Assembly (NCBI RefSeq): GCF_000147875.1
Contig: NC_014507.1
Location: 744,001 to 808,000, forward strand
Direction: 5' to 3'
DNA length: 64,000 nucleotides
Source: Methanolacinia petrolearia DSM 11571
GTDB taxonomy: Archaea; Halobacteriota; Methanomicrobia; Methanomicrobiales; Methanomicrobiaceae
Part shown: positions 1 to 64,000 of the stretch, one piece after another
Numbering within the stretch: the stretch's first letter is position 1
How the letters are laid out: every line of letters starts with the position of its first letter
The notes under the pieces: generated by a model
What the model was told of the DNA's origin: nothing
Database searches by the model: none
Seen by the model: only the letters and a program-made list of their open reading frames with translations
Program-made: the position numbers and the translations under genes

Positions 1-825
<825 letters not shown>

Positions 826-901
826 GATAATTCAGCAATTGGCTATACCGCTGAAATCCAGACGAAATCCTTCTGTGCACACACTATACAGTCAGATATT
901 T

Positions 902-939
902 GCAAACGTTCCGGTTCATGACCGGAGTCTGACGTTTGC
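902..939 (+). promoter_or_regulatory. Stem-loop in the 23S-5S spacer overlapping the 5S 5' end
   Basis: GCAAACGT at 902-909 is a perfect inverted match of ACGTTTGC at 932-939, and it encloses a small CCGGT/ACCGG hairpin (911-925). The 3' arm covers the first bases of mature 5S, so this stem and 5S helix I cannot form together. It is probably a precursor structure for 5S processing; that role is inferred. Confidence 0.5.
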
Positions 940-1052
940 GGCCATAGCGGTGGTGTCACACCCGGACCCGTTTCGAACCCGGAAGTTAAGACCACCCACG
1001 CAGGATGCTGTACTGAGATACGCGAGTTCTCGGGAACCATCCCCCGCTGCAA
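936..1052 (+). rRNA. 5S ribosomal RNA
   Basis: The segment contains the canonical archaeal 5S core (GGTGGTGTCACACCCG, then CGAACCCGGAAGTTAAG). The ends are set by helix I: TTGCGGC at 936-942 pairs with GCTGCAA at 1046-1052, with one G-T pair. It lies about 110 bases after the 23S end. A short AATCC/GGATT hairpin (1051-1066) follows at once and may mark the 3' processing site. Confidence 0.92.
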
Positions 1053-1081
1053 TCCCGGTAAGGATTGTGAACTGTTCTACG

Positions 1082-1148
1082 AGAAATTTTGAAGAAGACC
1101 GTAAGGTATGATTGTTTTAATGAAATTTTATAGAAGACCGTAAGGTAT
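1082..1148 (+). repeat. Imperfect 27-bp direct repeat after 5S
   Basis: Two copies at about 1082-1109 and 1122-1148 share GAAATTTT and then AGAAGACCGTAAGGTAT, separated by a short AT-rich spacer. They look like a local tandem duplication in the rRNA 3' flank. No function is evident. Confidence 0.7.
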
Positions 1149-1197
1149 TGAGTAATTTTAAATGATTAATAAGACACTCATGTTTTTGATTGCTTTC

Positions 1198-1236
1198 GTG
1201 ATTTTTTTATTTGAGCTTGAGTTTTGTTTTATTTAA
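1198..1236 (+). terminator. T-rich tract, probable rRNA operon terminator
   Basis: Runs of T at 1201-1207 and 1221-1235 follow the rRNA genes in the sense strand. Archaeal termination typically uses oligo-T tracts in the non-template strand. It is placed by position and composition only. Confidence 0.45.
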
Positions 1237-1242
1237 TAGCAG

Positions 1243-1340
1243 AGAAGGGAGGGGGCACATCCTCCTCCCTTCAACCCTTCCCCTGCTCGCGATAGACGCC
1301 GTCGGGACGGGCAAGCATCCCTCCGGCTCCTCGTGTTTTC
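1243..1340 (+). repeat. Dispersed repeat family 1, module X, copy 1
   Basis: The module starts with a purine-rich GGGAGGGGG block facing a CCTCCTCCC block (an imperfect hairpin). It continues with CGATAG, CGGGACGGGCAAGCATCC and CTCCGGCTCC. The same ordered blocks recur near 36589, 43081, 44272 and in part near 47133. It has no coding potential. Here it precedes module Y; at 36.4 kb the order is reversed. Confidence 0.75.
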
Positions 1341-1389
1341 CCGATGAATCTAATAATTTCACTGTTTAAGAATAATCAGAATAGTAAAT

Positions 1390-1501
1390 CTTCCCGGCCA
1401 AGGCTACCCGGACGGGTAGGCGTCCAGGCCGGGTTATCATCATTGCGAAAGTTCGCGAAGCGAACTGAGCATGGGGCTGTCCCGAAGGGGCTTAAGCCCT
1501 T
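1390..1501 (+). repeat. Dispersed repeat family 1, module Y, copy 1
   Basis: An outer stem CCCGGCC...GGCCGGG encloses CTACCCG/CGGGTAG. It is followed by AGTTCGC-GAA-GCGAACT and a GGGGCTT...AAGCCCT segment. The copy at 36441-36554 keeps the same architecture with compensatory base changes in the third stem. The rest of 1053-1738 shows no convincing gene. Confidence 0.75.
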
Positions 1502-1701
1502 ACAATAATTAAAGCAAAAATAATGAGAAATCCAAAAATAGACCTCAGTCTTTTCAACAATTTTATTGTAGAAAATCATACGAACAAACATTTATTGCCG
1601 ATCAAATCGTATGGGGGCATTAAGGGAGACGTAGTAAACGCAATCTCCTGGCTTTCATTAGGGGGCAGAATAGTACAATCTGTAACCTTTTTGAAAGAAA
1701 T

Positions 1702-1732
1702 CCCTTAATTTCTTTGATAAAATTAAGGGGGG
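1702..1732 (+). promoter_or_regulatory. Hairpin masking the ribosome binding site of the next gene
   Basis: CCCTTAATTT at 1702-1711 is perfectly complementary to AAATTAAGGG at 1720-1729, with an 8-base loop. The 3' arm and the following G-run (1727-1732) are the only Shine-Dalgarno-like sequence before the ATG at 1739. Formation of the stem would occlude ribosome entry, so translation may be conditional. The regulatory role is inferred. Confidence 0.45.
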
Positions 1733-1738
1733 CTCAAA

Positions 1739-2191
1739 ATGAAAGAAGAACATTTGAAATTGGCGGCAGCCAATCTTGGCGAAGGCGTGACCTTCAAGGG
1801 ACTGATGTCGAAAAAAGCTCAACTCAAGCATGGATATGCAAAAGAAGCAAAAGACGTTGCCGGGTGGAATTATGTGGTAAAGGAGGCAGCAAGTGGAGTC
1901 TGCTATTCATATTATGCTGCACAACCCCCGCTTATCGGGATGACCCGGCCTGTTGTCATCAAATGCCCGCTTGGCGTGAGAGCGTTCGACAGCTACAAGA
2001 TCGATTTCAAGGAAGCGATCAATATATTCCATAAACTCGACTGCGGAGATGCATTCACGGAAATGACCCTCTACTATGTATTATATCCGGGTGTGACTGA
2101 ACCCCACTGGTACATCAGATCCGTTACAGGCTGTACTGTTGTAATCGGTGCAGACAGTGGAAAGGTGATGGACCCGATACACAGGGACTAA
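1739..2191 (+). CDS. Conserved hypothetical protein, 150 aa
   Basis: I do not recognise a characterised family. The protein is soluble, without a signal peptide or membrane segment. The N-terminal half is basic (KEEHLKLAAANLGEG, then Lys-rich), and the C-terminal part ends with a pattern like the end of PepSY-type domains (WYIRS...VVIGADSGKVMDP, residues about 118-145). This suggests, without proving, a small PepSY-like alpha/beta fold. The start ATG is 7 bases after a G-rich run at 1727-1732 that sits in a hairpin. The gene stands alone between family 1 repeats and PEP carboxylase. Confidence 0.72.
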   Translation: MKEEHLKLAAANLGEGVTFKGLMSKKAQLKHGYAKEAKDVAGWNYVVKEAASGVCYSYYAAQPPLIGMTRPVVIKCPLGVRAFDSYKIDFKEAINIFHKLDCGDAFTEMTLYYVLYPGVTEPHWYIRSVTGCTVVIGADSGKVMDPIHRD

Positions 2192-2380
2192 ACCTTTCTC
2201 ACTATTTTTTGGATATATAATATTCATTTTAAACAAATCGGACCCGGATATTTCATCAGTTCTAGATTAGAATCCCGGCTCATAGTTTTATAAGACATCT
2301 CCACCGAAAAGATTACATTATTCAAAACGAACCTATATTGTCAACTATGATTTGAAATATGGTTGACAAGAGTATATACC

Positions 2381-3850
2381 ATGTCCGCAGATTATAGCCA
2401 TGTTCCGAGATGCATGAGCACCCAGCATCCGGACAACGTTCACCCGCCTTTCTTTGCCCAAAACCCTGTACTTGAGGGTGAAGACGAGGTGGTTGAGGCC
2501 TATTACGTCTATTCAAATCTCGGGTGCGACGAGCAGATGTGGGACTGCGAGGGGAAGGAAGTCGATAGTTTCGTTGTAAAAAAACTCCTTTCGAGATACG
2601 GTGATTATTTCAGCGAGAGACAGATCGGCAGGGAAAAATTCCTTACACTGAGAGTTCCGAACCCTGAGATCGAGCATACCGAGGGAAAGATCCTGCTTGA
2701 GACTCTCGAAAGCATCCCGAGATCGTTCGACCTGGCAAGTCTGTTCTATAAAAACGACTTCGCCCCGATATTTGAGGTAATCCTCCCGATGACCTCTTCA
2801 TTCGAATCGATCGACAACATCTACCAGTATTACCGTGATTTTGTCGTAGGCAAGAAGGACAAGCGTCTTGGCGGCCGTGATTGCACGATTGCCGACTGGG
2901 TGGGCGACATCAGGCCGGAAAAGATAAACGTAATTCCGCTTTTCGAGGATATGAAGAGCATCCTCAATTCGGATAAGATACTCAGGCGTTATATCGACGG
3001 CAAAAAAATTGATTACCAGAGGGTCTTCTTCGCCCGCTCCGATCCAGCAATGAATTACGGGCTGATCGGCGCAGTCCTCCTGAACAAGATTGGCCTCTAT
3101 AAAGCCGGTGCAGTTTCCGAAGCGACTGGTGTTCCTGTTCTCCCGATCATCGGTGCAGGCTCCGCTCCGTTCAGGGGAAACCTCAGGCCTGATACGATCC
3201 GGCGGACACTTGCCGAATACCCGGGAGCATGGACCTTCACTGTCCAGTCCGCATTCAAGTACGACTACCCGGCGGAAGATGTGCGAAAAGCAGTGGAAGA
3301 ACTTAAAAAAGCGCCTGTAAACCCTGCGCCTGAGATCTCAGAAGAAAGGTGCACAGATATTGTAGAACGCTACTCTGCGGAGTACAACAGGCACCTGAAA
3401 GAGCTTGCAGGACTCGTCAACAGGGTTGCACCCTATGTACCTCAGAGGAGGAAGCGGAAGCTCCATATAGGACTCTTCGGTTACTCCAGGTCTTCCGGCG
3501 ACATCGAACTTCCGAGGGCAATCACATTCACGGCGGCGATGTATTCTATCGGAGTTCCACCTGAGATTCTCGGCCTGTCCGCATTAAAAGAGAACGATAT
3601 GGAATATCTCCATGAAGTCTACGCGAACTTCGAACAGGACATTCTCGATTCACTGAGATACCTGAACCCTGAATCGCCCTATATTCCTGAAGGCATAATG
3701 GAATTTGTCGGCGATCATTTCGATTTCGAAACGAACCCGGATCATACGAATATCACGAATAAAATCATCGCCGATATAACAGGCAACAGCTGCTTCGAGA
3801 TGCAGAACGACATTCTCGCCGCTGCAGGAATCAGGAAATTCATCGGATAA
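2381..3850 (+). CDS. ppcA: Phosphoenolpyruvate carboxylase, archaeal type
   Basis: It carboxylates PEP with bicarbonate to oxaloacetate, feeding the partial TCA pathway and aspartate/glutamate synthesis in methanogens. At 489 aa it has the size of the short archaeal PpcA class, not the roughly 900-aa bacterial enzyme. The family N-terminus is plain (VPRCMSTQHPDN, then LGCDEQMWDCEGKEVD), and the C-terminal part has GLFGYSRSSGDIELPRAI. I prefer the ATG at 2381, which puts the conserved VPRCMSTQHPD at residue 8; an in-frame TTG at 2363 would add six residues. No clear Shine-Dalgarno sequence is seen; TTTATAAG near 2287 may be a TATA box. The gene is convergent with the methyltransferase remnant, with 8 bases between stops. 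Confidence 0.96.
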   Translation: MSADYSHVPRCMSTQHPDNVHPPFFAQNPVLEGEDEVVEAYYVYSNLGCDEQMWDCEGKEVDSFVVKKLLSRYGDYFSERQIGREKFLTLRVPNPEIEHTEGKILLETLESIPRSFDLASLFYKNDFAPIFEVILPMTSSFESIDNIYQYYRDFVVGKKDKRLGGRDCTIADWVGDIRPEKINVIPLFEDMKSILNSDKILRRYIDGKKIDYQRVFFARSDPAMNYGLIGAVLLNKIGLYKAGAVSEATGVPVLPIIGAGSAPFRGNLRPDTIRRTLAEYPGAWTFTVQSAFKYDYPAEDVRKAVEELKKAPVNPAPEISEERCTDIVERYSAEYNRHLKELAGLVNRVAPYVPQRRKRKLHIGLFGYSRSSGDIELPRAITFTAAMYSIGVPPEILGLSALKENDMEYLHEVYANFEQDILDSLRYLNPESPYIPEGIMEFVGDHFDFETNPDHTNITNKIIADITGNSCFEMQNDILAAAGIRKFIG

Positions 3851-3858
3851 ATTAAAAA

Positions 3859-4573
3859 TTATTCTTTTTTCGTGGATGGATATTTTTTCATTATTCCGAA
3901 TAGAAAAAGTGAAATTCTTGATGTAGAGTCGTCATGTTTATCGATTAATACCGGCGGCTCCAGTAATGTCTCGAGCATAAGGCTGCTTTTGTTTAAAAGA
4001 TTCAGGTAATAGGAAACAGGCCGGTGATAATGAGTGGTAGATCCCCAGAAATTATTTTTTTCGGAAGAATGAGACAGGTAATCCGTTATTTTTTTATGCG
4101 TCTTTTTTCCTTTATCATCAGTTTCCCAGTCGCCCAGGTAAAAGCATGGGTGAACAACAGAGAAATAGAAGTATCCCCCGTCAATACTCTTGAAAAATTT
4201 GCTATGGTACTTGAGATGTTTTTAAGATCCATTAAAACCTGGTTGCAGAATATAATGTCGAATTGTTCATCGGAATAGGGTAATTCTTCTTCCAAATCCA
4301 GTAAATCAAATTTTATTTCCAGGTACTTCTCTTTTGCCATCTTCAGCATTTCTGAAGACCCGTCGCATCCGGTTACATCTGCTCCCTGCTCATGAAAAAA
4401 TTCGCATAATATCCGTCTCCGCAACCTGCATCAAGAATACTGAGGCCATGGAGATCACGAACCAATAATGATTTTACATATTTTTTGTTGAATAAGGAAT
4501 AGGGAGAATTTTCCTGTGATCTGGAATATTCGGCTGCAGCCTTGTCCCACTCATTAATAGAATCGTTGTTCAT
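3859..4573 (-). pseudogene. SAM-dependent methyltransferase, broken by two single-base frameshifts
   Basis: Three consecutive frames together give one class I methyltransferase of about 238 residues. Frame 1 (from ATG 4573) carries SAM motif I (ILDAGCGDGYY). After a one-base loss in the A6 run at 4395-4400 the second frame continues with FFHEQGADVTGCDGSSEML and the motif region FDIIFCNQVLMDL. After a second one-base loss in the C5 run at 4175-4179 the third frame gives GYFYFSVVHPCF and runs to the stop at 3859. Both lesions are homopolymer contractions, so sequencing error is a real alternative to gene decay. It starts 22 bases after the alpha/beta hydrolase stop and probably belongs to its operon. 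Confidence 0.85.
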
Positions 4574-4594
4574 GGTATCTCCTGAGTATGTTCT

Positions 4595-5338
4595 TTAACG
4601 GGAAGGATAGCCTGCCGATCCGCCCAGATCCTCTTTCGCCCACGAATCGAATGCCCGGAGCTGTTCATCGGTATGGAAGAAATGCTCTCCGCCTTCGAGA
4701 ACCGTAACCGGCGCTTTGTACCGTGAAGAAAAACCGGAAATTTCTTTCCATTCCGACAGATCATCCTTTGAACCGTAAAGAATCGATGTAGGTGATTTCC
4801 ATTCGAATGAAACCGGATTATCTTTCACGTAGCGGTAATAATTAATGTCCAGGGCCTGGCCGTCAGGGAGCTGAATCCTGCCTTCGCTGTTAAGTCTCTC
4901 TTCGCTTATACCGTTATTTTTCATCATGTTCTCGATAAGTCGTTCCATATTCACTATAGGGGACAGGAACAGGCTTTGCTCCAAATCAAGATCATGATAG
5001 GCAAGGAGGCTGAAATAGGCCCCGATACTGCACGCGAATAAACTGATTTCCGACGAAATCGTTTCTGCATAATCATAGACCGCCTTAAGATCGCTTACGC
5101 AGTTTTCAGGATTACATTCGTAATTATCACCTTGTCGTTCGCCATGCGTAGGGAGATCGAAACTTGGGGCCCGGTAACCGGCGGAGACGGCCGTTTGTGC
5201 TATCATCTCTATGACTGTGTCTTCTTTGCCGGAGCAGTTGCCATGTACCTCGATCAATAACCTGTGGCCTGATTTTCCCCAAAGAACAGCAGGGATCGCA
5301 ATTTCGTTGTTATCTATCTTTATGTACTCTTTATCCAT
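4595..5338 (-). CDS. Alpha/beta-hydrolase fold protein
   Basis: A 247-aa soluble hydrolase. Elements in order: oxyanion region VHGN (residues about 31-34), nucleophile elbow ACSIG with Ser about 104, acidic residue in GSKDD (192-193) and catalytic His in GGEHFFH (219). The elbow has Ala in place of the first Gly of GxSxG, common in esterases and acyl-peptide hydrolase relatives. The substrate is unknown. I chose ATG 5338 over the in-frame TTG at 5344. It is followed 22 bases later by the broken methyltransferase on the same strand, so the two were probably co-transcribed. Confidence 0.85.
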   Translation of the reverse strand: MDKEYIKIDNNEIAIPAVLWGKSGHRLLIEVHGNCSGKEDTVIEMIAQTAVSAGYRAPSFDLPTHGERQGDNYECNPENCVSDLKAVYDYAETISSEISLFACSIGAYFSLLAYHDLDLEQSLFLSPIVNMERLIENMMKNNGISEERLNSEGRIQLPDGQALDINYYRYVKDNPVSFEWKSPTSILYGSKDDLSEWKEISGFSSRYKAPVTVLEGGEHFFHTDEQLRAFDSWAKEDLGGSAGYPSR

Positions 5339-5388
5339 TTTCAATAAAATCCTGGGAAAAAAAATAAAAAATGTTCGATCGACCCGAT

Positions 5389-6450
5389 CTAATCTTTCCT
5401 TAGCTGACCCGCCTTTGCGATCTTATCCTTTATCGCCTTCCTGACTACCTCACGCTTGACAATTATGACTGTCCCAAAGATCCCGAGGAAGATATTGAAG
5501 TAATACAGGATAAGCCTCCACAGGACCACGAATATGCCTACTATTGCAGACGGAACGAAGAGTGCGTAAAGAGACGTAGCCGAGAGTTCTGCGATACCAG
5601 AACTTCCCGGTGTAAGCGGGATCATCATGATTATGGCAATAATAATCTGTGCCACAAACGATTCGACGATATGCGGCCCTTCGCCAAGACCCATCAGTAT
5701 AAGCGAAGCGATGTAGAACTCGGAGAACCAGTAGAGAACTGTGAAGAGAGCTCCCCACATAAGACCTCTTTTCGAGTGGCTCACATAATTCTTCAGGGCG
5801 GAGTTGAAATTGTCGACCTCCTCGTCGATATCTTTTGTAAGCTTCTCAATCTTTTCTGCACGCCAGCGTTTCGTGAACCAGCCTGAGACCTTCTTGATCA
5901 GCCTCTTGAGAAACTCGGGATTCTTAACTGAATATGCAAAGAGAACCACAAACCCGACGATCATCAGCCACATGAAGAGAAGCGGAATCGTTATTGTAAG
6001 ACCAAGCTCTTCCGCACCGATCCACAGGAGAAACATTGCGACTCCCCCTATTATGCCCAGCAGGATGCCGTCAAGAACCCTCTCCATGATGACGATTGCT
6101 GTAGCGTCACCCAGCGGAACGTTGACCCGGTATAGTTCATGTATTCTGACAGGCTCCCCTCCTGCCTGAGAGGGAGTCACTGCTGCGATCAGGAGATTTG
6201 CAAACACCATATTCAGGCAGTGGAGGAACGGGACTTTATATCCCAGTGACAGGGACATCATCTTGATCCTCATGGACCAGAAACACATGGATATCATGTG
6301 CAGTACCAGAGCTGCAATAAGATATACCGGCTTTAACTGCTGAAGATAAGTTATTGTCTGTTCGTCTATGGTAAAATAGAGAACAACTGCAAGAACAATT
6401 ATACTGAATACGATTGAAACCGCAAGCCATTTCCACTGATTCCTGTCCAT
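5389..6450 (-). CDS. Flippase-like integral membrane protein (UPF0104 / LPG synthase TM-region family)
   Basis: A 353-aa polytopic protein with about eight hydrophobic segments and the family hallmark TPSQAGGEPVRI (residues about 91-102), followed by ERVLDG. The family shares its membrane fold with the N-terminal half of MprF and with archaeal AglD-neighbour proteins. Members are proposed to move lipids or lipid-linked sugars across the membrane, but the biochemical role in archaea is not established. The C-terminus is basic and cytoplasmic-like (KREVVRKAIKDKIAKAGQ). It is transcribed alone; 45 bases separate it from the hydrolase start downstream. Confidence 0.88.
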   Translation of the reverse strand: MDRNQWKWLAVSIVFSIIVLAVVLYFTIDEQTITYLQQLKPVYLIAALVLHMISMCFWSMRIKMMSLSLGYKVPFLHCLNMVFANLLIAAVTPSQAGGEPVRIHELYRVNVPLGDATAIVIMERVLDGILLGIIGGVAMFLLWIGAEELGLTITIPLLFMWLMIVGFVVLFAYSVKNPEFLKRLIKKVSGWFTKRWRAEKIEKLTKDIDEEVDNFNSALKNYVSHSKRGLMWGALFTVLYWFSEFYIASLILMGLGEGPHIVESFVAQIIIAIIMMIPLTPGSSGIAELSATSLYALFVPSAIVGIFVVLWRLILYYFNIFLGIFGTVIIVKREVVRKAIKDKIAKAGQLRKD

Positions 6451-6559
6451 ATTTTTAATCCAAATCTCCTGAAAAGTTTAGTCCTGCCACATATAAACCC
6501 TTTAAGGTTCTAACGGATTCATGACGCAATTGGAAAAGATGAATTAATCCATCCAATTT

Positions 6560-7147
6560 TTAAACAGTGAACAGTCTCCTGTCTCCAGTAATGGAGAGGA
6601 TTCCAATGCGAACACCGGCATCCAGCCACCCGTAGCCGTAACTGAAATGCCAGAGCGCAGAAGAAAGGCTGTTGTCACCTTCTTTTTCCTGTTCATAGCC
6701 CCACCCTTCCGTAAGATGCCTCCCGGCAATATCCATGATATCAATCGCTGCAGTAAAGACAGGACTCTCTTTATCCGGTGCGGGTGTGACACCTCTGACG
6801 GCCGAGTCCAGCATGCGGTGATATCTTCCGGTCTTCTCCTCAAGGTGATCATTGAGAGGTTCAGGGATCTCTTCGTCGCAATTCAGAGTTGTGAACCCGA
6901 TATCGGCCATGCACGAGATCAGCCCCGCGTATATCCCGGCATCCAGCCATCCCAGTCCGTATGCATATGATGCAAGGGCGTTTACTTCGTCGCCCGACCC
7001 GAGGAATGTGCCGCCGTCGCTCAGGTAGGCGAGTGCCATTTCGATGATCTCCTCAGCGGCACTGTGCAGCGGTGTATTCTCCGGGGGAGATATCGACGAG
7101 AATTCGATCTTTTCCTTCAGCAGATCCCCTGCGGCTTTGATCTTCAT
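6560..7147 (-). CDS. DUF357 family protein
   Basis: A 195-aa soluble protein containing an internal duplication: [19 protein letters not shown] (about residues 59-77) is echoed by [18 protein letters not shown] near the C-terminus. This GWLDAG signature is that of archaeal DUF357 proteins, helical and of unknown function. The start codon overlaps the dphB stop (ATGA at 7144-7147), so translation is probably coupled to diphthamide synthesis. Whether DUF357 acts in that pathway is not known. Confidence 0.85.
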
Positions 7148-7896
7148 AATCCTGCAAAAGTTTCGAGGTATTCCTGCTCCATCATATGAAGCTCTCCGGG
7201 AACGATAAGGATGTGAAGCGGATCGCCGAAGTCTGCTGATTTCAGTTTTTCGGCATCGCCTGCGATAACCGCCGGTGCATCCGATCCAGCCCTTGCAATT
7301 CCTATATAGAGCTTAGGGGGAGTTTTGTTCTCCATCCCTGCCATCTGCTCGATAATCTCTATCCCTTCGTTTACAGTCATGAACCTGTCCGGTTTGATAT
7401 CGAGAAAGACAATGGTGTGCAGGTTGTCGTCAAGGTTCTTCAGGATTGTATTGAGAGGAGTCGTAGGGAACCATCCCTTCTCAGGGTAGGGAACGGAGCA
7501 TGATTTCCCGAACCTGTAGTTCTGGAGCCCGGAGAGCCCGCACACCGCACTTTGTATTGACGACGCGTGGATTATTGCAGTTTCTATGCCCTCCCTCATA
7601 GCCCTGATGCGAAGATCCGAATGCGTGGTAGAAACCATTGGATCACCGCCGGTGAGGAACACTGCATCGCCTTTTTTTGCAGCCTCAAGAATTTTTTCAG
7701 GTTCGTTCTCTACATCCTGGCGCCCGAGAATGGTGAGTTTTTTTCCGTAAAGGAGCTCCATTTTTTGAATATTCGTTCCCGTGAGACGCGAGGTGTATGA
7801 CTCAAGAAAAATTTCGTCAGAGTCCCTTATGCGCTCAAGACCTTTTATTGATATATCTTTCTCATCAAAGAGTCCTAATCCGACAAAGTACAGCAT
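7144..7896 (-). CDS. dphB: Diphthine synthase
   Basis: A SAM-dependent methyltransferase that methylates the 3-amino-3-carboxypropyl-histidine of elongation factor 2 on the way to diphthamide. At 250 aa it has the normal archaeal length. The sequence starts with the typical [19 protein letters not shown] and has the tetrapyrrole-methylase-like pattern [12 protein letters not shown] (about residues 84-95) and the [20 protein letters not shown] region. It heads a two-gene unit with the DUF357 gene and is divergent from the cis-prenyltransferase-like gene at 7968. Confidence 0.96.
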
Positions 7897-7967
7897 ATTG
7901 TATCCCTTATTTTTCGAAATTCAATTAGTATATATTTATGTAATAAAGAGAAAAAGAATTAGTTAGT

Positions 7968-8627
7968 TTGTGGTTGACTCTTAACCACAGACATACACCG
8001 AACGACTGGAATGTCTTTGGGGCATCAATTGACATGCTTATAAGGCGGTATTACGAAAGCAGGCTGAAGAAGGGGATTATAAATCCTCCCGAATCCGTAT
8101 GCTTCATGCTGACTGACAGGGATGTCGCCGATGCCCCGGAGAAAACCAATGAAGTGGCGAAATGGTGTTGCGATCTTGGGATCAGCCATATCACGTTTCA
8201 TGTCGATACGGACAATCCCGGGGGATTGAAATCTTTCCTTGAAAAGTTAAAAGAGATCTCCGGATTTGCACAGGTAAACATCTATTGTGCAGGTGAGAAA
8301 TTCGTTGCAGGCGAAGGTGCGGACGTCCATGTAGCAATTGGCGTAAGCGGCAGGGAGGAGATTGTTCGCTGCATACGGCACATGGCACAGGAAAAATTAC
8401 ACCCGAAAGACGTCGACGAAGAGATGATCGAGTCCCACCTGAGTTTCAGGTACGAACCCGACCTTGTAATAAAAGCCGGCGGCAGTCACCTGACCGACTT
8501 CCTGATATGGCAGTCGGTGTACTCGGAACTGTTCTTTACCGACGTAAACTGGAGTGAATTCAGAAAAATAGATCTCCTTAGAGCCCTCCGCGATTACCAG
8601 ACAAGAAAAAGGCGTTACGGCAAATAA
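7968..8627 (+). CDS. Non-catalytic cis-prenyltransferase subunit (Nus1/NgBR-like)
   Basis: A 219-aa paralogue of undecaprenyl diphosphate synthase. It keeps the back half of the fold (FLIWQSVYSELFFTDVNW, then FRKIDLLRALRDY). The N-terminal active-site loop DGNRR is absent; the protein begins MWLTLNHRHTPNDW. The last four residues are RYGK, matching the C-terminal RxG motif that human NgBR (RLGK) and homomeric enzymes donate to the active site. Methanosarcina mazei is known to use a heteromeric cis-prenyltransferase, and this gene looks like the equivalent accessory subunit. Its partner would be the gene it overlaps tail to tail (8615-9388), which shares FRKIDLLR. The start is TTG 7968; a TTG at 7974 is possible. 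An AT-rich TATA-like stretch lies just upstream. Confidence 0.82.
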   Translation: MWLTLNHRHTPNDWNVFGASIDMLIRRYYESRLKKGIINPPESVCFMLTDRDVADAPEKTNEVAKWCCDLGISHITFHVDTDNPGGLKSFLEKLKEISGFAQVNIYCAGEKFVAGEGADVHVAIGVSGREEIVRCIRHMAQEKLHPKDVDEEMIESHLSFRYEPDLVIKAGGSHLTDFLIWQSVYSELFFTDVNWSEFRKIDLLRALRDYQTRKRRYGK

Positions 8628-9388
8628 GAGCTGTCTACTCTGTTGCTGAAGACCCTGATACCCCTTAAGAGGTCGATCTTCCGGAATACCGGCCAGTAGG
8701 GTGCACAGAAATATACCGCCGATTCGTTTCCGTTTGCAAGCCAGGGCAGGAAGTTGGATGTCCTTTTGTCGTCCCCGGTCCTTATGATCAGATCCACCGG
8801 AGGGATATTCATGCCGTGATAGAGGTGGGCGTTGATCAGGTCTTCGGTTATATCTTCAGGAGTCAGGACGCCTCTTTCAATATCGTTCAGGATGCTCTTT
8901 GTCGCATGGAGGATCTCGTTTCTGCCGCCGTAGGCGAGAGCAAGATTTATTGTAAAATTGTTGTAGTTTTTTGTGACTTCCTCAACTTTTTCAATCCTTT
9001 TCAGGAGATCTTCCGGAACAAGATCGCGGTCGCCTACCATCTGGAATCGTATCCTGTTCTCGTGAACCCTCTCATCTTCAAGGGTTTCCATGGCTTTTTC
9101 AGTAAAGAGTTTAAACAGCTCGTTCTGCTCGTATTCCGACCTGTTGAAATTTTCGGTGGAAAAGCAGTATAGCGTAAGATGCCTGACGCCGATGTCTCTT
9201 GCCCATTCGAGAACCATATTTGTCTTCTCGGCTCCCATCCTGTGTCCTATCGCTACATCGATCCCTCTCTCTTTTGCATATCTCCTGTTCCCGTCCTGGA
9301 TGATAGCGATATGATCCGGGATATGCCTGCACTGCCCGAGTATACGTCTCTCGTAAAAAGATTCCAGTACCTGTCCCGGCTTTCTCAA
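8615..9388 (-). CDS. uppS: Cis-prenyltransferase catalytic subunit (undecaprenyl diphosphate synthase family)
   Basis: It elongates an allylic diphosphate with cis-isoprene units to give the polyprenyl (dolichyl-type) carrier for glycan assembly at the membrane. The 257-aa protein has the catalytic loop IAIIQDGNRRYAKERG with Asp32, the region LTLYCFSTENFNRS, and the substrate-binding RTGDDKRTSNFLPW. The C-terminus reads VFSNRVDSSYLP, without the RxG motif that homomeric enzymes need. This fits a DHDDS-like subunit that needs the partner encoded at 7968-8627; the two genes overlap by 13 bases at their 3' ends. Its start overlaps the radical SAM stop (ATGA), and it ends the lysS-radical SAM-uppS unit. 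Confidence 0.92.
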   Translation of the reverse strand: MRKPGQVLESFYERRILGQCRHIPDHIAIIQDGNRRYAKERGIDVAIGHRMGAEKTNMVLEWARDIGVRHLTLYCFSTENFNRSEYEQNELFKLFTEKAMETLEDERVHENRIRFQMVGDRDLVPEDLLKRIEKVEEVTKNYNNFTINLALAYGGRNEILHATKSILNDIERGVLTPEDITEDLINAHLYHGMNIPPVDLIIRTGDDKRTSNFLPWLANGNESAVYFCAPYWPVFRKIDLLRGIRVFSNRVDSSYLP

Positions 9389-10353
9389 ACTGGTGTCACC
9401 TCGACAATCATTCCATTATTGGGGTATCTTTCAATTATCTTTTTGTCTCCCGGAAAGTCGTCGGGGTATTCGGTCAACAGCCACCATGCAAGCTCGATCC
9501 TGTCATCGAATATCTCGCAGAGTTCTTCTTCGAGATCCTCAGGGACAGGTCCCGACGGGATCAGCACCCCGTAGACGACAGTTCCGTCCTCTGTGATCTC
9601 CTCGAACGGGCGTGCGGTATTTTCAGCGATCCTCTTGAGCCTTTCACGGAGCTGAACGGAGTCCTTGAAGGTCGATGAGCACCAGTGGACCTTGTCATCT
9701 GCGGCAAGAAGTTCTCCGGCCCACTCCTTTGCTCCCGGTACCGCATTATGATAGTCGTCTTCGAGACTCAGCTCTCTCTCCCTCATTGCGGCGGCGTTCG
9801 TCTCGCTCCATTCAAGTTCGTTGATATTCAGGTAATCGATAAGGGGAAGAACCGGGATGAGTTTTTCAAGGCCCGGAAGCGACGGTACCTCGATCGTCGC
9901 CTCCATCCCGAGTTCCTTTGCATCATTTATTGCCCTGATATAGTCGGTCCCGAGTATATTGTCCCAAAGCTCCTGCGGCGGGTGGAACCTGATCTCGTCG
10001 ACGAGGCCTTTTAGCCTCGTTAACCTCTCCTTCGACGGAGCCATTCCTGTATACAGGTGTATATGATGCTCGTCCCCGAACTCTGCTTTCAGCATCCCTG
10101 CATAAAATATGACGCGTTCAGTCTCGAGAAGCGCTTCTCCGCCGGTAATCCCCGTTCCGAGGGCGTTCATATTCCTTGCTTCTTCCAGGACATCTTCGGG
10201 TTTTTCGACGAGCCTGTCGTTTGCAAATGTCCTGTCTTTATTCTTTCTTTCGTAGGATATCGGGCAGTACCAGCAATCCTTCTCGCACATGCCTGTAATG
10301 AACAGCACCATCTTTGCGCCTTTATGGCATTGCCTGCATCCTTTGCTGAGCAC
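9385..10353 (-). CDS. Radical SAM protein (COG2108-like)
   Basis: A 322-aa protein with an N-terminal Cys pair (CRQC, residues 6-9) and the radical SAM cluster motif CEKDCWYC (Cys23, 27, 30), followed by GITGGEALLE, the usual GGE element. The family is described as related to pyruvate formate-lyase activating enzyme; its reaction is unknown to me. The start is GTG, one base after the lysS stop, and its own stop overlaps the uppS start, so the three genes are very probably one translationally coupled operon. The context might suggest tRNA, lysine or lipid modification, but nothing in the sequence decides. Confidence 0.88.
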   Translation of the reverse strand: MLSKGCRQCHKGAKMVLFITGMCEKDCWYCPISYERKNKDRTFANDRLVEKPEDVLEEARNMNALGTGITGGEALLETERVIFYAGMLKAEFGDEHHIHLYTGMAPSKERLTRLKGLVDEIRFHPPQELWDNILGTDYIRAINDAKELGMEATIEVPSLPGLEKLIPVLPLIDYLNINELEWSETNAAAMRERELSLEDDYHNAVPGAKEWAGELLAADDKVHWCSSTFKDSVQLRERLKRIAENTARPFEEITEDGTVVYGVLIPSGPVPEDLEEELCEIFDDRIELAWWLLTEYPDDFPGDKKIIERYPNNGMIVEVTPV

Positions 10354-10354
10354 T

Positions 10355-11875
10355 TTATTCCACCGTTTCTTTGAGCCTTTCGATCACGAAATCCCTGCCG
10401 AGCGCCTCGAGGAACCACCCTGCACGCGGCCCTCTCTGCTTTCCGAGTATCGAGATATATATCGCAGTGAAGAGTTCTTTTGAGTCGATTCCCGCTTCAT
10501 CTGCCGCTTCATAGACCACATTATGAAGATCCCCGGCATTCCATGTGTTAAGAGCGGAGTATTTCCCTACAAGGTTCGATATGGCTTTCTTCTGTCCGTC
10601 GGAAAGTTCGGCGCATTCGGGAGGCAGCTCCTTTGCAACGGTGAACTTCACCATATCGGGAGCATATTTCTCCACCCACTTCTCCGCCCTGTGAACTCTC
10701 CTGATCACGGCATCGCGGTTTGTTACATTGTACCCGCTTCTCTCGAGTATGTCGAAGATGTCGTTCTCATTTCTTGCAGTCTGTACGACGGTTACAAGAT
10801 GCCTGAACGGGATGTCGGTTGCAACGCTCGATATTTTTGAGAACTCATACTCCCGCCCTTCTCCCTTCTCTGCGATTTTTGAGTATTCGTCGATGAGCGA
10901 GAGCAGGCCCATGCCGGGATCGAATGTGATTGCCTTCTCGGGTTTCGTCTTTACTATAAGGTACCTCAGGACGTCGGGCGGAACTATCTCGAGCATCGAG
11001 TCTATTGTTATCGCAACTCCGGTCGATGAAGCCATCGCTCCTTTTCCCTTGAGGCTGATCCATTCATAAGGAACAGGGAACGGTGCGGAGCCGCCGAAGA
11101 TCTCTTCCACTATCTTTTTGCCCGTGTCGTATGAGCCGCCGGCTGCAGCGTGGTCCTTTCCGAAGGGCTCGATCGTGACTCCGAGCGCCTTCCATCTCAT
11201 CGGCCAGTCGACACGCCATACGAGTTTGCCCTCGCCTTTCGAGTAGTCGCATACTCCTTCGTGGCCGCAGCCGCACCTGTACCTGACAAGGTGCTTTTCA
11301 GGATCGTGTTCGAGAAGTTCTGCGTTCGAGATGGTCCCGCAGCTGCTGCATATGGGATAGAACGGGACCCAGTTCTCCGGGAGCTGTCTTCCCGAAACGC
11401 TCTCGAGGATCTTCTTTATCCTGGGTGCGTTCTCAAGTGCGGTTTTGATCTCTTCGGTAAACATCCCGGACCTGTATAATTCGCTTGACCTGAGGACTTT
11501 CGGTTTTACATCAAGTTCTTCGAGCGAGTTAAGGAACGGTTCGAGAAAATGTTCGGCATAGCTTTTGTGCTTCCCGCAGGGGCACGGGATGTCGCAGATT
11601 GGCATCCCGATATATTTGCTGTATTCTTCGGGAAGGAACGGGTAGACCTTTCTTAAGGGATCGAACTCGTCCGCATTGTACATGAGTTCTACTTCAAGGC
11701 CCTTCTCCTGCATAGCCTTGTATACGATGTCGCCTGTAAGGACCTCTCTCATATTGCCGATATGGATAGGGCCCGACGGTGTAATCCCGGTAGCAATCCT
11801 GTGAGGAATATCCTGCCGGACTTCTGCGGCAATTACATCAGCCCAGTGTATCTTTTCCTGCCTGTTCATTTGCAT
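10355..11875 (-). CDS. lysS: Lysyl-tRNA synthetase, class I
   Basis: It charges tRNA-Lys with lysine. The 506-aa protein is the archaeal class I (Rossmann-fold) enzyme, unrelated to the class II LysRS. Visible are the HIGH-type motif GPIHIGN (residues 35-41), the KMSKS-type loop KGKGAMASSTG (near residue 280), and zinc-finger-like Cys pairs (CPCG near 98; CSSCG and CGCGHEGVC near 175-205). The start ATG 11875 is followed by a second in-frame ATG at 11869. An AT-rich TATA-like run (TATATATT, 11881-11890) lies just upstream. It heads the lysS-radical SAM-uppS unit. Confidence 0.97.
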   Translation of the reverse strand: MQMNRQEKIHWADVIAAEVRQDIPHRIATGITPSGPIHIGNMREVLTGDIVYKAMQEKGLEVELMYNADEFDPLRKVYPFLPEEYSKYIGMPICDIPCPCGKHKSYAEHFLEPFLNSLEELDVKPKVLRSSELYRSGMFTEEIKTALENAPRIKKILESVSGRQLPENWVPFYPICSSCGTISNAELLEHDPEKHLVRYRCGCGHEGVCDYSKGEGKLVWRVDWPMRWKALGVTIEPFGKDHAAAGGSYDTGKKIVEEIFGGSAPFPVPYEWISLKGKGAMASSTGVAITIDSMLEIVPPDVLRYLIVKTKPEKAITFDPGMGLLSLIDEYSKIAEKGEGREYEFSKISSVATDIPFRHLVTVVQTARNENDIFDILERSGYNVTNRDAVIRRVHRAEKWVEKYAPDMVKFTVAKELPPECAELSDGQKKAISNLVGKYSALNTWNAGDLHNVVYEAADEAGIDSKELFTAIYISILGKQRGPRAGWFLEALGRDFVIERLKETVE

Positions 11876-11988
11876 GTGCCTTATATATTATTAGTCCGAG
11901 ATTAACAATATGTAGGTTCTGTCAGCGGAAGAATAATTAATTTTTAGTGATTTAATTAAAGCATTAATATCTTAAGGGTACCTGGAGA

Positions 11989-12867
11989 ATGAATCGTATA
12001 TATAGTGAAGAAGGCCTTTCCGAGGTAATAGGAATTATCATGATCCTTGCCCTGATAATGGTATTTCTTTCAATATGGGTTATCTATGCCGTTCCTGCGG
12101 ACGGGAGACAGCAGGAGATCGAGCACATGGGTTATATCCAGGACTGGTTCACACAATACAAGATTACGGCCGATTCGCTGTGGATAAATTACGATCCCGT
12201 GACTGGTGACGGTCCAAGTGATATCACGGTCTCGAATTCGCTTGTGCTCGGGTCGCAGGGTGGAGCAACATACAGCCAGGGGCTGTTTCTGATATTCATG
12301 AGGCCTTTTGGATCATCCGGAACAATTTCACTGGAAAACGGTTCCGAATGGTTCGAAATAAGCAACAGCAGCGGTGTTCTTTTGAATGAGGAGATCGGTA
12401 GCGTCCAGTACAAGGCACTGAATAACTATTGGATATCTCAGACCTATTATTACGAGATGGGGGGGGTGTTCCTTGAGCAAAGCGACGGGACAGTAAACAG
12501 GGTCGCTCCTCTTTTCGGTTTCAGTTCAAATGGTCAGGTAGCCACATTGGTGATCGTAAATCTTGATACGGAAGGATCGGGAACGAGATCGATCAGCGGA
12601 GAAAGCCAGGTCCGTATTGATACCTCACTTACGGACAGCACCGAAGAATATACATTCGAACCGGTTTCAGGAGAACCGTATACTATAAACATGACACTCA
12701 GGGACGCATCTGCTGCAAAGGCCTGGCGCAGTATCCTGAAAGAACTCGGCGGAGGTACTGTGACTCAGACCGGGAACCAGACTACAATAACAGGCCTGGA
12801 TTCGATAAATTACCAGTACGCCAATTATACGGTTTCTCTGCAGTCTGTTGCAGCAACCTTCACCTGA
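11989..12867 (+). CDS. Archaeal type IV pilin-like surface protein, 292 aa
   Basis: The N-terminus has a class III (prepilin) signal: charged leader MNRIYSEEG, then LSEVIGIIMILALIMVFL, a 20-residue hydrophobic stalk. Cleavage by the archaeal prepilin peptidase is expected after Gly9. The remaining ectodomain is rich in Ser, Thr, Gly and Asn with several N-glycosylation sequons and no recognised domain. It is the first of three co-directional genes with the same type of N-terminus, 56 bases ahead of the next, which suggests an operon for a pilus-like or adhesive surface structure. Confidence 0.85.
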   Translation: MNRIYSEEGLSEVIGIIMILALIMVFLSIWVIYAVPADGRQQEIEHMGYIQDWFTQYKITADSLWINYDPVTGDGPSDITVSNSLVLGSQGGATYSQGLFLIFMRPFGSSGTISLENGSEWFEISNSSGVLLNEEIGSVQYKALNNYWISQTYYYEMGGVFLEQSDGTVNRVAPLFGFSSNGQVATLVIVNLDTEGSGTRSISGESQVRIDTSLTDSTEEYTFEPVSGEPYTINMTLRDASAAKAWRSILKELGGGTVTQTGNQTTITGLDSINYQYANYTVSLQSVAATFT

Positions 12868-12923
12868 TACATAAGGAGTTCTATGTCCGTAATGTCATTC
12901 CGGTCTGGGAAAAGGGGCGCAAA

Positions 12924-14471
12924 ATGAAGTTCAGAAAAGATTTGTCAGCAAAAAAGTTCATTTCCGGAGATGAGGGCGCCGTAGCGGAGCTGATTGGTGC
13001 TCTTCTTCTTACTGCTGTTATTGCTGTCGTTATTGGGATGCTGGCGTTAGTCGTATTTTCGGGCACTTCTGCTGTAGAAACTCCTGCACTCAGGGTGAGT
13101 ACCGTTGACGGAGGAGGGTATATCGATCTTATTCACCAGGGAGGAGACACCCTCAAGAGGGAAACCACCCAAATTCTGGTCGACGGAGTTGACATGACTG
13201 ATGATTTTAAGACGCCCGAGGGTGATCCCTGGATCACGTTTTCCGTCGGCGACATTCTGGAAAGCTCAATCCCATCCACTGAGGGTACCGTAATTCAGGT
13301 AATATCTACCGACTCCCGCAATCCTACGGTTATTGAAAGTATCACTACCCAGCCGGGAATCCCTGCACCTGTTGCAAACTTCACTTTCACTCCTGTTTCG
13401 GGGTATGCACCGCTGGAGGTCTCTTTCGAAGACCTGTCTACCGGTGATCCTACATCCTGGTTCTGGGATTTCGGGGACAATACCTCATCAACGTCAAAAA
13501 ATCCGACGCACACATACAATAATTCAAGCACATATCCCGTTACTCTGACTGCCTGTAATGAAGGAGGATGCAGTTCCATTACAATTAACGTAACTGTCTT
13601 CGGATTTTCGGACTTTGTTACGAATGAGAGTGTCTTCGTGTACGGCAATCAGTTAAACTTTTTAGGAGATGATGTTTTAGGCAACGGCTCGACAGTAATA
13701 ATTACCGGCGATCTCGTCACTTCTGACCTGAACGGAGGAGCCTTGATCTCTGTTACTAATATCTACATAGATGGTAATGTGTATCTTGACGGTGGTAGTG
13801 CAAGTCTGGGCTCTTCAGGTGAGTCTGGAATAATAGTAGTCAACGGTAGTGTGACATTTTGGGACGGTCGGAGGCATGTTTATGGAGAGCTCTATGTCAA
13901 TGGAGACTTCAGTCTGAAAGATGCCAGAATTCATGACAATGTCTATGTTAATGGGAATCTCGAACTTGGGAATACTCCCTGGATTGCTCCGGATGCCTAT
14001 ATCTATTACACGGGTTCGATAAGCCATCCTGGTTCTTATCGTCAGGATATTCTCGATAAGTGCATCAAACAGACTACCGTCCCGCAGGCTGTGGTACCTG
14101 GCATTGAGATTCCCCAAGCTAATTCAGAATCCTGGTACACTTCAAGAGGATATGTTACTCCAAGTGGCAATCTTACGAGCAACATGAAGTTCTTTTCGAA
14201 CAGTTTTTATTTTACAGACTGGATTTCGGGTGGCAAAGCGGAAAATGTTGTTATTGTTGCCTCAACTGGTGATATAACAATATATCACGGGGGTATTACA
14301 GTAACTGGGGTATTATTCGCTCCAAATGGCAGGGTTAACTTTGATGGTGAGAGATTTGAGGGAATTGTTATTGCAAAGGAAGGATTTTACGCCGATTACG
14401 GAACAGATGTCGAATTCAGGAATATTGCCGAATATATCAGCAATCTGGAAGATTACCCGTTTGGAAATTAG
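12924..14471 (+). CDS. Pilin-type surface protein with PKD domain and beta-helix-like region
   Basis: A 515-aa protein with a prepilin-like start: leader ending SGDEG (residues 13-17), then AVAELIGALLLTAVIAVV. The archaeal pilin stalk domain is followed by a PKD domain (about residues 152-228: PVANFTFTP, TSWFWDFGDN, NPTHTYNNSSTYPVTLT). The C-terminal 270 residues consist of short repeated strands (NIYIDGNVYLDGGSA, IIVVNGSVTFWDG, ELYVNGDFSLKDA, NVYVNGNLELGN), resembling right-handed beta-helix or polymer-forming proteins. It is likely exported and membrane-anchored by the uncleaved hydrophobic stalk. No enzyme motif is seen. Confidence 0.88.
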   Translation: MKFRKDLSAKKFISGDEGAVAELIGALLLTAVIAVVIGMLALVVFSGTSAVETPALRVSTVDGGGYIDLIHQGGDTLKRETTQILVDGVDMTDDFKTPEGDPWITFSVGDILESSIPSTEGTVIQVISTDSRNPTVIESITTQPGIPAPVANFTFTPVSGYAPLEVSFEDLSTGDPTSWFWDFGDNTSSTSKNPTHTYNNSSTYPVTLTACNEGGCSSITINVTVFGFSDFVTNESVFVYGNQLNFLGDDVLGNGSTVIITGDLVTSDLNGGALISVTNIYIDGNVYLDGGSASLGSSGESGIIVVNGSVTFWDGRRHVYGELYVNGDFSLKDARIHDNVYVNGNLELGNTPWIAPDAYIYYTGSISHPGSYRQDILDKCIKQTTVPQAVVPGIEIPQANSESWYTSRGYVTPSGNLTSNMKFFSNSFYFTDWISGGKAENVVIVASTGDITIYHGGITVTGVLFAPNGRVNFDGERFEGIVIAKEGFYADYGTDVEFRNIAEYISNLEDYPFGN

Positions 14472-14819
14472 TCTTTTTTTGAATAATTTTCCAGTTCTTT
14501 TGCTGAAATCCCTGATCTGATCGTCAGCGATTAAACATTTTTTTATGATGGGGTCATTTCATGAAAACCGGTGGTTTGTTTATGGTTCGGCAGGAATGAC
14601 GAAAAAGAGGATCATGGTTGCGGAAATTTCCGGCCGATTTTCAGGAATCATCTCTTGGTTATTTCCTGACGAACCCGAAGCAAGCAACACAACGCATTTA
14701 AATATCTATGAATAGTTAGAATACACTATACTGGTATTGCTGGATTGCCTGTGTCAATTATTAAATCTGTTTCACTTGTCTGTTCAGTTATGTTCCATAT
14801 TTTCCGGGATTGATGCATC
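14472..14819 (+). other. Intergenic stretch before the PKD/LamG gene
   Basis: About 350 bases without a convincing gene. A T7 run (14473-14479) follows the upstream stop and could terminate it. ATTTAAATATC at 14697-14707 is a good TATA-box candidate for the next gene, giving a leader of roughly 90 bases. Confidence 0.5.
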
Positions 14820-17312
14820 ATGAAGAGAAACGACATCGAGATTGATGAAATCCAAAGATATGAGGCCGTTTCAGAGCTCATCGGTGTAGTATTAATGATC
14901 ACTCTTGTTGTTGTGGGTATTGCCATGGTGGGCGTATTTATTACGGGCCAGAGTACACCCACAGAAATTCCCAGCCTGTCAATGATCCCGGATACTACAG
15001 AAAATGATCTGCTTTTGTATCATGACGGTGGCGACTCTCTTGCGTCCGGTGAATTTTTTGTCCGTGTGGACGGCGTCGATTATTATCCCGATCAAATAAC
15101 ACTCCTCGGCCAAGGCGATGATGACGAGGAGAGCGGAGGAGAATGGGATTCCTGGGATGTCGGTGAAACGCTCGTAATCGAAGATAAAAGCGATTACAAC
15201 CAGATCCTTATAATCTCCACGAAAGGAGGGCAGGGAAGCCTGATCGCATCAAGCGGAGAGGGAGCATATACCCCAACAGCAACCTCCACCGCGACTGCGA
15301 CATCAACTGCAACAGCTACTGCCACCGCGACTGTCACCGAAACGTCTACCCCTGGACAGCTGCCAGTAGCAGACTTTACGGCGAATCTAACCAGCGGTTC
15401 TGCTCCGCTTACTGTCAATTTCACCGATCTTTCGACAGGCAGTCCTACGTCATGGTTGTGGACCTTCGGCGACGCCCAGACATCGACAAACCAGAGCCCG
15501 CTTCACGTATACAACTCTGCAGGGATTTATAATGTCAGTCTCACAGTATGGAATGCGTATGGAAACGATACGGAGATAAAGACTGCCTATATCACTGTGA
15601 GCGAATTCCCGCAGCCCGCCGCGTGGTGGAAATTCGATGAATCCTCCGGAAGTACAGCCATAGACTCTTCAGGCAACGGCAATAACGGTCAGATCCAGGG
15701 TTCTTATTCCCGTGAAGAAGGCGCCTGTGACAGCGCATTATACTTTGACGGAACAAGTACCTATGTGCTGGTCCCTGATTCGGATACCCTGGATGCACCC
15801 GATTCGATTACTTATACCGCATGGCTCAAGCCCGAGACGCCGGGAATACTCTCCGGAACAAGTTCCACGTATTATAATTACACCTCCCTGATCTGTAAGG
15901 GCGATCAGGACAAGGATAATTATGAGTTATTTGTCAGGCGTATGTACTCCGGAACATCGCAGCTCTCATTTGAGACCTACTCCGGCGGCTATCGCGAATA
16001 CAGCACTAACAACTTTGATTATGAGTATGGCCAGTGGCAGCATATCGCATTTGTTGCGGACACAGACTCCGGGACTGCAAAACTATACGTGAATGGCGAG
16101 TATGCTGCAACAGTCACCTCTTCGCTTCCGTCTTATTTCCAGACGAATGACGACGACCTGACCCTCGGCAAACAGCAGATGAACAGTTATTACTACCAGT
16201 TCTATTATAAGGGGCTCATGGATGATGTCAGGCTGTATACAACGGCTCTGACAGATGACCAGATCAGGGAGATCTACGAGACCTGTACTCCTTCTTATGG
16301 GCCTGTTGCGGAGTTTTCAGCCGATTTTACGTCCGGTGACGCTCCCCTGACGGTAACATTTACCGATCTGTCGACAGGTGCTCCAACCTCGTGGTACTGG
16401 GATTTCGGTGACGGCGAGACCTCAACCGGGCAAAACCCTGTGCATGAATATACATCCGGGGGGACATACACGGTCAGTCTGAGAGCTACTAATGCATATG
16501 GTTCAGATATCGAGGAGAAGACCGATTATGTCACCGTGACTGCGACGCGTTCAGATATTTACCTCAACACTCACAGACCCTTTTATTTCACATCGGGCGG
16601 TGAACTTGAATTTGATGTTACAGGTCCCAACTCTTACCTCCACTATAGGGGTTCCAAGATTTACCTCCCTGTTGGAACAAATGTCCGTATTGTTCTGATG
16701 AGCGACCAGGATGGATCTATTGATATGCGTTCCCCAGGAACGATAAACACTCTGAATTTTGATGATGCGAACCTGTATATTGACGGGGTGCTTAGGGAAA
16801 ACTCCGGTTCTGTGTCCGATGTATGGATCTCGGGTTATTCGAATATGATTTCGACGCTTTCAATAGTTGTCCCTTACCCGGGGTATAATGTCCAGACATA
16901 CCTGAGTGTTGACGGAACTGTGATTCTGCCTTATTCACCCACTAAGACCCCCGAGGTTCATATCAATAATATGTACCCGGGCAGTGGCAATGTATTCCAG
17001 CTCAGCGGTTCTACATACCTGGTGTGCAGTGCAGGAAGTTATGATTTAATTGAACCTTCAATACTCCCTGTTGCAGAATTTTATGGTACACCCACTGATG
17101 GCAGGAAGCCGATGACAGTATATTTCACTGATCTGTCTACAGGAGATCCTATATACTGGTCTTGGGACTTTGGAGATGGGAATACTTCAACTGAGCAAAA
17201 CCCTACTCATGTATATACATGGCAGGGATGGTATGATGTCTCACTCACAGTCACCAATGCTGATGGAAGTGACAGTATTACAAAAAATAAGTATATACGT
17301 GTGAGAAACTGA
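14820..17312 (+). CDS. Large pilin-type surface protein with three PKD domains and a LamG domain
   Basis: An 830-aa protein. In order: leader and hydrophobic stalk (YEAVSELIGVVLMITLVVVG, residues 18-37); an archaeal pilin-type domain to about 145; a Thr/Ala linker (about residues 153-182, TATATSTAT pattern); PKD 1 (183-262); LamG/concanavalin-like domain (265-485: WWKFDESSGS, GNGNNGQI, ALYFDGTSTYVLVP); PKD 2 (490-575); a 170-residue beta-rich segment without a known name; PKD 3 (745-828). PKD and LamG modules typically mediate protein or carbohydrate binding at the cell surface. The leader lacks a clear Gly before the stalk, so it may be membrane-anchored rather than processed. Confidence 0.9.
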   Translation: MKRNDIEIDEIQRYEAVSELIGVVLMITLVVVGIAMVGVFITGQSTPTEIPSLSMIPDTTENDLLLYHDGGDSLASGEFFVRVDGVDYYPDQITLLGQGDDDEESGGEWDSWDVGETLVIEDKSDYNQILIISTKGGQGSLIASSGEGAYTPTATSTATATSTATATATATVTETSTPGQLPVADFTANLTSGSAPLTVNFTDLSTGSPTSWLWTFGDAQTSTNQSPLHVYNSAGIYNVSLTVWNAYGNDTEIKTAYITVSEFPQPAAWWKFDESSGSTAIDSSGNGNNGQIQGSYSREEGACDSALYFDGTSTYVLVPDSDTLDAPDSITYTAWLKPETPGILSGTSSTYYNYTSLICKGDQDKDNYELFVRRMYSGTSQLSFETYSGGYREYSTNNFDYEYGQWQHIAFVADTDSGTAKLYVNGEYAATVTSSLPSYFQTNDDDLTLGKQQMNSYYYQFYYKGLMDDVRLYTTALTDDQIREIYETCTPSYGPVAEFSADFTSGDAPLTVTFTDLSTGAPTSWYWDFGDGETSTGQNPVHEYTSGGTYTVSLRATNAYGSDIEEKTDYVTVTATRSDIYLNTHRPFYFTSGGELEFDVTGPNSYLHYRGSKIYLPVGTNVRIVLMSDQDGSIDMRSPGTINTLNFDDANLYIDGVLRENSGSVSDVWISGYSNMISTLSIVVPYPGYNVQTYLSVDGTVILPYSPTKTPEVHINNMYPGSGNVFQLSGSTYLVCSAGSYDLIEPSILPVAEFYGTPTDGRKPMTVYFTDLSTGDPIYWSWDFGDGNTSTEQNPTHVYTWQGWYDVSLTVTNADGSDSITKNKYIRVRN
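15277..15352 (+). repeat. Low-complexity Ala/Thr-coding tract
   Basis: A near-periodic run of ACN GCN codons encodes alternating Thr and Ala in the linker between the pilin-like part and the first PKD domain. Such tracts expand and contract by slippage and are typical O-glycosylated spacers. It is in frame here. Confidence 0.75.
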
Positions 17313-17459
17313 TGAAATCTCCTTTTTAGGAATAAATTTTTCAGCGGATAATTATTGGGGGTCCAACTTTATTGAATAAAAGGAAATGGTTACTGAAAAG
17401 TAATTTTTGTTTTTGCTTGATGAAAACAGTTTGAAATTGATCCTGGTAATTTCAAAGAA

Positions 17460-17858
17460 CTATTTCTTCCTCTTTTTCTTTTTATCCTTCTCTACCTTTC
17501 CCATCGAAAGCAGATCGACGATGTACTTGTCGTCCTTTCCCATCTGCATTACCATCTCGTCGCTCTTTGCGAGCTTTTCAAGGTTTAGTTCGTAAGATCC
17601 GGGATTCAGGACACGGATGCTCTCTATCCTGTCGTATATCTCAACCGGCTCTTCCTCCTTGCTGGTGCTTACTTCAAGAAGAGAATCTTTTTTCTCTTCG
17701 ATCACATCCTCTATGCTCTTCTCTTCAAGAATGTCCTTATGAAGATCTTCAGGCTTGATGTAGAGAAACTTTTTTCCTCCGCAACTGGGGCATCCCTTCA
17801 GGATGTCGGTTGTACCGTCCTTAAACTCCCTGCCGCATTTTGTACACTTGTGTGGCAT
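17460..17858 (-). CDS. Zn-ribbon protein of the Era-GTPase/DUF2073 operon (OapC-like)
   Basis: A 132-aa protein with an N-terminal zinc ribbon (Cys5, Cys8 in CTKC; Cys23, Cys26 in CPSC). An acidic middle follows, then a conserved block IESIRVLNPGSYELNLEKL and a Lys-rich tail (KVEKDKKKKRKK) that could bind nucleic acid. It is the last gene of a three-gene unit with DUF2073 and an Era-like GTPase. From memory, haloarchaeal homologues are annotated as origin-associated proteins (Oap); that label is tentative here and no replication origin is seen next to it. Confidence 0.8.
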   Translation of the reverse strand: MPHKCTKCGREFKDGTTDILKGCPSCGGKKFLYIKPEDLHKDILEEKSIEDVIEEKKDSLLEVSTSKEEEPVEIYDRIESIRVLNPGSYELNLEKLAKSDEMVMQMGKDDKYIVDLLSMGKVEKDKKKKRKK

Positions 17859-17867
17859 TATCAGGTT

Positions 17868-18257
17868 TCACCTTGAGGATACCCAGGCACTGATGAGATC
17901 CTTGTCTTTCTTCAACGTCTTCATCTGGTTTGCAGGCCCTATTACTGTAAGGCGGCCTGGAGATTCCTTTTTGCCGAAGAGACCCCCGAAAAGTCCGCCA
18001 CCTCCCTTGTGGCTTTCAGCCGGTCCCCCGGAATATGTCTCCATCTCTATTCCGGCAAATCCGTCGGGAGTAATCTCCCTCATCGTGGTCTCGATAAGAA
18101 GGCTCTGCTCGTCCGCAGTCAGGCCTTTTTCAAGAACCACTACATTTCCTTCCATGACCTTTTCAAGAATCAGCCTGACTTTCTCCAATGCCGTGAGTCT
18201 TTCGAGGCGGTCAGCCGATATGAGGTCTATCTGAACTCCCTGTATCATTTTATTCAC
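17868..18257 (-). CDS. DUF2073 family protein
   Basis: A 129-aa soluble protein without catalytic motifs. The N-terminus is MIQGVQIDLISADRLERL, and a glycine-rich loop (GGGGLFGGLFGKK, about residues 85-97) sits in the C-terminal half. It lies between the GTPase (4-base overlap) and the Zn-ribbon gene (9-base gap), so the three are almost certainly co-translated and may form a complex. Function is unknown. Confidence 0.8.
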   Translation of the reverse strand: MNKMIQGVQIDLISADRLERLTALEKVRLILEKVMEGNVVVLEKGLTADEQSLLIETTMREITPDGFAGIEMETYSGGPAESHKGGGGLFGGLFGKKESPGRLTVIGPANQMKTLKKDKDLISAWVSSR

Positions 18258-18895
18258 CCGAAATACTCGATCATTTTATCGTAGAGCTCCTCTACGTTCG
18301 TCCCCTCCAGTCCGGAGATGGAAATAACCGGGTGCTGCGGGAAGGCGCTCTTGATCCTTGAAGGAGCTGCATCCGGAAGATCCGTCTTGTTTGCAACGAT
18401 AATAACAGGCAGATCCCTGCTCTCGATGATTCCGATAAGCATGATATTTACCTGGACGAAAGGATCCTGTGTTGAATCGAGCATATAGATAACCCCGTCT
18501 ATATCCTCTCTCAGCCAGTGCATGGCCTCTGCAACACCTTCCGTCGCCTCCCTTGCCCGCACGATGGCCTCGTCGGCCTCGATTCCGTACTCGAGAAACT
18601 CCTTGTAGTCGATCTTCGTCGTAACACCCGGCGTATCGACGATATCGATAGTGACCGAATTCCCCGTTTCGTCAGAGATAGTAACCCCTTCTTTTCTTCT
18701 CGCACGTCTTGTTTCGTGCGGGATCTCGCTTACAGGGCCGACGGCGTCTCCTGTCCAGTCCCTGACTATCCGGTTTGAAAGAGTTGTTTTTCCTGCATTT
18801 GGGGGCCCGTATATACCTACCCTCATCTGCTTTTTCTTCATCAGGCCCTTAAAGAACCTGGAAAATTTTTGTTTCGTTCGAATAAGAAAACTCAT
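18254..18895 (-). CDS. Era-like GTP-binding protein
   Basis: A 213-aa small GTPase. G1 P-loop GPPNAGKT (residues 30-37), G3 DTPG (87-90) and G4 NKTD (169-172) are all present. The N-terminus is basic with a short amphipathic stretch (FLIRTKQKFSRFFKGLMKKK), as for a membrane- or RNA-associated protein. No KH domain follows, so it is not a full Era protein. It heads the operon with DUF2073 and a Zn-ribbon protein; the conserved trio in euryarchaea argues for one joint but unknown function. Confidence 0.87.
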   Translation of the reverse strand: MSFLIRTKQKFSRFFKGLMKKKQMRVGIYGPPNAGKTTLSNRIVRDWTGDAVGPVSEIPHETRRARRKEGVTISDETGNSVTIDIVDTPGVTTKIDYKEFLEYGIEADEAIVRAREATEGVAEAMHWLREDIDGVIYMLDSTQDPFVQVNIMLIGIIESRDLPVIIVANKTDLPDAAPSRIKSAFPQHPVISISGLEGTNVEELYDKMIEYFG

Positions 18896-19110
18896 CTTTG
18901 TACTAACTCCAGCATATCAACTAATATTATGTAACGGTAATATTGTACATTATATACTAAATATCATGTCTCTTTTGGGAAATATATTTTCTTTGCATCG
19001 AATGAAAGGATGATTGAATAATATCCTTCAATATTTTTTCTTTTTTATGAAATGTCTTTGTCAGTATCCTTTTATAGAGACAGGGCGATAGGTTAAATTG
19101 TAGACCCTCT

Positions 19111-19134
19111 CTCTGCAGGAGTTTTCCTGCGGGG
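19111..19134 (+). promoter_or_regulatory. Leader hairpin before the first CBS gene
   Basis: GCAGGA at 19115-19120 pairs with TCCTGC at 19125-19130 around a GTTT loop, and G-T/G-C pairs can extend the stem to 19111-19134. It ends two bases before the Shine-Dalgarno GGAGGTGA (19137-19144). The position suggests an influence on translation or mRNA stability. Confidence 0.45.
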
Positions 19135-19149
19135 ATGGAGGTGAGTCAT

Positions 19150-19734
19150 GTGAGTGAAAAAAAATACGACATAATCCGATTTGAAGTCGGCGTTCCGGTA
19201 AAGGAGGCGATGAGATATAATCCCACCACAATCGGTGTCGAAGCGACTGTTGCAAAGGCCGCAGAAAAGATGTGCCGCGATGAAGTCGGAAGTTGCATAG
19301 TGCTACAGAATAACCTGCCAAAGGGTATAGTTACGGAGGAGGATATCAACTGTAAGGTTGTTGCCAAAGACAAAAAACCGAGTGAAGTACGTGTCAGTGA
19401 AATCATGAGTACCCCGTTGATCACAATTGATGTTGACAAAACCGTTGGCGATGCAACTCACATGATGGTGAAAAATAAAGTGAGAAGACTTCCTGTTGTT
19501 GAAGGGGACAAGGTCGTAGGCCTTGTAACCGTCAGGGACATTCTCTCGGTCTCAAACGCGATGAACGAGATAATGTCGGAACTGATAAAGGTCAACAACG
19601 GATATGAAAAGTCCATCACCGACGATTCTTCGACAGGGATATGTGATTCCTGCGGTATGATGAGCGACGACCTCGTCGTTGACGACGGGAGAATGCTGTG
19701 TTCGAAGTGCCGCAGGGGGGACGATGTGGATTAA
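19150..19734 (+). CDS. Two-CBS-domain protein with C-terminal zinc ribbon
   Basis: A 194-aa protein. Two CBS domains (about residues 10-70 and 75-130; VKEAMRYNPTTIGVEATV, VSEIMSTPLITIDVDKTV) form one Bateman module that usually binds adenine nucleotides or SAM. A C-terminal CDSCG...CSKCR zinc ribbon follows. The start is GTG 19150, fixed by the perfect Shine-Dalgarno GGAGGTGA six bases upstream; an ATG at 19135 lies upstream of that site and is unlikely. It is the first of three tandem CBS genes and could act as a ligand-sensing regulator. No effector domain is seen besides the ribbon. Confidence 0.9.
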   Translation: MSEKKYDIIRFEVGVPVKEAMRYNPTTIGVEATVAKAAEKMCRDEVGSCIVLQNNLPKGIVTEEDINCKVVAKDKKPSEVRVSEIMSTPLITIDVDKTVGDATHMMVKNKVRRLPVVEGDKVVGLVTVRDILSVSNAMNEIMSELIKVNNGYEKSITDDSSTGICDSCGMMSDDLVVDDGRMLCSKCRRGDDVD

Positions 19735-19871
19735 CTCCATGTGCCACCCCGATGACCTCAACAGTCCGAGGCATAAAACCGGAATATAATGTAATGCAGT
19801 TGCAGTTACTGCAGGTCTTGTATGGGCTTTTATTATGCCCCCGATCCGCAGTCTGTATGCAGAAAATAAAT

Positions 19872-19899
19872 ACGGGGAACTGCCGGGCAGTCTCCCCGT
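19872..19899 (+). promoter_or_regulatory. GC-rich hairpin before the second CBS gene
   Basis: ACGGGGA (19872-19878) pairs with TCCCCGT (19893-19899), and the inner ACTGC/GCAGT continues the stem with a single bulged C. It lies about 50 bases ahead of the ATG at 19952. It could be a terminator for the preceding gene or a leader element; no T-run follows directly. Confidence 0.45.
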
Positions 19900-19951
19900 G
19901 AAATGTGCATGATATATCCGTTTCATGTGCGAATAAAAACAGGATGGTTTA

Positions 19952-20857
19952 ATGCAAAAAAACGGCAAGAACAATATAAACTACAATAACAGACATGTCG
20001 GCGAAATTTCTACCGCTGATGTCATAACAGTCTCTCCGAGGATGAGCATCATAGGTGCCGTCGAGACGATGGCGGAGAAAGGTTTCAGGAGGCTTCCTGT
20101 AACCGATTCCGGAACCGGAAAGGTTCTCGGAATCGTCACCGCTGGCGACATCATAAATTTCATTGGTGGAGGGGAGAAATTCAACCTGGTGTCCAGGAAA
20201 CATAAGGGGAACGTAATCTCGGCTTTGAATGACAGCGTCCGCGAGATTATGAGCCCCAAGGTTCTCTCGGTAAGGGAGAACGCCCGGATACAGGAGGTTG
20301 CATCCCTGATAGTAGAGAAGAAATGCGGCGGAATCCCGATCCTTGATTCGGACGGCGCCATAAAAGGCATCGTCACCGAGAGGGACGTCTTAAAGGTAAT
20401 GAACTACCAGGACAGCCCACTCACGGTCAGGGACGTGATGACAAGATCGCCGTATATAACGTCGCCGGACAACACAGTAACAAATGTCGCAAAGGAGATG
20501 ATCTCGCATAAATTCAGGAGACTTCCCGTAGTTAGCGAAGATGTCCTTTTCGGCATAATCACGGCGATGGATATTATGAAGTATGTTGGAAACGGAGGTG
20601 TGTTCAAAAATATGGTTACGGGGGATGTCTCGGACATAATCTCGGTATCTGTAAGGGACGTCATGTCGGGAAATCTCTACACGACTTCTCCGGACGTCTC
20701 TACGAGAGACGCCGCGATACAGATGATCGAGAAGAATGTCGGTGCACTCCCGGTTATCGAAGATTCCAACCTTGTAGGGGTGATAACAGAGTTCGATGTG
20801 GTAAGGCTGCTATCGCAGTCCGGAAACGGGAATTCGTCACCTGGTAAAGATTATTGA
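19952..20857 (+). CDS. Four-CBS-domain protein
   Basis: A 301-aa protein made of four CBS domains (two Bateman modules). Each has the pattern of a phase-setting motif such as VREIMSPKVLSVREN, VRDVMTRSPYITSPD or VRDVMSGNLYTTSPD, followed by GIVT or GVIT strands. No enzymatic or DNA-binding domain is attached, so it probably acts as an adenosine-ligand sensor binding partner proteins. A weak Shine-Dalgarno (AGGATGG, about 19941-19947) precedes the ATG. The second and third genes of this cluster are both four-CBS proteins but differ enough in sequence to be old duplicates. Confidence 0.92.
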   Translation: MQKNGKNNINYNNRHVGEISTADVITVSPRMSIIGAVETMAEKGFRRLPVTDSGTGKVLGIVTAGDIINFIGGGEKFNLVSRKHKGNVISALNDSVREIMSPKVLSVRENARIQEVASLIVEKKCGGIPILDSDGAIKGIVTERDVLKVMNYQDSPLTVRDVMTRSPYITSPDNTVTNVAKEMISHKFRRLPVVSEDVLFGIITAMDIMKYVGNGGVFKNMVTGDVSDIISVSVRDVMSGNLYTTSPDVSTRDAAIQMIEKNVGALPVIEDSNLVGVITEFDVVRLLSQSGNGNSSPGKDY

Positions 20858-20871
20858 AATGAGATGAAGTG

Positions 20872-20891
20872 CCCCTGTCGTACGGCAGGGG
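20872..20891 (+). promoter_or_regulatory. Hairpin between the second and third CBS genes
   Basis: CCCCTGTCG at 20872-20880 pairs with CGGCAGGGG at 20883-20891 (one T-G pair). It begins 14 bases after the upstream stop and ends 45 bases before the next Shine-Dalgarno. No T-run follows, so an intercistronic processing or attenuation role is as likely as termination. Confidence 0.45.
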
Positions 20892-20948
20892 AGCATGAGA
20901 ACGGAAAGAGGAAAAATATAATAATATTCCCCACTGGAGGTGTTTCAG

Positions 20949-21725
20949 ATGAATGAAGATCTGTTAATAAAAGATATAATGTCAAAGCCTGTTGCCATAG
21001 CAAAATCCGCTGCAATAACGGAAGCTCTCGATAAGATGCTTGATGAGGCCGCCGATCCCCTTATAGTAACGAACAATGGGGCGGTTGTCGGGACAATATC
21101 AAGAAAGGCGATTGCCGATACGCTTGGAAGCAAAAAAACCTCTACCGTATCTCCCACGAAGATACATGTCGCAAGCGGCATCGATGAGGCGTTTACGTCC
21201 GCTTACCCGGACGAGCCCGTAGACGTGCTGGTCCCGCTGCTGCAGGAGTTCAAGATCGTCGTCATTCTCGACAGCGACCACAAGCTGATCGGAAAAGTGG
21301 ATGCGACCGACCTGTTAAAGGTTGTAAAGCCTGAAATCCCTGCGGACAAGATCATGCAGGCTCCGCACACGATTCACCCCGGCGAGAGGGTAGTCCACCT
21401 GAGGCGGCGAATGCTCGACGAAAACGTTACGAAATTCGTCGTCACCGACGAAACCGGGGTAATCGGGGTAGTGACCGAAACCGATATCGCGAAATCTCTC
21501 CGTGAGTTCCGCTCTGCAGTCGGCGACAAACACCAGGAGTATCAGGTCAGAAACCTGTTCGTCAGTGACATCATGACGTCGCCTGCGATTACCGTCGATG
21601 CCAAAACAGACATCGCCGGGATCGTCGACCTGTTGGTAAACAAGAACATCAGCTCGGTGCCTGTCGTAAACGACCAGAAACTCGTCGGCCAGATATCCAA
21701 AGAGTCGCTTATCGTGGCTCTTTAA
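20949..21725 (+). CDS. Four-CBS-domain protein
   Basis: A 258-aa protein with two CBS pairs: LLIKDIMSKPVAIAKSAA, a divergent second unit (about 60-120), then ADKIMQAPHTIHPGERVV and VSDIMTSPAITVDAKTD with the final SVPVVNDQKLVGQIS. The start is ATG 20949, set by GGAGGTG at 20936-20942 six bases ahead; a GTG at 20940 sits inside that site. It is the last gene of the CBS cluster. The T-rich run after its stop (21728-21745) and repeat element A follow, separating it from the tRNA-Ser and ribosomal genes. Confidence 0.92.
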   Translation: MNEDLLIKDIMSKPVAIAKSAAITEALDKMLDEAADPLIVTNNGAVVGTISRKAIADTLGSKKTSTVSPTKIHVASGIDEAFTSAYPDEPVDVLVPLLQEFKIVVILDSDHKLIGKVDATDLLKVVKPEIPADKIMQAPHTIHPGERVVHLRRRMLDENVTKFVVTDETGVIGVVTETDIAKSLREFRSAVGDKHQEYQVRNLFVSDIMTSPAITVDAKTDIAGIVDLLVNKNISSVPVVNDQKLVGQISKESLIVAL

Positions 21726-21746
21726 ATTTCTTTTTTTTCTTTTCGC
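21726..21746 (+). terminator. T-rich terminator after the CBS cluster
   Basis: The stretch after the stop is almost pure pyrimidine with a T8 run in the sense strand, fitting archaeal oligo-T termination. Confidence 0.5.
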
Positions 21747-21791
21747 TATTCGCTGTTTCATGTAGATATAAAAGCAATTTTCACTACTTTT

Positions 21792-22131
21792 GGCAACCCC
21801 TCGCCGCGAGCCGCACAGCAGGCCCGCGGATCGGCCCCGGCCTCGGGGCCTTTCTTGGTGATAGCCGCCCAGGGGATAGACAAGTATCCCCTGAGCGGAA
21901 AGAGTGGTAAATTCATGGCTTGTATAGAAAGAGTATACTCAAAAGCGTTCATGAAACAAAGGTTTCATGCACTGTTTCATGTATATCACAACATGATTTG
22001 CATGTAAAAGCAAATTCAACAGCCCGGGGGACCCTCGCCGGTCCCCTGGGCGTGCCGTGAGAAGATTATCTTCAGGCAAGGCCCCTGGGCAGGGGCCGTC
22101 CGGCGGTCTGGCCGCCGGTGCCGGGGTTGCC
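21792..22131 (+). repeat. Dispersed GC-rich element (family 2), copy A
   Basis: The element is bounded by exact inverted ends GGCAACCCC (21792-21800) and GGGGTTGCC (22123-22131). The left arm carries CCGCG.../...CGCGG, GGCCCCG/CGGGGCC and CAGGGGATA/TATCCCCTG hairpins. The right arm carries AGAAGATTATCTTCAGGCAAGGCC and CCGGCGG/CCGCCGG. The same arms occur at 34922-35282 and 52685-52932. The spacer between the arms holds a family 3 repeat (21952-22012). There is no open frame of note; it could be a non-autonomous mobile element or a structured RNA. The following 22132-22379 shows no gene. Confidence 0.85.
21952..22012 (+). repeat. Double-hairpin repeat (family 3), copy A, nested in family 2 copy A
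   Basis: CATGAAAC and GTTTCATG flank a short loop. Then comes CACTGTTTCATGTA, then ATCACAACATGATT forming a second small hairpin, and GCATGTAAAAG. Close copies lie at 30745-30805 and 49452-49511. In family 2 copy C the equivalent spacer lacks it, so it looks inserted here. Confidence 0.8.
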
Positions 22132-22379
22132 AGAGTAAGATGTGTAAGCAATATCTAAACGTATGTGAGGATGGGTGCTATTCCGAAATTATTTACCCAC
22201 ACAAGATCAGCAAAGAGCCATTTTTTTCTATTTCTCCTGCGTACAGAATACAGGGAAAAAAGTTCGGAGGAAAATCGTATCTTCCGCAATGCTTAATAAC
22301 GATATTGACCCATCTTTTAAAGCATATTCATGGAGCGGAACATTTCCGCGAGTGTCGTAAGATGCGTTGTTTAAAAAAA

Positions 22380-22464
22380 GTTGAGGTAGCCAAGCCTGGT
22401 ATGGCGCGGGGTTGCTAACCCCGTGTCCTTCTCGGACTCGGGGGTTCAAATCCCTCCCTCAACG
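22380..22464 (+). tRNA. tRNA-Ser (anticodon GCT)
   Basis: Acceptor stem GTTGAGG (22380-22386) pairs with CCTCAAC (22457-22463), with discriminator G. The anticodon arm CGGGGTTGCTAACCCCG reads GCT for AGC/AGU serine codons. A long variable arm (TGTCCTTCTCGGACT) marks a type II tRNA, and the T arm is GGGGGTTCAAATCCCTC. CCA is not encoded. It lies 51 bases before uS13, at the head of the ribosomal block. Confidence 0.95.
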
Positions 22465-22515
22465 CTCACAAACCGTAAATCTTACATGCAGTATGTTATA
22501 CTGAGAGGCAAATGA

Positions 22516-22962
22516 ATGGAAGAACAAGAGATAAAATACTTCGTCAGGGTAGAAAACACAGATCTTGACGGTACCAAATCTGTTCAGGTCGCGCTTACCG
22601 GTCTTGCAGGCATCGGTATGCACACTTCGGTCTCAATCGCACAGATGGCCGGTGTAGACCCGCGTGCAACCCTCGGTCTTTTGGAAGAGGATGTTGTGGA
22701 CAGAATTCGCGAGGTAGTCTCAGGCTACACCGAGAAGGTCCCTGCATGGATGCTTAACCGTCAGAAGGATGTGTACACCGGAGAGGCAAAACAGCTCCTC
22801 GGTACAGACCTTCGTATGGCTGTCGACGACGACGTCAACAGGATGAGAAAGATTCGCTGTTACCGCGGTATCCGCCACGAAACCCACCAGAAGGTCAGGG
22901 GACAGCGTACAAAATCGACAGGCCGCCACGGCGCAACCGTCGGTGTAAGCAAGAAGAAATAA
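22516..22962 (+). CDS. rps13: Ribosomal protein uS13
   Basis: Head-domain protein of the 30S subunit, touching the P-site tRNA and 50S bridges. The 148-aa length and signatures ([38 protein letters not shown] at residues about 114-136) are typical of the archaeal/eukaryotic S18e-type form. The start ATG 22516 follows a GAGAGG purine stretch. It is the first protein of the conserved S13-S4-S11-Rpo3-L18e-L13-S9-Rpo10 cluster. Confidence 0.98.
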
Positions 22963-22976
22963 TCGGGTGATTTAAA

Positions 22977-23525
22977 ATGGGATATCCTGGAAAAAACCAC
23001 AAGAAATATGAAACCCCCAAGAGGCGTTTCGAGAAGACCCGTATTGAGGATGAGAACAGACTCATGATGGAATACGGTCTTCGAAACAAGAGGGAGTTCT
23101 GGAAGGCCCAGAGTACGCTTCGTAAATACAGGCGTGCAGCCCGTGACCTTCTTGCCCTTAAATCATCCGTAACGGATGAGGCGTTTATCGCAAGAAAAGA
23201 AGACGAGCTTCTCGGTCACCTCGAGAGGTACGGTCTTCTCTCCGCCGGTGCAGGCATCGGCGACGTTCTTGCCATGAAGACCGAGAACGAACTCGAGCGC
23301 AGACTCCAGACCATCGTTTACAGAAAAGGTCTCGCACGTTCGCCCAAGCAGGCCCGCCAGTTCATTACACACGGCCACATCGCCGTGAACGGCAGGAAGC
23401 TTACAATACCCGGTTACCGCGTACGCAGGTCCGAAGAAGCAGGTGTCGCATATTACGGAACATCTCCACTTACAGACACCGTACACCCTGAGCGCGAGCG
23501 CATCGTTTCTGGAGGCAGAGCATAA
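22977..23525 (+). CDS. rps4: Ribosomal protein uS4
   Basis: Primary 16S-binding protein of the small subunit body, 182 aa. The start region is [20 protein letters not shown], and the S4 RNA-binding domain lies near residues 105-165 ([33 protein letters not shown]). GGTGA at 22967-22971 precedes ATG 22977. Its stop overlaps the uS11 start by one base (TAATG), indicating coupled translation. Confidence 0.98.
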
Positions 23526-23917
23526 TGGCATCCGATGAAAAGTGGGGAATCGCCCACATCTTCGCATCATTCAACAACACGGTCATAACAATAACCGATC
23601 TCTCGGGAGCCGAGACCGTGACAAAGTCCAGCGGCGGTATGGTTGTCAAACAGGCCAGAAATGAAAGTTCACCTTATGCTGCCATGCAGATGGCAACCAA
23701 TGTCGCACAGGCGGCAAAGGACAAAGGCATCGTAGGAGTTCACGTCAGGGTCCGTGCACCAGGCAGGGGCAAACAACGCAGTCCCGGTCCCGGAGCACAG
23801 GCTGCAATCCGTGCACTCGCCCGTGCGGGAATGAGAATCGGACGCATCGAAGACGTAACGCCCGTTCCACATGACAGCATCCGTGCAAAAGGTGGAAGAA
23901 GGGGCAGGAGAGTCTGA
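23525..23917 (+). CDS. rps11: Ribosomal protein uS11
   Basis: Platform protein of the small subunit, near the mRNA exit and the anti-Shine-Dalgarno region of 16S rRNA. The 130-aa protein shows the family core ([37 protein letters not shown]) and the conserved basic tail (KGGRRGRRV). It is tightly packed between uS4 and rpo3. Confidence 0.98.
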
Positions 23918-23920
23918 TTA

Positions 23921-24745
23921 ATGGAGATTTCATTCAGCAGGCTGGACGAAGATATTGCGCGTTTTACGCTTAAGGATGCTACTCCTGCATTTGCAAATAC
24001 ATTCCGCAGGACAATGATCGGAGAAGTGCCTACACTCGCAATCGAAGACGTGCTGATATATGATAATAACAGTGCACTCTTCGATGAGATGCTGGCACAC
24101 AGGCTCGGCCTGATTCCGATCAAGACCGATCTGTCAGAATATGTGAAGAAGTCCGAATGTTCGTGCGGCGGCGAGGGATGTTCGTCCTGCCAGGCCATAT
24201 TCACACTCAGCGTTGAAGGCCCGGGTACGGTTCATTCGAGCGATCTCATACCTGCAGACCCGAGAGCCACGCCGGTAAACATGGATATACCCGTCGTCAA
24301 GCTCGAAAAGGACCAGAAGGTCGTTCTCGAGGCCCGTGCAGAACTCAATATTGGGGATGAACATGCAAAATGGGAACCCACTCTCGCATGCGGCTACAAG
24401 GCGTATCCTGTCATCACAATCGATGACCGTTGTGACGCCTGCGGCAACTGTGTCGAAGAGTGCCCGCGCAATGTTCTCAGGGTCGGCAAAAAATCGGTCG
24501 AGATAGCCGACGGAAAACTCGAGGACTGTTCGATGTGCCGTCTCTGTGAGAAGGCATGTATGGCGAGCGGAATCGGTGACAGACCGGCAATAAGCGTTAA
24601 ACCAGACAATACAAGGTTTTTATTTGTCGTCGAAAGCGACGGGTCGCTCCCCGTGAAGGAGATCATGACCTGCGCATTAGGAATAATGAAGGACAAATCC
24701 GACAGCCTGGTGGATGTATTAAACGAGATATCCGGAGCGATCTGA
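23921..24745 (+). CDS. rpoD: DNA-directed RNA polymerase subunit D (Rpo3) with Fe-S domain
   Basis: Alpha-like assembly subunit of archaeal RNA polymerase, 274 aa. The N- and C-terminal parts form the dimerisation domain (FANTFRRTMIGEVPTLAIED). The inserted domain at about residues 165-215 is ferredoxin-like with CDACGNCVEECP and CSMCRLCEKAC, enough Cys for two clusters. The Fe-S cluster is thought to stabilise the subunit and its pairing with Rpo11. An additional Cys-rich segment (CSCGGEGCSSC) at residues 84-94 is also present. It starts 3 bases after uS11. Confidence 0.97.
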   Translation: MEISFSRLDEDIARFTLKDATPAFANTFRRTMIGEVPTLAIEDVLIYDNNSALFDEMLAHRLGLIPIKTDLSEYVKKSECSCGGEGCSSCQAIFTLSVEGPGTVHSSDLIPADPRATPVNMDIPVVKLEKDQKVVLEARAELNIGDEHAKWEPTLACGYKAYPVITIDDRCDACGNCVEECPRNVLRVGKKSVEIADGKLEDCSMCRLCEKACMASGIGDRPAISVKPDNTRFLFVVESDGSLPVKEIMTCALGIMKDKSDSLVDVLNEISGAI

Positions 24746-24746
24746 T

Positions 24747-25109
24747 ATGAAGAAAGATATTAAGACAAATCCGCGTTACACTGCCCTGATCTCATCATTA
24801 AAGGAAGCATCCCGTTCAGGCGATGCGAAGGTCTGGCGCGAGATCGCGAGAAGACTTGAGGCCCCGAGCCGCAACTACGCCGAGGTAAACCTCAGCAAGA
24901 TCAACAGGTACGCCCGCGAAGGCGAGACCGTGATCATACCCGGCAAGGTTCTCGGAAGCGGAGCACTGACAAGGGGAGTGAAGGTTGCCGCGCTCAATTT
25001 CAGCGGGGCTGCAGCAGACAAGATCAAAGCTGCCGACGGAACCTGTATGACTATTGAGGACCTCGTGAAGACGAATCCCGAGGGAAAACTTGTAAGGATA
25101 CTGAGGTGA
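24747..25109 (+). CDS. rpl18e: Ribosomal protein eL18
   Basis: Archaeal/eukaryotic large-subunit protein related to bacterial L15, 120 aa. Signatures are [18 protein letters not shown] at the start and [20 protein letters not shown] in the middle. It starts one base after the rpo3 stop and its end overlaps the purine-rich leader of uL13, so it is part of the continuous operon. Confidence 0.96.
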
Positions 25110-25114
25110 GGAGA

Positions 25115-25537
25115 ATGGTTACAGTAATCGATGCAACAGACCTGCGCCTTGGAAGACTCGCGAGCCTTGTAGCCAAGAGATGCCTTGAGGGAGAGGAGAT
25201 CGCGATCGTCAATGCGGAAGCTGCCGTAGTTACAGGTGCAAAGGCACGTGTTCTGGCAGACTACGACGTGAAGAGAAAGCGCGGCTCACGCGAAGGCGGA
25301 CCGTTCTTCCCGAGAAGACCCGACCACATCATAAAGCGCACGATCAGGGGCATGCTTCCTTACAAGAGGCAGCGTGGTGTTGAGGCTTTCAAGAGAGTAA
25401 AGGTATATGTCGGCGTCCCGAACGAGTTTGCCAACTCTGAATTCGAGGTCATCGACTCTGCCCACGTTGAGTCCCTGTCGACTCCCAAGTACGTGAAGAT
25501 CGGAACGATCAGCGAAACGCTGGGAGCAAAATTCTAA
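25115..25537 (+). CDS. rpl13: Ribosomal protein uL13
   Basis: Large-subunit assembly protein, 140 aa from ATG 25115 ([17 protein letters not shown]). An upstream in-frame GTG at 25106 would add three residues but overlaps the GGTGAGGAG ribosome site, so ATG is preferred. The family core [20 protein letters not shown] (about residues 66-85) is plain. It is followed after 15 bases by uS9, the usual partner. Confidence 0.97.
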
Positions 25538-25552
25538 CCGGGGTAAAGATTT

Positions 25553-25954
25553 ATGTCAAAGATTATCAATACAAGCGGAAAGAAGAAGACCGCCGTTGCC
25601 AGGGCGACCGTAAAGGAAGGAAAAGGAAGGATCCGCATCAACTCGGTTCCCCTTGAAATCTACGGGACAGAACTTTCAAGGCTGAAGATTTCAGAACCCC
25701 TTCTCCTTCTCCCCGGCATAACCGACGAGATCGACATCAGTGTCGAGGTTCAGGGCGGCGGCTACATGGGACAGGCAGACGCTATCAGAACTGCAATAGG
25801 CCGCGGTATCCTTAACTGGTATAACGACCCCAAGATTAAGGACGCATATCTTGCATATGACAGGACTCTTCTTGTCAATGACTCCCGCCAGAAAGAGGCG
25901 AAAAAGCCTCACGGACGCGGTGCAAGAAAGAAATTCCAAAAGTCTTATCGTTAG
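25553..25954 (+). CDS. rps9: Ribosomal protein uS9
   Basis: Small-subunit head protein whose C-terminal tail reaches the P-site tRNA anticodon. 133 aa, with GKKKTAVARATVKEGKGRI at the start and the conserved basic tail GRGARKKFQKSYR, ending in the tRNA-contacting Tyr-Arg. It lies between uL13 and rpo10 in the archaeal order. Confidence 0.98.
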   Translation: MSKIINTSGKKKTAVARATVKEGKGRIRINSVPLEIYGTELSRLKISEPLLLLPGITDEIDISVEVQGGGYMGQADAIRTAIGRGILNWYNDPKIKDAYLAYDRTLLVNDSRQKEAKKPHGRGARKKFQKSYR

Positions 25955-25987
25955 GATGGCTAAAATATAAGGGAGAGATCAGGCTCA

Positions 25988-26176
25988 ATGATACCAGTCA
26001 GATGTTTTACCTGTGGAAAAGTGATTTCCACCGAGTATGAAGAGTATAAGAAGAGATTGGAAGCTGGTGAGGATATCAGGGAGATTCTGGATGATCTCGG
26101 CCTTGAGCGTTACTGCTGCAGGAGAATGCTGCTTTCGCACAAGGAGATCATTGACGATCTCAACCCTTATCAATAA
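25988..26176 (+). CDS. rpoN: DNA-directed RNA polymerase subunit N (Rpo10)
   Basis: A 62-aa zinc-binding core assembly subunit. Cys6, Cys9 (CFTC) and the adjacent Cys43-Cys44 pair ([11 protein letters not shown]) form the atypical zinc site of the RPB10 family. The start [11 protein letters not shown] is invariant in archaea. The stop is only 8 bases before a tRNA-Pro gene embedded in the operon. Confidence 0.98.
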
Positions 26177-26184
26177 ATTTAGGA

Positions 26185-26257
26185 GGGGTCGTGGGGTAGC
26201 CTGGAATCCTATGGCGTTCGGGATGCTGTGACCTGAGTTCGAATCTCAGCGACCCCA
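26185..26257 (+). tRNA. tRNA-Pro (anticodon CGG)
   Basis: Acceptor stem GGGGTCG (26185-26191) pairs with CGACCCC (26250-26256), discriminator A. The T arm is CTGAGTTCGAATCTCAG. The anticodon loop reads TTCGGGA with anticodon CGG (CCG codons). The anticodon stem TGGCG/TGCTG contains several G-T pairs and is weaker than usual. It sits between rpo10 and rpo6 on the same strand, so it must be cut from, or transcribed within, the protein-coding operon. CCA is not encoded. Confidence 0.88.
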
Positions 26258-26303
26258 TTTTCCAAAAATTTAAATGTTCTTAAGAAGTTCTGTGGAATTA
26301 AAG

Positions 26304-26474
26304 ATGACAACATCATACACCCGCTATGAAAGAGCCCGCATCGTCGGGGCACGCTCGTTGCAAATCTCGATGGGCGCACCGTTATTAGTGAAAACAGACA
26401 AGATTGATCCTCTTGAAATCGCATTAGAGGAGTACCAAAAGGGCGTAATTCCCATTACAGTGAAAAGAAGATAA
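26304..26474 (+). CDS. rpoK: DNA-directed RNA polymerase subunit K (Rpo6)
   Basis: Omega-like assembly subunit, 56 aa from ATG 26304 ([20 protein letters not shown]). The family core [13 protein letters not shown] and ISMGAPLLV is intact. An in-frame ATG at 26274 would add ten residues that begin close to the tRNA 3' end and have no counterpart in the family, so the shorter form is chosen. uS2 follows after 17 bases. Confidence 0.95.
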
Positions 26475-26491
26475 AAAGGAGAGCTGATTAA

Positions 26492-27103
26492 TTGAATGCA
26501 AATAGTGATATTGAGATAGAGCTGAAAGAGTCCTTAGTCCCGGTTGAAGACTACCTCGCTGCCGGTGTACACATCGGAACGCAGCAGAAGAGCCAGGACA
26601 TGATGAAGTTTATCTACCGCGTCCGCGGTGACGGACTTTACATCCTTGACATTCAGCAGACAGACGACAGGATAAAGACCGCTGCAGAGTTCATTGCAAA
26701 GTTCGACCCTGCAAAGGTATTCGTTGTGACCTCGCGCCAGTATGGACAGTACCCCGCGAAGAAGTTCGCCGATGCAGTCGGCGGAAGGTCGAAGGTCGGC
26801 CGCTTCATTCCCGGAATGCTGACCAATCAGAGGATCCCCAACTACGTCGAACCCGAAGTGGTTATCGTAACCGACCCGATCGGCGATTCGCAGGCGATCA
26901 ACGAGGCAGTCCAGTGCGGCGTCCCGGTAGTTGCTCTCTGCGACACCAACAACATTACTAAATATATTGATCTCGTAATCCCTACAAACAATAAAGGGCG
27001 CAAAGCTCTGAGCCTGATATACTATCTGCTTGCAAGAGAGGTTCTTAAGATACGTGGTGTCCCGACCTCCATTACAGTAGAAGACTTCGAGATCGAGCTT
27101 TAA
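26492..27103 (+). CDS. rps2: Ribosomal protein uS2
   Basis: Small-subunit protein at the head-body junction, 203 aa. Archaeal signatures are [27 protein letters not shown] and the region [16 protein letters not shown]. The start is TTG 26492, with AAGGAGAG ending about 10 bases upstream; the nearby ATG at 26496 is out of frame. Enolase, often found just before uS2 in archaea, is absent here. Confidence 0.96.
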
Positions 27104-27126
27104 GCGAGCCCGGAGTTTATGGTTAC

Positions 27127-27927
27127 ATGGATGTGCGCAGGGTCACTCTGGCCGGGAGATTCTATCCCGGGGAGCCCGCTTCTTTAAAGGAGCAGCTGGC
27201 GTATTTTTTTAGTCATGTTGCTTTGCCGCATCCTGTAGATGCCTGCGGAATAGTATCCCCTCATGCGGGGACAATATATTCCGGTCAGGCTGCCGCATAT
27301 TCCTTTTCTGCAATTCCAAGTGATTTCAACGGGACTTTTATCGTTGTCGCACCGAGCCATGCGGGCTATCCCGACTGTACGTCGGGCCTTTCATGGGAGA
27401 CGCCTCTCGGGATTATCGAATGTGACGAGGCCCTCGTCTCCGCACTCGATATAAACAGGGACGATTTTGCAATGGCCCAGCCGGAAAACTCACTCGAAGT
27501 GCAGATGCCCTTCATAAAGTTCAGGTTCCCGGATGCGAAGGTCGTGCCGGTACTTATGGGAAGGCAGACTCTCCAGGGAGCAGAAGCGATGGCGGAGGCG
27601 ATCGTCCGTACGGTCAGGGAGACGTCGTCGGATGTCAGGATTGTCGCATCATCGGACTTTTCGCATTATATCCCCGATGAAGAGGCGAGAAGGCTCGACG
27701 GTTATGCCATCGAAGCTCTCTTCGATCTTGATTCCGAAGAATTTTTCAGGAGGATCAGGGAGGAGGGCGTCAGTGCCTGTGGCTACGGGCCGATTGCCGT
27801 GATGGTTGAGGCATGCAGGGAATTATTCGGTGCAAAAAAGAGTGAACTGCTGAAATACATGACCAGCGGCGATGTCTCGGGTGACTTCAGCCAGGTTGTC
27901 GGGTACGCGGCGGTTGCAGTTTTTTAA
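27127..27927 (+). CDS. Memo-like protein (AmmeMemoRadiSam system protein B)
   Basis: A 266-aa member of the MEMO1 family, related in fold to class III extradiol dioxygenases. The metal-site residues of MEMO1 appear conserved: His in SPHAGTIYSG (about residue 40), His in PSHAGYP (about 80) and Cys in VSACGYGP (about residue 219). The reaction is still debated; in archaea the gene often lies beside isoprenoid genes as here (mevalonate kinase starts 8 bases later). A redox or metal-related role in that pathway is only a suggestion. Confidence 0.9.
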   Translation: MDVRRVTLAGRFYPGEPASLKEQLAYFFSHVALPHPVDACGIVSPHAGTIYSGQAAAYSFSAIPSDFNGTFIVVAPSHAGYPDCTSGLSWETPLGIIECDEALVSALDINRDDFAMAQPENSLEVQMPFIKFRFPDAKVVPVLMGRQTLQGAEAMAEAIVRTVRETSSDVRIVASSDFSHYIPDEEARRLDGYAIEALFDLDSEEFFRRIREEGVSACGYGPIAVMVEACRELFGAKKSELLKYMTSGDVSGDFSQVVGYAAVAVF

Positions 27928-27935
27928 GTGATATT

Positions 27936-28835
27936 ATGGCGACATGGAGTGCACCGGGCAAGGTATTTTTATTTGGCGAGCATGCGGTGGTCTACGGGAA
28001 ACCGGGAATAGCAATGGCCATCAAACCGAGGGTCTCGGTCACGGTCAGAAAGGTGCGGAACCCCTCGAAGATAAATTCCCCGTATATAGAGAACTGTTTC
28101 GAGCTGACCGGGGTTACGGGAAGTGTCTATATCCATTCCCAGCTCCCGAGCTCTTCGGGACTCGGGTCGTCAGCAGCGGTCACAGTCGCAACACTCTCGG
28201 CGATAAACGATGAGTTCAACCTCTCCTTGGAGAAGAAGGATATCGCGGATATCGCGTACCAGGTGGAGAAGAAGGTCCAGAGAGGAAGGGCGAGTCCGAC
28301 AGATACATTCGTCTCCACCTACGGCGGACTGATCCTGATCAAGGACAATAAAAGAAGAATCCTCCCGCCGGAGAATTTCAACATCGTTATCGGCAATACC
28401 CTCGTCTCGCACAAGACTTCCGAACTCGTGGAGATGGTGGGCGAATTCAGGAGGACTAACCCGCTCGTGGTCGACCCGATCCTCAATGCGATAGAGGCGG
28501 TTACGATAAGATCCATGCACAACTTCAACAACTTAAAAGTCCTTGGGCGGTATATGGACGTCAACCATTCACTCCTCGAGGCTCTCGGGGTAGGCCATCC
28601 GGCATTGACAAGGCTTGTCAATGCGGCAAGGAGCGGCGGTGCATACGGCGCCAAGATGACAGGGGCCGGAGGAGGAGGGTGCATGATCGCACTCTGCCCG
28701 AAGAGATCCAAGAGCAGGGTCGCCGCTGCAATAGAGGCTGCCGACGGAAAGGCGATTATAACTACAATAGATACGGAAGGGGCACGCAGGGAAGACGACG
28801 ATGAAAGAGAAGATTATATTAAAGCTGGGCGGTAG
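27936..28835 (+). CDS. mvk: Mevalonate kinase
   Basis: GHMP-fold kinase that phosphorylates mevalonate to 5-phosphomevalonate with ATP. The 299-aa protein has the start APGKVFLFGEHAVVYGKP, the phosphate loop LPSSSGLGSSAAV (about residues 69-81) and the C-terminal GAKMTGAGGGGC. It belongs to the uS2-Memo-mvk-IPK-fni-rnj-idsA-gltX run. Its last 35 bases overlap the IPK gene in another frame, an unusually long but plausible overlap. Confidence 0.96.
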   Translation: MATWSAPGKVFLFGEHAVVYGKPGIAMAIKPRVSVTVRKVRNPSKINSPYIENCFELTGVTGSVYIHSQLPSSSGLGSSAAVTVATLSAINDEFNLSLEKKDIADIAYQVEKKVQRGRASPTDTFVSTYGGLILIKDNKRRILPPENFNIVIGNTLVSHKTSELVEMVGEFRRTNPLVVDPILNAIEAVTIRSMHNFNNLKVLGRYMDVNHSLLEALGVGHPALTRLVNAARSGGAYGAKMTGAGGGGCMIALCPKRSKSRVAAAIEAADGKAIITTIDTEGARREDDDEREDYIKAGR

Positions 28836-29559
28836 CGTAATCACCGACAAATCTTCGGGCGAATGCAAAGTAAACAAATCCGTTCTTGAAAAGATAGCTG
28901 TCGAACTCGCATCGAGAGAGAACGTCGTGCCGGTCATCGTTCACGGCGCCGGTTCGTGCGGCCATCCCGAAGCGAAAGAGCATCATCTTGATAAGGGGTT
29001 AGATCATACTAATAAAGCAGGCATATTTATCACCCACAGAGCTGTGTGCAGCCTGAACGATGAGGTGGTAAACGCGCTGCGTGCCAGTGGTGTGGAGGCC
29101 GTAGGCATTCACCCGCTTGATGCATGTACTGCGAAAAACGGACGTCTAATATCATTTGACAGCAGTCCTGTCGAACTGCTAATCCAAAACGGTGTAATTC
29201 CTGTTCTTCACGGGGACGTAGTGATGGATATCGGGCAGGGGGCCTGTATCGTCTCGGGCGATCAGCTTATCAGCTGCCTTGCAGGGAAAATGGCAGTCGA
29301 CAGAATAGGGCTTGCGACAGATGTCGCCGGTGTATTCGATCGGGACGGGAATGTAATCCGTCATATAACCAGGAATAACGCCGGCGGTCTTGAGATCCGC
29401 GGATCGGGCAGCACCGACGTTACCGGAGGCATGAGGGGCAAGATCGACGAACTCCTTCTCCTTGCCGAAGAGGGTGTCGAATCGGAGCTCTTCCATATAT
29501 CCCGTGTCAGTGATTTCCTTGACGGGCGCGACAACGGCGGCACAAGGGTGTCGCCTTAA
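28801..29559 (+). CDS. ipk: Isopentenyl phosphate kinase
   Basis: Amino acid kinase-fold enzyme turning isopentenyl phosphate into IPP, the last step of the archaeal variant of the mevalonate pathway. It is 252 aa. Visible are IILKLGGSVITDKS at the start, the catalytic His region HGAGSCGHPEAKEH (residues about 50-63), the nucleotide region GLATDVAGVF and GSTDVTGGMRGKI. Presence of this kinase beside mvk, with no phosphomevalonate kinase in the cluster, fits the archaeal route. Confidence 0.95.
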   Translation: MKEKIILKLGGSVITDKSSGECKVNKSVLEKIAVELASRENVVPVIVHGAGSCGHPEAKEHHLDKGLDHTNKAGIFITHRAVCSLNDEVVNALRASGVEAVGIHPLDACTAKNGRLISFDSSPVELLIQNGVIPVLHGDVVMDIGQGACIVSGDQLISCLAGKMAVDRIGLATDVAGVFDRDGNVIRHITRNNAGGLEIRGSGSTDVTGGMRGKIDELLLLAEEGVESELFHISRVSDFLDGRDNGGTRVSP

Positions 29560-29684
29560 CCGGGAACAGAATATAGATTTGCCGCAATGACGGCGCCCCG
29601 CGATCGGGCGCATATGCGGTCCGGCTGATCGGCCAGATGTCGCACTATAGCCGCAGGGAAGGCCGGAACAACCAGGAATTAAAG

Positions 29685-30737
29685 ATGGATAAGAAAAAGG
29701 ACAAATCGGAATATACCTCCTCAAGAAAACTCGAGCACCTGAAGATCTGCTGCGGCGGCGATATCGAAGCCGGCAGAAGCGGTTTTGAAGATATCAGGCT
29801 TGTGCATAATTCTCTGCCCGAGTGCAGCATGGACGGGATCGATCCGGGTGTCCGTTTTCTCGGCCATAAACTGGCGTCCCCTTTGTTTATATCGGCCATG
29901 ACCGGGGGCCATCCCGATACGACTGAAGTCAACCGGCGGCTCGGAGAGGCCGCAGAACGATTCAATATCGGTATGGGCGTGGGCTCACAGAGGGCCGCAC
30001 TCGAAAACCCCGAACTTGAAGGAAGTTTTACAGCCGTTCGCGAGGCTGCACCCATGGCATTCCTCTGCGGTAACCTTGGTGCGGTGCAGCTCAGGGAGAA
30101 GGGTTCCGAATGGGCGGATCGTGCAGTGGAGATGATAGACGCACAGGCGCTCTGCATCCACCTGAATCCTCTTCAGGAGGCTGTTCAGCCCGAGGGTGAT
30201 CACGATTCGTCCGGGTGTCTCGATGCTATAGCAGAACTCTGCGCATCTTCGAAATATCCCGTAATCGTCAAGGAGACGGGTGCGGGCATATCGGCGGAGG
30301 CCGCGGAGAAGCTGTGGTCCGTAGGGGCCGCTGCGATCGATACCGGCGGACTTGGCGGAACATCATGGGCGGCCGTGGAGGCCCTTCGGGGCGAGGACGA
30401 GTCGCTGAGACAGCTCGGCAGGGATTTTTCAGACTGGGGAATTCCGACTGTCGTTTCCCTTATCGAGGTATGCGGTAAGGGAAAGCCCGTGATCGCTTCA
30501 GGAGGCCTGAGGTCGGGGATAGATATTGCAAAGGCTGTGACACTTGGCGCATCCCTGGGAGGAATGGCGCTTCCGCTGCTTAAGCCGGCGATGGAGAGTT
30601 CCGAGGCGCTTTTCGAGAAGATCAGGCAGATCCACGAAGAGATTAGGATCGCGATGTACCTGACGGGCTCTGAGAGCTGCGGAGCACTGGCCGGAAAAAG
30701 AGTCTATATTACCGGAAGAACTGGTGAAATGATATAA
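29685..30737 (+). CDS. fni: Isopentenyl-diphosphate delta-isomerase, type 2
   Basis: FMN- and NADPH-dependent enzyme that interconverts IPP and DMAPP. The family core is clear: SSRKLEHLKIC, ISAMTGGHPDTTEVNRRL, GMGVGSQRAAL, VIVKETGAGISAE, DTGGLGGTSWAAVE and VIASGGLRSGIDIAKAV. I chose ATG 29685 (350 aa), with AGGA seven bases ahead, since the conserved part starts soon after. An in-frame ATG at 29637 would add 16 residues without a ribosome site. It completes the IPP/DMAPP supply next to the prenyl synthase. Confidence 0.94.
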   Translation: MDKKKDKSEYTSSRKLEHLKICCGGDIEAGRSGFEDIRLVHNSLPECSMDGIDPGVRFLGHKLASPLFISAMTGGHPDTTEVNRRLGEAAERFNIGMGVGSQRAALENPELEGSFTAVREAAPMAFLCGNLGAVQLREKGSEWADRAVEMIDAQALCIHLNPLQEAVQPEGDHDSSGCLDAIAELCASSKYPVIVKETGAGISAEAAEKLWSVGAAAIDTGGLGGTSWAAVEALRGEDESLRQLGRDFSDWGIPTVVSLIEVCGKGKPVIASGGLRSGIDIAKAVTLGASLGGMALPLLKPAMESSEALFEKIRQIHEEIRIAMYLTGSESCGALAGKRVYITGRTGEMI

Positions 30738-30744
30738 AATGGGG

Positions 30745-30805
30745 CATGAAACCTCCGTTTCATGCACTGTTTCATGTAAATCACAACGTGATTTTCATGC
30801 AAAAG
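30745..30805 (+). repeat. Double-hairpin repeat (family 3), copy B
   Basis: CATGAAAC/GTTTCATG, then CACTGTTTCATGTA, then AATCAC-AAC-GTGATT and TTCATGCAAAAG. It begins 7 bases after the fni stop and ends about 30 bases before the RNase J start. Compared with copy A, changes fall mostly in the loops. Confidence 0.8.
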
Positions 30806-30837
30806 ATCTAAAAATCTGATATTTCAGGAGATTTAAA

Positions 30838-32184
30838 ATGGATATTGAAATAATAGCCGTCGGCGGTTATAACGAAGTAGGTCGGAATATGACCGCCGTC
30901 AGGGTTGGAAAGGAGATTGTAATCTTCGATATGGGGCTCCGCCTCGACCAGATTATGATCCACGAGGACGCGGAAGTGGAGAATATGCACTCCCTCGACC
31001 TCATTGAGATGAAGGCCATACCCGACGATACGATAATGAATACTGTCGAAGGGAGTGTCAAGGCGATTGTCTGCACCCACGGCCACCTGGACCATATCGG
31101 TGCGATCCCCAAGCTTGCTCACAGGTACAATGCACCGATTATCGGGACTCCCTATACCGCCAAGCTCATCGAACAGCAGATCGAGGGCGAGAAAAAATTC
31201 GGAGTCAACAACAAGGTCTTCGCTCTCCGTGCAGGCAAGAAATACAGGTACGAGATATCGAAGGACTTGAATATCGAATTCGTAAACATACAGCACAGTA
31301 TAATCGATACTGCGATGGCTGTCCTTCATACTCCCCAGGGTGCGATCGTTTACGCCCTCGATTTCAAACTGGACCGGACCCCCGTTCTCGGCAACCCGCC
31401 GGATATCGCGAGGATGCAGGAGCTCGGCCGCGAGGGTGTTATCGCTCTTATTGTAGAGAGTACGAACGTCCGTCTCCCCGGCCGCTGTCCGAGCGAGCGT
31501 GTCGCACAGAAGCTTGTCCGCGATGTGATGACGAGCTACGAGGACGACAAGAACGCGATCATCGTCAGTACGTTCTCCTCCCATATCGCAAGGGTCAAGA
31601 CCATAGCGGAATGCGCCCACGAGATCGGAAGGAAACCCGTCCTGCTCGGCCGTTCGATGGAGAGATACTCTTCTACGGCCGAACAGCTCAAACAGGTCGG
31701 TTTCCCCGAGACCCTCTCGATGTTCGGCAACCGGAAGACGGTCGACCGTGTCATCCGCAGGATGATTAAGGAAGGCAAGGACAAATATGTACCAATAGTC
31801 ACCGGTCACCAGGGCGAGCCGGGCGCGACTTTAACAAGGATCGCACAGGGCAACAGTCCGTACAGGATCGACAAGGGCGACAAGGTTCTTTACAGCGCCA
31901 ATGTCATCCCGAACCCGATGAACTACGGTCAGCGCTACCATCAGGAGGTATTGCTGAAGATGAGGGGTGCGAGGATCTTCGAAGGCCTTCATGTGAGCGG
32001 TCACGGGCAGAGAGAGGACCATTACGAGGTTATCCACCTGCTGAACCCCCAGCACGTGATTCCCGCCCACGGTGACGTCGACATGACCGGCGATTACATA
32101 AAACTGCTTGAGGAATGCGGTTATACGCTCGGCAACGATGCCCACCTGCTCAGGAACGGGATGAAGATTAATGTCACGAAATAG
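30838..32184 (+). CDS. rnj: Ribonuclease J (archaeal aRNase J)
   Basis: Metallo-beta-lactamase/beta-CASP nuclease with 5'-3' exoribonuclease activity in mRNA decay and rRNA maturation. The 448-aa protein starts MDIEIIAVGGYNEVGRNMT. It has the zinc motif HGHLDH (residues 81-86), the beta-CASP blocks VSTFSSHIARV and VTGHQGEPGA, and the final SGHGQREDH and PAHGD motifs. GGAG about 10 bases upstream supports ATG 30838. It lies between the isoprenoid genes fni and idsA, a gene order common in euryarchaea. Confidence 0.96.
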   Translation: MDIEIIAVGGYNEVGRNMTAVRVGKEIVIFDMGLRLDQIMIHEDAEVENMHSLDLIEMKAIPDDTIMNTVEGSVKAIVCTHGHLDHIGAIPKLAHRYNAPIIGTPYTAKLIEQQIEGEKKFGVNNKVFALRAGKKYRYEISKDLNIEFVNIQHSIIDTAMAVLHTPQGAIVYALDFKLDRTPVLGNPPDIARMQELGREGVIALIVESTNVRLPGRCPSERVAQKLVRDVMTSYEDDKNAIIVSTFSSHIARVKTIAECAHEIGRKPVLLGRSMERYSSTAEQLKQVGFPETLSMFGNRKTVDRVIRRMIKEGKDKYVPIVTGHQGEPGATLTRIAQGNSPYRIDKGDKVLYSANVIPNPMNYGQRYHQEVLLKMRGARIFEGLHVSGHGQREDHYEVIHLLNPQHVIPAHGDVDMTGDYIKLLEECGYTLGNDAHLLRNGMKINVTK

Positions 32185-32196
32185 GATGATGGTAAT

Positions 32197-33162
32197 ATGA
32201 AACTGGAAGAATATCTTGAGAAAAATGCAGAATTGATCGATACGAGGCTTGAGAGTATGTACGGCAGTCTCCCCGGCGAACTTGACAAGGCGAGCGCTCA
32301 CCTGCTCTGCGCCGGCGGAAAGAGACTCCGTCCGTCCGTTACGATGCTTGCGGCGAATATCGTTGAGAAGGGGAGCTCCGATTCGGTTATTCCCGCTGCA
32401 CTTGCACTTGAAGTGACGCACACTTTTACTCTTGTTCACGACGATATCATGGACGGGGACGTCGCACGCAGGGGTGTTCCGACAGTTCATACGAAGTGGG
32501 ACGAGCCTACGGCTATTCTTGCAGGGGATGTTCTCTACGCCGAGGCGTTCGAGCTGATAACGATGGCGGATGCGGACCCGGTTGCAAAGGTTGAGGCTGT
32601 CGCGATTCTTGCGAGGACATGCCTCGAGATATGCAGGGGTCAGCACGAGGATATGTCTTTTGAGAAACGCGATGATGTTGATCCGTACGAGTATCTCGAG
32701 ATGGTCGGGCAGAAGACAGGAAAACTCTATGCGGCTGCTGCTGCGATCGGCGGTATTCTTGCAGGTGGAGATGCACGGCAGGTCGGGGCACTTCACGACT
32801 GGGGATACCTGAGCGGTGTCGCGTTCCAGATCCAGGACGATGTAATCGATCTTATGGCGGATTCGGAGAAGTCCGGGAAGGACCGTGCATCGGATCTTCG
32901 TGAAGGCAAACAGACGCTTGTCGCGATCTTTGCAAAGGACAAGGGTCTCGACCTGTCGAAGTACAGGAAGGAGAACCTGAGCGACGAGGAGATCGACCAG
33001 GCGATAACCGAGCTTAAAGAGGCCGGGATTATCGATGCAGTGAGGGAGACGGCCATGGATCATGTTAAGAGGGCGAAGGAAACGCTCGTCGTATTCCCTG
33101 ACTGCGAGGAAAAAAGGCTTCTTGGAGAAATTACGGATTATTTCATCAACCGGAGCTTCTGA
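32197..33162 (+). CDS. idsA: Polyprenyl (geranylgeranyl) diphosphate synthase
   Basis: Trans-prenyltransferase making GGPP (or farnesyl/geranylgeranyl mixtures) for archaeal ether lipids. The 321-aa protein has the first Asp-rich motif HDDIMDGD (residues 81-88), GKRLRPSV upstream and the second motif QDDVIDLMAD (about residue 213). Product length cannot be fixed from sequence alone, but the gene context (ether-lipid precursors) favours C20. It starts 12 bases after rnj and is 5 bases before gltX. Confidence 0.95.
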   Translation: MKLEEYLEKNAELIDTRLESMYGSLPGELDKASAHLLCAGGKRLRPSVTMLAANIVEKGSSDSVIPAALALEVTHTFTLVHDDIMDGDVARRGVPTVHTKWDEPTAILAGDVLYAEAFELITMADADPVAKVEAVAILARTCLEICRGQHEDMSFEKRDDVDPYEYLEMVGQKTGKLYAAAAAIGGILAGGDARQVGALHDWGYLSGVAFQIQDDVIDLMADSEKSGKDRASDLREGKQTLVAIFAKDKGLDLSKYRKENLSDEEIDQAITELKEAGIIDAVRETAMDHVKRAKETLVVFPDCEEKRLLGEITDYFINRSF

Positions 33163-33167
33163 ACGGC

Positions 33168-34853
33168 ATGTCAGTGGACCCAAAACAGTTTTTTTACATT
33201 CACGCGCTGGAAAACGCAGTAGAGCACGAAAACGTCCCTAAGGCAGGCGCTGTTTTAGGACTTTTGATGGGCAAACACCCCGAGTTCCGCTCCCGTGCAA
33301 AGGAGATGTCCGCGATCCTGAACGAGGTTCTTCAGGAGATCGACGGTATGACTCCGGCGGAGAGAAGGGAGAAGCTTGCAGAGATGGCTCCCGAACTCCT
33401 CGACCAGAAGAAGGAGAAGAAGACGAAGGAGAGGGGTCTTCGCGACCTGAAGAACGTGGGCAAGGACGGGGTCGTCATGCGTTTCGCTCCTAATCCCAGC
33501 GGTCCGCTTCATATAGGTCATGCCCGTGCGGCATACCTGAACGACTATTATGTGCGGAAGTACGGCGGACGATATGTTCTGAGGATCGAGGATACGGACG
33601 CAAGGCGTGTGCAGCCCGAGAACTATGGGATGATCCTTGAGGATATCGAATGGCTCGGCCTGAAGATCTCGGAGATCGTCTACCAGAGCGACAGGCTGGA
33701 TATCTATTACACATACTGCCGGAAACTCCTTGAGTCCGGAAATGCGTATGTCTGCACCTGTGACTCTGCGGCTTTCAAGCTCCTTAAGGACAGCAAGAAA
33801 GAGTGCCCGTGCAGGAACCAGACGGTCGAGGAGAATATCTCCCTGTGGGAGAAGATGCTCGATGGGACCTTCCCCGAGGGTGCGGCGACGGTGCGTGTCA
33901 AGACCGGAGTGGATCTTCCCGATCCCGCGATGAGGGATTTCTCTCTCTTCAGGATCGTAGAGACTCCGCATCTCAGGACGGATGCACGTGTCTTTCCGAT
34001 GATGAACTTCTCGGTGGTGATCGACGATCACCTTCTCGGTATAACGCACGTGATAAGGGGGAAGGATCATATCGCGAATACGAAGCGCCAGGGATTCATC
34101 TACGATTATCTCGGGTGGAGCCAGCCGGAGTTCTATCACTACGGAAGAATGTCGGTAGGCGGCCTCGTCCTCTCGACGACGGCGATGAAGGAGGGTATTC
34201 GTGCCGGAAAATATACGGGCTGGGATGATATCCATCTCGGCACCCTCAGGGCGATTGCAAGGAGAGGTATCCAGGCGGATGCGGTGAGGAACTCGATGAT
34301 CGATATCGGTGTCGGCCAGACGGATATCGCTTTTTCGTGGGAGAATCTCTTTGCCGAGAATAAGCAGGTAATCGATCCGGTTGCGAACAGGTACTTCTTC
34401 GTCCCGAATCCGGTGAAGTGCGAGATAAAAAAGGCCCCTGCTGTTACGGCAAAGGCGTTTCTCCACCCGAACGACGAGGCGAGGGGATACAGGATGCTTG
34501 ATTTCAAAGGGACTCTCTATGCCCCGGAGGAAGAGCTCGCGGATGTCCCGATGGTCCGGTTCAAGGATCTCTTCAACGTGAGGATCGGAGATACGAACGG
34601 AGAGCGTGTATTCGAATACGCAGGAACGTCGCTTGAAGAGGCACGTAAGGAGAAGTCCCCGATCATCCAGTGGCTTCCGGAATCGGAGAAGGTGAAATGC
34701 ATCCTCCTCACCCCGGAGGGAAAGCAGGAAGGGCTCTGTGAAATTCTGGTCAGGGACGAGTTAGACAAGGTGGTCCAGTTCGAAAGGGTTGGCTTTGCAA
34801 GGATCGATTCTGTTTCTGATTCCGGGATCGTTGCGTATTTTGCGCACCGGTAA
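33168..34853 (+). CDS. gltX: Glutamyl-tRNA synthetase, archaeal type
   Basis: Class I synthetase, 561 aa, most likely the non-discriminating archaeal GluRS that also charges tRNA-Gln for later amidation. There is an N-terminal helical extension of about 100 residues, then PNPSGPLHIGHARAAYL with the HIGH motif near 115. The LVLSTTAMKEG loop stands in the KMSKS position. The C-terminal beta-barrel anticodon domain is of the archaeal/eukaryotic GlnRS-like kind. It ends the long operon; a T8 run follows at 34866-34873. Confidence 0.96.
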   Translation: MSVDPKQFFYIHALENAVEHENVPKAGAVLGLLMGKHPEFRSRAKEMSAILNEVLQEIDGMTPAERREKLAEMAPELLDQKKEKKTKERGLRDLKNVGKDGVVMRFAPNPSGPLHIGHARAAYLNDYYVRKYGGRYVLRIEDTDARRVQPENYGMILEDIEWLGLKISEIVYQSDRLDIYYTYCRKLLESGNAYVCTCDSAAFKLLKDSKKECPCRNQTVEENISLWEKMLDGTFPEGAATVRVKTGVDLPDPAMRDFSLFRIVETPHLRTDARVFPMMNFSVVIDDHLLGITHVIRGKDHIANTKRQGFIYDYLGWSQPEFYHYGRMSVGGLVLSTTAMKEGIRAGKYTGWDDIHLGTLRAIARRGIQADAVRNSMIDIGVGQTDIAFSWENLFAENKQVIDPVANRYFFVPNPVKCEIKKAPAVTAKAFLHPNDEARGYRMLDFKGTLYAPEEELADVPMVRFKDLFNVRIGDTNGERVFEYAGTSLEEARKEKSPIIQWLPESEKVKCILLTPEGKQEGLCEILVRDELDKVVQFERVGFARIDSVSDSGIVAYFAHR

Positions 34854-34863
34854 TCTCCTGAAA

Positions 34864-34886
34864 TATTTTTTTTGTTCCTTTCTTCT
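34864..34886 (+). terminator. T-rich terminator after gltX
   Basis: A T8 run starting at 34866 and further T-rich sequence in the sense strand just after the last gene of the long operon. It is assigned by composition and position. Confidence 0.5.
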
Positions 34887-34921
34887 TTCTCATCTTGGGT
34901 TCGTTTTGTACAAACTTTGTA

Positions 34922-35282
34922 GGCAACCCCACGTCGCGGACCGCTTCGCAGACCCGTGGATCGGCCCCGACCTCGGGGCCTCTCTATGGTGATAGCCGCC
35001 CGGAGGATAGACGAGTATCCCCTCGGATGGAGGGATGCGGTTTGTTTATACATGTCCCTCATGGTGGGCGATTTCACCACACAAAAATCGATAAAAATCT
35101 ACAATTTTGTTGGAACCAGGACAATGAATCTAAAGGATCTCATCCGGATTTCCAAACAAAACTTAATTAAACAGGCTAGGGGACTTCGCCGGTCCCATGG
35201 GCGTGCCGTGAGAAGATTATCTTAAGGCAAGGCCCATGGGCAGGGGCCGTCCGGCGGCTTGGCCGCCGGTGCCCGGGGTCGC
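34922..35282 (+). repeat. Dispersed GC-rich element (family 2), copy B
   Basis: The left end is GGCAACCCC as in copies A and C; the right end is degenerate (GGGGTCGC). Left-arm hairpins are kept with changes: CCACG/CGTGG pairs here where the other copies have a different outer pair, and GGCCCCG/CGGGGCC is unchanged. The right arm retains GCGTGCCGTGAGAAGATTAT and the CCGGCGG/CCGCCGG stem. The spacer is about 130 bases, AT-rich and unrelated to that of A. The remainder of 34887-35447 shows no gene. Confidence 0.82.
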
Positions 35283-35447
35283 TGAGAAAAACATGAGACA
35301 CATTAAAGAACCAAAATGTTTGCTGGAATCGGGACAAGGGATCTAAAGGATCTGGACGCAGATTTTTATAGCAAATATATTTGAGCTAACAATTTTCACT
35401 CACGGACGAAAACCATCTTTACCATTCAGAGCTAAATTATTGGCACT

Positions 35448-36407
35448 ATGCCTAATCTCAATGTGGCGGTTCTCGGCCCGCACGGCTATGCCAAAAATAT
35501 AGGCAAGGCCGGGACCGAATCCGATATTACTTTCTATAACCTGAAGAAGGGCGAAGATACTGTTACGATTATCGAGCCGTCCAGATACCCCGAGCGGGTC
35601 GCACCCTTGTATTATGCCGTGGCGATGTCGCAGTCCGCAATTTTGGTCGTGGACGCAATCACCCCCGAGTTCGGTGAATGTGTGGTCATGCTCGACTGTG
35701 CCGGGATAAAGAGCGGCTACGTGATCCTCAGGAATTATATCGACAAGTCTCAGATCGATCCGTTGATCAAAGGGACGGTTATCGAGAACTATACATTCAT
35801 GGAGGACGATTCGATCGTTCTCAGGGAGTCACTACTCGCCGCCGCTTCGAAGGTGGAGAGGGTGGTCTCCGATATTCCGGGAACGGTGATGGTCGATCAT
35901 CACTTCAACGTGAAGGGCATCGGAACCGTGATCCTCGGCGGAGTTGTGAAGGGAACGATCAGGACTCATGATTCCGTGAGGGTTCTCCCCGGAGAGAGAA
36001 CCGCACAGATCCGCTCGATACAGAGGCATGACGATGACTGCACGGATGCCGTCCCGTATGACCGCGTCGGACTTGCACTGAAAAATATTACGGCAGACGA
36101 GATCGACAGGGGCCAGGTCGTGACCACCGACGATTCGATAAAGACCGGCGATTCGTTCAAGGGAAGGATCAAGGTCGTCAAATACTGGAATACCCCGATG
36201 AAGGATTCGATGGTGATCCATATCGGCCACTGGATGAGTTACGTCTCGGGAAAGATCGATTCGGTGACCGACGGATCTGACCCGAAGAATCCCGAAGTCC
36301 AGATAAGCCTCGAAAAGGAGATCGCGTACTTCCCCGGTGACAAAGCGATCGTACATCACCTTGATGCCGGGAAGCTCAGGGTCGTCGGGACGATCGTTCT
36401 TGAGTGA
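35448..36407 (+). CDS. SelB/EF-Tu-like translation factor homologue with degenerate G domain
   Basis: A 319-aa protein. The second half has the EF-Tu domain II/III pattern (IPGTVMVDHHFNVKGIGTVI, VKGTIRTHDSVRVLPGE, VGLALKNITADEIDRGQVV), closest in style to selenocysteine factor SelB. The first 140 residues align with a GTPase domain but lack the GxxxxGK[ST] loop (GPHGYAKNIGKAG instead) and DxxG, and have RNYID where NKxD is expected. GTP hydrolysis is therefore unlikely. It may be a remnant that binds RNA or the ribosome. It stands alone between two repeat elements. Confidence 0.85.
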   Translation: MPNLNVAVLGPHGYAKNIGKAGTESDITFYNLKKGEDTVTIIEPSRYPERVAPLYYAVAMSQSAILVVDAITPEFGECVVMLDCAGIKSGYVILRNYIDKSQIDPLIKGTVIENYTFMEDDSIVLRESLLAAASKVERVVSDIPGTVMVDHHFNVKGIGTVILGGVVKGTIRTHDSVRVLPGERTAQIRSIQRHDDDCTDAVPYDRVGLALKNITADEIDRGQVVTTDDSIKTGDSFKGRIKVVKYWNTPMKDSMVIHIGHWMSYVSGKIDSVTDGSDPKNPEVQISLEKEIAYFPGDKAIVHHLDAGKLRVVGTIVLE

Positions 36408-36440
36408 GTTTTTAACGTATTTTGCGTTTAATACTCTTTT

Positions 36441-36554
36441 CTCTTCCCGGCCAAGGCTACCCGAACGGGTAGCGTCCAGGCCGGGCTATCACCTTTTGCG
36501 CAAATTCGCGTAGCGAATTAAGCAGAGGGCTGCCCCTCAGGGGCTTATGCCCGG
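36441..36554 (+). repeat. Dispersed repeat family 1, module Y, copy 2
   Basis: Same blocks as at 1390-1501: CCCGGCC...GGCCGGG enclosing CTACCCG/CGGGTAG, then AATTCGC-GTA-GCGAATT, then CCCCTCAGGGGCTTATGCCC. The third stem differs from copy 1 by a compensating pair (A-T for G-C). Confidence 0.78.
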
Positions 36555-36588
36555 AAAGATTCCTGAAAAAAGAATATCAGAATTATAC

Positions 36589-36677
36589 AGGGAGGAGACG
36601 ATTCCTCCCCTTGAACCCACCTCCACATGGCGATAGGTCTCTGTCGGTATGGACAAGCATCCCTCCGGCTCCGTGAA
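36589..36677 (+). repeat. Dispersed repeat family 1, module X, copy 2
   Basis: GGGAGGAG facing CTCCCC, then GGCGATAGGTC, GTCGGTATGGACAAGCATCC and CTCCGGCTCCGTGAA. It follows module Y here, the reverse of the order at 1.3 kb. The rest of 36408-36780 is AT-rich and holds no gene. Confidence 0.75.
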
Positions 36678-36780
36678 AGTTATTATTCAATTTAAAATAC
36701 GAAGGTATGAAGTAAATTAGAGAAAAGATTTCTGGAAATCTCAGCTGTTTTCAAGATTTTCAAAATATTTTTGATATTAT

Positions 36781-37803
36781 CTAATATGCTATCAGTATAT
36801 GTTCAGCTGTAGGTGAATAAAGACCACCGGACTTTCGAATCATAAATTTATATCCGATTTTAAGGCTTTCTAAATAGGGTTTTATTTCGAAAAAGTCTTT
36901 GGGATTATGATAGATACAAACCAATAAAATCGGTTTTTGTTCCTTGATGGTATTAATTCCCCCTTTAAGGGCATTCATTTCAAAACCCTCGATATCCATC
37001 TTAATTAAACCAATATTTAGGTTTAATTGTGAGATTTCCTGATCTATAGTTGAAACTTCTACTTCCTCGTTTTCATCTGTTTTATAATCAGTTAAAGGTT
37101 CATCTCCACCTCTTGAACCTATAAACAATTTACATTGTTTATCCCCGATTCCTTTTTTTAGAGGGATAATTTTATCCTTTAGATCATTTAACTCGAGGAA
37201 CTTAACCAATTCATTGTAAACCCCTAATTGTGGCTCATAAGCATAGACAGATTTACAATTCGTTTCTTCAATGAATAAAGTTGAAGAATCACCGTTATAT
37301 GCACCAAGATCAATAATGGATTTTCCTTTACATCGCTCTTTGTATTCTATTCCTGTCTCTTTCATACCATATTTCAAAAAAAACATAAAATAATCAGGAA
37401 AAATACTCTTTTTTGGCATTATGTAATTGAATTTATTTTTTTCTTCAATTGAAGAATATTTTTTAAAATTACTAAAATCTTCTTTTGTATATACATCTTT
37501 TGTTGGAAGAATCACATAATTATTAAAGGTTGATTTAGAAAATTTTGAGTAAATGTAAATATATTTATCTACATAATCTCTCGAGATTTTATCGAGGCCA
37601 TCCTTCAGAGAGTCTATCTTTTGCTCGATATCTTTATCTTTTAAATACTCCTGCCACTCAGATGGATTAGAACTCCAAACAAATTTGATACCAACTCCTC
37701 TCTCCAGAAGTATAGAAAGGCGATGTCGAAATGAATTGATGCTCTGTCGAACCGATTTTGGTAAAAATTTTCGAGCTAATCTTATTGTAATTCCATTTGT
37801 CAT
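36781..37803 (-). CDS. FkbM family SAM-dependent methyltransferase
   Basis: A 340-aa protein. The N-terminal 165 residues are Lys/Asp/Tyr-rich and not assigned. The C-terminal half is an FkbM-type methyltransferase: SIIDLGAYNGDSST (motif I), SVYAYEPQ, then IKMDIEGFEMNALKGG and a final strand. Such enzymes often O-methylate sugars of glycans or lipopolysaccharide-like polymers. Base composition is clearly more AT-rich than neighbours, as are both flanks, which suggests acquisition from outside. It is a single-gene island beside family 1 repeats. Confidence 0.87.
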   Translation of the reverse strand: MTNGITIRLARKFLPKSVRQSINSFRHRLSILLERGVGIKFVWSSNPSEWQEYLKDKDIEQKIDSLKDGLDKISRDYVDKYIYIYSKFSKSTFNNYVILPTKDVYTKEDFSNFKKYSSIEEKNKFNYIMPKKSIFPDYFMFFLKYGMKETGIEYKERCKGKSIIDLGAYNGDSSTLFIEETNCKSVYAYEPQLGVYNELVKFLELNDLKDKIIPLKKGIGDKQCKLFIGSRGGDEPLTDYKTDENEEVEVSTIDQEISQLNLNIGLIKMDIEGFEMNALKGGINTIKEQKPILLVCIYHNPKDFFEIKPYLESLKIGYKFMIRKSGGLYSPTAEHILIAY

Positions 37804-38271
37804 CTCAATATTATTAAAAGAGAACTCCTATATAACAATTGCAGTATTTTTATAATATAATTCTTGTTGAAATTATCTAAAAAAAAGTCGGGCTATTAAT
37901 GGTTATTAAATGAACTGATCAATATTCATTGTTATAATGATCAGTCTTTGAGACGCAATTTGTTTAGATTGCAGTATTTTATTACAATATCTTTTTGAGT
38001 TTGAAACAATCTCAAAATCTTGCAAGCTTTCTTGATGATTAAAACACCAGATTCCCCGATTCGACATCTCATTTAGGTATTGATTTTTCGATTGTTATGA
38101 TTCTCAAAGTAAATCTTAAGATTAGATAATTATTGAATTTGTATTAGAGATCTGGAGAGATTCCATTTGTTCATACTCCTCTCAAATCCAAAATCAAAAC
38201 AAATAACTTCAGTTTTTTTCGAAGTCATGAATAGTGTTAATAAATTTCAGTGCTACTATCTTCTGATACAA
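37804..38271 (+). other. AT-rich intergenic stretch
   Basis: About 470 bases of low GC between the FkbM gene and the SIMPL gene. I see no gene or RNA in it. ATTGCAGTATTTT occurs twice (about 37839 and 37972). Confidence 0.5.
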
Positions 38272-39009
38272 ATGAGTCTGAAAAAACTAATTCTGGTTTC
38301 GATGATCTTCGTCCTTGTCGCTGCAATGGCAGGCACAGCCGCCGCCGCAGACACCTCGGACGATAAGACCATCTCGGTATCGGGCACAGGGAAGGTTTCC
38401 TCCGCACCCGATACAGTCATAGTTTCAATCGCAGTAGAAACTGAAGATACCGACGCGTACAAAGCCCAGCAGGAAAATGCAGTAAAGATGGATAAGGTTC
38501 TCAGTGCCCTGAAGGGAATGGGCCTGACAAGCGACGAGATCGAGACGACCGGCTACAATATCTATTCGTACACCTCAGGTGACGACTCCATATTCGGTTC
38601 GAAGAAAACAGTCTACAGGGTCACCAACACCATAAAAGTGGAGACCATGAAGGTTGACATGGCAGGCGAGATAATCGACAATGCCGTTGCATCCGGTGCA
38701 AACAGCATAAATTACGTTTCATTCACGCTCAGCGACGAGAAGTCCAACGAACTCCGTTCGCAAGCCCTTGACGCAGCCGTTGAACAGGCCAAATCTGACG
38801 CAGACGCAGTCGCCTCAGCACTCGGGGTCTCGATTGTCGGAGTAAAGACCGTCAACGTCGGTGCAAGCTACACCCCGGTGAGCTACAATTACGCCTATGC
38901 CGAGGATGCGATGTATAAGTCGACAGCCTCGGCCGGAGTTTCGACATCCGTTGAAGCTGGCGACGTAGACGTAACCGCTTCGGTCTCCATCGTTTATCTT
39001 ATAAGATAA
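38272..39009 (+). CDS. Secreted SIMPL domain protein (DUF541)
   Basis: A 245-aa protein from ATG 38272, chosen because it gives a normal signal peptide (KKLILVSMIFVLVAAMAGTA, then AAA-D cleavage near residue 24). An upstream in-frame start at 38167 would bury the signal behind 35 AT-rich residues. The mature part is a SIMPL/DUF541 domain (TISVSGTGKVSSAPDTVIVS, NIYSYTSGDDSIFG, VRS-like helices). The family forms oligomeric periplasmic or surface proteins of unclear role. It is transcribed alone. Confidence 0.9.
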   Translation: MSLKKLILVSMIFVLVAAMAGTAAAADTSDDKTISVSGTGKVSSAPDTVIVSIAVETEDTDAYKAQQENAVKMDKVLSALKGMGLTSDEIETTGYNIYSYTSGDDSIFGSKKTVYRVTNTIKVETMKVDMAGEIIDNAVASGANSINYVSFTLSDEKSNELRSQALDAAVEQAKSDADAVASALGVSIVGVKTVNVGASYTPVSYNYAYAEDAMYKSTASAGVSTSVEAGDVDVTASVSIVYLIR

Positions 39010-39123
39010 TTCAACCCTTTTTTCGATCGCCGGGTTACCAGATCCGGATCTTTCCGGACCCCGATCACCATAAATAGAAAGTTCTTTTTTGTATGTGCAT
39101 GACTACTGATCAGGTTTCAGGAA

Positions 39124-39810
39124 ATGACTTCAGATATTGATATATCCAAAAAGAATGCCGGGTATTTTGCAGCCGAACTCATACAGGACGGCATGGCGGT
39201 CGGGCTCGGAACAGGCTCGACGGTCTTCTACGCCATGGAGCGCCTTTCCGAAAGGATATCCTCCGAAGGTCTTGATATGATCGGCGTCCCAACCTCTTTT
39301 CAGGCCTCGATGAGGGCAAGAGAGTACGGCATTCCGCTCTCCGTGATCGATGAATACCCCTCGCTCGATATTGCAATCGACGGTGCGGACAAGATCGACT
39401 CTTCGCTCCGGATGATAAAAGGAAGAGGAGCCGCACAGACGCTCGAAAGGTGTGTCGCCGATGCTGCGGACCTCTTTGTCGTTGTGGCCGACGAATCTAA
39501 GATGTGCGAAAAGCTCCACGGCCCCGTTCCCGTCGAAGTACTCCCCTTCGCCCTCGGTCTCTTTGAAAGAAGAATCCGTGAACTCGGCGGCATTCCTTCA
39601 ATCCGCCTGGGTGTTAAAAAAGACGGCCCCGTAATAACCGACAGCGGAAATTTCGAAGTAGACTGTGATTTCGGGTTCATCGACGAGCCGGAACTCCTCC
39701 AGTCTGCGATAAACAATATGCCGGGTGTCCTGAGCTGCGGGCTGTTTACGGAATTTACCGACAGGACAAAAGTTGTAATCGGAAATGAAAATGGGGTAAA
39801 TATATTTTGA
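39124..39810 (+). CDS. rpiA: Ribose-5-phosphate isomerase A
   Basis: It interconverts ribose 5-phosphate and ribulose 5-phosphate for nucleotide and cofactor synthesis. The 228-aa protein has VGLGTGSTVFYAMERL (residues 24-39), the active-site DGADKID (about 81-87) and GRGAAQTLER, with the catalytic Glu in the last. It is convergent with the TrmB-like regulator: the two stop codons abut without a spacer (TGATCA). Confidence 0.96.
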   Translation: MTSDIDISKKNAGYFAAELIQDGMAVGLGTGSTVFYAMERLSERISSEGLDMIGVPTSFQASMRAREYGIPLSVIDEYPSLDIAIDGADKIDSSLRMIKGRGAAQTLERCVADAADLFVVVADESKMCEKLHGPVPVEVLPFALGLFERRIRELGGIPSIRLGVKKDGPVITDSGNFEVDCDFGFIDEPELLQSAINNMPGVLSCGLFTEFTDRTKVVIGNENGVNIF

Positions 39811-40182
39811 TCAGACTATTTTTCTGATCTTTTTTATAATTTCAAGCTGGTTTTCGATCTCTTCCTTTTTATCTTTCTCAAGAGTATCGATGATTTCAGG
39901 CATCGGTTTTGACAGATTATATATCTTCACGGGCCTGCCTTTGCTCTCCGCCTTGCTCTCCCTGTTGGAGATCCACTCCTTTTCGCTCAGGGTTCTCATG
40001 GCTATGCTGACTTCCGGCTGGCGGAGATCGGTCCCCCTCTCGATCTCCCTTGATGTCGCTTCTTCAGTATTTGCAAGATAAACCAGAACCTTGGCGACAT
40101 TCTTTTTGAGACCCACTTCAGAAAGAAGATCAGCCAGTTCCTCTTCCTTTTCAGTGAATGTCAAAACTTTTTCGAGTTTCAT
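39811..40182 (-). CDS. TrmB-like winged-helix transcriptional regulator
   Basis: A 123-aa DNA-binding protein. The winged helix covers residues about 18-90 (AKVLVYLANTEEATSREIER, QPEVSIAMRTLSEKEWI, the recognition-helix region). A C-terminal coiled-coil-like helix follows (EKDKKEEIENQLEIIKKIRK), likely for dimerisation. There is no ligand domain, so it is a short form. It lies next to tbp (138 bases apart, same strand) and tail to tail with rpiA. The target is unknown. Confidence 0.86.
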   Translation of the reverse strand: MKLEKVLTFTEKEEELADLLSEVGLKKNVAKVLVYLANTEEATSREIERGTDLRQPEVSIAMRTLSEKEWISNRESKAESKGRPVKIYNLSKPMPEIIDTLEKDKKEEIENQLEIIKKIRKIV

Positions 40183-40320
40183 AACTACACCAGTCTGTAC
40201 ATTCTAATTTGCCAGTTTCTTATAAATACATTTTTATCTTGATTGTGGTATTTAGGGGGTTATGATAATGATCTAATTATTGTTAGATCAAAAATGATAG
40301 GAAAATATATAATCTATTGT

Positions 40321-40881
40321 TTAAATTAATCCGAGGTTTGAAAGATCGGATAAAATCTTCTGCACTGCCTTTTTGGCATCCTCGGGCTGCTTTCCGCCGG
40401 TTATGATAAGTTTTCCCGACCCAAAGAGGAGAACAACCACTTTTGGCTCGTCGAGCCTGTAGACCAGCCCGGGGAACTGCTCGGGTTCGTATTCGATCCT
40501 CTCAAGATTGAAACCTACAGCGATCTTGTTCAGGTTAATGGGAGTTCCGAGATCTGCGGACGTTACGATATTCTGGACTTTATATTCCAGATTTTTTGGG
40601 ATATCCAGCTTAAGCTCCCTTAATTTGTCTCCGAGTATATCGAGGCCCTTTGACAGGCTGTCTATACTCTTTGCACCGGTCAGGACTACTTTTCCCGATC
40701 CGAATACGAGCGCCGCAATTTTGGGCTCCTGCATCCTGAGCACAACGCCGGGGAACCTCTTCTTGTTGTACTCTGCATCTTTGATCTTTTCGTTTATCAT
40801 CTGGAGATCGAGTTCTTTGGCAACCTTGGCCGATGCTACGATATTTTCGATCTTCAACGAGTCTTCCGGATTCACCTTCAT
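40321..40881 (-). CDS. tbp: TATA-box binding protein
   Basis: Basal transcription factor that recruits TFB and RNA polymerase. The 186-aa saddle has two direct repeats: KIENIVASAKVAKELDLQMI ... FPGVVLRMQEPK ... FGSGKVVLTGAKS, and KVQNIVTSADLGTPINLNKI ... FPGLVYRLDEPK ... FGSGKLIITGGKQ. The intercalating Phe residues are in place. Its own upstream region carries three closely spaced TATA-like sequences, which suggests a leaderless transcript and possible autoregulation. Confidence 0.98.
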   Translation of the reverse strand: MKVNPEDSLKIENIVASAKVAKELDLQMINEKIKDAEYNKKRFPGVVLRMQEPKIAALVFGSGKVVLTGAKSIDSLSKGLDILGDKLRELKLDIPKNLEYKVQNIVTSADLGTPINLNKIAVGFNLERIEYEPEQFPGLVYRLDEPKVVVLLFGSGKLIITGGKQPEDAKKAVQKILSDLSNLGLI

Positions 40882-40882
40882 G

Positions 40883-40913
40883 TTTATAAAATTATTTATA
40901 AAGTATATAAATA
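40883..40913 (-). promoter_or_regulatory. Tandem TATA-like boxes of the tbp promoter
   Basis: Reading toward the gene, three AT-rich boxes (40903-40913, 40894-40902, 40883-40890, all TTTATA/TATAAA-like) occupy the last 32 bases before the start codon. The distal one is correctly placed for transcription starting at or near the ATG. The two inner boxes would overlap the initiation site. Confidence 0.55.
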
Positions 40914-41009
40914 GTTGGGTGTTAAACTAATCCTAAATGGCCCGGGTTTTTCCAACCTGCAGGGTATATGTCAAAAACATTTTCCGCCGGACTCAGGCAG
41001 GGTGAATAT

Positions 41010-43076
41010 ATGAAGAAAAAGGTGCTTCTTGGTGCTGAAGGATACCGTCTCCTGGACAGGTTTGGTATCCCTCATCCCGAATACGGTCTCGCTCATTCCG
41101 AAGACGAGGCCGCCGGTATCGCTGAAAACCTCGGGTTCCCTGTCGTGATGAAGGTGATCTCCCCGGATATCATTCATAAGAGCGACGCAGGCGGCGTGGT
41201 TTTGGATATCGGCTCCGCGGGTGAGGCCCGGGAGGCATATTCACGAATAATCCGGAATTCGTTGTCGGCTGTTCCGGGTGCGTTGATAGAGGGCGTTATC
41301 GTCGAAAAGTCGGCACGCCCCGGGCTGGAGATCATCGTAGGCGGAAAGACGGACCCGGCCTTCGGGAAGACCCTTACGTTCGGGACAGGCGGGACGAACG
41401 TGAGCATCTACAAGGATGTATCATTCGCGATACTGCCTTTAACGCCTGAAAAGGCGAAAAAGATGATCCGTGGCATCAGGGCTTTTCCACTTATCCGTGG
41501 TTATCGGGGTTCGAAGCCGAAGGACGAGGCTGAGATGGTGCGAATTCTTGTCAGTGCCGCCCGGATGTTCGGTGAAACTCCGGGTCTTTCCGAGTTCGAC
41601 ATAAATCCTCTCCGGCTCTACGAGGAAGGAGCGTGTGCGATAGATACGGCGTTCATCTTCGACGAAAGCACTGTTCCGGCCGCTCAGGTCGTTCGGGGCG
41701 AAAACGCTCCGGCCGATACCGGAATATTCAGCCCTTCGTCTATCGCCCTCGTCGGTGCCTCGGAGAAACCGGGAAAGGTTGGGACGACGATGGCTGAAAA
41801 GCTTGCAAAGTTTCCCGGCGAATTTTATCCTGTAAATCCCACGGACGACGAAATATTCGGGTTCAAATGCTACCCGTCTGTCATGGATATTCCCGGCAGC
41901 GTGGATATGGCGGTTATATCTGTTCCTGCACCGCTTGTTCCGGGAATCGCGAAAGAGTGCGGGGAGAAAGGCGTGAAGATCGCCGTAATAATATCGGCGG
42001 GATTCAGGGAGACGGGTGAAGAGGGAGCGAAAATCGAGGATATTATCGCAGAGACCGGGAAAAAATACGGGATGAGGATCGTCGGGCCGAACTGCCTCGG
42101 CCTGATCAGCCCATATAAAGGCTATGACACGACTTTTCTCCCGATAACTCCTCTGCCGGGGAACATCGCGTTTATATCCCAGAGCGGTGCTCTTCTGAAT
42201 GCGGTGATCGACTGGAGTCTCTCGTACGGGCTCGGTTACTCCCTGGTGGCCTCCGTCGGGAACCAGTGCGATCTTAAATTCACCGATTACCTCGTCTGGG
42301 CGCAATCGGACGAGAACACCCGTGCCATAATCATGTATATCGAGGATGTGGGTGACGGCAGGAGGTTCATGGAGCTTGTATCCGAGATCTCGCCCGAAAA
42401 ACCGGTGGTTGTGATAAAGGCGGGCTCATCCGACAAGGGCCATCTTGCGGCAGCTTCGCACACCGGATCTCTTGCCGGGAGCCACGAGATCTATATTGAG
42501 GCGTTTAAGGAGTGCGGAGCAATATCCGCATCGAGTATAGAAGATGCCTTTTATTCGGCGGAATTTCTTGCGCACAGGAAGAGATACCCGAAGGGCGGCA
42601 GGGTCGTGGTCTTGACGAATGCGGGCGGTTTCGCTGTTCTTGCGTCTGATTATGCGGAGAAATACGGTCTGAATATCATAGATCTTCCCACTGATGTAAA
42701 AGAGAAATTCGACGGTTTTCTGCCTTCATACTGGAGCCGGAGGAATCCGGTGGACATCGTCGGCGATGCAAGGATGGACAGGTTCGTTGCGGCTCTGGAT
42801 CTGCTCTGCAAAAACGAAGACTTCTGGGACATTTGCGTCGTGATCTCGATTCCGAGCAACAATATCCCGTTCGAACAGCTTGCCGGGGAGATTATCAAAA
42901 AGACGAAGGAGACTGAGAAGAGGCTGGTCCCTGTCTTTGTCGGCGGTGAGGAGATGAAGCAGGGAAGGGACACTCTCACGAGTGCTGGTATCCCTTCGTT
43001 CGACGAACCCGAGACGGCGTTCAGGGTCATGGGCGGGATTGTTGAGAGCCGGCACGTTTCGGGGAATTTGCAATAA
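41010..43076 (+). CDS. Acyl-CoA synthetase (NDP-forming), fused ATP-grasp and CoA-binding parts
   Basis: Reversible formation of acyl-CoA (probably acetyl-CoA or an aryl/branched acid) with ADP or NDP. The 688-aa protein begins with the ATP-grasp (beta) part (residues 1-215: FPVVMKVISPDIIHKSDAGG). A CoA-binding Rossmann domain follows near 240 (IALVGASEKPGKVG), then the ligase domains with the phospho-histidine loop AASHTGSLAG (His about 484). The order beta-then-alpha is the reverse of many fused ACD enzymes. ATG 41010 is preferred because AGGGTGA precedes it; an in-frame ATG at 40968 would add 14 residues. It is transcribed alone. Confidence 0.93.
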   Translation: MKKKVLLGAEGYRLLDRFGIPHPEYGLAHSEDEAAGIAENLGFPVVMKVISPDIIHKSDAGGVVLDIGSAGEAREAYSRIIRNSLSAVPGALIEGVIVEKSARPGLEIIVGGKTDPAFGKTLTFGTGGTNVSIYKDVSFAILPLTPEKAKKMIRGIRAFPLIRGYRGSKPKDEAEMVRILVSAARMFGETPGLSEFDINPLRLYEEGACAIDTAFIFDESTVPAAQVVRGENAPADTGIFSPSSIALVGASEKPGKVGTTMAEKLAKFPGEFYPVNPTDDEIFGFKCYPSVMDIPGSVDMAVISVPAPLVPGIAKECGEKGVKIAVIISAGFRETGEEGAKIEDIIAETGKKYGMRIVGPNCLGLISPYKGYDTTFLPITPLPGNIAFISQSGALLNAVIDWSLSYGLGYSLVASVGNQCDLKFTDYLVWAQSDENTRAIIMYIEDVGDGRRFMELVSEISPEKPVVVIKAGSSDKGHLAAASHTGSLAGSHEIYIEAFKECGAISASSIEDAFYSAEFLAHRKRYPKGGRVVVLTNAGGFAVLASDYAEKYGLNIIDLPTDVKEKFDGFLPSYWSRRNPVDIVGDARMDRFVAALDLLCKNEDFWDICVVISIPSNNIPFEQLAGEIIKKTKETEKRLVPVFVGGEEMKQGRDTLTSAGIPSFDEPETAFRVMGGIVESRHVSGNLQ

Positions 43077-43080
43077 TTCG

Positions 43081-43179
43081 GAAGGGAGGGGGACGATTTC
43101 CCCTCCCTCGAACCCTCTCCCTCATGGCCATAGGTCACAGTCGGGACAGGCGAGTGTCTCTCCTGCTCCGTGAATTTTC
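43081..43179 (+). repeat. Dispersed repeat family 1, module X, copy 3
   Basis: GAAGGGAGGGGG opposite CCCCTCCCTC, then GGCCATAGGTC, GTCGGGACAGGCGAGTGTC and CTCCGTGAATTTTC. It begins directly after the acyl-CoA synthetase stop. Confidence 0.75.
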
Positions 43180-43199
43180 AATTGTTCCTAAAATATTAA

Positions 43200-43240
43200 T
43201 TTCCCGTCCGGGGCTTATGCCCTCTAATAAATTCATTTTG
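43200..43240 (+). repeat. Family 1, shortened module Y (copy 3)
   Basis: TTCCCGTCCGGGGCTTATGC then CCTCTAATAAATTCATTTT; the last 19 bases recur exactly at about 44398-44416. Only the ends of the full module remain. Confidence 0.6.
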
Positions 43241-43377
43241 TTTAGAAGTGATGGAGCTTACGCCCTTCTCAGATTTTACTAAACTGTGGGATATCTTAGG
43301 GAAAAAGCAAAAAAAGACGATAACGTTATCTTGCGGAGCGGGAATAATTCTATTATTCCTGATTGAGAGCGTCAGCA

Positions 43378-43749
43378 ATGAAAAAACTGATGACAGGCTA
43401 TGCTGAGCAACGGGACCTGCGCGAGGAGTCTTGGAAAATGCAGTACAAAAATATAACGATCACATACGAAGATGCAAAGATCCATGCAAGGAAGGATGAA
43501 AACGAATGCTGGGAGTACAGGTATCCATATTCGGATTCATGGGAAAAAGACCCTGAAAAGCTCCTGGCCGTACGCCCGACGGGGAATCCCGAAGGTATGT
43601 TCTATGAGATTCTCTGTATAGAGCTCTTCGGTAACGAGATCAAAGGAGAGATGGACTGGGCGGGAGAGGGAGACAATATCAGGATCGTCTCTCCCGGAGC
43701 ATATGAGTGGGAGCCTGCCTGGAATGGGATCCGGTTCCATTCTGAGTGA
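43378..43749 (+). CDS. Hypothetical protein, 123 aa
   Basis: I do not recognise the family. The protein is soluble, acidic and Trp-rich (WEYRYPYSDSWEKDPEK, MDWAGEGDNIRIVSPGAYEW). Codon use is like that of neighbouring real genes. The start is unsure: ATG 43378 (taken here), or ATG 43438 with GAGGAG upstream, which would give 103 aa. It stands alone in a repeat-rich gap, so a recently acquired or lineage-specific gene is possible. Confidence 0.6.
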   Translation: MKKLMTGYAEQRDLREESWKMQYKNITITYEDAKIHARKDENECWEYRYPYSDSWEKDPEKLLAVRPTGNPEGMFYEILCIELFGNEIKGEMDWAGEGDNIRIVSPGAYEWEPAWNGIRFHSE

Positions 43750-43821
43750 ATGATCTTCTTAAGAGGTAACAGAGTTCTTCGGTCACCTTTTACTTTATTT
43801 TACCTTTTTAACTTGTTTTTC

Positions 43822-43890
43822 TCCCGGCCGGTGCAATCGAAGGGCTGTCACACTTTCGAAATTTAGGGCTACCTTCGGTAGCCATTTGTG
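43822..43890 (+). repeat. Family 1-related degenerate module Y
   Basis: CCCGGCCGG...GGGCTGTCAC then GGGCTACC-TTC-GGTAGCC, a perfect 7-bp hairpin resembling the inner stem of module Y. The remaining part of 43750-44271 shows no gene. Confidence 0.45.
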
Positions 43891-44271
43891 AAGTTTTAAT
43901 AAAAGGGGGCAATTACCCTTTCCGGGTCTGCCGGCTTTCGAAGGAATAGTTGGAGGTTGTATGAAGTTGTATGAGTTTTGAGGTTGAGGGCTTCAGGTGG
44001 AGAGCCCTCTTTTGGTGGGGGTTTGGAGTATTATGCGTTTTTTTCTTTCTTTTTCGGTCGTCTCCTTTATAGGTTGTTTTCTTTATTGGTGGTGTCATGG
44101 GACGGGAGTCTGGATGCTCCCTTAACACTCTGATCAATAGATTGTCGGCCGGGTATATAAATGAAGAAAATGCGATTGAGTATTTCATTTAACCTGTGAG
44201 TTACATGATTGAATGAAAGCCGTTTCGAACTTGTGCAAGGTTTGCCTTCGGAAAAATATTAACTAAGAATG

Positions 44272-44367
44272 AGAAGGGCGGGGAATGATTTCCCCCTTTA
44301 ACCCTCCTCCTCGTCGCGATAGTCGCCTCCTGGATGGGCAAGCATCTCTCCGGCTCCGTGAATTTTC
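44272..44367 (+). repeat. Dispersed repeat family 1, module X, copy 4
   Basis: GAAGGGCGGGGAATGATTTC opposite CCCCC, then CGCGATAGTCGCC, GGATGGGCAAGCATCTC and CCGGCTCCGTGAATTTTC. This copy is closest to copies 1 and 2. Confidence 0.75.
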
Positions 44368-44377
44368 TTCTTTGTTA

Positions 44378-44442
44378 TCTCACGGCCGGGGCTTGCGTCC
44401 TCTAATAAATTCATTTTATCTTGAAAGCGAGGGGCTTATGCC
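44378..44442 (+). repeat. Family 1, shortened module Y (copy 4)
   Basis: CACGGCCGGGGCTTGCG then CCTCTAATAAATTCATTTT, then GAGGGGCTTATGCC. It has the same layout as 43200-43240, with a second partial GGGGCTTATGCC unit. Confidence 0.6.
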
Positions 44443-44508
44443 ATTTTTCGAAAAGATGAGATCCCACTAATTCCTAAAAAATCAGGTTTCCGCAAAAAAG
44501 AATATTTA

Positions 44509-47019
44509 TTATTTGAATTCCTTATCCCACCAGTCGGGATATTTTTCCTGTTTCCTGCGGGCGACAAGACCGGCGATTACAATTATCACCAACACCACGA
44601 ACACCAAAACCATTACCGTCGATGACCATGATCCCGTTCCGCCGGAATTTTCCGGATTATCCGGTGTCGCGGTCGAAAGAACCGTTGTGGCAGGGGACGG
44701 CGACGGTGTGGCGGAAGCTGTTGCAGCCTGTGTTGCTTCCGCAGTCCGTGTTTCTTCAGGAACAATCGTCGAACCTTCTGATACGGCGATCGCGAACCAC
44801 GAAAACGACGGTGTATCAGCACTGTAATAGCAATATGTGCCGTCCTTGCCGGTCAGAGTCGTAGCGAGCTCTTCCCATTCGCCCGTCTCCTCATTGTAGT
44901 GGAGCATCACGATGTCGCCGGAACCGAAGCCATGCGACGAAAGCCAGCTCTTTTTCACTTTAAAGGAGAAGGTTCCGCCTGAGAGATCAGATTCGTCCGC
45001 ATAGTATACAGTAACGTCCTCGTACTCGTAGACATCCGTATCCGGCTCTCCGATCGAAGACGGAAGCGATCCTTCCCTTTCGACGGTGATCATAACTTTT
45101 TTGATGTCGGCCCCTGCGGTCACCGAGACTTCACCGACAGCGCCCTTGTCCATCGTAAACGACGCAGTCCCTCCGGCTTTAAGATCCGTCGTGAACCCTA
45201 CTCCCGTATCGGTGTTTGGACCGCCCCCGGTTCTCGTGGCGACATTCAGGCCGGAGGAGACAACGGTGCGAAGCGAATCCGCCATCGCAAGAGCATCCGC
45301 CCGGCCGTACCCGAAAGTCGTGTCCTTTCCTGTCTCCCCGAGGTCGACAGCCGAATTGTAAAGCGCCGCCTTCACCTCGTCGGCGGTCATTTCGGGATGT
45401 GCACCCCAGATCTGGGCGGCAACCGCCGCTACGTGCGGCGCCGCAGCACTGGTCCCGTAGAACGGATTCGAGAATCCTCCTGCACCTGTAATGCTGACGC
45501 CATCCACCCCGGTGATATCCGGTTTTGCACGGATTTCCTGCGTGGGATACGAGATGGTAACAGGTCCGTGTGAAGAGTACGATTCGATAATCGAAGGCGT
45601 TATCCAGTTTACAGCGGCGGCTGTGATTACATCCGGGACTGCCGCATGCCCGAAAACAGAATCGGCAGCGACGACATTGTTATTGAATACAATCGCCCCG
45701 TTCTTTGGTAATATGAACAACTCAAGGATTCTACTCTCCGCACTGCTGTTTTTCCGGACATCGATCTCCCCGATTATCTCCGAGGAGCCCGGATTGTAAT
45801 ATTCAATATATTCCAGCGGATCCCCTGATCCATCCTGGGTATCCACGGAATAATCCAGGTCGCCATATTCAATTTCTGAAGAGGAGTTCGATATATCGGA
45901 TAGGTAAAGATCATAGTCGTTGCCCGAACTGCCGAACTTATCGTTCCACTGCAGGATGATACGGACACCTGAGGCGGCTGGAAGGTAGACATACATGGAC
46001 GTGCGATTTGGATTTGTGCCGCCACTGAAGTCATGGAAGCCGTTTTTCCACTCATAAAATTCCCCCTGGTAATGTTCTTCCGCCAGATTTGTTGCAGCAG
46101 CTACATATACGATATCGTTATCCGAGAGCACCGATTCGAGATGATTTGCTATCGTACCGTCCTCGAAGTATGGTTGCCCCGGCCAGTAGATGTCGTCGCA
46201 GATTACTTTGCAGCCGCTTGAAACAAGAGCGTCGATCGCATGATTGAATTCAATTTCATCGTCCCCCATGTCGTGGAAATATAGTTCGGCATCGGGAACC
46301 ATATCGTGTACAATCTCAAGCATTGCCGTTCCTTCATCACCGCCAACTTCGTCGCTGAGGACGTGGACGTCGTCAGGGAGATCGCCTGATTCTTTTGAAT
46401 CGTTGATATGTTTGACGCCGTTCGATATGATCCCGATCTTCACCCCGGCGCCTGTGTACCCGTAACCGGAACGAACATTGGCGGTCTTATGGACGATGTC
46501 CCCTTCCGTCGTGACTGATCCTATACTTAAACCCGGTGCGATGACTTCCCTGACCGCTCTTACTCCATCGATTGCGGTCAGTTCATAGAGATCCCCGGTG
46601 TCGACCCATGCCACCGCAAAGTTGTTCGCCTCGTCCCTGCCTGTCACATTGGCGATATAGTCGATGTTATGCGTGGAGTAGCCGGGCAGCATGTATACAT
46701 AGACGCAAACGGGTTCGTCCGAAGAGGTTTCAACAGATGCGGAACGCATGGCAGATAATGTTACGGCGCCTGGATCGCCGGAATCCTGTGCATCCAGTAG
46801 AAGGGAGGTGGATAATTTCTTTTCGTCTTCGGTCAGGTGGTCCTTGTCTATGGGCAGGGCAGTGGAGAAATTGGATGCCGACAGGTCATTTGTTTTTGCA
46901 TACTGGTCCGGGAGGTATATTCCACTCTCTGCGCAGACACCCCAGGCAGGGAGTAGTATTTGCAGTATAATGAGGTATAATATCAGCTTTTTTATGAGAT
47001 TTTTCTGCCGGATGCTCAT
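44509..47019 (-). CDS. Surface subtilisin-like (S8) protein with PGF-pre-PGF domain
   Basis: An 836-aa protein. Signal peptide (residues 1-30, KKLILYLIILQILLPAWGVCA). The S8 domain (about 185-585) has the Asp-site strand VKIGIISNGVKH, DEGTAMLEIVHD in the His region, the oxyanion Asn in VAAATN and the nucleophile GTSAAAPHVAAVA. In the first block the usual SD or DS is SN, so the catalytic Asp may be replaced by Asn. A PGF-pre-PGF domain follows (about 595-755), then a Thr/Ser/Pro linker and a single membrane helix with RRKQEKYPDWWDKEFK inside. No PGF-CTERM tripartite tail is present, so it is anchored by its helix. It is transcribed alone, flanked by family 1 repeats. Confidence 0.9.
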   Translation of the reverse strand: MSIRQKNLIKKLILYLIILQILLPAWGVCAESGIYLPDQYAKTNDLSASNFSTALPIDKDHLTEDEKKLSTSLLLDAQDSGDPGAVTLSAMRSASVETSSDEPVCVYVYMLPGYSTHNIDYIANVTGRDEANNFAVAWVDTGDLYELTAIDGVRAVREVIAPGLSIGSVTTEGDIVHKTANVRSGYGYTGAGVKIGIISNGVKHINDSKESGDLPDDVHVLSDEVGGDEGTAMLEIVHDMVPDAELYFHDMGDDEIEFNHAIDALVSSGCKVICDDIYWPGQPYFEDGTIANHLESVLSDNDIVYVAAATNLAEEHYQGEFYEWKNGFHDFSGGTNPNRTSMYVYLPAASGVRIILQWNDKFGSSGNDYDLYLSDISNSSSEIEYGDLDYSVDTQDGSGDPLEYIEYYNPGSSEIIGEIDVRKNSSAESRILELFILPKNGAIVFNNNVVAADSVFGHAAVPDVITAAAVNWITPSIIESYSSHGPVTISYPTQEIRAKPDITGVDGVSITGAGGFSNPFYGTSAAAPHVAAVAAQIWGAHPEMTADEVKAALYNSAVDLGETGKDTTFGYGRADALAMADSLRTVVSSGLNVATRTGGGPNTDTGVGFTTDLKAGGTASFTMDKGAVGEVSVTAGADIKKVMITVEREGSLPSSIGEPDTDVYEYEDVTVYYADESDLSGGTFSFKVKKSWLSSHGFGSGDIVMLHYNEETGEWEELATTLTGKDGTYCYYSADTPSFSWFAIAVSEGSTIVPEETRTAEATQAATASATPSPSPATTVLSTATPDNPENSGGTGSWSSTVMVLVFVVLVIIVIAGLVARRKQEKYPDWWDKEFK

Positions 47020-47132
47020 AATAATTTATTTTTATATTTTGATTGCATATTTCTTCCTAATTGTTATTTTACAAGGTTTTCCCGGTGTTGTGTGGAGTAT
47101 TTTAAACTATGAGAAAGGGTTTGGTTAAATGT

Positions 47133-47175
47133 GCGGGGAGGGACGGGGTAGGGTTCCTCCTGCTCCGTGAATTCT
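47133..47175 (+). repeat. Family 1, truncated module X (copy 5)
   Basis: GCGGGGAGGGACGGGGTAGG then TTCCTCCTGCTCCGTGAATTC: the two ends of module X with the middle lost. Confidence 0.5.
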
Positions 47176-47249
47176 CTATTTTATCGTTTCAAAATCGGGT
47201 TTGATCTCTGGCTGTTTTTTCAACTTGTTTTACGTTTTCCAACAGGTCT

Positions 47250-47282
47250 CTTCCCGACAGGGGCCTACGCCCAAATAAATTT
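47250..47282 (+). repeat. Family 1, shortened module Y (copy 5)
   Basis: TTCCCGACAGGGGCCTACGC then CCAAATAAATTT, matching the short Y forms at 43200 and 44378. Between 47020 and 47596 I see no gene with confidence; a 64-codon open frame at 47413-47607 may be a remnant linked to the next entry. Confidence 0.5.
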
Positions 47283-47582
47283 CTGAAAAAAACACCTGAA
47301 TTATACTGTGAAGAAAACGAATTTCATGAAATCCCATTCATTATTAATTTTTTTATTTTCCTCGTAAATTCCGATTTAATTTTATAATAACTCCCACCCC
47401 TGTCTTTATCTGGTGCCGGAATCGCAACTTGGGATTAAAATGGAAGGAACAAACGAACGAATAACCGGGAACTTTTACTGTTTGATACCAGAAAAGGAAA
47501 ACGGCAGCCGCCCCGGAGGTCATTTACAGAATGGGTTTCATGATGGCGTTGGTCCCGGCGATGATGATCCTTCGGAGTTATC

Positions 47583-47608
47583 TTTAGTTTGCAACTTTGC
47601 AAACTAAG
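47583..47608 (+). repeat. Inverted repeat TTAGTTTGCAA / TTGCAAACTAA
   Basis: TTAGTTTGCAA and TTGCAAACTAA flank a 3-base centre. TCTTTAGTTTGCAA also recurs as a direct copy at about 47824-47837, and TTTGCA-like words are frequent across 47580-47880. This might be a regulator site or debris of an inserted element. Confidence 0.5.
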
Positions 47609-48100
47609 AAAAAGACGGAGGGCGGTTCATTTGCAGAATATTGTCTGGATGGAGGAGATCTTCTCCCTGTAAACATTTGTTTGCACAAAAATCCCGGGGC
47701 ACAGAAGATGAATAATCCGCATGCACCTTTTCAGGAGTGTGTGTGTACGCAGTATAATTGTGCAAACATAGATGAAGAATGCCCTGATATGCCGGGAAAT
47801 AAAAAAACATCAGCAGATAAGGAATCTTTAGTTTGCAAAAAATTTTTGCAATTTTTCGTAACTGTGTACAAAGTTGCAAATGTGCCGGTTAAAGTGTCAA
47901 CCGGTGATTTAAGGGGTTCGGTTCTTCCTCTTCCGGGAGTTCTCGATCATCATGATTTTGGGAGAACCACCAAGGAGCTCGGGAAGTGTGATCTCTGCGG
48001 CGATGGGAGGCGGTTTTTCTTTGGGGGAGCCTGAAGTGTCTGCGAGAGATGTTTCGGGAGGTTGATGAGAGAGTATTTGAAAAAGGAGGGGGTTAGGTAA
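47597..48100 (+). pseudogene. Zinc-ribbon protein interrupted by an in-frame TGA
   Basis: One reading frame continues through a TGA (48032-48034). Upstream it gives STGDLRGSVLPLPGVLDHH and GKCDLCGDGRRFFFGGA; downstream, in the same frame, SVCERCFGRLMREYLKKEG to a TAA at 48098-48100. The two CxxC pairs (CDLC and CERC, 24 residues between the outer Cys) form a complete zinc ribbon only if the TGA is read or repaired. The first 70 residues are less convincing and may follow another lesion (an open frame at 47413-47607 precedes). It may be a decayed gene, a sequencing error or, less likely, a recoded TGA. I cannot name the family, though I recall similar tails in other methanogens. Confidence 0.6.
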
Positions 48101-48162
48101 AGATTATGAAAAATTAATCTAAGTATGGTAAAATAAGTTATTTGAATAAATGCCGGACGATC

Positions 48163-48354
48163 TTATTTAGGCGCCTGAAGAACCTGGTTCCGGATCTCAC
48201 CGGGGACGAGTAAACCGGTCACCAGGACAATAAGGATCGCCAGACATCCGGTAACCAGGGTCAGGGTGGGGAAAGCTCCGCTTATCAAATCTAATCTGAT
48301 CCCCACGATGAACAGACAAAAGGCCAGGGAAACGACCACTCGTTCGGTTACCAT
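48163..48354 (-). CDS. Small membrane protein, 63 aa
   Basis: Two hydrophobic segments (about residues 5-25 and 30-51: VVVSLAFCLFIVGI, LVTGCLAILIVLVTGLLV) with a short polar tail. No family is recognised. It ends before the EVE gene, on the same strand, 53 bases downstream. The hydrophobic pattern and a normal start support a real gene, but its shortness leaves doubt. Confidence 0.5.
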   Translation of the reverse strand: MVTERVVVSLAFCLFIVGIRLDLISGAFPTLTLVTGCLAILIVLVTGLLVPGEIRNQVLQAPK

Positions 48355-48407
48355 ATTCTATGAAATGGCCTCAGGGGGAGATAACTGCATCGCCAGCGAT
48401 TCGGTGA

Positions 48408-48863
48408 TCACCCTCTCGGCGTCTCGGCGGCCTTCATGATATACTCGTAGTCTTCTTCGGGGATGGTTCTCATTGCCGTTCTCAGGTGGCCGGTCCACTG
48501 CTTCTTGTTGGTGATGAACTCCAGCTTCGGGATGAGCGATTTGAAATCGAGAGGGTCGTCGAATATTTTTACGGGCTTCAGCTTTACGCGATAGGGGAAG
48601 ACTTCTTCGCCAGGCATAGTCGGCGGTTTGATGAAGACTTCCGAGAGATCTTCGAATGGTTTCGATGTAATCTCGCAGGCGGCCATTATTGCGGACGGGA
48701 GGATCGTGTCTCCGGCGTTTTCCTGGCGGACGAATATGACGATCTTATCGCCGGGGCTTGATCTTTCGATGCTGTTCTTATTCCTCTTCGGAACGCCCCA
48801 GAGATTTCTCTTTTCTATGACCTCCCAGTTGTCGCGGTTGGTCGATGCAATCCAGATTGTCAT
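48408..48863 (-). CDS. EVE domain protein
   Basis: A 151-aa PUA-like EVE domain: starts TIWIASTNRDNWEVIEKRNL, has WGVPKRNKNSIERSSPGDKI and the end SLIPKLEFITNKKQW. EVE proteins bind modified bases in RNA or DNA and in many prokaryotes accompany restriction or RNA-modification functions. No nuclease is fused or adjacent here. An AT-rich promoter region (ACTATATAATTAAC, about 48887-48900) lies upstream. It is probably transcribed with the small membrane protein. Confidence 0.88.
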   Translation of the reverse strand: MTIWIASTNRDNWEVIEKRNLWGVPKRNKNSIERSSPGDKIVIFVRQENAGDTILPSAIMAACEITSKPFEDLSEVFIKPPTMPGEEVFPYRVKLKPVKIFDDPLDFKSLIPKLEFITNKKQWTGHLRTAMRTIPEEDYEYIMKAAETPRG

Positions 48864-48989
48864 TGGATTGAGATTTGGATTTGCAGACTATATAATTAAC
48901 AGCCCGGAATGAAAACCTGAAACCTGATTCACTCGTCAAATTCCGTGTTGTCTGTTTAGGATCCAAAAACAGTCAGGCTCAAAAAGATC

Positions 48990-49030
48990 CCCGCAAAAAA
49001 ACCTAAAAAAAAGAAATTTTATCGAACAAA
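48990..49030 (-). terminator. T-rich terminator of tfs
   Basis: On the minus strand the sequence after the tfs stop contains several T-runs (complements of A8, A7 and A7 at 49000-49029), as expected of archaeal termination. Confidence 0.5.
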
Positions 49031-49047
49031 AAAAATAAGTGGAAAAT

Positions 49048-49362
49048 TCAGTCGTATTCGCGCCAGGTGTACTTGCACTTGACGCATTTGAAGAACCTGA
49101 CCTCGGACTCATCAGCGGACCTGAGTTGCCTGAGCCACCAGTATGCGGTATCGTGGCCGCACTCCGGGCACCTGACATTCGTCGTCGGGAGGGTCGCGAT
49201 CTCTTCGGTATCCTCGACGATGACGATATCCTTTTCTTCCATCGTTCTGACTTTCATCATCTTGGACCGGTCTTCAATCTCCTTTTCAAAACCACATTTT
49301 GTACACTTAAGTTTCCCGTTTGAGGACTTCATAAGACCTTTACATTCAGGACAAAACATCAT
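49048..49362 (-). CDS. tfs: Transcription factor S (TFIIS/RPB9-like)
   Basis: Transcript cleavage factor that rescues backtracked archaeal RNA polymerase. The 104-aa protein has two zinc ribbons: Cys4, 7, 20, 23 and Cys65, 68, 93, 96. The catalytic acidic hairpin is ADESEVRF with Asp84-Glu85, so it is an active TFS rather than an inactive paralogue. The start is ATG 49362 or the adjacent ATG 49359. Confidence 0.96.
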   Translation of the reverse strand: MMFCPECKGLMKSSNGKLKCTKCGFEKEIEDRSKMMKVRTMEEKDIVIVEDTEEIATLPTTNVRCPECGHDTAYWWLRQLRSADESEVRFFKCVKCKYTWREYD

Positions 49363-49451
49363 CGTCTATATTATCTGTTTCCAATTCATTAATTCTTATT
49401 CATTCTGTCAAAATGATGCCCTTAAAATAAAGTCCGATTTGAAAAAAAGTT

Positions 49452-49511
49452 CATAAAACAAAAGTTTCATGGCCTGCTTCTTGTAAATCACAACGTGATT
49501 TTCATAGTAAA
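49452..49511 (+). repeat. Double-hairpin repeat (family 3), copy C
   Basis: CATAAAAC/GTTTCATG, then GCCTGCTTCTTGTA, then AATCAC-AAC-GTGATT and TTCATAGTAAATAA. It is the most diverged copy in the first half, while the second hairpin is identical to copy B. It lies 30 bases ahead of the archaeosortase start. Confidence 0.75.
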
Positions 49512-49540
49512 TAAATGGTTTCGCCGCAGACTTATATTCA

Positions 49541-50362
49541 ATGGAACCCCTCCTCATATACGCCGCAGCGATATTTTTCATCGGCTTTCTCCTGCTCAGG
49601 CGCCCGTATAATCTCTATTGTGCGGCCGCCGGGTGGACAGCGATCATCCTATCGATCCTCGTAGACCTTCCGCACTATATCTTCGTCGAGAACAATTTCA
49701 TGTACCCTCTCTTCGGGATACTTGGGATACCTTTCCTTGCAATAACAATCCCCGAAATCCTGAGGAACAACAAACTCACCATCTACCTGAGCAGGGGGGC
49801 GGCCATCGCGTTCCTGATCTATATCCCCTTCGGGTTCTACCAGCCGCTCGGCGACTGGCTGATCGCCGTAGTCACATCGGAGGTCTCGTCACTCCTCGGG
49901 CTGTTCGGTTTCGGCGCGGAAAAAGTCGCGTGGAATATGATAGAATACAACAACTTCCGCGTCGAGATAATCCTCGCCTGCACCGGCATCCAGAGCATCG
50001 CGATAATGCTTGGGCTTGCCTACTGCGTTCCCTCGGACAGGAGGCAGAAGCTCATGGCATTCCTGCTCGTCGTCCCGACGATATACATCCTGAATCTTTT
50101 TAGGAATGTATTTGTCGTAATGGCATACACCGGGCAGTGGTTTCAGGTATTCCCCGAGATTGCATCGAACGGGGAAATCGGGTACGAGAGCTTCTTCTGG
50201 GCGCACAATGTCATGGCCGAACTGGGCGCACTCATATTCCTCGTGCTCCTCGCTCTTGCACTGTTCAAACTGAATCCCGCGCTCGGCGAATTCGCAGAAG
50301 GAATAGTTACGCTCTACACTGAAAAAATAATGAAGATTACAGGTGCCGGTAAAGATAGATAA
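49541..50362 (+). CDS. artA: Archaeosortase A
   Basis: Membrane transpeptidase-like enzyme that processes PGF-CTERM surface proteins and enables lipid attachment. The 273-aa polytopic protein has the exosortase-family triad: Cys147 (ILACTGIQS), Arg188 (LNLFRNVFVV) and His222 (FFWAHNVMAE). About eight hydrophobic helices are visible. It ends in 26 bases of overlap with a convergent CDP-alcohol phosphatidyltransferase. A protein with the linked PGF-pre-PGF domain is encoded 2.5 kb away; no PGF-CTERM protein is seen in the window. Confidence 0.93.
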   Translation: MEPLLIYAAAIFFIGFLLLRRPYNLYCAAAGWTAIILSILVDLPHYIFVENNFMYPLFGILGIPFLAITIPEILRNNKLTIYLSRGAAIAFLIYIPFGFYQPLGDWLIAVVTSEVSSLLGLFGFGAEKVAWNMIEYNNFRVEIILACTGIQSIAIMLGLAYCVPSDRRQKLMAFLLVVPTIYILNLFRNVFVVMAYTGQWFQVFPEIASNGEIGYESFFWAHNVMAELGALIFLVLLALALFKLNPALGEFAEGIVTLYTEKIMKITGAGKDR

Positions 50363-50978
50363 TCCTCTGGAGTGCGGAAAGATTCGTGCAGACAGCGACC
50401 AGAATCACCGCTATCGCGATGAATCCCGTCAGTCCCCCGAGGATGAGGATGATAATCGTCTCCGGTCTCCCGAAGAATCCCACTCTCTCCAGGGGGTCGT
50501 CGATCTTCCCGTCCTCCCTCTTCTCGAAGCCGACCTCCGCATATACGACCGGTTTTATGAACGTATTCATCAGCGAGCCGATAATCGCAATGGCAACCAC
50601 TGCAAAGTCCGCTTCGGGAATATATTGTGCGGGTATAGGGAAGTAGCCGCTGATAATCGCAATCCCCGAAAGTCCGATCCCGAGGATGACTATGCTGTCT
50701 ACGTATTTGTCGACGATCCAGTCAAATACCGCTCCGAATTTGCTCTCTCTCCCGGTCTTTCTTGCAACCGTTCCGTCGACGAGATCGAGAACTGCCGATA
50801 TGAAAAGAAGTATTGCGCCAGAGACGAAGTATTGATAAAAGAACAGGTATGCCGCCCCCATCCCTGCAAGCAGTGACAGCATCGAGACGCTGTTCGGGGT
50901 GAACCTGAGCCTGATGAATATATTTGCGAGGGGTTCGAGACATCCGGTAAATTTGGGCCTGAGCGCAGTAATATTCAT
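50337..50978 (-). CDS. CDP-alcohol phosphatidyltransferase family enzyme (archaeal phospholipid head-group transfer)
   Basis: A 213-aa integral membrane enzyme with the complete family signature: Asp65, Asp68-Gly69, Ala72-Arg73, Gly82, Asp86 and Asp90 (DLVDGTVAR, then FGAVFDWIVD). It transfers an alcohol head group (such as inositol phosphate, glycerol phosphate or serine) to CDP-archaeol; the acceptor cannot be read from sequence. The N-terminus RFTPNSVSMLSLLAGM is typical. It overlaps artA tail to tail. In haloarchaea, phospholipid head-group enzymes were found necessary for ArtA substrate maturation, which makes this neighbourhood notable. Confidence 0.9.
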   Translation of the reverse strand: MNITALRPKFTGCLEPLANIFIRLRFTPNSVSMLSLLAGMGAAYLFFYQYFVSGAILLFISAVLDLVDGTVARKTGRESKFGAVFDWIVDKYVDSIVILGIGLSGIAIISGYFPIPAQYIPEADFAVVAIAIIGSLMNTFIKPVVYAEVGFEKREDGKIDDPLERVGFFGRPETIIILILGGLTGFIAIAVILVAVCTNLSALQRIIYLYRHL

Positions 50979-51080
50979 TTCTTATATTATGTGGACGCCC
51001 AAAGGAAAAACCCTTTTGAAAATATGAATAAGACTAAATGCTTTACAGGTTGAAGAACAACTTAAAATAAGAAGATTGAT

Positions 51081-51764
51081 ATGGCGGGAAATATTGTTAA
51101 ACCCCACGTGCTGATGATGTCGGAGATAACTGTGGATGGCAAGCTTACACTGAAGAAAGGCGCTTCCTCCAAGATCCTCATGAAATACATGGATCATGCA
51201 ACTGACATCCTCCTGCACAAAACAAGGGCCGAATATGATGCGATAATGGTCGGCTCGAATACAATCAATATCGACAACTCATTTCTTACAGTAAGGTCCG
51301 TCAAGGGAAAGAGCCCCCTCAGGGTCATCCCTTCGAGCAGGGCCGCCATTCCTCCCGAATCAAATGTGCTCGGACCCGACGCCCCGACACTCATTGCAGT
51401 GAGCAAAAAGGCCTCGCCTGAGAATATCCGGATTCTCGAGGATAAAGGAGCGGATGTGGTGTGCGTCGGCGAGGACAAGGTAGATCTTCCCCTCCTGATG
51501 AAGACCCTCGTCGAAAATTACGGGGTCTCGAAACTCATGATCGAAGGAGGGCCGACGCTCAACTACTACATGCTCCAGGACCGTCTTGTCGACGAGATCC
51601 GCCTTATACATCTTCCCTTCATAGTCGGAGGTTCGGACACGCCATCTCTCGTCGGAGGGATGCATATAGAATCCGAAGAGGAGATGTTCAGCCTCCAACT
51701 CAAAAACTACTACATGTGCGGGACAAATCTCGTTACCGAATACGACGTCCTGTACAGGAAGTGA
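51081..51764 (+). CDS. arfC: 2,5-diamino-6-ribosylamino-pyrimidinone 5'-phosphate reductase
   Basis: NADPH-dependent reductase of archaeal/fungal-type riboflavin (and thus F420/FAD precursor) synthesis, reducing the ribosyl side chain before deamination. The 227-aa RibD-C-like domain has MMSEITVDGKLTLKKG at the start, YDAIMVGSNTINIDNS, KLMIEGGPTLNYYML and LIHLPFIVGG. It is followed after 3 bases by sppA on the same strand, so the two are co-transcribed without an obvious functional link. Confidence 0.92.
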   Translation: MAGNIVKPHVLMMSEITVDGKLTLKKGASSKILMKYMDHATDILLHKTRAEYDAIMVGSNTINIDNSFLTVRSVKGKSPLRVIPSSRAAIPPESNVLGPDAPTLIAVSKKASPENIRILEDKGADVVCVGEDKVDLPLLMKTLVENYGVSKLMIEGGPTLNYYMLQDRLVDEIRLIHLPFIVGGSDTPSLVGGMHIESEEEMFSLQLKNYYMCGTNLVTEYDVLYRK

Positions 51765-51767
51765 ATA

Positions 51768-52640
51768 ATGAGCTGGCTCGAAAAAAAGATAGAATACAAT
51801 AATAAAAAAAGATCGATAAAATCCGGAATTCCCTGGCTTGTGGCCGGAGTGATAATCGCATTGATAATTATAGTTCTTTTAACGATACTGATACCATATT
51901 CCGAGAGCAAGGGAGTCTCGGTAATCCGCATAGAGGGAACGATCGAGACCGGAGATTTTTACAGCGGAGGCTATGTCGGAAGCGAATATGTCGGGAGCCG
52001 GATCCGCCAGGCGGCAGATGATCCGCTTGTCGAGGCAATCGTGCTCAGGGTGGACAGTCCGGGGGGATCTCCGGCAGGTGCCCAGGAGATAATCGAGGAT
52101 GTCCAGTATGCTAAGACGAAGAAACCGGTATTCGTATCGATGGGAGATATGGCGACGTCTGCGGCATATTACATCAGCGCTTATGCAGACAAGATCTATG
52201 CAAGCCCCGATACGCTTACGGGAAGCATCGGAACGATCTGGACGTTCATCGATACCAGCCGTTCCCTCCAGATCGAGGGCGTCAATGTCTCCATTGTCAA
52301 ATCCGGAGATATGAAGGACCTGACCTCGCAGTACCGCGGCCTTACCGACGAAGAGCAAGAATATGTCCAAGCTATGGTCGATGAAAGTTTCGAGCGTTTC
52401 CTGGACGATGTCTTAAGCCAGAGAAATATCAGCCGCGAGGACGTGGAGGAAGCCCAGCTCTACAGGGGCGAGGATGCATATGATCTCGGGCTTATCGATG
52501 AGTTCGGGAACCTGTTCGAGACGATGGAGGCTGCAAAAAATTACGAAAGGCCTGTTGCGATAATTGAAATGGAAGTCAACGAGACCACAGGTAACGAAAC
52601 TGCGATGACTACAGAAAATGGAACGGAGATTGCCGGGTAA
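51768..52640 (+). CDS. sppA: Signal peptide peptidase SppA (S49 protease)
   Basis: Membrane-bound serine protease that degrades cleaved signal peptides or membrane proteins. The 290-aa protein has a single N-terminal transmembrane helix (about 22-43) and a ClpP-like fold. Ser131 in GDMATSAAYY is the nucleophile and Lys183 (GDMKD) lies 52 residues on, the same Ser-Lys spacing as described for archaeal SppA. VLRVDSPGGSPAGAQE is the usual oxyanion region. The C-terminal tail is Glu/Thr-rich. It begins 3 bases after arfC. Confidence 0.94.
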   Translation: MSWLEKKIEYNNKKRSIKSGIPWLVAGVIIALIIIVLLTILIPYSESKGVSVIRIEGTIETGDFYSGGYVGSEYVGSRIRQAADDPLVEAIVLRVDSPGGSPAGAQEIIEDVQYAKTKKPVFVSMGDMATSAAYYISAYADKIYASPDTLTGSIGTIWTFIDTSRSLQIEGVNVSIVKSGDMKDLTSQYRGLTDEEQEYVQAMVDESFERFLDDVLSQRNISREDVEEAQLYRGEDAYDLGLIDEFGNLFETMEAAKNYERPVAIIEMEVNETTGNETAMTTENGTEIAG

Positions 52641-52684
52641 ACTGGCATCTTTCTTGGATCTTAAAAGCAAGTTCCACTATTTTT

Positions 52685-52932
52685 GGCAACCCCTCGCCGC
52701 GGGCCGCACAGCAGGCCCGCGGACCGGCCCCGACCACGGGGCCTCTCTGTGGTGATAACGGCTCAGGGGATAGACGAGTATCCCCTGAGCGGGGAGACGC
52801 GGTAAATTCATGGCGTGTACTTAAGGGAAAATTCAAAAAAAATAAATTCAACAGCCCGGGGGAAGATTATCTTCAGGCAAGGCCCCTAGGCAGGGGCCGT
52901 CCGGCGGCTTAGCCGCCGGTGCCGGGGTTGCC
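52685..52932 (+). repeat. Dispersed GC-rich element (family 2), copy C
   Basis: Exact inverted ends GGCAACCCC (52685-52693) and GGGGTTGCC (52924-52932). The left arm has a perfect CCGCGGGCC/GGCCCGCGG stem, GGCCCCG/CGGGGCC and CAGGGGATA/TATCCCCTG. The spacer is short and has no family 3 insert. The right arm lacks the roughly 30 bases that in copy A lie between AGCCCGGGGG and AAGATTATC. Homology to copy A starts about 25 bases before the left end (AAAAGCAA...ACTATTTTT). The gap 52641-52982 holds nothing else. Confidence 0.85.
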
Positions 52933-52982
52933 TACGCCGGTATAATCTAAAAAATCCCAAAATATTCTGGGATATAACAGAT

Positions 52983-54149
52983 CTAATCCCTAAAAAAAAG
53001 AGAACGTAGTTCGCTCCCGATAACTTTTCCTGCCACCCTGTAGATCGAGGGGTTGAGGGCCATTTTTTTGACGATTTTTCCGGGCCTGTCCATGTCGCCG
53101 TAGCGGATGATATCTTCCGCCATGCCCTTTTCGTTCATCACCCGGCAGAGGTCGTCGATGATCTCGGGTGTCAGGCCCTTTCTCATCTTAAAGAGCTTCA
53201 CCCCGAACGCGAGCTCCCGCCCGAAGTCCGCCTTCCATAAAGATTCGTATCGTGAAAGGGCCCGGTCGCCGAAGTCCCCGGATTCGATACACCCGGCGAT
53301 GGTATCGGCCGCATGTCTCGCCGACCTGACTCCCGTGTACACCCCTCCGCCCGAAGTGGGTTTGGCGAAGCCTGCCGCATCACCGCAGAACAAAGTCCTG
53401 TTCCCGTAGGTCCGGGGCATGATACCGATCGGGATTGTCCCTGTAACCTGGTGAACGTTTGTGGGCCCGAATTGTTTTATGAACTGCGTAAAGAGTTCGT
53501 TCGTATCCTTTTCCGCACACAGCCCGACACGTGCACGTCCTTTTCCAGCGGGAATGACCCACCCGAAGAATCCCGGCGATGCATACGGGTGAAGTTCTAC
53601 GAGCCTTCCGTCGCTTTCATACGGGACATCCGCCTGTATCCCCGACAGGAATACCGGTGCTCTTTTCATGCCGAAGAATCTTGAGAAGTTCGATCTCGGA
53701 CCGTCCGCTGCGACTATCATCTTCGATCTGAAATTCTGTTTGCCTGAAACTCCGGTGGTGGAGACCGTGCAGCCGCTGTTGTCGGCAATCGCTCCGTTTA
53801 CGGATGTTTTCAGCATGATCTCCGCCCCGGCATTCGCGGCCGCTTCGAGCATCTCGCGGTCAAAGGCACTCCTGTCGACAACATATGCCTTGATCTCTCC
53901 TGCGTCGAACGAAAATTCACAGCTCAGACCGGAGACGACCCTTGCGCCCGAGACTGTCTGGATAACGCTCCTGTCCGATACTTCGCATTCGAAAAAGGCG
54001 TTGGTGCTCAGGAGCCCTGCACACTGGACCGGCGTTCCTACGGCAGCATGTTCCTCTACGAGAAGCGTATTCAGCCCGGCTTTTGCGCAGCATTTTGCCG
54101 CCATGCTCCCTGCAGGTCCTCCACCTGCAACTATGACGTCGTAGATCAC
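52983..54149 (-). CDS. Geranylgeranyl reductase family FAD-dependent oxidoreductase
   Basis: It saturates isoprenoid double bonds, most likely of archaeal ether lipids (digeranylgeranylglycerophospholipid reductase) or a related prenyl chain. The 388-aa protein has an N-terminal FAD motif VAGGGPAGSMAAKCC (residues 7-21), CAGLLSTNA, the second nucleotide motif (VAADGPRSNF) and CGDAAGFAKPTSGGGVYTG. The final 80 residues form the usual small helical cap. Methanogens often have several paralogues, so the exact substrate is open. It is transcribed alone. Confidence 0.9.
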   Translation of the reverse strand: MIYDVIVAGGGPAGSMAAKCCAKAGLNTLLVEEHAAVGTPVQCAGLLSTNAFFECEVSDRSVIQTVSGARVVSGLSCEFSFDAGEIKAYVVDRSAFDREMLEAAANAGAEIMLKTSVNGAIADNSGCTVSTTGVSGKQNFRSKMIVAADGPRSNFSRFFGMKRAPVFLSGIQADVPYESDGRLVELHPYASPGFFGWVIPAGKGRARVGLCAEKDTNELFTQFIKQFGPTNVHQVTGTIPIGIMPRTYGNRTLFCGDAAGFAKPTSGGGVYTGVRSARHAADTIAGCIESGDFGDRALSRYESLWKADFGRELAFGVKLFKMRKGLTPEIIDDLCRVMNEKGMAEDIIRYGDMDRPGKIVKKMALNPSIYRVAGKVIGSELRSLFFRD

Positions 54150-54274
54150 AGATATTATTACATATTGGCATGAATGAGAATAATTGTTTACCGGGATTCA
54201 TAATCCGGGGGCTGTTTTAACAGGTCTTGAGGTAGATAGACGGTGGGATTCTGCAGATAAAAGATAAAATTGGG

Positions 54275-55726
54275 TTGTTCACCTTCATAATGATCACATC
54301 GGCCATTCTCGTGAACGTCAGGAGCCAGCCGACTCTCGCCGAGGCGGGAACACAGATGTTCTTCTATTTTGCAGTCGCGACCATCGGTTTTCTTCTCCCC
54401 TGCGTTTTGATCCTCTCCGAACTGGGCAGCGCCTGCCCGTACGAGGGAGGACTGTATGTCTGGGTCAAGGGGGCGTTTGGGGAGAAATGGGGATTTACGG
54501 CGATATTCCTCCAGTGGATACAGATGACAATCCTGATGGTCATGGTCCTCTCGTTCATAGCCGGAACCATACTCTATGTCTTCGATTACGGGGAGCTCGA
54601 GAGTAAGATATTAATCCTCGTCATCTCTCTTGTAGTCTACTGGGGTGCGACGTTGGTCAACCTGAGAGGGCTGAAAGCCTCGGGAAGGATCAGCACCGTC
54701 TGCGTAATTCTCGGTGTCGCGATTCCCGCCATAACCATCGTCGTCGCCGGGTGTGCATACCTTCTCGCCGGAAACCCGGTACAGCTGGATCTTACGCTCA
54801 CAGCACAGAATTACATCCCCGACCTCTCGAATCCCGCGAACCTCGCGATACTCGCCGCGTTCTTCCTGCCCTATTTCGGGATCGAGGGTTCAGCCGCACA
54901 TATCGAGAACCTCAAGAACCCGTCGAGAAACTACCCGCTCGCACTCATCTTCGTGGTCTTCTTCTGCCTCTTCGTGAACCTGCTCGGCTCATTCTCGATA
55001 GCCGCCGTCGTTCCGCAGAGCGATATCAGCCTCATCGCAGGACTCATGCAGGCCTTCGAGATATTCTTCAATACGTTCTCACTCTCGTGGATCGTTCCCA
55101 TACTCGCGATAATGGTCGTCATCGGGTCCATAGGCGAGGTCAGCACGTGGATCATCGCACCGATCAGGGGCCTGTTCAGGACCGCGAAGGCCGGGACGCT
55201 CCCGCTGTGGTTCCAGCAGTCGAACGAGCACGGGATTCCGAGAAACTTCGTGATATTCCAGGCCACCCTCGTCTCGATGTTCTGCATAATCTTCGCCCTG
55301 ATTCCCGGCGTGAACAGTGCGTTCTGGATGATGGTCGCACTCACCACCCACGTCTACCTTATTGCGTATTTCATCATGTTCCTGACCGCCATCAAGCTCA
55401 GGTACCTGAGATCGAAGCATACGGAATCGGAGTTCTACATTCCCGGCGGAGAGAGGGGCCTTTACATTATGTGCACCTTCGGCTTCGGGAGCGTCCTCAT
55501 TGTCGGAATCGTCGGGATGTTCTTCCTCCTCCTGACCGAGTTCGTGAGCACCCTCCCGTCTCCCGACGTCACGAATACGATCGGCATCTGGTATCCCGTC
55601 TTCCTCATTGCAGGTATGATCGTCATCGTCGCCATACCCCTGCTCGTACACAGGTTCAAAAAGCCGGAATGGTTTGCAGCCGGAGGCTTCGTCGATCCGG
55701 AGGATGGTCCTGCGGAAGCGAGCTGA
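54275..55726 (+). CDS. Amino acid permease (APC superfamily)
   Basis: A 483-aa transporter with about twelve membrane helices. The first helix has MITSAILVNVRSQPT and helices 2-3 have LILSELGSACPYEGGLYVWV, typical of glutamate/GABA-antiporter-like APC proteins. The start is uncertain: TTG 54275 sits directly before the first helix. The same frame is open upstream for a few codons (LQIKDKIG) that resemble the cytoplasmic N-terminus of relatives, but it offers only CTG or ATT before a TAG at 54233. The true start may therefore be a rare codon. The substrate is not determinable. Confidence 0.88.
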   Translation: MFTFIMITSAILVNVRSQPTLAEAGTQMFFYFAVATIGFLLPCVLILSELGSACPYEGGLYVWVKGAFGEKWGFTAIFLQWIQMTILMVMVLSFIAGTILYVFDYGELESKILILVISLVVYWGATLVNLRGLKASGRISTVCVILGVAIPAITIVVAGCAYLLAGNPVQLDLTLTAQNYIPDLSNPANLAILAAFFLPYFGIEGSAAHIENLKNPSRNYPLALIFVVFFCLFVNLLGSFSIAAVVPQSDISLIAGLMQAFEIFFNTFSLSWIVPILAIMVVIGSIGEVSTWIIAPIRGLFRTAKAGTLPLWFQQSNEHGIPRNFVIFQATLVSMFCIIFALIPGVNSAFWMMVALTTHVYLIAYFIMFLTAIKLRYLRSKHTESEFYIPGGERGLYIMCTFGFGSVLIVGIVGMFFLLLTEFVSTLPSPDVTNTIGIWYPVFLIAGMIVIVAIPLLVHRFKKPEWFAAGGFVDPEDGPAEAS

Positions 55727-55787
55727 AGCAGCACCCGGCAGCGGTAATCATGCTTATCTGAATCCCTGACCTAAGTATATTACAAAA

Positions 55788-56150
55788 ATGTCGCCCGAAC
55801 CCGAGTTCAAATACAAACAGTGCCTGATCATCAGGAACGACGTGAAGATGTCATGCGGCAAGAAATGCGCACAGCTCGCACATGCCGCAATCGCGGCGTA
55901 CGAGAAGGCCGATAAGATAACAAAGAAGAAATGGTTCGACGAGGGGATGAAGAAGGTCGCTCTCAAGGTCAACAGCCAGAAGGACCTCTACGTGATCAAG
56001 ACCCTCGCCGAGGATGCCGGGATACCCGCGGCTATAATCGCCGATGCGGGAATGACCGAGATCCCGCCGGGGACCGTTACCGCACTCGGCCTCGGGCCGG
56101 CGAAGTCCGAAGACCTCGACAAGATTACCGGAGACCTCCAGCTCCTATGA
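55788..56150 (+). CDS. pth2: Peptidyl-tRNA hydrolase (Pth2)
   Basis: It releases tRNA from peptidyl-tRNA lost by ribosomes. The 120-aa archaeal/eukaryotic form has KQCLIIRNDVKMSCGKKCAQ and LAHAAIAAY near the start, and TEIPPGTVTALGLGPA before the end, all family hallmarks. The truD start overlaps its stop (ATGATG at 56147-56152), so the two tRNA-related genes are translationally coupled. Confidence 0.97.
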   Translation: MSPEPEFKYKQCLIIRNDVKMSCGKKCAQLAHAAIAAYEKADKITKKKWFDEGMKKVALKVNSQKDLYVIKTLAEDAGIPAAIIADAGMTEIPPGTVTALGLGPAKSEDLDKITGDLQLL

Positions 56151-57418
56151 TGAAGAGCGAGTACCCGATCGAGACCCTTCTCGGGATGGACTATTATGTA
56201 ACGGAGACCCCCGGAACCGGCGGGATACTGAAGAAGACTCCTTCGGACTTCGTGGTCGGCGAGATCTACGGCGAAATAAAGATGACCGGCGGGCCGTATC
56301 TCATCTGCGAGCTCGAAAAGACGAACTGGGATCTCCAGAAGGCTGTCAAAGAGATCTCCAAGGTGCTCGGGGTAAGCCAGCGCCGGATCGGGTGGGGCGG
56401 AACGAAGGACAAGAGAGCGGTGACGAGGCAACTCATCTCGATCTACGGTGTGAGCGAAGAGGATGTCGAAGCCATAAGGATCAAAGATATTTCGCTGAAG
56501 GTCGCCGGGCATGCGAACTCCCAGATATCTCTCGGGGACCTGAAGGGCAACAACTTCGCGATAACGATCCGGGACATCGGGACCACCGACCCCGCTCCCA
56601 TCCTCGAAGAGGTCTCGTCCGCATCGGTGGCAGGAAAGATCCCGAACTACTTCGGGATACAGCGTTTCGGTGCGACAAGACCCGTGACCCATCTCACGGG
56701 ATTCGATATCCTGAAAGGGGATTTCAGGGAGGCGGTAAAGACCTACGTCAGCTTCTCCTGCGGAAACGAGCCGGAGGAGACCGAGATCGCAAGGAAGCAT
56801 TATCTCGACACCGAAGACGTGAGGGAGACGCTCGCCATAATGCCGAACCACCTGCGTTACGAGCGTGCGATGCTCCATCACCTCATCGAAGAGCCCGGCG
56901 ACTACGAAGGTGCACTGAAGGTCACGCCCCCCAAGCTTCTCTCCATGTTCGTCAGCGCAGCACAGTCCTGGCTCTTCAACAAGGCGCTGAGCAGACGGCT
57001 CGAAGCAGGTGGACTCGACGAACCGCTCGTCGGGGACAGGCTCATCTTCAAAGGCGGCCGGGAGGATATCGTCACCGAAGACAACATCGGAACTGCGAAG
57101 GTCCACATGAGAAGAGGAAGATGTGCCCCCGCGATATTCATGCCCGGATCTGAAGAGTTCAGGCCAGCCGGGGAGACAGACTGCTATATCGGAGAACTCC
57201 TCGACGAGTCCGGCATAACCCCCGAAAGCTTCGGGCTGGCGGCGGAGATCACCGGGACCGCCTTCAGGGGCGCATTAAGGGCCGCATCCATCAGGACGGA
57301 GATGAAATACGAAGTATCCGGGGACTCGGTCGGTCTCGAATTCAGCCTTCCGCCGGGAACGTACGCGACTACACTCTCCCGCGAGATCATGAAGGCCGAC
57401 CCGGAAAAAATGGTCTGA
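56147..57418 (+). CDS. truD: tRNA pseudouridine synthase D
   Basis: It converts U13 of tRNA to pseudouridine. The 423-aa protein has the catalytic Asp in GWGGTKDKRAVTRQ (near residue 87), NYFGIQRFGATRP and the TruD insertion domain. The start ATG 56147 is immediately followed by ATG 56150; both overlap the pth2 stop. The reading frame is open far upstream but that part is a shadow of pth2. Confidence 0.96.
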   Translation: MMKSEYPIETLLGMDYYVTETPGTGGILKKTPSDFVVGEIYGEIKMTGGPYLICELEKTNWDLQKAVKEISKVLGVSQRRIGWGGTKDKRAVTRQLISIYGVSEEDVEAIRIKDISLKVAGHANSQISLGDLKGNNFAITIRDIGTTDPAPILEEVSSASVAGKIPNYFGIQRFGATRPVTHLTGFDILKGDFREAVKTYVSFSCGNEPEETEIARKHYLDTEDVRETLAIMPNHLRYERAMLHHLIEEPGDYEGALKVTPPKLLSMFVSAAQSWLFNKALSRRLEAGGLDEPLVGDRLIFKGGREDIVTEDNIGTAKVHMRRGRCAPAIFMPGSEEFRPAGETDCYIGELLDESGITPESFGLAAEITGTAFRGALRAASIRTEMKYEVSGDSVGLEFSLPPGTYATTLSREIMKADPEKMV

Positions 57419-57468
57419 TCGTTTACTTAATCCATACTTTTTTCAGGGAAAATCTCCAAAACTCAAAC

Positions 57469-57777
57469 ATGGAAAGCCGTTTTGGAAGAGGTTTCATAAC
57501 GAACATCATGCTTGTTGCAAAGCACATCGGTCTTCCGCCTGAGAGGGCGTGGGTCGGCCTTGCGGATCATCTTATCGAGATGCAGGTCCCCGACCGGTTC
57601 AGGGGAACCGAGGTCGAGGAGCACCTGACCGACCTCCGCCAGAAAGCCAACTGGCACCAGAGCGGAAACATGGATGCCGAGGATCTCGAATCGCTGAATA
57701 AATCGCTGAAAAGACTTGTTCTCGCCATCGATCGCGAGCTTGGTATCGAAGATCCGGCAGTCGGAAAATTCGACTGA
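57469..57777 (+). CDS. Conserved archaeal protein (UPF0058-like), 102 aa
   Basis: A small helical, charged protein: RFGRGFITNIMLVAKHIGL at the start, GTEVEEHLTDLRQKANWHQS in the middle and an acidic tail. I recall such proteins as widespread and uncharacterised in methanogens; the family label is tentative. It stands alone between truD and gyrB. The 212 bases after it hold no gene. Confidence 0.78.
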   Translation: MESRFGRGFITNIMLVAKHIGLPPERAWVGLADHLIEMQVPDRFRGTEVEEHLTDLRQKANWHQSGNMDAEDLESLNKSLKRLVLAIDRELGIEDPAVGKFD

Positions 57778-57977
57778 ACGTCGGCGTGCTCCGGCCCTCT
57801 TAATCCTATAATATTTTCCCTGAAATCTATATGGGCCCTGTTTTGCGATAATTTAAGTGCCTGCAGGGACAATAATATATGTGCAATTTATCAAAACGCC
57901 GATGCTGTTTTTTGTCCTCAGGCGGCATCGCAGTTTGCAGAAAAAATATCTTGGAAATTACGGTTTCCACCTTCTAA

Positions 57978-62379
<4,402 letters not shown>

Positions 62380-62435
62380 ATTTCCTCCTCCCTTTTTACG
62401 AACAGAATTATATTGTTTATTGCCGAATTGAGATC

Positions 62436-63074
62436 ATGGAAAAAGGCAATGCGATAATAGTTATCCTTCTTCTCGTGATAATCGCAGGCGGGGGTTATAT
62501 TCTTCTTGTTAAATACCCGCCTCTTTTAGAAGGCAGCAGCACAAGCACTACGCAATATTATGTTTCATCGGGTGACGGAACTGCATCCACGGAATCCGGT
62601 GGATCGGGAGAGGCGGTGTATGTCACCGATGCATCAGAGGATTTTGTCTATTACGGGGAGGTGCTGGGTACAAGTTCGAATATGAAGTCCCTCGATATCT
62701 ATGCCCAGCCGCTGGACTGGGATGCAAATCTCGGGAATGATGGGATCGTTCTTCATTTCACGTTCTATGACGCGTACGGGCGAAAGGTGATATTCAGCGA
62801 TACGTCGATTAGCACCCAGATTACTATATACAGTCCGACAATCGATAAGAACGGCCAGACTATAAGTCCGAGAAGAATTTTCTACAAAAGATATACCACG
62901 ATTTCGTCGTCGGATGAAGGAGAGGATACTCCTTATGGCGGAATAAGAATTCCTTATTCGGATATCTCTATGACGTCTTCCGATCTCGGTATCGGCCAGA
63001 TTAAGATGAGTACGTCGCTTCCGACCGGTGGGACTATAGAGGCATATGAGACCTTCCTTTGGCCGAAGGCGTGA
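62436..63074 (+). CDS. Membrane-anchored hypothetical protein, 212 aa
   Basis: One N-terminal transmembrane helix (AIIVILLLVIIAGGGYILLV, residues 6-25), a Ser/Thr/Gly-rich linker (about 33-60) and a beta-rich extracytoplasmic domain (GIVLHFTFYDAYGRKVIFSD). No family is recognised. It lies 9 bases ahead of the YjbQ-like gene, and both may form a unit. Confidence 0.8.
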   Translation: MEKGNAIIVILLLVIIAGGGYILLVKYPPLLEGSSTSTTQYYVSSGDGTASTESGGSGEAVYVTDASEDFVYYGEVLGTSSNMKSLDIYAQPLDWDANLGNDGIVLHFTFYDAYGRKVIFSDTSISTQITIYSPTIDKNGQTISPRRIFYKRYTTISSSDEGEDTPYGGIRIPYSDISMTSSDLGIGQIKMSTSLPTGGTIEAYETFLWPKA

Positions 63075-63083
63075 GAAGGATTG

Positions 63084-63500
63084 ATGTATACGGCTGAAAT
63101 ATCCCTGAAGACATCGGGCGAAGGGGATATAATCGATATTACTCCGCAGGGGAACAGGATCGTCGCTGAAAGCGGTGTTTTATCAGGAATAATCAACCTT
63201 TTTATCGAAGGTTCCACTGCGGCGCTTACGACTATCGAATACGAGCCGGGTGTTCTCTCGGATCTCAAACGTTCTTTGTCTGCGGTCTCGCCCGACGATA
63301 TCCCCTACGAGCATAACATGGCCTGGGGCGACGGTAACGGTCGTTCGCATGTAAAGGCTGCGCTTGTCGGTCCTTCGCTGACCGTGCCGGTGAGAAAAGG
63401 CGCGATGAAGCTCGGGACCTGGCAGCAGGTTGTTCTTCTCGAACTGGATATAAGAGCGTCCAGATCAAGGACTGTTCATTGTACTGTAATAGGAGAATAG
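63084..63500 (+). CDS. YjbQ/UPF0047 family protein (secondary thiamine-phosphate synthase-like)
   Basis: A 138-aa single-domain protein. The conserved core GDIIDITPQGNRIV, LTTIEYEPGVLSDL, EHNMAWGDGNGRSHVKAAL and LGTWQQVVLLELD is that of YjbQ proteins. The His and Asp residues there form a metal or active site. Some members show weak thiamine-phosphate synthase activity; the physiological role is open. ATG 63084 is preferred to TTG 63081. Confidence 0.92.
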   Translation: MYTAEISLKTSGEGDIIDITPQGNRIVAESGVLSGIINLFIEGSTAALTTIEYEPGVLSDLKRSLSAVSPDDIPYEHNMAWGDGNGRSHVKAALVGPSLTVPVRKGAMKLGTWQQVVLLELDIRASRSRTVHCTVIGE

Positions 63501-63554
63501 CTCCGGAGCTTTCCGGACAAAACTCGAATTATTTACTTTTGGTTTTTTAAGTTT

Positions 63555-63818
63555 TTAGTCAAGCGGTACTGTTTCAAGTTGTGAAACAAGCTCCCAAATA
63601 CGGGTTCTTGCATGTACAGGCATGTTCGGATCATTCGAGATCTCGTCTATCATCGAGATTGCAGTGGCTGCACGAAGACCGAGACCTTTTGATTCGTCTA
63701 TGAGAACCTTTCTTGTATCATCTGCGACTCTGCGTATATTTCTTGGAATCGTTGAATCTTCCATTATGGCCTGAAGCATCTGAATACAGTAGTTTATTGT
63801 GCTTTGCGGTTCTGCCAT
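63555..63818 (-). CDS. UPF0147 family protein, 87 aa
   Basis: A small helical protein of a family restricted to archaea: [20 protein letters not shown], then [29 protein letters not shown]. No biochemical role is known. It is transcribed divergently from the Zn-ribbon gene at the window end and converges with the YjbQ gene. Confidence 0.9.
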
Positions 63819-63885
63819 CGTTTATCACCATCCTATTATTAATTGGGTATCTGCATATATAATTGGTAAGGAGTAGATAAGTAAT

Positions 63886-64000
63886 ATGCCATCGAATCCT
63901 GAGGACATTATGGCCGAATACCTGCTGAAAGGCGGGAAAATGCTGGATAAAACCTGCCCCTCATGCGGTTCGCCGCTCTTTTTGGTAAAGGGGGAGACTA
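63886..64000 (+). CDS. Zn-ribbon protein of the autoantigen p27 (SSSCA1) family, N-terminal part
   Basis: The frame from ATG 63886 runs off the window after 38 codons: IMAEYLLKGGKMLDKTCPSC, GSPLF. The phrase LLKGGKML-x-x-xCPxCGxPLF is typical of archaeal Sjogren/scleroderma autoantigen 1-like proteins, a zinc ribbon of unknown job. Only the first CxxC is inside the window. GGAG at 63870-63873 is a possible ribosome site. Confidence 0.82.
   Translation, partial: MPSNPEDIMAEYLLKGGKMLDKTCPSCGSPLFLVKGET

Follow-up and report, generated by a model that had tools for sequence, protein, structure and literature searches.

Two cis-prenyltransferase (cPT) homologues lie tail to tail in the genome of Methanolacinia petrolearia, each lacking a motif that the other retains, which raises the question of whether they are halves of one enzyme and whether their head-on arrangement matters. 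We examined the pair in a 64,000-nucleotide stretch of this genome (the window), to which coordinates refer unless a locus is named, and compared it with other genomes of the order and phylum. In our judgment it is very probable (roughly 0.92) that their products are partner subunits in a single heteromeric cis-prenyltransferase making a polyprenyl glycan carrier.

Two convergent genes form the complete cPT set

The coordinates of the plus-strand open reading frame (7968-8627) and of the minus-strand one (8615-9388) were verified. As the preliminary description had stated, both are cPT homologues, and they converge with a 13-base tail-to-tail overlap (8615-8627, both strands). Each matches Pfam family PF01255. 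They are the only PF01255 genes in the complete genome (2,843,290 bases, of Methanomicrobiales type), and no cPT homologue was found elsewhere in it, leaving these two reading frames as the full set.

The minus-strand protein is DHDDS-like

The minus-strand gene (8615-9388, TTG start) encodes a DHDDS-like catalytic cPT subunit of 257 amino acids that matches PF01255 over the whole profile (positions 1-214, E 7.6e-68) and TIGR00055 with 231.9 bits. It had been described as keeping the catalytic DGNRR loop with D32 and lacking a C-terminal RxG motif, and this holds: the loop is in place (D32-R36, 9281-9295, minus strand), the chain ends in SNRVDSSYLP, and the same split is fixed in relatives. 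An alignment of 21 minus-type sequences showed conservation of D32-G-N-R-R, E79-N80, R83, R203, R209 and S211. Conservation was also scored in 62 catalytic subunits sampled across the phylum, with the human contacts taken from PMC7573591. The DGNRR catalytic/FPP loop, the E, N and R of the segment E79-N80-F-N-R83 (9140-9154, minus strand), and R203, R209 and S211 of the IPP (S2) site (8756-8782, minus strand) were each invariant in 62/62 DHDDS-type proteins, and all human-equivalent catalytic, FPP, IPP and tail-contact residues checked were invariant except for the variable K84 position. E79, N80 and R83 are the equivalents of E81, N82 and R85 in human DHDDS, which hold the NgBR tail (PMC7573591). 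Among 146 distinct minus-type proteins, 145 carry DGNR and 139 lack a terminal RxG; the other seven do have an R.G close to the terminus, but by eye none of these is in register with the motif. The AlphaFold monomer model (pLDDT 86.3) matched human DHDDS with TM 0.83-0.85, and UppS was matched as well.

Some genomes hold further copies of this gene. Locus L131 (Methanomicrobiales; 8136-8708 and 9635-10405) includes a second DHDDS-like copy without DGNR. Genome G216 (loci L166 and L167) contains two full-length DHDDS-like genes, one of them on a second replicon or contig, along with a single NgBR-like gene and a gene resembling Methanosarcina mazei MM_0014.

The plus-strand protein is NgBR-like

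The plus-strand reading frame is open from TTG 7968, though the protein itself probably starts later: in a 21-sequence alignment the homologues, including one that is 81% identical (L063), begin at ATG 8034, so the product is probably an NgBR/NUS1-like non-catalytic cPT subunit of 197 amino acids (8034-8627, plus strand). The interval 7968-8033, upstream of this probable start, is open and in frame, as are comparable stretches in several relatives; a TATA-like sequence lies near 7930.

The protein matches PF01255 over profile positions 111-219 only (E 2.7e-28), that is, in the C-terminal half, and similarity confined to that half is the textbook description of a non-catalytic cPT subunit (PMC7839719). 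The preliminary description had further reported that it lost the catalytic loop and ends in RYGK; no DGN is present, and the tail reads RKRRYGK, with its RxG motif (RYGK, 8613-8624, plus strand) expected to complete the partner's active site. In the alignment, SGREEI, the block DFLIWQSVYSE and an R-R-[FY]-G tail are conserved, DGN is absent throughout, and the IPP site of the plus-strand protein is degenerate (K...L.T). Over all fetched loci, an RxG ending was found in 119 of 122 distinct plus-type proteins and DGNR in none (0/122), and in a phylum-wide sample of NgBR-type tails the G was present in 61/61, with R in 59/61 and K in 2/61 at this position. The AlphaFold monomer model (pLDDT 83.8) has a cPT fold, with TM 0.65-0.69 to human NUS1. 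When the plus-type profile was compared with the PDB, NUS1 was the sole family matched over nearly the whole length (positions 12-208), yet it scored 28-30 bits versus 82-91 bits for bacterial UppS, so that the match does not establish specific orthology with eukaryotic NgBR. The most notable departures are in families f9 and f15 (loci L176, L178, L184 and L186), whose NgBR-like proteins have diverged strongly (42-131 bits) yet retain an RRxG tail.

Complementary losses across the phylum

Since the same split of motifs is fixed across relatives, it is not a chance feature of this genome. In the order, PF01255 matches were found in 192 of 199 genomes, with exactly two in 182 (counted from the table). 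Across the phylum the plus-type profile had a match in 244 of 246 genomes, and 62 of 63 distant genomes had one strong full-length match and one weaker C-terminal match, a few with further paralogues. Neither of the two genomes of family f12 (~91% complete) gave a plus-type match, and a PF01255 search of one of them (G204) gave none either. Complementary loss is thus phylum-wide, and nearly all of the archaeal phylum has the pair.

In a tree of 128 proteins, a single deep split divides the NgBR type from the DHDDS type; the species groups of one clade recur in the other, the two subunits co-diverging. Each window protein shares its clade with one member of the pair from genome G307, whose third paralogue is so close to the crystallised MM_0014 of M. 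mazei that G307 can be identified as a Methanosarcina. Because the remaining two genes of G307 represent one subunit type each (loci L163/L164), they correspond to MM_0618 and MM_1083, a pair that PMC8131916 describes as a heteromeric cPT with C45-50 products. The window pair, sharing their clades, is therefore orthologous to a biochemically known heteromeric enzyme.

Convergence is conserved, the overlap is not

The preliminary description had also proposed surveying the Methanomicrobiales for the convergent pair, and there convergence proved to be the rule: in the 50 genomes with coordinates for both genes, 47 pairs are convergent, 2 tandem and 1 divergent. The corresponding figure for loci with both genes inside short flanks, 134/134 convergent, is biased by that selection, and 47/50 is the less biased value. 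In 62 distant genomes the two genes lie at most 15 kb apart in 24, of which 23 are convergent and 1 is tandem (read from the table). Linked pairs occur in three clades, namely the Methanomicrobiales, a set of high-GC families that appear haloarchaeal from their GC content (0.63-0.71) and acidic tails, and the four families f7, f11, f16 and f19. On the tree, linkage changed at least five times, two of these changes being breaks inside the high-GC haloarchaeal-type clade, and 11 families with both subunits, that of Methanosarcina among them, have the two genes unlinked.

The suggestion that the overlap couples the genes by antisense transcription did not fare as well. Among 119 distinct layouts, the genes overlap in 19, are separated by 0-100 bases in 49 and by more than 1.3 kb in 8; gaps reach ~4 kb, some of them containing unrelated genes, and one to three genes can intervene. 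The overlap is not conserved, which argues against a conserved antisense mechanism. Short convergent overlaps are, moreover, comparatively common in archaea (PMC2174442). A scan for sigma-70-type promoters and intrinsic terminators, which is uninformative for archaea, found no terminator-like site between the cPT genes. In a literature search that reached few subscription papers, no previous description of this convergent arrangement came to light.

As a control for gene order, 968 kb of this genome was compared with the complete 1.07 Mb genome G203, using neighbour pairs with reciprocal best hits. Pairs were kept in 53 of 81 co-directional, 5 of 18 divergent and 2 of 9 convergent cases, the cPT pair being one of the last, suggesting that conservation of a convergent pair is uncommon, in a sample that is small and against a genome chosen for its linked pair. 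The other convergent pair kept (39124-40182) joins ribose-5-phosphate isomerase A (plus strand) and a TrmB/MarR-like winged-helix protein (minus strand) with abutting tails.

Neighbouring genes

Co-directional with the DHDDS-like gene is a radical SAM protein gene (PF04055; 9385-10353, minus strand), whose stop overlaps the TTG start of the DHDDS-like gene as TTGA (9385-9388); it adjoins that gene in most loci checked and is kept beside it in the Methanomicrobiales. A class I lysyl-tRNA synthetase gene (PF01921; 10355-11875, minus strand), also found near the DHDDS-like gene in L151, L154 and L157, would, judging from the spacing, belong to the same transcription unit as these two. On the other side, a tetrapyrrole-methylase-family (diphthine synthase-like) gene (PF00590; 7144-7896, minus strand) is divergent from the NgBR-like gene and holds the place taken in other families by a gene for a DUF92 membrane protein, which in the window genome lies elsewhere.

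In 37 of 49 distant loci (for example L154:6425-7645, L155:4296-5645 and L158:6493-7836) the DUF92 gene (PF01940, dolichol-kinase-like) is the divergent neighbour of the NgBR-like gene, also in families from which the DHDDS-like gene has moved away; in Methanomicrobiales loci and Methanosarcina-type families it is separated from the NgBR-like gene. DUF92 (arCOG02245) is a relative of dolichol kinase, and others have already remarked on its gene context with uppS (PMC5898192). A membrane protein gene of family PF03706 (UPF0104, arCOG00899; 5389-6450) lies 1.5 kb from the cPT pair, and this family has been proposed to flip lipid-linked saccharides (PMC5898192). The DUF92 and PF03706 neighbours both point to a glycan-carrier pathway.

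A probable heteromeric enzyme and a probably old linkage

The reading of the pair as a DHDDS/NgBR-type enzyme, already put forward from the window alone, is supported by the near-universal complementary losses, by the two proteins being the sole cPTs of their genome, by their place in the Methanosarcina clades and by the conserved contact residues. The genomic linkage of the two genes, and the lack of both in family f12, also speak for it. By analogy with the characterised enzymes, the minus-strand protein would use its DGNRR loop to bind an allylic starter, either FPP or GGPP, while R203, R209 and S211 would bind IPP. The plus-strand protein, a degenerate cPT fold that presumably no longer binds substrate, would dock via the usual cPT dimer face and insert its R-Y-G-K tail into the active site of the catalytic subunit, completing it in trans as human NgBR does. 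The product of such a complex would be a medium-length polyprenyl diphosphate, probably C45-C55, serving as the precursor of a dolichyl-type carrier for N-glycans and S-layer glycans.

Could the minus-strand protein instead be a lone homodimeric cPT that lost RxG, beside an unrelated regulator or decaying paralogue on the plus strand? Such enzymes exist, as M. mazei MM_0014 is a functional homodimer without RxG, its tail being TLGG (PMC8131916). However, MM_0014-like proteins form a separate branch that is absent from the window genome, and the different branch and different tail rule out a homodimer of that kind here; decay is ruled out by the intact, conserved presence of the plus-strand type across the phylum with a nearly invariant RxG, and the orthologous M. 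mazei pair is heteromeric. We regard a lone homodimer as very improbable and retain the heteromeric enzyme as the reading of the pair.

For the layout, a functional role in which the subunits are kept in balance through overlapping 3' ends or antisense transcripts would fit the convergence seen in 47/50 genomes within the order and in 23/24 of the distant genomes with linkage, the scarcity of kept convergent pairs (2/9, against 53/81 co-directional) and, to the extent that the scan can speak for archaea, the lack of a terminator-like site; but the 19/119 overlaps, the gaps of up to ~4 kb with unrelated genes in some, the 11 unlinked families and the general frequency of short convergent overlaps in archaea (PMC2174442) make this improbable. 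The chances are about even that the layout is a passive relic, left by an ancient inverted tandem duplication or by a slowly breaking cluster of DUF92, NgBR-like and DHDDS-like genes: the two types split once, before the phylum diversified, DUF92 stays beside the NgBR-like gene in many loci that lack the DHDDS-like gene, and linkage has changed repeatedly, with two breaks in the high-GC clade alone. A passive relic should, though, break like other convergent pairs, of which 1/8 was kept against G203, again in a small sample. That convergence goes back to the ancestor of the phylum and has been maintained by selection, within a three-gene glycan-carrier module (DUF92, NgBR-like, DHDDS-like), seems to us rather unlikely; if true, two subunits of one enzyme would stay together though unable to share an operon. 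The convergent layout is, on this evidence, a recurrent and probably old linkage that the enzyme itself does not require.

A heteromeric archaeal cPT is already known from M. mazei (MM_0618/MM_1083); what is added here is that complementarity extends across the phylum, that convergent linkage recurs, and that there is a DUF92-NgBR-DHDDS arrangement. On this reading the split cPT is no peculiarity of Methanosarcina or of eukaryotes: it is the enzyme that an entire archaeal phylum uses as standard, including its high-GC haloarchaeal-type families, with the same division of labour between a catalytic and a helper half as in human cells and a head-on layout in three separate branches. The origin of the eukaryotic DHDDS/NgBR enzyme thereby becomes testable as archaeal inheritance versus two splits. 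The small, soluble, adjacent subunits of Methanolacinia petrolearia offer a simple model of the complex affected in human disease, and for gene-order studies it is unusual to see two subunits of the same enzyme linked head-on.

Comparison with known systems

Compared by way of the Methanosarcina genome G307, the window pair and MM_0618/MM_1083 share the phylum, the subunit clades and the complementary motifs. They differ in that the Methanosarcina genes lie far apart (~600 kb in G307) whereas those of the window overlap, and in that a C-terminal extension present on the catalytic subunit of Methanosarcina is missing from the minus-strand protein. The minus-strand protein resembles archaeal cPTs of the MM_0014/MA1831 type in having no RxG, although those occupy their own branch of the tree. 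With the homodimeric bacterial UppS it has the fold, catalytic loop and IPP site in common; UppS, however, carries DGN and RxG on one chain, whereas in the window they are split over two.

Relative to human DHDDS/NgBR (NUS1; PDB 6z1n, 6w2l, 7pb1), two differences stand out. Eukaryotic NgBR has an N-terminal transmembrane anchor, in place of which the window protein has a polar helix followed directly by the cPT-like fold; and human DHDDS forms tetramers through a C-terminal helix-turn-helix, whereas the window protein ends 4 residues past its last core helix, so that this route to a tetramer is absent. Yeast Nus1 has no RxG (PMC7573591), so that not every enzyme of this kind strictly depends on the motif, and to that extent this counts against a DHDDS/NgBR-type reading. 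The structure of the human enzyme places the RxG tail of NgBR in both substrate sites (PMC7573591), and both the human and the archaeal pair combine a DGNRR catalytic subunit without RxG and a degenerate partner ending in RxGK, with the contact residues between them conserved.
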